Below are positions 1 to 30,550 of a DNA stretch of 30,550 nt, piece after piece; within the stretch, counting starts at the first letter, position 1; every line of letters starts with the position of its first letter. The notes beneath the pieces are model-generated. The model did not search any database. It was not told the DNA's origin and saw only the letters and a list, made by a program, of their open reading frames with translations. Origin of the DNA: a virus. Both the position numbers and the translations under genes were made by a program. Location of the stretch: the IMG/VR virus record IMGVR_UViG_3300021090_000082, positions 1-30,550 of that record. The stretch is one strand, 5' to 3'.

Positions 1-6990: not shown

Positions 6991-8712
6991 ATGGCAGATA
7001 AACAGCATGATTTTAGTGGCTATGCTACTAAAAACGATCTGGTCTGCGCCGATGGCCGCACGATCCGTAAGGATGCATTCAAGAAGAACGATGGGACAAA
7101 GGTTCCTCTTGTTTGGCAACACTTGCATAATGATCCGAACAATATTTTGGGTCATGCCTTTCTGGAGAATCGTGAAGATGGCGTATATGCTTATTGCTGG
7201 TTGAATGAAAGTCCGGCAGGCAAACAGGCCAAACAATTAGTTCAACACGGCGACATTGTTGCCATGTCGATCTATGCAAATCAGTTGATCGAGAAGGCCA
7301 AGATGGTGCACCAAGGCGCTATCCGAGAAGTAAGTCTTGTTCTCTCGGGAGCCAATCCTGGAGCACTGATCGAAAACGTGAGTATGTCTCACAGTGACGG
7401 ATCAATCTTCGAGGCAGACGACGAAGTCGTTGTGTCTATGATGCTTCCAATTGAGAAGGTCGAAGAGAAGGCCACCGAAGAAGTGAAAGAAGAAACCGTT
7501 CAGCATGCAGCGGATGAAGAAACCGTTGCCGATGTCTTCGAAACGTTCGATGACAAACAAAAGAAAGTTGTTTACGCTCTGATCTCCCAGGCTATGGGCG
7601 AAGGGTCGGGCGATATCTCACAATCCAATACCGAAGGAGAAAATTTCATGAAGAAAAATGTATTTGAGAACGAACGCGAAGAAAAAGAACTCCCCGTTCT
7701 GACCCATTCGCAGATTCAGGCAATCTTTGCTGACGCGCAGAAGCTCGGCTCCTTGAAAGAGGCTGTTCTGCAACACGTGGTGACCTATGGTATCGAGAAC
7801 ATCGATTACCTGTTCCCCGATGCGAAGTCTGTGACCCCAACCCCCACGTTCGTAGAGCGCGATCGCGCTTGGGTCTCTGTGTGGATGAATGGCACCAAGC
7901 ACACGCCCTTCTCCCGCATCAAAAGTTTGTTCGCCGACATCACCCTCGCCGACGCTCGTGCGAAAGGTTATGTTAAGGGCGCTCTGAAGAAAGAAGAGTT
8001 CTTCGCGCTTGCTAAACGCGTGACGACCCCCACCACGATCTATAAGAAACAGAAACTTGATCGCGATGATATCACCGATATCACCGAGCTCGATGTAGTC
8101 GCTTGGCTCAAGGCCGAAATGCGCGTTATGTTGGATGAGGAAGTTGCTCGCGCCGGCTTAGTTGGTGATGGCCGCGCTATCGAATCCGAAGACAAAGTCA
8201 ACGAGACCAACATTCGCCCCGTCTATACCGACGCTGCTTTGTATGCTCCTCGCTATGTTCTCGAAGCCGCAGACACAACTGACGATGTGATTGAACAGAT
8301 CATCCGCGCCCGCAAGGACTATAAGGGCTCTGGAAATCCGATCATGTTCACCACGGAAGATCTTCTGACAGACATGCTTCTGCTCAAGGCCACCGTTGAT
8401 GGTCGTCGCATGTACAAGAATCAAGACGAATTGGCCTCCGAACTGCGCGTGTCCAAGATCGTTCCCGTCCCCGTGATGGAGAATGTATCCCGTGTTGACG
8501 CGACCCCAGATCCTGATGTAACAATCAATTTGCTCGCCATTCTTGTCAATCCGTCTGACTATGTCTACGGCGCCGACAAGGGCGGGAACGTCAGCATGTT
8601 CGACGATTTCGATATCGATTACAACCAATATAAATACCTGATCGAGACTCGTGTCTCTGGTGCTTTGGTCAATCCTGCAACGGCTTTGATCTTCGAGCAG
8701 AAGGCTGCGTAA
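6991..8712 (+). CDS. Prohead protease fused to major capsid protein
   Basis: One 573-residue reading frame joins three parts. Residues 1-150 are an S78/HK97-type prohead protease: PLVWQHLHND (39-48, catalytic-type His44), NILGHAF, then IREVSLVLSGANPGA (111-125, Ser115 as likely nucleophile). Residues 150-219 are an acidic Glu/Lys-rich linker with FDDKQKKVVYALISQ, like a scaffold or delta domain. Residues 220-573 are an HK97-fold capsid protein with GIENIDYLFPDAKSV, TPTTIYKKQKLDRDDI, YKGSGNP and a C-terminal MFDDFDIDYNQYKYLIETR-type strand. An internal ATG at 7648 with its own ribosome site probably also makes capsid alone. The capsid part has a more GC-rich, regular codon use than its neighbours, as for a highly expressed gene. 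Confidence 0.92.
   Translation: MADKQHDFSGYATKNDLVCADGRTIRKDAFKKNDGTKVPLVWQHLHNDPNNILGHAFLENREDGVYAYCWLNESPAGKQAKQLVQHGDIVAMSIYANQLIEKAKMVHQGAIREVSLVLSGANPGALIENVSMSHSDGSIFEADDEVVVSMMLPIEKVEEKATEEVKEETVQHAADEETVADVFETFDDKQKKVVYALISQAMGEGSGDISQSNTEGENFMKKNVFENEREEKELPVLTHSQIQAIFADAQKLGSLKEAVLQHVVTYGIENIDYLFPDAKSVTPTPTFVERDRAWVSVWMNGTKHTPFSRIKSLFADITLADARAKGYVKGALKKEEFFALAKRVTTPTTIYKKQKLDRDDITDITELDVVAWLKAEMRVMLDEEVARAGLVGDGRAIESEDKVNETNIRPVYTDAALYAPRYVLEAADTTDDVIEQIIRARKDYKGSGNPIMFTTEDLLTDMLLLKATVDGRRMYKNQDELASELRVSKIVPVPVMENVSRVDATPDPDVTINLLAILVNPSDYVYGADKGGNVSMFDDFDIDYNQYKYLIETRVSGALVNPATALIFEQKAA
7634..7650 (+). promoter_or_regulatory. Internal ribosome-binding site and ATG for stand-alone capsid protein
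   Basis: AAGGAG at 7634-7639 stands eight bases before an in-frame ATG at 7648, inside the protease-capsid gene (codon 220). The product would be a 354-residue capsid protein (7648-8712) without protease. The site falls exactly at the junction between the acidic linker and the capsid part, where a separate capsid gene would start. The spacing and sequence equal those of normal gene starts in this phage (AAGGAGAAAATTTC before ATG). This would give the high capsid-to-protease ratio a head needs. Seen directly; its use is inference. Confidence 0.65.
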
Positions 8713-8729
8713 TAACCGCAGATCTTTAA

Positions 8730-9053
8730 ATGGCAAAGTTTCATGGAAACATCGGTTACTCAGAAAGCGTTGAAACGGCGCCTGGTGTGTGGACCGATGA
8801 CATAACAGAACGCGAATACTACGGTGATGTTATTAGGGAGACAAAACAGTGGACGAATAGCGGTCAAGTCAATGACAATTTGGTGGTTAATAATAGAATA
8901 TCTGTCATTGCCGACGACTTTGCCAATGCGAATTTCTCAGCAATGAGATATGTCATATGGGCCGGGGTTTATTGGAAAGTTTCTAATATTGAAATCCAAA
9001 GACCTCGGCTCATCTTATCTATAGGAGGTGTGTACAATGGCCCCAAGGCTTGA
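8730..9053 (+). CDS. Head-tail joining (head closure-like) protein
   Basis: A 107-residue protein directly after the capsid gene. Pattern: NIGYSESVETAPGVWTDDI (near the start), REYYGDVIRE, then NLVVNNRISVIADDFANANF, MRYVIWAGVYWKVSNIEI and a final RPRLILSIGGVYNGPKA. This matches a beta-rich family I remember from Firmicutes siphoviruses in the same slot, generally taken as a neck or head-closure protein. The ATG at 8730 lacks a clear ribosome site (only GCAGA upstream) and stands 17 bases after the capsid stop, so it may depend on coupling. It overlaps the next gene by 17 bases. Role inferred from position and remembered family. Confidence 0.65.
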   Translation: MAKFHGNIGYSESVETAPGVWTDDITEREYYGDVIRETKQWTNSGQVNDNLVVNNRISVIADDFANANFSAMRYVIWAGVYWKVSNIEIQRPRLILSIGGVYNGPKA

Positions 9054-9342
9054 GTTACAAACTCTGTTGGAAACACTTCTCGGCTCAGAGAATGTGTATT
9101 TTCAACCACCTACTGGATTTATGATGTCCTATCCCTGTATTGTTTACAATCGTAGCAATATTCGTTCAAGATTTGCAGATGATATTCCGTATTTGCTGAT
9201 GAAGCAATACACATTAACTGCGATCTATTCTAACCCAGATAGCGATCTTTCGGACAAGATCTCAGCACTACCTCAGTGTGTCTTTGACCGGAATTTCAGA
9301 TCTGATAGTCTCAACCATGATGTTTTTAACATCTTATTTTAA
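9037..9342 (+). CDS. Tail terminator/neck protein-like
   Basis: A 101-residue protein between head closure and tail tube genes. It starts MAPRLELQTLLETLLGSENVYFQPP and carries MSYPCIVYNRSNIRSRFADD, then KQYTLTAIYSNPDSDL, the alternating alpha/beta plan of small tail-terminator proteins that cap the tube below the connector. It matches a family I recall from Firmicutes phages in this slot. An in-frame GTG at 9028 exists, but AGGAGGTG at 9022-9029 fits the ATG at 9037. The start lies within the end of the previous gene. No catalytic motif. Function by position and remembered family only. Confidence 0.6.
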   Translation: MAPRLELQTLLETLLGSENVYFQPPTGFMMSYPCIVYNRSNIRSRFADDIPYLLMKQYTLTAIYSNPDSDLSDKISALPQCVFDRNFRSDSLNHDVFNILF

Positions 9343-9351
9343 GGAGAAAAC

Positions 9352-10017
9352 ATGGCTCAATTAATTGAATGGGATGCTGTTGGCGAAAAGCTTTATGAAA
9401 GTGGTGTCGATCATGGCGTTCTGTACCTTCCCGATGTAAGCGGTGTTTATGACACCGGTTTTGCGTGGAATGGTTTAGTATCAGTAACAGAAAGCCCCTC
9501 CGGCGCAGAGTCCAATCCTCAGTATGCCGATAACATCAAGTACCTGAATCTTCTGTCTGCCGAGGAATTTGGCGCAACGCTCGAAGCCTTCACATATCCC
9601 GACGAGTTTGGTGTTTGTGACGGTTCTGTAGAACCCGAACCCGGTGTGTTCCTTGGCCAACAGGCTCGTAAGCCATTTGGTCTTTGCTACCGTACCCTGA
9701 TCGGCAATGATGTCGATGGCCAGGAGCACGGTTACAAGTTGCACCTGGTTTATGGTGCTCTTGCATCGCCTTCCGAAAAGGCTTATCAGACTATCAACGA
9801 ATCTCCCGAGGCGATCACGTTCTCTTGGGAAATTACGACCACACCTGCTCCCGCGACCGGCTTCAAGCCCACCGCCAAGATCACAATCGACTCAACAAAG
9901 GTCGACCCCACCGATTTGGCCGCTTTGCTCGTCATTCTGTATGGAAACAGTACCGGACCAGTGGAACCTCGCCTACCAATGCCAGATGAAGTTATTACGT
10001 TGATGGCTCAGGCGTAA
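9352..10017 (+). CDS. Major tail (tube) protein
   Basis: A 221-residue protein that would polymerise into the tail tube. It has the usual start (MAQLIEWDAVGEKLYESGVDHGVL is residues 1-24, quoted here only in part: GVDHGVLYLPD), the segment with GFAWNGLVSVTESPSGAE, a DVDGQEHGYKLHLVYGAL block and SWEITTTPAP in the last third, all typical of the phage major tail protein family of Firmicutes siphoviruses. Codon use is GC-rich and regular, like the capsid. AAGGAG precedes the ATG with good spacing. A strong hairpin follows at 10049-10080, which may limit transcription into, or stabilise, the tail messages. Confidence 0.88.
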   Translation: MAQLIEWDAVGEKLYESGVDHGVLYLPDVSGVYDTGFAWNGLVSVTESPSGAESNPQYADNIKYLNLLSAEEFGATLEAFTYPDEFGVCDGSVEPEPGVFLGQQARKPFGLCYRTLIGNDVDGQEHGYKLHLVYGALASPSEKAYQTINESPEAITFSWEITTTPAPATGFKPTAKITIDSTKVDPTDLAALLVILYGNSTGPVEPRLPMPDEVITLMAQA

Positions 10018-10048
10018 TAAGAAGAAACAAAGAAGACCGTATAAGTGA

Positions 10049-10080
10049 TATGGGCCCTGCTTTAATCGGTAGGGCCCATA
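10049..10080 (+). terminator. Strong hairpin after major tail gene (attenuator or weak terminator)
   Basis: TATGGGCCCT (10049-10058) pairs exactly with AGGGCCCATA (10071-10080) around a 12-base loop. It sits in the 84-base gap between the major tail protein and the first tail chaperone. Only ATTTC follows, so a proper U-run is missing; the hairpin may act as an attenuator, a partial terminator or an mRNA 3'-end stabiliser that raises tail tube expression over downstream genes. No promoter is seen in the gap. Confidence 0.6.
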
Positions 10081-10101
10081 ATTTCAAAAGGAGAAAACAC
10101 A

Positions 10102-10464
10102 ATGTTAAAGGAAAAAATTAAGTACACCGATTACAACGATATCGAACGAGAAGAAGAATTCTTCTTCAACCTAACCAAGGCCGAAGTGGCAGAGATGGAA
10201 CTCTCGATCGAGGGCGGTTTAGTTGAGAAGATTAATCGCATCATTGAGAAGAAAGACGGCGCAGAGATTATGAAACTTTTCAAAGAGGTCATTCTTAAGG
10301 CCTATGGCGAGAAGTCTCCCGATGGCAAACGCTTTGTTAAGAGCACAGAGCTGTCCGAAGCATTTGCACAAACAGAAGCATACAGCGATCTGTTCATGCG
10401 CCTGGCCATGAGTCCTGATTCAGCGGCAGTATTCATCAATGGGATCACCCCAAAAGTTAACTAA
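10102..10464 (+). CDS. Tail assembly chaperone 1 (G-type)
   Basis: A 120-residue acidic, helical protein in the usual slot between tail tube and tape measure. It carries IKYTDYNDIEREEEFFFNLT, KAEVAEMELS, then LKAYGEKSPDGKRFVKS and FAQTEAYSDLFMRLA, which match the chaperone family of Firmicutes siphoviruses (gpG-like) as I remember it. It would coat the tape measure during tail assembly. The second chaperone follows after 18 bases in the same reading frame but behind two in-frame stops (10462 and 10471). A CCCAAAA heptamer near the end is correctly phased, but a -1 shift there meets a stop two codons on, so no fused product is evident. Confidence 0.75.
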   Translation: MLKEKIKYTDYNDIEREEEFFFNLTKAEVAEMELSIEGGLVEKINRIIEKKDGAEIMKLFKEVILKAYGEKSPDGKRFVKSTELSEAFAQTEAYSDLFMRLAMSPDSAAVFINGITPKVN

Positions 10465-10482
10465 ATAATATAGAGGCGAGAG

Positions 10483-11022
10483 ATGCTAAAGATTACAATT
10501 CCTTCAGTAGAGCTTTACGACGAAGAGAACGACTTGTTCACCATTTCAAAAGAACAAGAATTGCAACTTGAGCATTCTCTCGTCTCTTTGTCAAAATGGG
10601 AGTCAAAGTGGGGTATACCATTCCTAACAAAAGCAGACAAGACGAGAGAACAAACAATAGATTATATAAGGTGCATGACGATCACACAAAACGTTGAGGA
10701 TTCTGTGTATAATCTAATAACTAAAAATATCACTGATAAGATTGCGGACTATATTGATGCTCCAATGACAGCAACAACATTCCGCAAAGAAAATAAGGGA
10801 ACCAATCGAGAGACGATAACTGCAGAGGTTATCTATTACTGGATGGTTTCTTTTAACGTTCCGTTTGAGTGTCAGAAGTGGCATCTAAACCGTTTGCTCA
10901 CATTGATTAATGTTTGTAGCATAAAGAATCAACCAGCTAAGAAATCAAAGAAGAAAGATATTCTGGCTAATCAGAGAGCTTTAAATGAAGCAAGAAAGGC
11001 TCAATACGGAACAAAAGGATAG
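10483..11022 (+). CDS. Tail assembly chaperone 2 (T-type)
   Basis: A 179-residue protein with the pattern ITIPSVELYDEENDLF, LQLEHSLVSLSKWESKWG, TIDYIRCMTITQNV, TAEVIYYWMVSFNVPFECQ and KWHLNRLLTLINVC, then a basic Lys/Arg-rich tail. This is the second tail chaperone of a Firmicutes siphovirus group that I recognise well; it corresponds to the T part of lambda gpGT but is an independent gene here. The ATG at 10483 follows a weak GAGGCGAGAG site. It works with chaperone 1 on the tape measure protein and is not expected in the virion. Good family match by memory. Confidence 0.75.
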   Translation: MLKITIPSVELYDEENDLFTISKEQELQLEHSLVSLSKWESKWGIPFLTKADKTREQTIDYIRCMTITQNVEDSVYNLITKNITDKIADYIDAPMTATTFRKENKGTNRETITAEVIYYWMVSFNVPFECQKWHLNRLLTLINVCSIKNQPAKKSKKKDILANQRALNEARKAQYGTKG

Positions 11023-11031
11023 GAGGTTGAT

Positions 11032-11409
11032 TTGATAACATTTCGACATCGTGGTAGTTTTGATCGTTCTCAAAGGTTTCTAGGAAGAATGTGGAACAAA
11101 AACTACCAACCAATACTTCAAAAATACGCTATGGAAGGAACACGGGTTCTTTCTTCAGCTACGCCAAGAGACAGCGGTCAAACAGCTAACTCCTGGGATT
11201 ACGAGATTATAACCAAGCGCAATGGATTTATTATAAATTGGACAAACTCTCACCTGGTTGAAGGAATTCCAGTTGTGATTCTCCTTCAATATGGACACGG
11301 AACTAAGTCCGGTACTTTTGTAGAAGGTCGAGACTTTATTAATCCAGCAATGCGCCCCATATTTGATCAACTCGCCGAAAATCTATGGAAGGAGGTAACT
11401 AGCTTATGA
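11032..11409 (+). CDS. HK97 gp10-like tail/neck protein
   Basis: A 125-residue protein of the HK97-gp10 type. Its core is VLSSATPRDSGQTANSWDYEI (split near residue 50), then IINWTNSHLVEGIPVVILLQYGHGTKSG and GRDFINPAMRPIFDQLAENLWKEV, which is the usual family ending. These proteins sit at the head-tail interface or help finish the tail. Here the gene lies after the chaperones and just before the tape measure, rather than next to the head closure genes. The start is TTG at 11032, behind AGGAGG at 11021-11026; the next ATG is 19 codons in and would remove conserved sequence. It overlaps the tape measure start by four bases. Confidence 0.75.
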   Translation: MITFRHRGSFDRSQRFLGRMWNKNYQPILQKYAMEGTRVLSSATPRDSGQTANSWDYEIITKRNGFIINWTNSHLVEGIPVVILLQYGHGTKSGTFVEGRDFINPAMRPIFDQLAENLWKEVTSL

Positions 11410-14400
11410 CCGATACAATTGATAAAAGAATTGTTGAGATGGCTTTTGAGAATAGCAAATTTGAAACCGGTGTCGGTACAAGTTTGAGCAGCATAGACAA
11501 ACTCAAAAGAGCTCTAAACTTCGGTGACGCAGGAAAGAGCTTTGGTTCCATCACAGATGCAGCCAACAGAGTACATCTTGGCTCTATAGCAGATGGTATA
11601 CAAAGTTTGTCCAGTAAGTTTTCTGCTCTGGGCATTATTGGTGTCACCGCTCTTGTTAATATAGCCAATGCAGCATTTCAAACTGGTGCACGACTTGTCT
11701 CGGCTCTAACTATTGACCCCATCAGGACAGGGCTAAATGAGTATGAGACTAAACTCAACAGCGTCCAAACAATTCTTGCAAACACGCAAAAAGAGGGGAC
11801 AAATCTCGCAACCGTTACCGATGCACTGAACACCTTGAATACATATTCTGACAAGACGATCTACAACTTCCAACAGATGGCTCGTAACATTGGTACGTTT
11901 ACGGCTGCTGGTGTCAAGTTGGATGATTCTGTCAATGCAATCAAGGGTATTGCTAATCTAGCTGCTATCTCTGGATCGAACGCCGATCAGGCTAGCACAG
12001 CTATGTATCAACTCTCTCAAGCACTTTCGACGGGAACTGTCCGTTTGATGGACTGGAACTCGGTGGTTAATGCCGGTATGGGTGGTCAGGTTTTCCAAGA
12101 TGCAGTTATGGAGACCGCTCGTGTACATGGTGTAGCTATTGATCAGATCATCGAAGAGGAAGGAAGTTTCCGAGATAGTCTACAAAGAGGTTGGTTTAGT
12201 AGCGAGATTCTAACCGAGACCCTGTCCAAATTTACTGGTGATCTAAATCAGGAACAACTCAGAACGATGGGTTATACGGAAGATCAGATCAAAGGTATTA
12301 TTAAGATGGGTCAAACTGCTAATGATGCAGCCACCAAAGTAAAGACCTTCTCTCAATTGTTCACCACCTTGCAGGAAGCTGCACAATCTGGTTGGGCACA
12401 GTCCTGGGAGATCATTATTGGTGACTTTGAAGAGGCCAAGAGTTTCCTTACAGATCTGAACAATTGGATGGGTGGTATGATTGGTGCGGCAGCGCAAGCA
12501 CGTAATGAGCTTCTCGAGGGATGGAGCGATCTCGGTGGCCGTACAAGGCTAATCGAAGCATTTCAACATGCTATGAACTCCATTCTTGCCATAGTTAATC
12601 CGATAAGAGAAGCTTTCAGAGAGTTCTTCCCGCCAACAACAGCACAACAACTATTCAATCTTACCGACTCCATAGCGACTTTTATGGAGAAAATCAAAAT
12701 GGCAGCAGAAGGCACCGATAAGATAAAAAGAATATTCAGTGGCATATTTGCCATCTTGGATATTGGCCGTATGGCTATTGTTGCAGTAGGCAATGCTTTC
12801 TTCGGTCTTACTGGATCTCTTGCTCCATCCATAGGAAATTTGACGGAATTCCTGGCAAAATTTGGGGATTGGGCCGTCAACTTACGAAATGGAATAAAGA
12901 GTACGGACGCTTTTACTAAAGCCATAGATAAGTTTAAAGATGCTTTTCAGAATGTCCGAAAGTTTATCGCGCCCATAATTGAAAAAATAGGGTCGTTCTT
13001 TACTCGTCTACTTAATGGAGTAGACAGTCTTAAGGGGATCGACACCACAGGTATCACAGGATTTTTCAAAACCTTGGGTGAAAGACTACAACCACTAGGA
13101 CGTATTGGTGAGATCGCAGGAAAGGCTCTCGGTATTATTGGGACTCTTCTTGAGAAACTAGCTCCATTTATGTTGACTTTAGGTGCTAAGGCTGGTGACG
13201 GAATTAGTGAGTTTCTTGATTCAATCGGTGAGGGAATTTCGAACATTGACTATGACAAGCTATTTGACGGCATAAACACGGGATTGCTCGCAGCCTTGGT
13301 GTTGTCTATTAAGAAATTTATAGATAAAGGCTCTGGCGCTTTCGGTGGTATTGCCGATCTGTTGACCGGTGTAAAGGACAGTCTAAAGGCCTGGCAGGCG
13401 GATCTTAAAGCTGATGTATTGCTTAAGATTGCTGGTGCTTTGGCTATTTTAACTGCCGCGGTTCTCGTTCTATCTTTAATTGATAGTAAGAAACTGACCG
13501 GCGCTTTGGCAGCGATGACAGTTATGTTTGCTCAACTTGGTATTTCCTTGTTGGCATTTCAAAAGCTGACATCAACAGTCAATCCAATTCAAATGACAGC
13601 AATGGCCATTGGTCTTCTTGCTATTTCCTCGGCCATGCTCCTTCTCGCCATCGCAATGTCCAAACTTGGTAAGCTCGACTCTAGTCAATTACTTAAGGGT
13701 GTTCTGGCATTATCTGTTCTAATCGCACTTTCTAAGGTAGCCGCAGCAACACTAAAAGGTACCTCAGCAGGTATGATTACTGGTGCTCTAGCTCTAATTG
13801 TATTCTCTGTGGCAATACGATCCTTGGGATCAGCCGTGGAGAAACTTGGTGAGATAAATACCGGCGTTCTAATACAAGGCCTAATTGGGGTTGGGGTCTT
13901 GATGACGGAACTGGCCATATTTATGAAGGCCATAGACCTTAGTGGTATGGGTGCTCTCAAAGCTGTTGGAATACTTGTATTAGCTGGGGCCATCAATCTC
14001 TTGGCTATTGCTGTTAGTAAAATGGGCGGTATGGATGCCTCAAAGATAACACAAGGCTTGACTGCTATGGGTGTTATATTTACCGAGTTGGCAGCCTTTA
14101 TACTTGTTGTGAATGGTGCACCGGGACTAATATTGGTTGCTGGTGGTGTCGCAGTATTGTCCGCCTCCATGTTACTTATGGCCGAAGCATTAGTCAAACT
14201 TGGAGATCAGTCTTGGGATAGTGTGGCAAAAGGTTTGGTCTCAATGGGCGTCGCTTTGACTCTCATTGGATTAGCAGCATACCTTATCCCTCCAACGCTT
14301 ATTATAACCGCAGCAGGATTGGTTGTTATGGCAGGTGCTCTTGTTATTCTGTCCAAAGCAATGGTAACAATGGGTGGCATGAGCTGGGATGAGGTTGGTC

Positions 14401-16121
14401 GTGGTCTTGGTGTTTTGGCTGGAAGCTTGGTTATTCTAACGCTCGCTATGACCGCCATGTCCGGGACACTTGCTGGATCTGCTGCACTACTTGTTGCAGC
14501 CGCAGCCGTTGCGGTATTAGCACCCGCTATGAAGACGTTAGGCTCACTGTCTCTAGACGAGATAGGGAAGGCTCTTCTTGCTCTAGCTGGTGTGTTCGTT
14601 GTGCTTGGTGTCGCTGGAGCGATTATGACGCCCGTTATTCCTACACTTGTGTCACTTGGTGTTGCGATGCTCTTAATTGGTGTTGCTACATCTCTTGCCG
14701 GTATTGGCATCCTGGCTTTCTCTGCTGGACTGGCTGCCTTGGCAGTATCTGGTGCAGCAGGAGCAGCAGCTCTGGTTATTGTAGTCACAAGCATTGTTAG
14801 TTTAATTCCTATGCTTGTCAAGCAATTAGGCAAAGCACTACTTATATTAGTAGACGTGCTTGTGGCCGGTGCTCCAAAATTATTAGAGGGTGTTGTAACG
14901 CTTTTAACCATATTGCTGGATGGCTTGCTCGAGGTTGGTCCCAAGATCATCGAAACGGTTTTGACAATCGTAGAGTCACTTCTTGTAGCCTTATCTGAGA
15001 AGACACCAACCTTTATTGAGGCGGGATATTCTATCCTTATTAACTTCCTTAAAGGTCTTCGAGACAATATCGGAGAAGTCACAACAGTGTCGATCGATAT
15101 AATTACTGCATACCTTGAGGCTATCGCGTCGGGAATTCCTCAGATTGTAGAATCTGGGTGGAACCTAATGATATCCTTTATCGATGGTATGAAAGAGTCA
15201 GTAGAAGAGCATATGCCTGAATTGGTTGAGTCTGTTCGTGAGTTAGGCTTTGCCATTGTTAAGGGTGTATTAACCGGTCTTGTTGACGGTCACGCTGATG
15301 CTAAAGCTGGCATCAAGGAGCTCGGACAAATTCTTATTGACGGATTTAAAGAGAATTTGGGAATCCACTCGCCATCATCTGTATTTATGGCTTTAGCTCT
15401 GGACATCATATCTGGCTTGGCTCAAGGCCTTCGCAACAATGTGATGCTTGCTATAACGGAGATTACTAAGTTAGCGACTAGGATTATAGATGCCCTAAAA
15501 GGCAAATATAGCAGTATGGTTGCAGCAGGTAAGGATCTTATTAGTGGTCTGGCTCAGGGAATTAAAGGTCAAATTACCACAGCGGTTAATGCTGCTGCCG
15601 AGTTGGCCAAGCAGGTTCTAGCTAAGATCAAAGCCGTACTTGGTATTCACTCCCCGTCCGAAGAAACTTTCGAAGCGGGAATGTTCATTGATAGGGGTTT
15701 GGCTGGTGGGATTCTTAAATTTGCCAACGTTGTATTGGATGCTACGGACGAATTAGGTAGTAAAGCTTTATCTGGATTTAACAATATTGTAACCAAAATA
15801 TCGGATACGTTAAATTCAAATATGGACTTTTCTCCGAGTATTAGGCCTGTGGTTGACTTGTCTGGTATTGAACAAGGAAGCCAACTTGCTAACAAGCTTC
15901 TAAGTGACAGTAAGTTTAATATGTCCTTAGCAGCAAAGAAAGCGTCGTCAGCTATGGTCACAGCATCAACAGATACATCTGGTTTAGTACCAACTGTTGG
16001 AGCAACAACCGTGTCGCTCACGCAGAACAACTACTCTCCTAAAGAACTGTCTAGAATTGATATTTATAGACAGACTAGGAACCAATTATTACAAACAAAA
16101 GGATTGGTAGGTGCCCTATGA
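11406..16121 (+). CDS. Tape measure protein
   Basis: A 1571-residue protein, the largest in the window, that sets tail length and is ejected with the DNA. Near the N-terminus is the tape-measure domain: INLAAISGSNADQAS-type segment (about residues 180-195), then TGTVRLMDWNSVVNAGMGG and SGWAQSWEIIIGDFEEA. The middle third is Ala/Gly/Leu/Val-rich with many hydrophobic helices repeating a KLG..DSSQLLKG-like unit about every 70-75 residues. Two copies of LGIHSPS occur near the C-terminus, each after a GLAQG-type helix. No lytic transglycosylase or peptidase domain is obvious. GGAGGT precedes the ATG. At about 0.15 nm per residue it predicts a tail of roughly 230 nm. Confidence 0.93.
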   Translation: MTDTIDKRIVEMAFENSKFETGVGTSLSSIDKLKRALNFGDAGKSFGSITDAANRVHLGSIADGIQSLSSKFSALGIIGVTALVNIANAAFQTGARLVSALTIDPIRTGLNEYETKLNSVQTILANTQKEGTNLATVTDALNTLNTYSDKTIYNFQQMARNIGTFTAAGVKLDDSVNAIKGIANLAAISGSNADQASTAMYQLSQALSTGTVRLMDWNSVVNAGMGGQVFQDAVMETARVHGVAIDQIIEEEGSFRDSLQRGWFSSEILTETLSKFTGDLNQEQLRTMGYTEDQIKGIIKMGQTANDAATKVKTFSQLFTTLQEAAQSGWAQSWEIIIGDFEEAKSFLTDLNNWMGGMIGAAAQARNELLEGWSDLGGRTRLIEAFQHAMNSILAIVNPIREAFREFFPPTTAQQLFNLTDSIATFMEKIKMAAEGTDKIKRIFSGIFAILDIGRMAIVAVGNAFFGLTGSLAPSIGNLTEFLAKFGDWAVNLRNGIKSTDAFTKAIDKFKDAFQNVRKFIAPIIEKIGSFFTRLLNGVDSLKGIDTTGITGFFKTLGERLQPLGRIGEIAGKALGIIGTLLEKLAPFMLTLGAKAGDGISEFLDSIGEGISNIDYDKLFDGINTGLLAALVLSIKKFIDKGSGAFGGIADLLTGVKDSLKAWQADLKADVLLKIAGALAILTAAVLVLSLIDSKKLTGALAAMTVMFAQLGISLLAFQKLTSTVNPIQMTAMAIGLLAISSAMLLLAIAMSKLGKLDSSQLLKGVLALSVLIALSKVAAATLKGTSAGMITGALALIVFSVAIRSLGSAVEKLGEINTGVLIQGLIGVGVLMTELAIFMKAIDLSGMGALKAVGILVLAGAINLLAIAVSKMGGMDASKITQGLTAMGVIFTELAAFILVVNGAPGLILVAGGVAVLSASMLLMAEALVKLGDQSWDSVAKGLVSMGVALTLIGLAAYLIPPTLIITAAGLVVMAGALVILSKAMVTMGGMSWDEVGRGLGVLAGSLVILTLAMTAMSGTLAGSAALLVAAAAVAVLAPAMKTLGSLSLDEIGKALLALAGVFVVLGVAGAIMTPVIPTLVSLGVAMLLIGVATSLAGIGILAFSAGLAALAVSGAAGAAALVIVVTSIVSLIPMLVKQLGKALLILVDVLVAGAPKLLEGVVTLLTILLDGLLEVGPKIIETVLTIVESLLVALSEKTPTFIEAGYSILINFLKGLRDNIGEVTTVSIDIITAYLEAIASGIPQIVESGWNLMISFIDGMKESVEEHMPELVESVRELGFAIVKGVLTGLVDGHADAKAGIKELGQILIDGFKENLGIHSPSSVFMALALDIISGLAQGLRNNVMLAITEITKLATRIIDALKGKYSSMVAAGKDLISGLAQGIKGQITTAVNAAAELAKQVLAKIKAVLGIHSPSEETFEAGMFIDRGLAGGILKFANVVLDATDELGSKALSGFNNIVTKISDTLNSNMDFSPSIRPVVDLSGIEQGSQLANKLLSDSKFNMSLAAKKASSAMVTASTDTSGLVPTVGATTVSLTQNNYSPKELSRIDIYRQTRNQLLQTKGLVGAL

Positions 16122-17029
16122 TACAATCAGTAACAGTAACAAATCACCTTGGAGAGTCACTTACTATGGAATTGAGGAGCCCCGAGAAATCGGGGTTCTT
16201 CATCCGTGGGATCGATGGACTCGGTCCTAGTAAAGCAACAGTAAACATAACAGAAATTCTGGCTGCTGATGGAGGGTTCTTTAATTCTTCTCGCGTTGGA
16301 ACGAGAAACATTGTTATGGACATAGGTTTTATGGACGGTGGGTTCGATTCCATAGAAACAATTCGACAAAAAACATATAAATTCTTTCCTCCAAAAAAGG
16401 AACTAACGATCGAGGTCGTAACGGACAATCGAATTGGCGTCACAACTGGATACGTTGAAACCAATGAACCAAACATATTCTCCAAGATGCAAACCTCAAT
16501 GATTTCAATAATATGCCCAAGATCGTTCTTCTATGGAAAAGAAATCATCCAAACAACATTCAGTGGTATTGATTCAGCGTTTTCATTTCCTTGGGAAAAC
16601 CCTTCTCTGACACTGTCCTTAATTGAGTTTGGTCAGGTATATATTGATACGGTTCGTAGTGTATTCTATACTGGAGACGAAAGCACAGGAGTAACGATCT
16701 ACGTTTCATTTCTTGGTGCTGTTAATGACTTGTCCATTCATAATGCTACAACCGGTGAGTCCATGGAAATTAGTTCAGATAAGCTTATTGAACTAACCGG
16801 AGAAGACTTTCAATATGGAGATCATCTCATCATATCCACTTTGCGTGGAAATAAGTATATTCATCTGATCCGGGATGGTCTCACTGTAAACATACTAAAT
16901 ACTTTAGACGTATTATCTGACTGGTTCAGAATTGACCGTGGGGACAACGTATTTCTGTATACTGCTGACTCTGGTCTTGCTAATATGCAATTTGTTATCG
17001 AGCATCGAATTGTCTATGGAGGGTTATAG
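16118..17029 (+). CDS. Distal tail protein (Dit)
   Basis: A 303-residue protein directly after the tape measure, the position of the hexameric Dit hub that joins tube to tail tip. The N-terminal segment (MELRSPEKSGFFIRGIDGLG, then AADGGFFNSSRVGTRNIVMDI) and a FFPPKKELTIEV strand match the Dit N-domain of Firmicutes phages; the C-terminal half is beta-rich and ends in a galectin-like region. The start overlaps the tape measure stop (ATGA). A perfect GAAA-loop hairpin (CCCCGA/TCGGGG, 16182-16197) lies inside the codons for the PEKSG segment and may affect translation. High confidence by order and motif. Confidence 0.82.
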   Translation: MIQSVTVTNHLGESLTMELRSPEKSGFFIRGIDGLGPSKATVNITEILAADGGFFNSSRVGTRNIVMDIGFMDGGFDSIETIRQKTYKFFPPKKELTIEVVTDNRIGVTTGYVETNEPNIFSKMQTSMISIICPRSFFYGKEIIQTTFSGIDSAFSFPWENPSLTLSLIEFGQVYIDTVRSVFYTGDESTGVTIYVSFLGAVNDLSIHNATTGESMEISSDKLIELTGEDFQYGDHLIISTLRGNKYIHLIRDGLTVNILNTLDVLSDWFRIDRGDNVFLYTADSGLANMQFVIEHRIVYGGL

Positions 17030-17031
17030 TC

Positions 17032-18123
17032 ATGGATATCTATGTTTTGGATAAATCCTTTAATCGTGTTGGAATTATTGATGTCATGGAGTCTATTGTG
17101 TGGACAGACAGATACAATTCTTTTGGTGATTTCGAACTTTACACGGCTGTTTCTTTAGATTTGTTGAACCTTTTACAAGAGGATTATTATCTACAAATTT
17201 CAAAAAGTAACCACACCATGATAATCGAATCTATTGAGATAAAAACTAACATCGAAAATGGGAACAAACTCGTTGTTCGTGGGAGATCTCTAGAATCTAT
17301 ACTTGATAGACGAATTGTTTGGACTCAAACATTAATAAGTGCTGACGTTCAGGATGGAATTTGGCAGTTATTGCTTGATTCCTTTATAACCCCGACAGGG
17401 ACAAATGGTAGTACACAAAGAAAGGTGAGCAACTTTATATTTTCATACAACTCTGACCCTGTTGTAACGGCCCCAACTATGGTTGGTCAATTTGTGTCTG
17501 AAAATGTATATGAATTGGTAAGTTCTCTTTGCCTTAATAACGGTTTAGGTTTTAAACTGTTGTTAAATTCAAGTAACCAGTTTGAGTTTAGCGTTTATGC
17601 TGGTGTTGATCACTCGTATAGTCAATCGATAAACCCATTCGTTATCTTTTCTCCAGAGTTTGATAATTTAATAAATAGTGATTATTTTCAATCTGGAAGA
17701 TATCGGAAAACCTGGGCTTTGGTCTTTGGTCATGAGACGGACGATGGTCAATTATATCGGGTTAATGCAGCATTAGGAAATTGGCCAAGTCTTCAAGGAT
17801 TGGATCAAAAAGAGATATACGTTGATGCTTCTTACGTTTCTAGATTTATTGAGGGGACAACAACACCAATAGACCCAACAGTTTATTCAAATCAATTACG
17901 AGAGGTTGGAAATCAGGTTTTAAGTAAAAACACAAAAATAAATCAATTTGATGGTATGGCAGATACTACAAAAGGATTTGTGTATGGTGTTGATTTTGGA
18001 CTGGGGGATATAGTACAGATTGAAAACGAATATGGTCTAACTGGTCGATCTAGAGTTACAGAGGTAACAATTTCTGAAAATCTAAGTGGCGTGACTATAT
18101 ATCCAACCTTTGGAATCTTATAA
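17032..18123 (+). CDS. Tail-tip protein, Gp37-like (Tal type)
   Basis: A 363-residue protein of the ReqiPepy6 Gp37-like family (phage tail-tip/Tal N-domain). Telling features: MDIYVLDKSFNRVGIID start, VWTDRYNSFGDFELYTAVS (residues 23-41), IIESIEIKTNIENGNKLVVRG with the domain's GRSLESILDRRIVW, and GVDFGLGDIVQIENEYGL with the C-terminal beta part ending near IYPTFGIL. It forms the hub below Dit; no lytic domain is attached, unlike many Tal proteins. Start two bases after the Dit stop, behind GGAGGG. Good confidence. Confidence 0.8.
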   Translation: MDIYVLDKSFNRVGIIDVMESIVWTDRYNSFGDFELYTAVSLDLLNLLQEDYYLQISKSNHTMIIESIEIKTNIENGNKLVVRGRSLESILDRRIVWTQTLISADVQDGIWQLLLDSFITPTGTNGSTQRKVSNFIFSYNSDPVVTAPTMVGQFVSENVYELVSSLCLNNGLGFKLLLNSSNQFEFSVYAGVDHSYSQSINPFVIFSPEFDNLINSDYFQSGRYRKTWALVFGHETDDGQLYRVNAALGNWPSLQGLDQKEIYVDASYVSRFIEGTTTPIDPTVYSNQLREVGNQVLSKNTKINQFDGMADTTKGFVYGVDFGLGDIVQIENEYGLTGRSRVTEVTISENLSGVTIYPTFGIL

Positions 18124-18139
18124 AGAAAAGGAGAAAAAT

Positions 18140-19372
18140 ATGACTGTAACTTACGGTTTTTATGACTCACTAAGTGGCGATCGACTTTACAATGCTTCTC
18201 AAATGTCAAGATTATTTGAGGGGATTATTGCTGAGGGAATCTTTCAATCTGTTGGTGCGGGATTTGTAGTGTCACCAAACTCTGGTATGAACATTAATGT
18301 CGGAACAGGACGAGCATGGTTAAAACTTACTTGGACGCTTAATGACGCAGCACTTGTCCTTGCCGTCGACTCGTCCGAGGCGGCTCTTAATCGAATTGAT
18401 ACTGTGGTGATCGAAGTAAACAAAGACGTTAGCGTCCGTTCTAATACAATTAAGATTGTTAAGGGTACGCCAGCAACAACCCCTGTTGCGCCAACTCTTG
18501 TTAATACATCAACCCTTGGTCAATATCCTCTCGCCAACATATATGTTGGTTTGGGGGTAACAGCTATCAATGCTGGAAACATAACTAATCGAGTTGCTGT
18601 TGCTGGAGGTACGCCATTCATTACAGGCCTTCTGTCGTCATTTGATGTTGCGACCCTGTTTGGACAGTATACATCGAGTTTTGAAACTTGGTTCGCAAAC
18701 CTGCAAGATCAATTGGACGACAATCAAGCTGGTAATTTGCAAAACCAAATTGATAGCCTTGATGGAACTCGGGATACTGGTTGGATTCCAATACTCGACA
18801 CTTGGACATACGCTAGTACCAATACGATTAATGCCCCTACTGCTCTTGTTCCATTTAAAAAGGGGTGGGGCGTTCGATTTAAACAGGGCGGAGGATTTAA
18901 GTACATGTATATAACCGCCTTGTCGGCCAATTTGTTGACCGTTTATGCGGGGTCAGATTTTGTTGTTTCTAATGCAGCAATAACAGATGTCTCGATAACT
19001 AAAGAACCACTAAATGCTTTCGGTTTTCCCGAGGATTTTAACTGGCTACCAGTACATGGAAGAGCAACCACACCCTACACAAACCTTCCATTAACGATGC
19101 ATGCAAAGTTTATAATATCCGGTGCGAAAATATACATAACCGAACAACACATACAAGATTCCGTTCCGGGAGGTTCGGGCAACGCTCTGTTTTCTCTACC
19201 ACAATTAAATAAATATAGAACCATCTTGTTTTCTACGGATCTCTCCATTGCTAAGGTCAATATGGCATATGCTGAAGGTGGGTCTGGTTTGGTTCTATTA
19301 TTTGCTTATGATGGATCAGACAGCTTGGTTGCTGGAAGAATATATGTTGTAAACGGTGAGTATTTATACTAA
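18140..19372 (+). CDS. Putative receptor-binding/baseplate fibre protein
   Basis: A 410-residue protein after the tail-tip hub, where the host-recognition protein normally lies. The N-terminus (YGFYDSLSGDRLYNASQMS, then FEGIIAEGIFQ and the GTGRAWLKL strand) matches the attachment region common to fibres of this phage group. A short helical neck follows (SFETWFANLQDQLDDNQAGN, about residues 190-209), and the last 180 residues are beta-rich and unrecognised, as expected for a receptor-binding head. An upstream in-frame TTG at 18110 lies in the previous gene; AAAAGGAG supports the ATG at 18140. The receptor cannot be inferred. Confidence 0.7.
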   Translation: MTVTYGFYDSLSGDRLYNASQMSRLFEGIIAEGIFQSVGAGFVVSPNSGMNINVGTGRAWLKLTWTLNDAALVLAVDSSEAALNRIDTVVIEVNKDVSVRSNTIKIVKGTPATTPVAPTLVNTSTLGQYPLANIYVGLGVTAINAGNITNRVAVAGGTPFITGLLSSFDVATLFGQYTSSFETWFANLQDQLDDNQAGNLQNQIDSLDGTRDTGWIPILDTWTYASTNTINAPTALVPFKKGWGVRFKQGGGFKYMYITALSANLLTVYAGSDFVVSNAAITDVSITKEPLNAFGFPEDFNWLPVHGRATTPYTNLPLTMHAKFIISGAKIYITEQHIQDSVPGGSGNALFSLPQLNKYRTILFSTDLSIAKVNMAYAEGGSGLVLLFAYDGSDSLVAGRIYVVNGEYLY

Positions 19373-19392
19373 ATTAATAAGGAGAAACAGAT

Positions 19393-19467
19393 TTGAGCAT
19401 CCTAAGAATAACCCATTCACAGTATTTTCATTCAAGCACTAATGGGAGGGCAACATGGACCCGCTAA
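19393..19467 (+). CDS. Possible 24-residue peptide
   Basis: A short frame starting at TTG 19393, eight bases after AAGGAG, giving a 24-residue peptide containing ITHSQYFHSSTNGRATWTR. It fills most of the 82-base gap between the fibre gene and the small membrane protein, and its stop lies 13 bases inside the next gene. The strong ribosome site has no other start nearby, which is the main support. It could be a leader that couples translation of the next gene, whose own site (GGAGGG) is weaker in spacing, or a remnant of a longer gene. Function unknown. Confidence 0.35.
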   Translation: MSILRITHSQYFHSSTNGRATWTR

Positions 19468-19790
19468 TCTACAACATACTAATTCCAATTATCCTGGCGC
19501 TGTTAGCAAGCTCGGGCTTTTGGGCTCTCCTAGAAAAAAGAACTCAAAGAAATACCCAGCAGGTGGAATTATTGATTGGTTTGGCACACGATCGCATTGT
19601 GTGGTTGGGAATGTCGTACGTACGCCGTGGCTGGATCTATCACGACGAGTATGAGAACCTAATCACATATTTGTACAAGCCATATCAAAAGTTGGGCGGT
19701 AACGGGTCCGTTCTGAGAGTTATGGAGGAAGTCCACAAGCTTCCTATTAAATACCAGTCAATATTCAAAGATAAGGAGAATGAGCAATAA
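19455..19790 (+). CDS. Small membrane protein next to holin
   Basis: A 111-residue protein with one N-terminal membrane helix (residues about 4-24, with ILIPIILALLASSGFWALL) followed by a basic stretch (EKRTQRNTQQ) and a soluble helical part containing HDRIVWLGMSYVRRGWI, EYENLITYLYKPYQKLGGNG and VMEEVHKLP. This plan matches a small phage protein often found beside lysis genes in Firmicutes phages; it may be a lysis accessory or spanin-like factor, but that is inference. It ends at TAATG, sharing one base with the holin start, so the two are coupled. Confidence 0.65.
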   Translation: MDPLIYNILIPIILALLASSGFWALLEKRTQRNTQQVELLIGLAHDRIVWLGMSYVRRGWIYHDEYENLITYLYKPYQKLGGNGSVLRVMEEVHKLPIKYQSIFKDKENEQ

Positions 19791-20566
19791 TGATTAATCT
19801 TTCAGATAAGGTATATAACACCCTTAAATGGGTCACAATGGTGTTTTTACCAGCTATCGCAACGTTGTATATCGCGCTATCTGATATTTGGTACCTCCCG
19901 TACGGACAAGAAGTCGCAGGAACGATTATGGCCATTGTCATGTTTCTTGGTATCTTCATCCAGATCAACACAATACAATATAAGGTCAAGGTTCTTCGAG
20001 AACAAGGTATTTTACCAACATTGACGTTCCATGCCAAATTCACTATGACAAATGCCATTTATGACAACCTCAAGTGGATCGCTACGATCTTTCTGCCAGC
20101 GGCATCAACTCTGTACGTTGCTTTTTCTAGTATTTGGAACCTTCCATACTCCACAGAGGTCTCTGCAACTGTTACGGCTATTGTACTATTCCTTGGTGCC
20201 ATCCTACAGATCAGCTCCTTACAATATCGAGCTAGCATGCGCGTCATAACGGGCGAAAGTGCCTACAGCCCAAATCCTATGCCCAACGCGAGCGTGTTTA
20301 GTATGACAAATAGTACATACGACCTTCTGAAGTTCATTGCCCAGGGCGTTCTGCCCGGTTTGGCAACCTTATACATGATGTTGGCAGCTATTTGGCGTCT
20401 TCCATATTCGGGAGAGGTGTCCGCCACAATTATGGCTATCGTTCTGTTCATGAACGCCCTCCTACAGGTCAGCACGATGAAATACAATGCCGCAGTACGC
20501 CTTGTTTATGGAACGGGCAAACATGCGGCAATCACCCGTCCGGTAAAGAAACATCCGTCGCAGTAA
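19790..20566 (+). CDS. Triple-unit holin-like membrane protein
   Basis: A 258-residue protein made of three tandem holin-like units: residues 3-65, 86-147 and 172-233. Each has the pattern Y(D/N)xLKWI...LPA.ATLY(V/I)A...IW.LPYS.EV.ATI.AIVLFLGA.LQ(I/V)S..(Q/K)Y, with the LPY signature at 36, 118 and 204. Each unit is two membrane helices joined by the conserved IWxLPY turn, as in the single-unit phage r1t/LL-H type holins of about 65-85 residues. The joined protein would have six helices. Holins form lethal pores that release a muramidase, here probably the GH25 protein at 4335. The C-terminus is basic (KHAAITRPVKKHPSQ). The stop lies inside the promoter at 20558. Confidence 0.75.
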   Translation: MINLSDKVYNTLKWVTMVFLPAIATLYIALSDIWYLPYGQEVAGTIMAIVMFLGIFIQINTIQYKVKVLREQGILPTLTFHAKFTMTNAIYDNLKWIATIFLPAASTLYVAFSSIWNLPYSTEVSATVTAIVLFLGAILQISSLQYRASMRVITGESAYSPNPMPNASVFSMTNSTYDLLKFIAQGVLPGLATLYMMLAAIWRLPYSGEVSATIMAIVLFMNALLQVSTMKYNAAVRLVYGTGKHAAITRPVKKHPSQ

Positions 20567-20582
20567 TTACGTATCCTATAAT
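20558..20582 (+). promoter_or_regulatory. Phage-type promoter copy 1 (TCGCAG-N13-TATAAT)
   Basis: TCGCAG (20558-20563) and TATAAT (20577-20582) are separated by 13 bases. The motif lies over the last codons and stop of the triple holin gene and drives the gene at 20609; the leader TATAATGAAACCAA is nearly the same as in copy 4. No TTGACA-type -35 is present at 17 bases. Confidence 0.75.
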
Positions 20583-20608
20583 GAAACCAATCTTGATAAG
20601 GAGATAAA

Positions 20609-20899
20609 ATGGATACAATATTTTCGACACCGAGAAGCCAAAAGGCTCTTGATAATGAGATCGAACGTTTGACAAGAACGTTGAGCAACACAAGCTCAGT
20701 AGATCCGGATTATGCAAAGATTGCAGACAATTTAAAGGTACTATGTGACTCTAGAGGTCAATTGACCAATAGTGGCATTAGTGCCGAGACAATTGTATCT
20801 GCGACCGTGCATATTCTGGGAATGCTGCTTGTATTGAACTACGAGAAGACAGGCGTGATCACATCAAAGGCATTTAGCTTCCTTGGACGAAAGGTGTAA
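20609..20899 (+). CDS. Small phage protein with hydrophobic C-terminal half
   Basis: A 96-residue protein. The first half is polar and helical (residues 8-45, with QKALDNEIERLTRTL and DYAKIADNLKVL); the second half, after SGISAETIV, is hydrophobic (VSATVHILGMLLVLNYEKTG, about 64-83) and may insert in a membrane, ending GRKV. It resembles small proteins I remember in several phage genomes, with no known function. It is the sole cargo of a compact promoter-gene-terminator unit: promoter copy 1 is 27 bases before its start and a terminator lies 29 bases after its stop. This autonomous layout resembles a moron (an added, independently expressed gene). Confidence 0.65.
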   Translation: MDTIFSTPRSQKALDNEIERLTRTLSNTSSVDPDYAKIADNLKVLCDSRGQLTNSGISAETIVSATVHILGMLLVLNYEKTGVITSKAFSFLGRKV

Positions 20900-20927
20900 C
20901 ATATACACCCGAGTTAGATGGTAAAAG

Positions 20928-20963
20928 AGAAGGTCTGTGGAAACATAGACCTTTTCTTTTTAT
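20928..20963 (+). terminator. Rho-independent terminator T1
   Basis: AGGTCTGTG (20931-20939) pairs with CATAGACCT (20944-20952) around a GAAA loop, extended by weaker A-U pairs, then CTTTTCTTTT follows. It ends the unit started by promoter copy 1. Its stem and loop are related to terminator T2 at 24594. Confidence 0.85.
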
Positions 20964-21041
20964 TCGCATCATCTACATCGCATTTAAAAAATTCCCCGGG
21001 GGAGAAAGTCGGCAAAACAAATCAAGAGAAAGGAGAATAAT

Positions 21042-21164
21042 ATGAACGCTGCTGAAGGATGTTTTTGGGCGCTTGCGATACTCTTATTTATTCTGGTTAT
21101 GCTGTGGCTATACACAAACAACATTCCAGTATCGCTGGTCTCGCAGGTTTTACACGTCCTATAA
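21042..21164 (+). CDS. 40-residue membrane protein
   Basis: A small protein with a strong AAAGGAG site seven bases before the ATG. Residues about 6-24 form one membrane helix (CFWALAILLFILVMLWLY), followed by TNNIPVSLVSQVLHVL. The stop codon TAA is part of the TATAAT of promoter copy 2, and the Ser-Gln before the end is encoded by that promoter's TCGCAG. The C-terminal SQVLHVL resembles the SQKLHLL end of the unrelated gene at 24113, which overlaps copy 4 the same way. Function unknown; a small lysis or exclusion peptide is possible. Confidence 0.6.
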   Translation: MNAAEGCFWALAILLFILVMLWLYTNNIPVSLVSQVLHVL

Positions 21165-21165
21165 T
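21141..21165 (+). promoter_or_regulatory. Phage-type promoter copy 2 (TCGCAG-N13-TATAAT)
   Basis: TCGCAG (21141-21146) and TATAAT (21160-21165), spacer of 13 with TTACACGTCC. It lies wholly inside the 3' end of the 40-residue membrane gene and points at the 30-residue gene at 21255, leaving an 80-90 base leader in which I see no further gene. Confidence 0.75.
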
Positions 21166-21254
21166 GAAAGGATTAGTAGCAACCGGCAATGGCAAAACTA
21201 TATAGCAATATTTAGAAGCTTACTAGCCCTTTTAAATTTTGATAAGGAGATACA

Positions 21255-21347
21255 ATGAAAAAGAAACAAAGGATGTACATCATTCTTATCATCCTGGCAA
21301 ATCTTATTAGCGTGCTCTTGGTCTACATGGAGCTCTTTGCTAAGTAA
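21255..21347 (+). CDS. 30-residue membrane peptide
   Basis: A very small protein: a basic start (MKKKQRMY) and one membrane helix (IILIILANLISVLLVYMELF). AAGGAGATACA precedes the ATG as for other genes here. It is expressed from promoter copy 2 and ends two bases before the TCGCAG of promoter copy 3. Single-helix peptides with this positive-inside layout are common in phage lysis or exclusion modules, but no homologue is recognised. A real gene is supported by ribosome site, composition and its neat fit between two promoters. Confidence 0.6.
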   Translation: MKKKQRMYIILIILANLISVLLVYMELFAK

Positions 21348-21348
21348 G

Positions 21349-21373
21349 TCGCAGAATTTGCACGTGCTATAAT
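21349..21373 (+). promoter_or_regulatory. Phage-type promoter copy 3 (TCGCAG-N13-TATAAT)
   Basis: TCGCAG (21349-21354) and TATAAT (21368-21373), spacer of 13; TGC before TATAAT makes an extended -10. It is followed within about seven bases by the short structured RNA at 21379 and not by a protein gene. Confidence 0.78.
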
Positions 21374-21378
21374 GAGAA

Positions 21379-21455
21379 GAGTTATAGGGCTTTACCGCTT
21401 AGTAGGTAGAGATCTGAGCAATCAGAAACTTGTAACTCCTCTCTCTTTTTTTATT
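21379..21455 (+). ncRNA. Small three-way-junction RNA with own promoter and terminator
   Basis: About 75 nt starting six to seven bases after promoter copy 3 and ending in CTCTCTTTTTTTATT. The 5' end pairs with the 3' part: 21374-21384 with 21433-21443 (AGUUA/UAACU core, one A.C mismatch), which also forms the terminator stem. Between them are hairpin 21390-21396/21405-21411 (CUUUACC with GGUAGAG, one U.G pair, 8-nt loop GCUUAGUA) and hairpin 21413-21417/21422-21426 (UCUGA with UCAGA, GCAA tetraloop). No start codon with ribosome site lies inside. It is not a tRNA: the second loop has four bases and there is no T-arm. Function unknown. Confidence 0.7.
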
Positions 21456-21615
21456 AACTAACGGCTTAGTCCAATGAGATAGACCATAATGTGACAAAAA
21501 TGATGTGCCTAGCTAGAGGACCCGAAAAACGGGTAAGCACACAAACAAATCACGAGCCGCTCTAGCGGAAATCGGGCTTATTACTCGGCCATTGGACTAA
21601 GCCGTTAGTTAATAA
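21451..21615. repeat. 26-bp perfect inverted repeat enclosing two hairpin domains
   Basis: Arms 21451-21476 and 21590-21615 are exact reverse complements over 26 bases and enclose 113 bases. Domain 1 (21505-21540): GTGCCTA/TAAGCAC with one mismatch and an inner ACCCG-AAAAA-CGGGT hairpin. Domain 2 (21553-21587): CGAG/CTCG enclosing CCGC-TCTA-GCGG. GCTAGAG (21512-21518) can also pair with CTCTAGC (21560-21566), giving an alternative fold. It starts at the end of terminator T-run 21446-21455 and ends ten bases before the ribosome site of gene 21645. It may be an RNA (either strand) or a DNA element such as a replication or recombination site. Confidence 0.75.
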
Positions 21616-21644
21616 AATCATATTCTCTTGAAAGGAGAAATCTA

Positions 21645-21941
21645 ATGAACAGTGATCCGTATAATGTATACGTAACAGTAGGACACTCAACGGGAAGGTT
21701 TCCTATTATCAAAAAAGTTTGCATGTTGGTTTATGAAGACATTGGTGAGACTCCAGTGCAAGTAGCCAAGAAACTCAGAAAACAAGTTGCAGATAATGCT
21801 TTTGGGTATGGCTATGTGTTAGGAACAGTATTTAAACCCTCAGAACTTTACTATGAGGTGTACATAAATGTGGATGCAAAGATGCCTTATGCTGAGTCCA
21901 CAAATTCACCAAGACTATATAGGGAATCCAACAATGGATGA
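21645..21941 (+). CDS. Unknown 98-residue protein
   Basis: A 98-residue soluble protein, not recognised. Start MNSDPYNVYVTVGHSTG, then IIKKVCMLVYEDIGETPVQ, VAKKLRKQVADNAFGYGYVLG and a strand with YYEVYINVDAKM: an alternating beta/alpha plan. The ribosome site is the extended CTCTTGAAAGGAGAAA (21625-21640), all 16 bases of which are complementary to bases 85-100 of the structured RNA at 29-150. It lies right after the 26-bp inverted repeat. The end overlaps the next gene by eight bases. Confidence 0.6.
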   Translation: MNSDPYNVYVTVGHSTGRFPIIKKVCMLVYEDIGETPVQVAKKLRKQVADNAFGYGYVLGTVFKPSELYYEVYINVDAKMPYAESTNSPRLYRESNNG

Positions 21942-22152
21942 ATTATTGGCCGCCATGCAAGCCGGAGATGAAGATAAAGTAAATGATCTGGCCTGTGAAC
22001 TTTTCATTACCAACGAAGGCTGGTGCAACCGAGCGCAGATCAATGAGTTTGAGCGCTATGCGCCATGCAAAATATTCCCCATAGAACGAGACAGCTTTGG
22101 CTGGCTAATTGGTGGGATCAAATATAACGATAAAACGTTTTCATACGGATAA
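21934..22152 (+). CDS. Small protein, FERY-C-FP family (copy 1)
   Basis: A 72-residue protein with MDELLAAMQAGDEDKVNDLA, LFITNEG, NEFERYAPCKIFP and GGIKYNDKTFSYG. It is clearly related to the product of 22382 (shared ELLxAM, LA.xLFIT, FERYxxCxxFP, GxIxYN, YG end). The ATG at 21934 sits within the last codons of the previous gene after a weak AGGGA site; upstream in-frame starts lie inside that gene. A 68-residue unrelated gene separates the two copies. Function unknown. Confidence 0.6.
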   Translation: MDELLAAMQAGDEDKVNDLACELFITNEGWCNRAQINEFERYAPCKIFPIERDSFGWLIGGIKYNDKTFSYG

Positions 22153-22171
22153 ATCTTGAAAGGAGATTATC

Positions 22172-22378
22172 ATGGAATTCGAACGTTGTGACAAATTTGA
22201 AATCGATGCTTGGGAAATTATCAATCACGAGACTTTACTACGAGAGGTTACGGACGAGCAGATCACAATGATGATCTTCTACAAGGCCACTGTCAGAACT
22301 GGTCTTTATCTTTATCGCCGCCATATTCCTGAGTTTATTAAAGACTGGGCACATCCGCCTGTTGTTGAAAGGAGTTAA
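22172..22378 (+). CDS. Unknown 68-residue protein
   Basis: An acidic, soluble 68-residue protein (MEFERCDKFEIDAWEIINHE, then TDEQITMMIFYKATVRTGLYLYRRH and a WAHPPVVERS end). Not recognised. Preceded by ATCTTGAAAGGAGATT, which matches the complement of the structured RNA linker over 13 bases (22154-22166). It lies between the two related genes at 21934 and 22382. Confidence 0.55.
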   Translation: MEFERCDKFEIDAWEIINHETLLREVTDEQITMMIFYKATVRTGLYLYRRHIPEFIKDWAHPPVVERS

Positions 22379-22381
22379 TCC

Positions 22382-22606
22382 ATGCAAGAACTATTGACTG
22401 CTATGGAAAAACTTGACAAAGACTTGGTTCGAAGACTGGCCGATGACTTATTTATTACTAAAGACGGTGGAGTCAACTTCGTAAATGTTCAGAAATTTGA
22501 ACGATATTCCAGGTGCGATGTATTTCCAGCACAAACAATGCCTGGTGTCGGAAAACTCGTTGGTTGGATCACCTATAACGAGATGAAGTATTATTACGGA
22601 CTGTGA
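22382..22606 (+). CDS. Small protein, FERY-C-FP family (copy 2)
   Basis: A 74-residue paralogue of the protein at 21934: MQELLTAMEKLDKDLVRRLA, DLFITKDGG, QKFERYSRCDVFP, then VGWITYNEMKYYYGL. Hydrophobic and aromatic positions are kept while charged ones vary, as for an old tandem duplication under selection. The ATG follows TTGAAAGGAGTTAATCC three bases after the previous stop. No known domain. Both copies look like small single-domain regulators or inhibitors, but nothing in the sequence shows the target. Confidence 0.6.
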   Translation: MQELLTAMEKLDKDLVRRLADDLFITKDGGVNFVNVQKFERYSRCDVFPAQTMPGVGKLVGWITYNEMKYYYGL

Positions 22607-22621
22607 AAAGGAGAAACCACA

Positions 22622-22891
22622 ATGAACACAATCCAGCAAGCTCTTTTGGGATTGGCTGCGGCATTTAAGTCGCCATATTACAAGGGTACTGATGTTCCTA
22701 AGGGACGGAATAATGAGATTAAAAAGTCTGGAAAGACTCGACGGGGAGCTGTCCACAAGCAGGGACGTGTATTTCGTTCCAGGCATATTACGGCTGTACG
22801 TACAGATGCCGGTATGACGCGCTATGTTACACCCGCACAATATCGTGGATTGCATCTTGGTGCCGGTGCTAAGAAAAAAGAGAGCAAATAA
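22622..22891 (+). CDS. Basic 89-residue protein
   Basis: An 89-residue strongly basic protein (many K and R, ending GAGAKKKESK) with a short hydrophobic start (IQQALLGLAAAF) and the middle KGRNNEIKKSGKTRRGAVHKQGR (in two parts). The charge suggests nucleic-acid binding, but there is no recognisable motif. AAAGGAGAAACCACA precedes the ATG. It ends one base before the next start, so it is probably co-translated with the small protein at 22893. Confidence 0.5.
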   Translation: MNTIQQALLGLAAAFKSPYYKGTDVPKGRNNEIKKSGKTRRGAVHKQGRVFRSRHITAVRTDAGMTRYVTPAQYRGLHLGAGAKKKESK

Positions 22892-22892
22892 G

Positions 22893-23108
22893 ATGGATTC
22901 TATACAACTGGCTGTACTATTAAGTATTTATAAAATCCATCTGGAAGCTGCTGTTGCTAAGATTCGCGAAAATCTCCCGGAAGAATTAAAAGAAATTTCT
23001 ACAAATCTTTTGGGAATACCAGAAGAGGTCTGTCCAATCCTAGATCCCCTCTATCAAGTTATCGGTCTTCTCGATGAAAGTATATTTGATTTGAAAGGCG
23101 GCGCATAA
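22893..23108 (+). CDS. Unknown 71-residue protein
   Basis: A 71-residue acidic protein (MDSIQLAVLLSIYKIHLEAA, then ENLPEELKEISTNLLGIP, PILDPLYQVIGLLDE). Helical and soluble by appearance. The ATG at 22893 is used because it directly follows the previous stop, with AAGAAAAAAGAGAG as a poor ribosome site, which suggests coupling; it ends at TAATG sharing one base with the next gene. Not recognised. Confidence 0.5.
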   Translation: MDSIQLAVLLSIYKIHLEAAVAKIRENLPEELKEISTNLLGIPEEVCPILDPLYQVIGLLDESIFDLKGGA

Positions 23109-23890
23109 TGGACACCAGCATTGTTGAAAAATCTGTAAAGCAATTCTCCAGAGCAATAAATCGCAACTCGCCTACTATTCTCACTGCTCTTGGTGTTGCA
23201 GGGCTTGTAAGCACAGTTATATTGGCCATTAAAGCCACACCAAAGGCTCTTGAAATTATTGAGATGGAAGAGAAGTATCGTCTCTGTGAAATGCAAGATC
23301 CAGATTATGCAAAGCCGATCGACATTGTAGATACGATCAAGTTGACCTGGAAATGTTATATTCCAACTGCCGCGATGGGACTATCGACCATAGTTTGTAT
23401 GGTTGGGGCCAACTCAATCCATTTGCGTCGCAATGCTGCCCTGGCCAGTCTGTTCACCATAACCGAAACTGCTCTGAAAGAATATCAGGCAAAAGTTGTT
23501 GAACAGATCGGTGAGAAGAAAGAAGAAAAGATTCGTGGTGAGATCGCTCAGGACAAACTTGATGCCAACCCAGTCAACGAGAAGACTATCGTTATGACGG
23601 GAAAAGGCAACTATCTTTGTTTTGACGAGTTTTCTGGGAGATATTTTCGCAGCGACATATCTGCTCTTCAGAAGGCCGAGAATGAATTCAATCGTCGACT
23701 TCTAAGAGAGATGTGGCTGTCGATCAACGAGTTATATTATGAACTTGGTCTCGAGAATATCGAGCTTGGCGACGAGATGGGTTGGATTGCTGAGAGAGAA
23801 CTATTAGAGTTCAAGTTCTCAACTAAGATGTCCAAAGACCAAGAACCCTGTGTGGTTGTAGGTTACAGAGTTACGCCACATCATATTTAA
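23108..23890 (+). CDS. Phage membrane protein of the DUF6353 type
   Basis: A 260-residue protein I associate with the phage family DUF6353 (from memory). After an amphipathic start come a first membrane helix (residues about 21-45, SPTILTALGVAGLVSTVILAIKATPKAL in two parts), a charged stretch, then a second (LTWKCYIPTAAMGLSTIVC, about 78-96). The cytoplasmic rest has LRRNAALASLFTITETALKEYQ, a long charged helix, MTGKGNYLCFDEFSGRYF and a C-terminal part with GDEMGW. Function unknown; a membrane-anchored structural or regulatory role is possible. A related gene starts at 30187. The start overlaps the previous stop by one base. Confidence 0.65.
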   Translation: MDTSIVEKSVKQFSRAINRNSPTILTALGVAGLVSTVILAIKATPKALEIIEMEEKYRLCEMQDPDYAKPIDIVDTIKLTWKCYIPTAAMGLSTIVCMVGANSIHLRRNAALASLFTITETALKEYQAKVVEQIGEKKEEKIRGEIAQDKLDANPVNEKTIVMTGKGNYLCFDEFSGRYFRSDISALQKAENEFNRRLLREMWLSINELYYELGLENIELGDEMGWIAERELLEFKFSTKMSKDQEPCVVVGYRVTPHHI

Positions 23891-23907
23891 ACGAAAGGAG
23901 TCGTCTG

Positions 23908-24138
23908 ATGATAGAGTTATTTGTTAATTTGTTTAAAGGTGAATGGTTTTCGTTTGGGGACAATAGGGATAGAAAGCTAATAAAGTCAGACGATACGCAC
24001 TATGCTAGCCCAACAGGAGTAAGACAAATTCACCCATACGTCGCAGTGATCCCAGAGGGTCACACAAGAAAACTTAAAAGTATATTTGACTTGTCTGATA
24101 GTGGAGACTCAGATGGACACAACAATAACAACAGTTAA
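23908..24138 (+). CDS. Unknown 76-residue protein
   Basis: A 76-residue protein (MIELFVNLFKGEWFSFGDN, then RKLIKSDDTHYASPTGVRQIH) with a polar tail of Asp, Ser and five Asn (GHNNNNS end). Not recognised. GAAAGGAG is ten bases before the ATG. The last 26 bases overlap the start of the next gene in a different frame, with the Asn run encoded by the AACAATAACAACA stretch. Confidence 0.5.
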   Translation: MIELFVNLFKGEWFSFGDNRDRKLIKSDDTHYASPTGVRQIHPYVAVIPEGHTRKLKSIFDLSDSGDSDGHNNNNS

Positions 24139-24364
24139 AATTCCCGCGATCACTAAGATGAACGAGAAAGAATATTCTCAAATGAAGTACGATGAAGCTC
24201 TTAGAGTGATGCTCAAAAGTCCCACCAGAGAGAACATTCAAACTTTCGAGGAAGCAAACCGTCGTTTGTATGAGACGCAGGATCTATACCGTATTGGACT
24301 TCGATTAAAAATCGAATTTCGAAAACGATTAATTCATGCCTCGCAGAAATTACATCTCCTATAA
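24113..24364 (+). CDS. Unknown 83-residue protein ending inside a promoter
   Basis: An 83-residue helical protein (MDTTITTVKIPAITKMNEK, then YDEALRVMLKSPTRENIQTF and a basic helix RIGLRLKIEFRKRLIHAS). The ATG at 24113 has GGAG six bases upstream; earlier in-frame starts lie within the preceding gene. The last eight codons are the promoter copy 4 sequence: Ser-Gln from TCGCAG and the stop TAA from TATAAT, giving the tail SQKLHLL. That tail mirrors SQVLHVL of gene 21042. Function unknown. Confidence 0.5.
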   Translation: MDTTITTVKIPAITKMNEKEYSQMKYDEALRVMLKSPTRENIQTFEEANRRLYETQDLYRIGLRLKIEFRKRLIHASQKLHLL

Positions 24365-24365
24365 T
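24341..24365 (+). promoter_or_regulatory. Phage-type promoter copy 4 (TCGCAG-N13-TATAAT)
   Basis: TCGCAG (24341-24346) and TATAAT (24360-24365), spacer of 13 with TTACATCTCC. The following GAAACCAA is shared with copy 1. It overlaps the 3' end of gene 24113 and drives gene 24400. Confidence 0.75.
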
Positions 24366-24399
24366 GAAACCAAACATATTCAAATAAGGAGATAATATC

Positions 24400-24585
24400 A
24401 TGTTCGATAAAATCAAATTCACACTGAAAGATCCCAAGTTTCAACGCAATGCAGCTCAGGCTGCTGGTGGCGTAGTTAGCATCATAGCTACCGCAGTCAT
24501 CAGTAACCTGGTCAGCGTCGTGGTGAGCAAGGGAATCGATTTAGCGATGGACAAGATTCAAGGCGTGACGACCCCGACTGAATAG
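24400..24585 (+). CDS. Small protein with one membrane segment
   Basis: A 61-residue protein: basic start (MFDKIKFTLKDPKFQRNAAQ), a hydrophobic Ala/Val/Ile segment (VVSIIATAVISNLVSVVVS, about residues 27-45) and a short amphipathic end with MDKIQGVTTPTE. It forms a compact unit with promoter copy 4 (35 bases upstream) and terminator T2 (nine bases downstream), the same layout as the 20609 gene. Its ATAAGGAGATAATATC ribosome region resembles that of 20609. Function unknown. Confidence 0.6.
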   Translation: MFDKIKFTLKDPKFQRNAAQAAGGVVSIIATAVISNLVSVVVSKGIDLAMDKIQGVTTPTE

Positions 24586-24593
24586 GTCAAGAA

Positions 24594-24626
24594 GATGGGT
24601 TCATGGAAACATGGACCTTTCTTTTT
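24594..24626 (+). terminator. Rho-independent terminator T2
   Basis: GGTTCATG (24598-24605) pairs with CATGGACC (24610-24617) around GAAA, with one U.G pair, then TTTCTTTTT follows. Loop and right arm resemble T1 at 20928, so the two promoter-gene-terminator units probably share ancestry. Confidence 0.85.
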
Positions 24627-24649
24627 AAAACTCTTGAAAGGAGTTAACA

Positions 24650-25129
24650 ATGAAAAAAGGTAATTGGTATTATGAGATGCAAATTCTCATGTACGTCATT
24701 ATGTGGCAACACAACATGAACCACAGGCCACAAAGCAACTATGGTCTACGCATCGGTCGTCTCTTTATCTGGAGAGATACGGCTTGGCTTTATCATAGCT
24801 TTGGCTGGAAGATCAATCGAGTATGGCGTTGGATCAAGACTCGCCCAGAGGTGATTTCTTTGCGCTGGCAGAATAGATGGTTGCGTGGTCGTATCTTATT
24901 CTTAAGCCATAAGATAACCATGATAGAGTTTACTAACTCTCTTCGTGCCTATCTCCGCCTGTACAAAGCCGGCTTTCGCATTTCTAATATCCGTATTGGT
25001 TCTGACGGTCGATTTGAGATCAACCGCTTCTACTGGGGTGGCAAGGTCATTCGTGAGATGCCAGACATCGATCGGGTCGACAACCACTACAACACCATGA
25101 ACAACGGCCATGTGGAGAAGCTATCATGA
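24650..25129 (+). CDS. Unknown Trp/Arg-rich 159-residue protein
   Basis: A 159-residue basic protein unusually rich in Trp and Arg (WRWIKTRPEVISLRWQNRWLRG is near residues 59-80, quoted in part as WQNRWLRGR). A weakly hydrophobic N-terminal helix (MQILMYVIMW) is not a clear membrane segment. Later parts have SNIRIGSDGRFEINRFYW and a polar end. Not recognised. The ribosome site is CTCTTGAAAGGAG (24631-24643), a 13-base match to the complement of the structured RNA linker at 88-100. The stop overlaps the next gene (ATGA). Confidence 0.55.
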   Translation: MKKGNWYYEMQILMYVIMWQHNMNHRPQSNYGLRIGRLFIWRDTAWLYHSFGWKINRVWRWIKTRPEVISLRWQNRWLRGRILFLSHKITMIEFTNSLRAYLRLYKAGFRISNIRIGSDGRFEINRFYWGGKVIREMPDIDRVDNHYNTMNNGHVEKLS

Positions 25130-25275
25130 GTGATATTCTTCGCATCTATTTGGCCCTTTTGAAAATGAGTGTGGGGGCACTCAAACATCTTGTCGATCTG
25201 TATAACGAAGGACAAATTAAGAATGAAAATCTTATTCTTGCCCTTCGTATCATTGAAGAACTTGGAGATGACTAA
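25126..25275 (+). CDS. Small 49-residue protein
   Basis: A 49-residue frame starting in the ATGA overlap with the previous gene: MSDILRIYLALLKMSVGA, then LKHLVDLYNEGQIKNENLIL and ALRIIEELGDD. It is amphipathic, with leucines at heptad-like spacing, and probably forms two helices that dimerise. The upstream gene's end supplies GTGGAG as ribosome site. Coupled overlaps on both sides support it as real. Function unknown. Confidence 0.55.
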   Translation: MSDILRIYLALLKMSVGALKHLVDLYNEGQIKNENLILALRIIEELGDD

Positions 25276-25276
25276 C

Positions 25277-25489
25277 ATGTACGCCCTTGGTTTTACCATA
25301 ATTGCTTTTTGCACTATGTTTGTTTTGACCTTAGACCTCCTCATGAGATCTCAGGACAAGGCAGTAAAGGTACTATCAACAGTATGCTTGGTTCTACTTG
25401 TTGCGGTGCCCGTGTACAACACAATCGTCTTTTTCAACGTGATCTCATTCGTTGGAAAGATGTTTGTGTTTTTGATTCTGAACTCATAA
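25277..25489 (+). CDS. Small two-helix membrane protein
   Basis: A 70-residue protein with two membrane helices (about residues 3-21, ALGFTIIAFCTMFVLTLDL, and 34-55, VLSTVCLVLLVAVPVYNTIV) and a third hydrophobic stretch at the end (VGKMFVFLIL). GGAG at 25264 fits the ATG at 25277 rather than the ATG at 25268. Small holin- or antiholin-like sizes come to mind, but no family pattern is seen. It follows the 49-residue gene by one base. Confidence 0.55.
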   Translation: MYALGFTIIAFCTMFVLTLDLLMRSQDKAVKVLSTVCLVLLVAVPVYNTIVFFNVISFVGKMFVFLILNS

Positions 25490-25500
25490 AGGAGATCACA

Positions 25501-25692
25501 ATGAGTAACAGTAATGGGAACGATGAGTGGCCCAGAGACCTCAAGACAGCAACTCGTGCTGAGTATGTGACCATGGTCAAGACAATGACCAAAGATCAGA
25601 AACCCGGCGGAAAGAAACCTTGCTCAATGATCTTGGGCGAGACTCTTCTGTTTGTCGTAACAGTCGTCTGGGCCGTTGGGCTCTTCATCTAA
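25501..25692 (+). CDS. Small tail-anchored protein
   Basis: A 63-residue protein: a polar, Lys-rich N-terminal part (residues 1-42, with WPRDLKTATRAEYVTMVKTM) and a C-terminal membrane helix (SMILGETLLFVVTVVWAVGLFI in two parts, about 42-63). AAAGGAGATCACA precedes the ATG. The tail-anchored layout suggests the soluble part acts at the inner membrane face. Not recognised. Confidence 0.55.
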   Translation: MSNSNGNDEWPRDLKTATRAEYVTMVKTMTKDQKPGGKKPCSMILGETLLFVVTVVWAVGLFI

Positions 25693-25716
25693 CAACACAA
25701 CAACATCGAGGCTAAC

Positions 25717-25917
25717 GTGAATCAATACACAATATACTGGCCTAATGGGTACAAAGAAGTCATCCGAGGAAACTCTTTGGCTGATGCCCTCTATCGCCAG
25801 CAGTATGGACAGTCGGCAATCTTAGGAATCTACAAATCAGTTGAGGGGGTTGATAACAACTATATTTGGAACTTCACAACCCATCAATGGGAAAAAATCG
25901 CATTCATCGAAGGATAA
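25717..25917 (+). CDS. Unknown 66-residue protein (GTG start)
   Basis: A 66-residue soluble protein (MNQYTIYWPNGYKEVIRGNS, ADALYRQQYGQSAILGIYK, then NYIWNFTTHQWEKI). Tyr/Trp/Gln rich; a small beta sheet is plausible. It starts at GTG 25717 behind GAGG. The pattern of strand, Gly turn, then 'SLADALYRQQYG' helix is reminiscent of small phage proteins of unknown role. The next gene starts two bases after its stop. Confidence 0.5.
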   Translation: MNQYTIYWPNGYKEVIRGNSLADALYRQQYGQSAILGIYKSVEGVDNNYIWNFTTHQWEKIAFIEG

Positions 25918-25919
25918 AA

Positions 25920-26102
25920 ATGAATTTAACACTTCGAGTCACCCCATCAAGCGAAGACGGACAGCTTTTAACTTTTCTGTCAACAATGCTTGCTGCGTAT
26001 ACCAATGCTCATATGCATTCTGATCTAAAAGATATACCAGAAGCTGAAAAACAAGCAGAGATAACCAGATTAAAAAACTGGATTGAAGAATTACTTCATT
26101 AG
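25920..26102 (+). CDS. Unknown 60-residue protein
   Basis: A 60-residue acidic, helical protein (MNLTLRVTPSSEDGQLLTFL, then AYTNAHMHSDLKDIPEAEKQ and ITRLKNWIEELLH). The ATG at 25920 directly follows the previous stop (TAAAAATG) with GAAGGATAAAA as ribosome site. Not recognised. Confidence 0.5.
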   Translation: MNLTLRVTPSSEDGQLLTFLSTMLAAYTNAHMHSDLKDIPEAEKQAEITRLKNWIEELLH

Positions 26103-26116
26103 GAGAAAAAAAGACA

Positions 26117-26251
26117 ATGCAAAACAAGAATGGCCAGAATCGAAAGACTCGCGAGCGCAATCAAAAAATGCTGCGTGGTCGAGGATGTCGAGTACATTCT
26201 GGTGTCTACCCCACTCGCGGCAAGGGCCGCACGGCGCATGGTCGTCGTTAG
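26117..26251 (+). CDS. Arg-rich 44-residue peptide
   Basis: A 44-residue peptide with ten Arg and four Lys (MQNKNGQNRKTRERNQK, then RGRGCRVHSGVYP and TRGKGRTAHGRR). Very basic and Gly-rich, with a single Cys, so RNA or DNA binding is likely from composition only. AGGAG is 11 bases before the ATG. The reading frame shows no hydrophobic core. Codon choice at CGC/CGT Arg differs from the AT-rich neighbours, which supports coding. Confidence 0.45.
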   Translation: MQNKNGQNRKTRERNQKMLRGRGCRVHSGVYPTRGKGRTAHGRR

Positions 26252-26288
26252 GATCTGAAGTAAAATCTATACGAAAGGAGAATTCACT

Positions 26289-26372
26289 ATGGGTACCAAG
26301 ACAACGCAACCCAAAGGTGGTAATGGTGGAACATCAAAACCTACTCCCCCGCGTCCTCCTAAGCCTCATTGA
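26289..26372 (+). CDS. Pro-rich 27-residue peptide
   Basis: A 27-residue frame (MGTKTTQPKGGNGG, then TSKPTPPRPPKPH) behind a strong CGAAAGGAGAATTCACT site. The N-terminal half is Gly-rich and the second half is a PxxP-type proline run. Too short to assign, but the ribosome site is among the best in the region. It may be a small binding peptide, or only a translated leader. Confidence 0.4.
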   Translation: MGTKTTQPKGGNGGTSKPTPPRPPKPH

Positions 26373-26552
26373 TCTGTAGGTGTTAGAAAGCATCACTGGC
26401 TGAACCAAGTGCGTCCATGCCATCCGCTCAATCCCATTTTCTGATGGCTCAGCTTGTTGGGGTGTGGGCTTTTAGGCGTAATGGATAAGATAGGTCTCCT
26501 CTTGGCTGTGATAAGTGACCTAAGCCATACTCAAAACAAAAAGGAAAAAAGA
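26373..26552 (+). other. 180-base gap before secreted protein
   Basis: I see no convincing gene here. A short hairpin lies at 26394-26411 (CACTGG/CCAAGTG with a bulge), and TGGCT/AGCCA can pair around 26513-26527. No TCGCAG-type promoter and no U-run terminator. It is probably the leader of the secreted protein gene, whose AAGGAAAAAAGA site lies at its end. Confidence 0.4.
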
Positions 26553-27113
26553 ATGAAAAAATATTTAATGTTGATTGTGATTATCGCCCTCATCATCGCC
26601 TCCGCTTTGGCGATCGCGGCCCCTGCATTCGCGGCTGCACAATGTACCGAGAATCCTCAGAAGGGTTGGCATATTGTTGGAGGTGGATCTGACAATGACC
26701 ACTGGTATGAAACTGAAGAGGAATGTCTTGCTGCTCTTCCTGCAGAGGAAACAGAGACTCCTACGGACGAACCAACTGCGACAGATCTTCCCGCAACTGA
26801 GGAGCCAACACAGTTTCCTACTGATATTCCGATCGATCTGCCCACGGAAACGCCCGTTGTTGAGCCTACAGACGATTCTACGGACCTTCCGCCTGTCGTG
26901 GTGACGGAGATTACGACCCAGCAGCCAGCAGAGCTTACAGAAGCTCCTGAGAGCTCTGGGAACTCTTGCTACGATGCGTGGGTGGTTATCCAGGGTGTCC
27001 ATAAGGAAACTGGCTACCGATATTTCGAGAATCCCGAGCATACATGGTGTCAAACCTGGCTTCTGAACACCTACGGGATCGACTACTACCCCTACAAAGC
27101 TTTAAATCCGTAG
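26553..27113 (+). CDS. Secreted protein with T/P-rich linker and two C-x26-C modules
   Basis: A 186-residue protein with a clear signal peptide (MKKYLMLIVI, hydrophobic to residue 22, cleavage likely after APAFA or AFAAA near 27-29). The mature part has a small module with Cys31 and Cys58, a 75-residue linker rich in Thr, Pro, Glu and Asp (64-137), and a second module with Cys139 and Cys166. Both cysteine pairs are 27 apart and each has aromatic/Glu residues just before the second Cys (WYETEEEC; YFENPEHTWC), so they may be distant repeats. Such linkers are typical of Chloroflexota secreted proteins. It would act outside the cell, for instance in surface exclusion or adhesion; that is inference. 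Confidence 0.7.
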   Translation: MKKYLMLIVIIALIIASALAIAAPAFAAAQCTENPQKGWHIVGGGSDNDHWYETEEECLAALPAEETETPTDEPTATDLPATEEPTQFPTDIPIDLPTETPVVEPTDDSTDLPPVVVTEITTQQPAELTEAPESSGNSCYDAWVVIQGVHKETGYRYFENPEHTWCQTWLLNTYGIDYYPYKALNP

Positions 27114-27135
27114 GGGACATCTTGCGCGGCTAGAC

Positions 27136-27205
27136 GGATTATAACTAGCTTAACTGGCCTGGTCACATGTTGACCTCACGTCTTAGACGTAGAGCCAGAT
27201 TATCC
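27136..27205 (+). ncRNA. Three-way-junction RNA fold
   Basis: GGATTAT (27136-27142) pairs with ATTATCC (27199-27205) with one U.U mismatch; CTGGC (27154-27158) pairs with GCCAG (27194-27198); inside are GGTC-ACATGTT-GACC (27161-27175) and ACGTC-TTA-GACGT (27178-27190). It follows the secreted protein gene by 22 bases and has no own promoter, so it may be a 3'-UTR or leader fold. It contains no open frame. Confidence 0.5.
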
Positions 27206-27216
27206 CTTTGAAAATT

Positions 27217-27360
27217 TATAATAGTAGGATCTTATTTCTCCTTTACTAACCCAGAGGCTGGACTTATCTTCCAGTTGGGCCCCCTACATGTATAAATATC
27301 ATACCGTGTCGGTGTGAAACCGGCCGCAAGAATATGTTGTACTTTTGAAAGGAGGGTTTT
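27217..27360 (+). promoter_or_regulatory. Possible structured leader of gene 27361 with anti-SD
   Basis: TATAAT at 27217-27222 lacks the TCGCAG box and any good -35. TTTCTCCTTT (27235-27244) is the same ten bases as 85-94 in the RNA at 29-150, and its CTCCTTT is complementary to the AAAGGAG ribosome site of the next gene (27350-27356). Between them are hairpins CCCA..CTGGA-CTTATCT-TCCAG..TGGG (27250-27279) and GTCGGT/ACCGGC near 27309-27325. This could be an anti-SD switch on gene 27361. Confidence 0.4.
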
Positions 27361-27492
27361 GTGAACCTTATAGATATTGGGTTTGCTTTTTTGGTTATAC
27401 TGGTTTGCGTGGCTATTGCTGTTGGGGGGACGGTGATTATGTGCAATCTGGGAATCATTCAGCAATGCGCGATTTCTTTATCTGTATTTTAA
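27361..27492 (+). CDS. 43-residue membrane peptide (GTG start)
   Basis: A 43-residue protein with one membrane helix (about residues 7-28, FAFLVILVCVAIAVGGTVI) and three Cys. It starts at GTG 27361 behind a strong TTGAAAGGAGGG site. The long structured region upstream may control it. Not recognised; size and layout resemble phage exclusion or small lysis peptides, but nothing fixes the role. Confidence 0.5.
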   Translation: MNLIDIGFAFLVILVCVAIAVGGTVIMCNLGIIQQCAISLSVF

Positions 27493-27507
27493 GATAAAAG
27501 GAGAAAG

Positions 27508-27711
27508 TTGAATACCATCAATCGATTTAACCGAGTAATGTCGTGGGTCAGCATATATGTTCTTGCGTGGCTATGGATACTCGAGATATTGGACATCAGT
27601 CCACTAACTGTCTTTTTCTTCATATTCTTTCTAGCTGTTGCTTGGGGAACGACTGTTATGGAGAGTATAGACAAAGACAAGAAAAACAAATCAAAAGGAG
27701 AAACACAATGA
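27508..27711 (+). CDS. Small membrane protein (TTG start)
   Basis: A 67-residue protein with two hydrophobic segments (about residues 10-27, with VSIYVLAWLWILEIL, and 33-50, VFFFIFFLAVAWGTTV) and a Lys-rich, charged C-terminus (ESIDKDKKNKSKGETQ). The start is TTG 27508, behind AAAGGAGAAAG, as no ATG fits upstream. It overlaps the next gene's start by four bases. Topology would place both ends inside. Not recognised. Confidence 0.5.
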   Translation: MNTINRFNRVMSWVSIYVLAWLWILEILDISPLTVFFFIFFLAVAWGTTVMESIDKDKKNKSKGETQ

Positions 27712-27896
27712 AAGAGTATTTGAACGCCCTCGTTGAGAAGGCAAAAGAAAACAAGGATCTGCTGATCAAGATCGGTGCCGCATTGGCTGGCGCCGCGGTA
27801 GGTGCGGTTGTTGCAACTCTGATCGTCAACAATCAGTCCGAGGAACTTCCGTTCGAAGAAGAAACGGAAGATCAGGACGATACAACAAACGCGTAG
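27708..27896 (+). CDS. Small membrane protein with acidic tail
   Basis: A 62-residue protein: amphipathic charged start (MKEYLNALVEKAKENKDLL), a Gly/Ala/Val membrane helix (residues about 20-41, IKIGAALAGAAVGAVVATLIV) and an acidic tail (EELPFEEETEDQDDTTNA). The tail is Asp/Glu rich, unlike the basic tails of its neighbours. AAAGGAGAAACACA lies before the ATG. It ends four bases before promoter copy 5. Not recognised; a membrane anchor that exposes an acidic segment in the cytoplasm is a plausible reading. Confidence 0.6.
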   Translation: MKEYLNALVEKAKENKDLLIKIGAALAGAAVGAVVATLIVNNQSEELPFEEETEDQDDTTNA

Positions 27897-27900
27897 TAAG

Positions 27901-27925
27901 TCGCAGTAATCACACAGGGTATAAT
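27901..27925 (+). promoter_or_regulatory. Phage-type promoter copy 5 (TCGCAG-N13-TATAAT)
   Basis: TCGCAG (27901-27906) and TATAAT (27920-27925), spacer of 13 with CACACAGGG. The preceding GTAAG is shared with copy 3. It drives a short RNA ending in terminator T3, with no good protein gene between. Confidence 0.72.
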
Positions 27926-27929
27926 AGAA

Positions 27930-28017
27930 GAGGTAGCGTTAGTTAACAAGGAGAAATCCCTATATAGACCACGCCTCTTCTATCTTTTGAAGGATAAAAT
28001 ACTAGTCCTTCTTTTTT
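27930..28017 (+). ncRNA. Short RNA with own promoter and terminator
   Basis: A stretch of about 88 nt from five to eight bases after promoter copy 5 to T3. AGAAGAGG (27926-27933) pairs with CCTCTTCT (27974-27981), so the 5' end closes onto an inner loop that holds GGA-GAAA-UCC, a GNRA-type mini hairpin. An AAGGAG at 27950-27955 has no start codon at proper distance (ATCCCTATATAG follows), so it is not a normal gene leader. Function unknown; alternatively it is the leader of gene 28049 with an attenuator. Confidence 0.5.
27989..28017 (+). terminator. Rho-independent terminator T3
   Basis: GAAGGA (27989-27994) pairs with TCCTTC (28006-28011) around an 11-base loop, then TTTTTT follows. The short stem makes it weaker than T1 and T2. 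It lies 32 bases before gene 28049 and may act as an attenuator. Confidence 0.65.
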
Positions 28018-28048
28018 GCTCAATACTTTCTCTTGAAAGGAGAAAATC

Positions 28049-28294
28049 ATGCTAAACAAAGTAACTTTCGAATCGTATTACAATACAGACTTCAATTCTC
28101 AGAACTTCATTGTTCGAATTCCGATAAATGCTCTTATTGAGCTCGAATTCACTTATGAGGAGCAGGCATTGCTCGATCAAGCCAATGCTACTCCCGTATA
28201 TGCACCAACAGCAATCAAAGCTCTTATTATGATTGCCAATAAAATTGAACAAAACAATTTGCTATCACTTCAAAAGGGAGATGACAATGCCTAA
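28049..28294 (+). CDS. Unknown 81-residue protein
   Basis: An 81-residue soluble protein (MLNKVTFESYYNTDFNSQN, then FIVRIPINALIELEFTYEEQ, ALLDQANATPVY, IKALIMIANKIEQ). Not recognised. The ribosome site is the full 16-base CTCTTGAAAGGAGAAA (28030-28045) complementary to bases 85-100 of the structured RNA. The end overlaps the next gene by eight bases. Confidence 0.55.
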   Translation: MLNKVTFESYYNTDFNSQNFIVRIPINALIELEFTYEEQALLDQANATPVYAPTAIKALIMIANKIEQNNLLSLQKGDDNA

Positions 28295-28967
28295 ACAGGA
28301 TTTAGAAGAAGAATTTCCTGGCAATCCAAAGAGTGCCAGTGTCGCGCCAGTCCGTAGGCGCAAAGCGTCTCAGATAAAAGTCCAAGAAGAAGTTGTCGAG
28401 ACCAAAAAACCTTTAGCTCACGGAATTCGCAAAAAGCGATCGTTTACTGAGTCGGTTGCAAGAACATTTCTTGGAGAAGAGACTAAGAGCGTAGGAAAAT
28501 ATATTCTCTTTGACGTGCTTATTCCTGCTGCCAAGAACACTATTCAGGAGATGATCTCTCAGGGGCTTGAGATGCTTTTATTTGGAGAAACGAGAGGAAC
28601 TAGTCGATCGCGAGGCCGAGATAAAGATCGAACCACGATTAGCTATAATAGTATATATCGAAATCGTGATCGAGACGAAAATCCATACGACCCAAGAAGT
28701 AAGTCCAGCAGATCACGGGGCCGTTTTGATCTGGATGATATTGTCTTCCGTCACGGCGACGAGGCTGCCGAGGTTTTGGATGGCCTGTGTGACATGCTGG
28801 AGCAATACGATCAAGTGACCGTGGCCGATTTCTATGAGTTGGCTGGTGTTGATGGTGGCTCCTGGACCGACCAAAAGTGGGGTTGGACAAATCTTAGTAA
28901 GGCCTTCTGCACGCACACGCGTGGTGGCTACACAGTTGTACTGCCCGAACCTGTTGCGTTAGATTAA
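28287..28967 (+). CDS. Phage protein with RS-rich linker, unknown function
   Basis: A 226-residue protein. The N-terminal 65 residues are charged and flexible (RRRKASQIKVQEEVVETKKP). A helical part follows with VGKYILFDVLIPAAKNTIQE and MISQGLEMLLFGE (about 68-103), then an Arg/Ser/Asp-rich linker (RGTSRSRGRDKDRTT, later SRSRGRFDLDDIVF) and a C-terminal domain with AAEVLDGLCDMLEQYDQVTV, ADFYELAGVDGG and KWGWTNLSKAF. It resembles a phage family I recall (membrane-less, conserved near the right arm), of unknown function. AAAAGGGAG precedes the ATG at 28287; upstream starts lie in the previous gene. Confidence 0.6.
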   Translation: MPKQDLEEEFPGNPKSASVAPVRRRKASQIKVQEEVVETKKPLAHGIRKKRSFTESVARTFLGEETKSVGKYILFDVLIPAAKNTIQEMISQGLEMLLFGETRGTSRSRGRDKDRTTISYNSIYRNRDRDENPYDPRSKSSRSRGRFDLDDIVFRHGDEAAEVLDGLCDMLEQYDQVTVADFYELAGVDGGSWTDQKWGWTNLSKAFCTHTRGGYTVVLPEPVALD

Positions 28968-28977
28968 GGAGAAAATC

Positions 28978-29361
28978 ATGCACAACTATAAAGCACAGAT
29001 TCTGTCCAAAAACACAATACTGGCAACATATAACAACTTCCGATTTAGCGATGAGGCTATAAATGATTTTATTAAAAATCAACCAGTAGTTCCAGTTACT
29101 GTTAATTTCAAAGATACTCCAATAGGAGCAACTAGGTCATTCGAACTCGATGGGGATCGCGTTATATGTTCTTTTGAAATAGAAATACCTGACATGGAAG
29201 AACTTGGTTTATTTGCTGTCCCGTCAGGAATTGTCAACCATAATGACATTAGTCAAGAAGACGAAAACGGGGTTAAAACAATAATGAAAATGCAACTCAC
29301 AGAAGTTGCAATCACTGCAACACCAGCAGACCCGTCTTTAACAAAAATCGAAAAGGGGTAA
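28978..29361 (+). CDS. Degenerate prohead-protease-fold-like protein
   Basis: A 127-residue protein with an S78-protease-like layout. VVPVTVNFKDTPIGATRSF (residues 37-55) fits the 'PV..H....IG' strand but has Asn-Phe where the catalytic His stands, a following ELDGDRVICSFEIEI strand, and QLTEVAITATPADPSLTKI (106-124) fits the 'EVSLV..GANP' motif but has Ala111 for the nucleophile Ser. Compare the true protease at 6991. If the match is real it is a catalytically dead relative with a new role. The pattern match is modest. AAGGAGAAAATC precedes the ATG. Confidence 0.45.
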   Translation: MHNYKAQILSKNTILATYNNFRFSDEAINDFIKNQPVVPVTVNFKDTPIGATRSFELDGDRVICSFEIEIPDMEELGLFAVPSGIVNHNDISQEDENGVKTIMKMQLTEVAITATPADPSLTKIEKG

Positions 29362-29362
29362 A

Positions 29363-29698
29363 ATGTCTAATTTTGTCGTTAAAGATTCTGGTATAAGGGA
29401 GGAATATCCTAGTGGTATGCGTCGGGATACTCAGAAAGGTAAGCCTGACTTTACACTAATTCATATTCCCTTCCTGCGACGTTTTGCCATGCACTTGACA
29501 CGTGGGGCCGAGAAATATGGAGAGGGAAATTGGATGTTGGCTAACTCACCGCAGGAGCTTGCTCGGTTCCGCAAGTCTGCATTCCGACATTTTATACAAT
29601 GGCTGGATGAGGAAGAGAACGAGGATCACATGGCTGCGGTCTGCTTTAATCTGATGGCCGCAGAGTATGTCAAAGATAGACTGGAGAAAGACAAATGA
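29363..29698 (+). CDS. dATP/dGTP diphosphohydrolase-like (DUF5664 type)
   Basis: A 111-residue protein resembling the phage family known as DUF5664 (dATP/dGTP diphosphohydrolase, MazG-like all-alpha fold), which turns dNTPs into dNMPs and pyrophosphate. Motifs: RGAEKYGEGNW (residues 47-57), RFRKSAFRHFIQW (68-80) and EENEDHMAAVCFNL (84-97), with the Glu/Asp/His metal-binding pattern of the family. Only one base separates it from the previous gene; its stop overlaps the nucleotidase start (ATGA), so the two enzymes are made together. Family match from memory; substrate is not proven. Confidence 0.65.
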   Translation: MSNFVVKDSGIREEYPSGMRRDTQKGKPDFTLIHIPFLRRFAMHLTRGAEKYGEGNWMLANSPQELARFRKSAFRHFIQWLDEEENEDHMAAVCFNLMAAEYVKDRLEKDK

Positions 29699-30174
29699 TC
29701 AGACCAGTTCTATTTGTGGACATAGACGGTGTTATGGCTGACTCCATAACCTGGTGGCTGACCCTCTACAATCAAGATCGTGGCACAAGTTATAAGAAGG
29801 AAGATGTTACTGGTTGGGATACAAGAGTTTGTATACATGCCGACCTATCTCCCTACTTTACTAACTATGATCTTGTTGAGACAATTCCTTACTCCATTGT
29901 TTCTGTCAATATTCTAAGTAAGCATTACAGAATTGTCTATGCCACGGTAGGACAAGGGTCTAACTGGTTAAACCGGTATATCTCCAATCCAGAAATTATT
30001 GTATGTAAAGACAAATCACTGTTGCGTGGATTTGGTCTTATCGATGATCGTCCAGAAAATCTCGATGGCTTTATTGGAGAGCGCTTTCTAATCTCTCAAC
30101 CCTGGAATACAAATCGAGGCTTGAATGACTCGAACTGGAAAGAAATCACGCAATATCTAATGAAAAGCTTTTAA
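29695..30174 (+). CDS. HAD-family 5'-nucleotidase (deoxynucleotidase-like)
   Basis: A 159-residue HAD-superfamily phosphatase of the 5'(3')-deoxyribonucleotidase (NT5C) type. Motif I is VDIDGVMAD (residues 8-16, nucleophile Asp9 and Asp11), motif II is weaker (YATVGQGSNW, with Thr84), Lys105 or Lys107 may be motif III, and motif IV is GLIDDRPENLDGF (114-126, Asp117 and Asp118), followed by SQPWN as in the family. It would dephosphorylate dNMPs to nucleosides. It is coupled to the diphosphohydrolase just upstream, so together they form a dNTP-to-deoxynucleoside route. Length is short for the family (about 180-200). Confidence 0.75.
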   Translation: MIRPVLFVDIDGVMADSITWWLTLYNQDRGTSYKKEDVTGWDTRVCIHADLSPYFTNYDLVETIPYSIVSVNILSKHYRIVYATVGQGSNWLNRYISNPEIIVCKDKSLLRGFGLIDDRPENLDGFIGERFLISQPWNTNRGLNDSNWKEITQYLMKSF

Positions 30175-30186
30175 AGGAGTAACACA

Positions 30187-30550
30187 ATGAACATGAATGA
30201 TATTCAAACAACGATCAAGCGATCGTTTGGACGCACCTCATTACTGGTGCAGAAGCACAGCCCGGAGATCCTTCTAGGTGTTGGTCTAGTTGGTGTGGTA
30301 GCGAGTGCCGTTATGGCAGCCAAGGCCACATTGAAGGCCGAAGGGATTATCCAGGAAACCAAAAAAGTACTCGCTACGGTCGAAGAAAACACAATCAACG
30401 CCTATGCCGAGAAGAAGCTCGATACCAAACTAATCGATGATTTGGCGCTCAAAACAAAAGCTCAGATATATGCCTTATCCGGTCTTGAGCTTGCCAAGCT
30501 CTATGGTCCCGCCGTTGGTGTTGGCGCTTTGTCGATCACAGCCATTCTGG
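30187..30550 (+). CDS. Membrane protein related to the 23108 gene (partial)
   Basis: Only the first 121 codons are in the window; the frame is still open at its end. It starts MNMNDIQTTIKRSFGRTSLL, then a membrane helix with HSPEILLGVGLVGVVASAV, the AAKATLKAEGII block, a charged helix and a second hydrophobic helix (GPAVGVGALSITAIL). This parallels the product of 23108 (NSPTILTALGVAGLVSTVIL, KATPKALEII, then IPTAAMGLSTIV), so the genes are paralogues of one DUF6353-type family. AAAGGAGTAACACA precedes the ATG. Function unknown. Confidence 0.6.
   Translation, partial: MNMNDIQTTIKRSFGRTSLLVQKHSPEILLGVGLVGVVASAVMAAKATLKAEGIIQETKKVLATVEENTINAYAEKKLDTKLIDDLALKTKAQIYALSGLELAKLYGPAVGVGALSITAIL

What the first reader, a model, noticed from the sequence alone, without database searches (positions are those of the whole stretch)
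19790..20566. Holin made of three fused holin units
Residues 3-65, 86-147 and 172-233 are three diverged copies of a complete two-helix holin domain with the IWxLPY turn (LPY at 36, 118, 204). Usual relatives have one unit. A fixed trimer could alter lysis timing or pore size, or one unit may act as a built-in inhibitor. Spacers between units are polar and differ.
Basis: partly seen in the sequence, partly recalled or inferred. Interest (0 to 1): 0.7.

Follow-up and report, generated by a model that had tools for sequence, protein, structure and literature searches.

The report
Phage holin with three fused units
A phage gene for the pore protein that opens the host membrane (a holin) has been copied twice in a row and fused, giving one protein with three holin units where relatives almost always have one, so it offers a natural test of how many holin units must work together.

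Summary
ORF 19790-20566 (258 aa) holds three complete, diverged copies of the Dp-1 holin domain, Pfam PF16938 (190 bits in all; each unit alone 63-74 bits, cut-off 25). Units are 43-56% identical, far above shuffles.

Among 239 distinct unit-bearing ORFs collected, 231 have one unit, 7 have two (one cut by a contig end) and only this one has three. Listed matches among 113 records of known phages each show one unit. All six complete two-unit proteins lie in viruses sharing this window's head-protease family. A tree suggests two steps: a duplication shared with record G040, then duplication of unit 2. A separate duplication is likely in G011/G019/G046.

In the two-unit relatives both units are under similar strong purifying selection, so neither is decaying. 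A Lys/Arg before helix 1 is present in 203/230 single units and 8/8 first units, but in 0/9 later units.

Most likely it is a working lysis holin: six helices, both ends inside, three protomers delivered in one chain. Lysis function and any timing effect are inferred. It is a new variant of a known kind.

The parts
19790..20566 (+). Three-unit Dp-1 holin gene, 258 aa; ATG 19790, SD-like AAGGAG at 19773-19778; start overlaps the stop of the upstream gene
19799..19984 (+). Holin unit 1 (PF16938, 73.9 bits); helices 6-34 and 39-71 in the model
20045..20230 (+). Holin unit 2 (PF16938, 75.3 bits); helices 88-116 and 121-153
20303..20488 (+). Holin unit 3 (PF16938, 63.5 bits); helices 174-201 and 207-241
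20489..20563 (+). C-terminal tail rich in Lys/Arg (net +6 over residues 231-258)
19455..19790 (+). phrog_4105 gene, 111 aa, one apparent N-terminal membrane helix; conserved neighbour directly upstream of one-, two- and three-unit holins; fused to a holin unit in Siphovirus contig89
20609..20899 (+). phrog_5818 gene, 96 aa, function unknown; recurrent downstream neighbour of these holins
4335..5099 (+). Likely endolysin, glycosyl hydrolase family 25 (PF01183) / phrog_291; about 15 kb upstream of the holin, between TerL and portal

Best explanation
ORF 19790-20566 encodes a Dp-1-type phage holin that grew by in-frame tandem duplication into three fused two-helix units. SHOWN by sequence: three intact PF16938 units; the recurrent gene pair with phrog_4105; one- and two-unit relatives; purifying selection on both units in two-unit relatives. 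PREDICTED: six membrane helices as three hairpins, with termini and linkers in the cytoplasm and the LPY turns outside. Because one unit starts and ends on the same side, head-to-tail fusion keeps every unit in its normal orientation. INFERRED: like other canonical holins it accumulates in the cytoplasmic membrane, clusters, and at a set time opens holes that let out the endolysin (probably the GH25 protein at 4335-5099). Covalent linkage would supply three protomers per chain, raising local concentration and fixing stoichiometry, so fewer chains are needed to nucleate the hole. History most consistent with the tree: one duplication shared with G040, then duplication of unit 2 into units 2 and 3.
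For: PF16938 three times, each above the cut-off; PHROG lysis/holin families phrog_9233 and phrog_881, three stretches each; no other Pfam family for the whole protein, and only a sub-threshold NCBIfam match. Conserved neighbourhood phrog_4105-holin-phrog_5818, and a natural phrog_4105-holin fusion in Siphovirus contig89. Two-unit proteins in G005, G011, G019, G040, G046 and L273/L274, confirmed by Pfam, plus truncated L319. Tree: WIN u1 with G040 u1 (90/81), WIN u3 with (WIN u2, G040 u2) (88/84), and all five inside a 96/89 clade whose next member is the single-unit L292. Purifying selection on u1 and u2 alike, e.g. G011 vs G019 pS 0.73/pN 0.12 and 0.70/0.10. Model from a 30-row alignment: six helices in three hairpins, mean pLDDT 72; viral Foldseek hits at probability 1.00 are mostly annotated holins matching one hairpin. 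Charge pattern: turns -2, -1, 0; linkers +3, +1; tail +6.
Against: No lysis assay exists for this protein. pTM is only 0.45, so packing of the hairpins is not determined; all Foldseek hits have E above 0.001. Hydropathy of the first helix of units 2 and 3 just reaches the 1.6 threshold. The endolysin gene is not adjacent. Tree forks around the window rest on about 70 columns; AU tests do not reject alternative histories.
Confidence: 0.68

Rival explanations
1. Division of labour: unit 1 keeps the ordinary holin role while the later units are modified, acting as a built-in brake (antiholin-like) or scaffold that sets lysis time. The loss of the Lys/Arg before helix 1 would change the topology or insertion energetics of later units.
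For: Lys/Arg at that position: singles 203/230, first units 8/8, later units 0/9. Units 2 and 3 share an F-x-M leader with second units of most two-unit relatives. The independently N-terminally extended unit in contig89 also has Gln there.
Against: The loss may simply reflect shared descent of later units: one clade of later units is not rejected (p-AU 0.116). It may also mean only that a charge near a free N-terminus is no longer needed once a unit is internal. No inhibitor motif; all units keep the family's core residues and score alike.
Confidence: 0.2
2. Neutral tandem growth: the extra units arose by duplication and persist because the fusion is tolerated, with no change in lysis.
For: Unit number varies (1, 2, 3) within one virus group. 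Single-unit L292 sits next to the window's clade.
Against: Both units of two-unit relatives are under similar strong purifying selection, and all three window units keep family hallmarks after diverging to 43-56% identity. Selection on the third unit cannot be tested, having no ortholog.
Confidence: 0.2
3. Not a lysis holin any more: a repurposed six-helix phage membrane protein (channel or superinfection protein).
For: Endolysin gene lies about 15 kb away; function never assayed.
Against: It occupies the same slot, next to the same partners, as single-unit holins, and no second PF16938 gene exists in the 30.5 kb record. Foldseek finds no six-helix family.
Confidence: 0.06
4. Assembly artefact (collapsed or chimeric repeat).
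For: The window is a viral record of 30,550 bases from a metagenome-derived collection.
Against: Units differ at 37-44% of bases with a codon-position signature of selection; the frame is open throughout; two-unit relatives exist in at least six records.
Confidence: 0.01

Closest known systems
Phage_holin_Dp1 (Pfam PF16938), single-unit Dp-1 holins, e.g. Streptomyces phage Madamato (Rimavirus) gp29, Curtobacterium phage Pippin15 gp28
   Same: Same domain, gene position after the tail genes, and often the same neighbours (phrog_4105, phrog_5818)
   Different: They hold one unit (about 75-140 aa); this holds three in one chain
Two-unit Dp-1 holins in uncultured viruses G005, G011, G019, G040, G046, L273/L274 (found here)
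   Same: Head-to-tail fused PF16938 units, later units lacking the Lys/Arg cap, same head-protease virus group
   Different: Two units, not three; G011/G019/G046 probably derive from a separate duplication
Siphovirus contig89 'phage holin' AIE38393.1 (212 aa)
   Same: A fusion protein with a PF16938 unit made internal
   Different: Fusion partner is phrog_4105, not a second holin unit
Class II holins (two helices, N-in/C-in; topology classes as given in PMC3556154)
   Same: Each unit has the predicted two-helix, N-in/C-in form, with a positive C-terminal tail on the whole protein
   Different: Six helices in one polypeptide

Membership tests
Phage_holin_Dp1 (PF16938) | Match to the Pfam model above the curated cut-off of 25 bits | tested here: met
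   190.1 bits; each unit alone 74.1, 73.5, 63.5
Phage_holin_Dp1 (PF16938) | Two-helix hairpin per unit with a W-x-x-P turn | tested here: met
   Six helices in three pairs, turns at LPY 36/118/204; model confidence moderate
Phage_holin_Dp1 (PF16938) | One unit per protein (usual architecture, not a strict requirement of the family) | tested here: not met
   Three units; 231 of 239 collected ORFs have one
Phage_holin_Dp1 (PF16938) | Position in the tail-lysis region with the usual neighbours | tested here: met
   phrog_4105 upstream and phrog_5818 downstream, as around single-unit relatives
Phage_holin_Dp1 (PF16938) | Forms holes that release endolysin at a set time | not testable with these tools
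   Needs a lysis assay
   Only PF16938 reported for the whole protein at E up to 1
Class II holin topology (N-in, C-in) | Even number of helices, positive cytoplasmic ends, neutral or negative outer turn | tested here: inconclusive
   Charges favour it: turns -2/-1/0, linkers +3/+1, tail +6; the N-terminal segment itself is net 0 and topology is predicted, not measured

The most novel reading that the evidence does not exclude
In this virus group, holin protomers have repeatedly been fused into two- and three-unit chains in which the first unit keeps, and the later units lose, the positive charge before helix 1. The chain would then be a self-regulated holin whose units have split roles, fixing oligomer stoichiometry and lysis timing within one protein.
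Probability: 0.25. Interest if true: 0.65.

Novelty: new variant of a known kind. Interest (0 to 1): 0.45.

Why it matters
How holins assemble and trigger at a set time is still open, partly because their oligomers are made of identical free subunits. Natural one-, two- and three-unit versions of the same domain give covalently fixed oligomers, so the effect of protomer number and of a single N-terminal charge on lysis timing can be tested directly. No description of fused multi-unit holins was found in the open-access papers searched; absence there is weak evidence, since subscription journals are not held.

Tried and rejected
Scanning with the whole three-unit protein or unit 1 alone found few or no relatives, because its exact peptides are private; conserved-unit alignments worked better. 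Gp37-like tail protein as a bait found nothing. Of 398 genomes of the phylum of Hungatella hathewayi (where a single-unit copy lies), only 3 had a match, each a single match. No near DNA relative among phages; one weak plasmid-collection match, an annotated holin in Aerococcus. No solved structure related by sequence or fold. Single-sequence fold was poor (pLDDT 50); the alignment-based one was usable (pLDDT 72). Internal start codons for units 2 and 3: Met codons exist (FTM, FSM) but no Shine-Dalgarno-like sequence is seen before them in the sequence, so separate translation of later units was not pursued. The phiCbK paper was read because it held 'holin' and 'tandem duplication'; the duplication there concerns a head filament gene.

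Full report
WHAT IS THERE. The window is a 30,550-base virus record with an ordinary siphovirus gene order: terminase large subunit 2578-4323, GH25 lysin-like protein 4335-5099, portal 5744-6985, head maturation protease 6991-8712, major tail protein 9352-10017, tail assembly chaperone 10102-10464, tape measure 11406-16121, Dit-like 16118-17029, Gp37-like 17032-18123, a phage structural protein 18110-19372, phrog_4105 gene 19455-19790, the three-unit holin 19790-20566, phrog_5818 gene 20609-20899. The tape measure is 37-38% identical to those of Streptomyces phages such as Scap1 and Soshi.

THE OBSERVATION. The ORF translates to 258 aa without interruption. Pfam PF16938 (Phage_holin_Dp1) matches three times (190.1 bits) and each unit alone passes the cut-off. 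PHROG holin families phrog_9233 and phrog_881 also match three times. Units align at 43-56% identity with scores more than three times the best of 500 shuffles. Synonymous differences between units are many (pS 0.63-0.90) and amino-acid-changing differences fewer (pN 0.24-0.30), so the duplications are old and the units were kept under selection.

HOW UNUSUAL. Searches with the unit brought in loci from IMG/VR, GTDB genomes and the phage collection. Counting units per open frame gave 231 single, 7 double and 1 triple among 239 distinct sets (earlier counts). One double, L319, runs off its contig and could be longer. In the 113 phage records matched by the protein, each match in the 60 rows listed spans at most about 370 bases, i.e. 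one unit hit by all three query units (examples). The sample is not random: it follows the baits used, so the ratio is indicative only.

WHERE THE FUSIONS SIT. All six complete two-unit proteins lie in records that also carry the head protease family phrog_3270, as does the window: G005, G011 and G019 were reached through that protease, and G040, G046 and G071 (the record of L274, near-twin of L273) were tested for it. Many single-unit carriers have it too, so fusion is a feature within a broad virus group, not its hallmark.

HISTORY. A tree of 46 units puts window unit 1 with G040 unit 1 (90/81), and window unit 3 beside the pair window unit 2 + G040 unit 2 (88/84; the inner pair only 83/29). 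All five sit in a 96/89 clade with the single-unit L292 outermost. First and second units of G011/G019/G046 form two separate well-supported clades (99/90 and 100/99). The simplest reading is a duplication in the common ancestor of the window and G040, a second duplication of unit 2 in the window's line, and at least one independent duplication elsewhere. AU tests do not reject a single clade of all later units (p 0.116), of all first units (0.132) or of the three window units alone (0.176), so the number of events is not settled.

A POSITIONAL DIFFERENCE. Two residues before the conserved Tyr that opens helix 1, single units carry Lys/Arg in 203 of 230 cases and first units in 8 of 8, but later units in 0 of 9 (Fisher p 1e-8, not corrected for kinship). 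On the tree the trait needs 7 changes, some of them in single units. In Siphovirus contig89, where phrog_4105 is fused in front of one holin unit, that residue is Gln. Two readings remain: the charge matters only near a free N-terminus, or first and later units have different roles.

STRUCTURE AND TOPOLOGY. With a 30-row alignment AlphaFold2 gives six helices as three hairpins (6-34/39-71, 88-116/121-153, 174-201/207-241), mean pLDDT 72 and pTM 0.45. How the hairpins pack is not determined. Viral Foldseek hits at probability 1.00 are mostly annotated holins matching one hairpin; no E-value is below 0.001, and no solved structure matches. Charges favour ends and linkers inside and turns outside. 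Class I and II holins typically have positive cytoplasmic C-terminal tails (PMC3556154), as here.

NEIGHBOURS. phrog_4105 lies directly upstream of the holin in dozens of loci, whether the holin has one, two or three units, and is fused to it in contig89. This links phrog_4105 to holin function; what it does is unknown. The GH25 protein is the best endolysin candidate but lies about 15 kb upstream.

SELECTION. Between G011 and G019, unit 1 has pS 0.73 and pN 0.12, unit 2 pS 0.70 and pN 0.10: both units are equally constrained, which argues against a decaying passenger. Unit 3 of the window cannot be tested for lack of an ortholog.

VERDICT. A real, rare architecture: a three-unit Dp-1 holin, the extreme of a small series of fused holins in uncultured viruses. 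It is most likely a functioning holin. Whether fusion alters timing, pore size or self-inhibition is open but directly testable.

Noticed in passing
L380:1165-1803 (Siphovirus contig89, AIE38393.1): Natural fusion of the phrog_4105 protein with a single Dp-1 holin unit; suggests that phrog_4105, otherwise of unknown function, works with the holin.
   Followed up: partly
window 6991-8712: Head maturation protease (phrog_3270) whose C-terminal part also matches a major head protein family (phrog_7080), so it may be a protease-capsid fusion; its family spans hundreds of environmental virus contigs.
   Followed up: no
window 4335-5099: GH25 lysin-like gene sits between terminase and portal instead of beside the holin.
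   Followed up: no
L195:3380-3721 and L266:3419-3745: phrog_4105 homolog lies downstream of the holin instead of upstream, a swapped gene order.
   Followed up: no
L319:2980-3366: Two-unit holin ORF cut by the contig end; could hold more than two units.
   Followed up: partly
window 23108-23890 and 28233-28967: Conserved phage genes of unknown function (DUF6353/phrog_2152 and phrog_4079).
   Followed up: no
window 29695-30174: 5' nucleotidase (NT5C family) gene near the end of the record.
   Followed up: no

Follow-up and report, generated by a model that had tools for sequence, protein, structure and literature searches.

The RNA1 locus and its phage

What is encoded at positions 21349-21455 of a 30,550-base virus record (the whole stretch analyzed, hereafter the window), where a promoter-like repeat runs directly into a sequence able to fold upon itself? 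The original prediction, made from the letters alone, was of a plus-strand small RNA gene that has a promoter of its own and whose product folds into a three-way junction followed by a terminator. The coordinates given for it are right, the sequence there is as described, and the gene itself is borne out by three relatives and the compensatory changes among them. The RNA is called RNA1 here.

The window carries the genes of a tailed phage (terminase, portal, capsid-protease fusion, and tape measure), with a holin-type gene at 19790-20566 followed by an accessory region of small genes. Its capsid-protease protein is about 50% identical to counterparts in Arthrobacter, Gordonia, and Streptomyces phages, and sequence comparison points to a tailed phage related to the actinobacteriophages as the source of RNA1. 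The window is probably a fragment. At the DNA level, no match to the RNA1 region was found in sequenced phages, and RNA1 alone returned chance matches only; the three relatives, L005, L006, and L007, were located via a neighboring protein encoded at 23108-23890 (phrog_2152).

Structure and conservation of RNA1

The promoter copy of RNA1, TCGCA-N4-TTGCA-N4-CTATAAT (TCGCAGAATTTGCACGTGCTATAAT; 21349-21373, plus strand), was found as a member of a direct repeat family of the window (D1/D2) and by pattern scan, and its motif is shared with the L005, L006, and L007 orthologues. It lies directly 5' of the RNA, with no gap between them (21373/21374). RNA1 itself (21374-21450, plus strand, about 72-78 nt) is a three-way junction defined by its folding score, its orthologues, and a shuffle test of its architecture. 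In the minimum free energy structure, the 5' arm of the outer stem P1 (21374-21388) begins immediately after TATAAT and pairs with a 3' arm at 21429-21443. Within it lie H1 (21390-21411), a 7-bp hairpin with the loop GCUUAGUA that is supported by the fold and by hand comparison of pairs, and H2 (21413-21426), a 5-bp hairpin with a GCAA tetraloop that is supported by the fold and by the relatives. A run of seven U residues (21446-21452) follows the closing stem in the manner of an intrinsic terminator, and a U-rich tail is present in all three relatives.

The original description of about 75 nt with paired ends, two inner hairpins, and a U-run agrees with these results. Folded alone, 21374-21445 (72 nt) forms the three-way junction at -29.7 kcal/mol, with an outer stem of 4+10 bp; the fold has a z score of -4.83, and none of 200 shuffles folds equally well. 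When the promoter and tail are added, the z score is -2.85. Of 3000 dinucleotide shuffles of RNA1, 14 pair their extreme ends in an outer stem of 9 bp or more and contain exactly two hairpins. The closing stem is also the outer helix of the junction, and a simple terminator scan makes no call here even though the U7 run adjoins. From this arrangement, the terminator of RNA1 would be its own closing stem, and this terminator is probably leaky because no promoter copy precedes the downstream genes until 24341.

The orthologues (L005:4701, L006:4381, and L007:4051) are 65-70 nt long and follow the same plan. In all three, the promoter, the three-way junction, a GNRA-type hairpin, and the U-rich tail are present at the corresponding place in the genome, and many stem bases differ among them while the architecture persists; the pairing predicted from a single sequence has thus not been lost in its homologues. 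The four z scores (-4.83, -4.65, -3.00, and -6.12) are all well below chance, and in each case at most 14 of 3000 shuffles show the architecture. Between the window and L005, four of the seven H1 pairs have changed on both sides and, by hand comparison, all seven still pair, with an identical 8-nt loop. The loop is partly retained in L006 (AGUA) and is not retained in L007. In H2, the same comparison gives one double change and one lost pair; L006 and L007 have GAAA as the cap where the window and L005 have GCAA. The comparison comprises these four orthologues, all of them related, and a covariance model search of the kind that had been proposed for RNA1, run over 96 sources, recovers the same four and nothing else convincing. 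At the level of sequence comparison, RNA1 is supported as a small RNA gene, having its own promoter, a covarying structure, and no conserved reading frame.

Comparison with known RNAs

Does RNA1 belong to a known family? ARAGORN finds no tRNA genes in the window. A scan of the window against Rfam 15 gives nothing that reaches the gathering score, and over the RNA1 stretch there is nothing meaningful at an E value of 5; a sub-threshold match to CRISPR-DR51 lies outside RNA1, at 21192-21237. A tRNA (RF00005) identity was considered and is out: RNA1 has no T-arm, CCA, or anticodon loop and no match by either program, in keeping with the earlier statement that it lacks anticodon and T-arms despite its tRNA-like size.

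Resemblances to other phage RNAs are of a general kind. The put RNA of phage HK022 forms two stem-loops and acts in cis on the host RNA polymerase. Like RNA1, it is structured, about 70 nt long, and positioned where an early transcript begins; RNA1, however, has an outer stem that encloses it and a U-run at its end. Phage-encoded small RNAs have been described as short, non-coding, and located between phage genes, with functions that are mostly unknown (PMC12197685), and highly transcribed intergenic RNAs have been reported for the temperate cluster CA Rhodococcus phage WC1 (PMC10986025). RNA1 is likewise short, non-coding, and intergenic, but it has a defined comparative fold, and its likeness to the WC1 RNAs is one of description rather than of sequence, promoter, or structure. 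Finally, the RNA anti-CRISPRs (Racrs), which are solitary repeat units, provide a case of a phage RNA that outnumbers a host RNA (PMC10651486). RNA1 is similarly a compact, promoter-driven phage RNA, but it is a three-way junction rather than a single repeat hairpin, and the Rfam scan revealed no resemblance of RNA1 to a CRISPR repeat.

The promoter family and its probable start point

The pattern TTNCACGTNCTATAATG has four matches in the window at up to three mismatches, compared with 0.7 expected, and no shuffle reached four. Besides the copy of RNA1, plus-strand copies lie at 21141-21165, neighboring RNA1 (pattern scans); at 27901-27925 (repeat search and pattern scan); and, by pattern scan, at 20558-20582 and 24341-24365, where they drive small ORFs (20609-20899 and 24400-24585, respectively), the second of which ends in an intrinsic terminator. 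Near-identical terminator-like repeats of the TGGAAACATGGACC type (20938-20960 and 24604-24626) end these two promoter-proximal ORFs, and long operons without promoter copies follow both. This suggests that leaky termination after the small ORFs serves as a dosage device.

A scan of IMG/VR revealed TCGCA-N4-TTnCA-N4-YTATAATGA in at least 120 stretches, and the family is also present in isolated phages of Gordonia and Arthrobacter. In 553,539 bases of unrelated phage contigs there were no matches, even with a looser pattern. The loci examined contain 300 promoter matches; in 244 a ribosome-binding site and start codon follow, and in the other 56 they are lacking. At many of these 56, the sequence that follows opens with GAGAAG or similar letters, which pair with the bases immediately ahead of a U-run. 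Exchanging the first 14 bases among promoters in 200 permutation trials gave a mean of 6.2 and a maximum of 13 promoters that reached the set stem score; the actual number is 38 of 309 non-redundant promoters. Furthermore, in 21 cases the base immediately following TATAAT is the first to pair in the outer stem (1.5 expected, maximum 6). Because pairing of the outer stem begins there, transcription most likely starts at or before the first base after TATAAT, as judged from the sequences.

A sigma-70 promoter has a -35 box 16-18 nt before TATAAT and a start 6-8 nt after it. Neither feature is seen here: a two-hexamer sigma-70 scan called none of the five window copies, there is no -35 box, and stem pairing runs from the first base after TATAAT. 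On these grounds, a sigma-70 promoter is unlikely. A 50-bp intergenic motif containing TATAAT has been reported in five copies in the cluster DJ Gordonia phage Vardy, where it was read as a sigma-70 -10 box before ORFs and a possible gene regulator (PMC9671010). From its description, and given that Tanis, also of the Deejayvirinae, carries the family, this motif probably belongs to the same promoter family as that of RNA1; the Vardy report does not mention RNA genes behind the motif or a start right after TATAAT (PMC9671010).

A wider set of candidate promoter-driven RNAs

With wider promoter letters, 40 RNA candidates with a median length of 85 nt are found behind the promoter family, of which perhaps about six would be due to chance by the permutation test. 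Nine run straight into another promoter and are therefore monocistronic; 25 run into an ORF within 100 nt. What varies least across the set is the outer stem together with the U-run; the inner sequences differ widely.

Two of the genes behind the promoter are of tRNA type (L019 and L064). The one at L064:187-266, which ARAGORN cannot assign, has an 8-nt anticodon-arm loop that can close to a GUAA tetraloop. Others are tandem-hairpin RNAs (L021, L023, L096, and L109). Two or three copies of one hairpin motif are seen at L021:10985, in L023 (minus strand, about 2800), at L096:9083 and 9372, and in L036 and L109; the L023 RNA has AAUCUCGACUACGAGGACA three times. By sequence, such RNAs are as would be expected of a protein-binding sponge. 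Gordonia phage Tanis (about 29824 and 37830) and Arthrobacter phage Giantsbane (about 30186 and 30336) each have two RNA candidates, in places that carry no annotation. A widespread, unannotated family combining GACAC-GAAU-GUGU with a T-loop-like hairpin occurs in Gordonia and Arthrobacter phages and in metagenomes (Tanis 29824; Giantsbane 30186 and 30336; L010:1467, L016, L088, L123, and L126).

The window itself contains two further candidates of this kind, both on the plus strand. RNA-C (27926-27980, z -2.48) was detected by its fold and has a counterpart at L007:9887-9955 (z -5.56); a separate GAAGGA...UCCUUCUUUUUU hairpin resembling an intrinsic terminator lies 3' of it, at about 27988-28017. 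The weaker RNA-D (21166-21232, z -1.33), behind the promoter at 21141, was detected by its fold and by a position shared with the relatives. Its slot holds a different structured RNA in each of them (L005:4463, L006:4095, and L007:3030), a sign of rapid exchange. Two long gene-poor stretches elsewhere in the window, 27114-27350 (z -1.8) and 26375-26545 (z +0.4), do not fold significantly better than shuffled sequence.

RNA2, a second structured RNA downstream

Directly downstream of RNA1, and overlapping its U-run at the 5' end, lies RNA2 (21449-21617, plus strand), a conserved structured RNA with a pseudoknot that was identified through an inverted repeat, its fold (z -9.35), and covariation. 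Its terminal stem is a perfect 28-bp inverted repeat (21449-21476 and 21590-21617) enclosing 113 nt, and the pseudoknot joins GCUAGAG (21512-21518) to CUCUAGC (21560-21566). Among three sequences (the window, L005, and L007), 13 pairs have changed on both sides, pseudoknot pairs included, whereas UGACAAAA and AGCGGAAA in the core are invariant. In L005 and L007 the stem contains G.U pairs, which are compatible with the plus strand only. RNA2 has no Rfam family, a pattern scan returned L005 and L007 only, and it is absent after RNA1 in L006. Arguably, RNA2 is the more unusual of the two RNAs. Lacking its own copy of the promoter, it must be reached by read-through or from another promoter.

A candidate polymerase

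Which polymerase might use such a promoter? Tanis gp92 is annotated as an RNA-dependent RNA polymerase and matches the PHROGs family of that name, phrog_4291, with an E value of 0. Homologues are present on the L005 and L006 contigs and, incompletely, at the end of the L007 contig. Of 13 promoter-bearing contigs above 40 kb that were examined, 12 encode one; the window, which is probably a fragment, has no polymerase candidate gene. A homologue also occurs in three further relatives that have no promoter matches in the stretch seen. The link between promoter and polymerase is suggestive and non-exclusive.

The candidates share an invariant SGADFDGD motif, which we take to resemble the catalytic motif of two-barrel RNA polymerases, and their putative identity as RNA polymerases rests on PHROGs together with the DFDGD motif. 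Structure prediction for the gp92-type candidate was poor (pLDDT 66), with no significant match in a fold search, and by profile comparison the phrog_4291 candidate could not be aligned with YonO. A search for a T7-type RNA polymerase in the carriers gave no match, but the control genomes were equally silent. YonO of SPbeta is a single-chain RNA polymerase outside the T7 type; its authors describe its promoter as undetermined and place the start of its transcript ahead of a non-coding RNA that lacks annotation (PMC5467207). The phrog_4291 candidate (motif GADFDGD) is connected to YonO by annotation and motif only. In a separate observation, the gene cluster of the polymerase candidate is preceded in three relatives, at L200:8286, L205:8493, and L202:822, by a structured RNA whose promoter is a variant form (TCGCG...ACATA.....TATAATAGA).

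Models for the function of RNA1

Taken together, these results lead us to favor, with moderate confidence, a model in which RNA1 is a stand-alone, abundant, trans-acting structured RNA of fast-changing accessory cassettes, possibly a decoy or scaffold. RNA1 would be an abundant transcript in infected cells, probably synthesized by a polymerase of the phage itself, and the pairing of its ends would give it stability. Release at the closing stem would yield a discrete RNA of about 75 nt, and leakage would feed the operon 21645-24340. More tentatively, RNA1 would act in trans by offering the H1 loop and the GNRA hairpin to an RNA-binding partner from host or phage; by analogy, our best guess is that it would be a decoy or scaffold interfering with a host function. 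The accessory region that separates the lysis genes from the replication genes would hold several quickly changing RNA cassettes, RNA1 among them. Trans action is supported by the tRNA-type genes of L019 and L064, since these have trans-acting products and share the promoter, and RNA slots that differ between close relatives are as expected for host-interaction genes. Points against the favored model are that the four orthologues are few and all related, with an H1 loop that is lost in L007 and retained in part in L006, and that an operon without its own promoter copy follows RNA1, in L006 and, via RNA2, in the others.

The main rival makes use of this last point. RNA1 might be the 5' end of the operon transcript 21645-24340, a leader or attenuator that controls read-through in cis, either as a put-like antitermination element or as a protein-sensing attenuator, with RNA2 in the same leader, perhaps as an RNase III processing site. 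In its favor, there is no promoter copy between 21373 and 24341, RNA1 sits just before a ribosome-binding site and ORF in L006, and an ORF lies within 100 nt 3' of 25 of the 40 candidates in the wider set. We nevertheless consider it rather unlikely, given that a new promoter directly follows nine of these candidates and that tRNA-type genes occupy the same slot. In addition, small ORFs with a terminator also precede long operons, and so a leaky terminator after the first product would be enough.

It is more doubtful still that RNA1 is a punctuation device only, that is, a clamp protecting the 5' end plus a leaky terminator, with inner hairpins that have no function. The constancy of the outer stem and U-run across the set, next to inner sequences that vary so widely, is what such a device would give. 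It would not explain why the H1 loop is identical between the window and L005 above a covarying stem or why all four orthologues have a GNRA cap, and a plain hairpin would suffice as a terminator, as it does after the ORFs.

Another model views RNA1 as a degenerate tRNA or tRNA decoy that has lost its T-arm and turned its anticodon loop into a tetraloop, and which baits a tRNA-cutting defense enzyme or binds a tRNA enzyme. The promoter is indeed shared with tRNA-type genes, one of which, in L064, has an enlarged, GNRA-like anticodon loop, and to the eye GCUUAGUAGGUAGAG in the window resembles a D-arm. These D-arm-like letters are not kept in L005, however, where the H1 stem has been remodeled, and the lack of tRNA features and of any match in Rfam or ARAGORN noted above also makes this model improbable.

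The original claim that no coding frame fits needs amending, in that a 29-codon frame does run from the ATG of TATAATG at 21372 to a TAA at 21459-21461, but a short coding gene is hardly credible: the frame is open in the window only and stops after 4-7 codons in L005, L006, and L007, it is not preceded by a ribosome-binding site, its ATG comes before any position where RNA1 could plausibly begin, and the stems covary.

Implications for actinobacteriophage biology

Beyond the stand-alone model for RNA1, it is conceivable, although we put this forward only tentatively, that actinobacteriophages have a large, hitherto unrecognized RNA-cassette system in which a phage polymerase of neither T7 type nor sigma-70 dependence makes abundant, end-clamped RNAs that serve as exchangeable decoys against host functions or defenses. 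RNA1 would be one of these, and the folds, many and unrelated, would include three-way junctions, tandem-hairpin repeats, and tRNA-like forms. Gene finders seek proteins and known RNA families, which is why few phage RNA genes are annotated; the promoter signature alone points to dozens of such genes. This signature is also a candidate for the promoter used by a class of phage RNA polymerases that has received little study. Since the carriers include phages of laboratory hosts, such as Tanis and Giantsbane, the function of phage RNAs in actinobacteria becomes testable.
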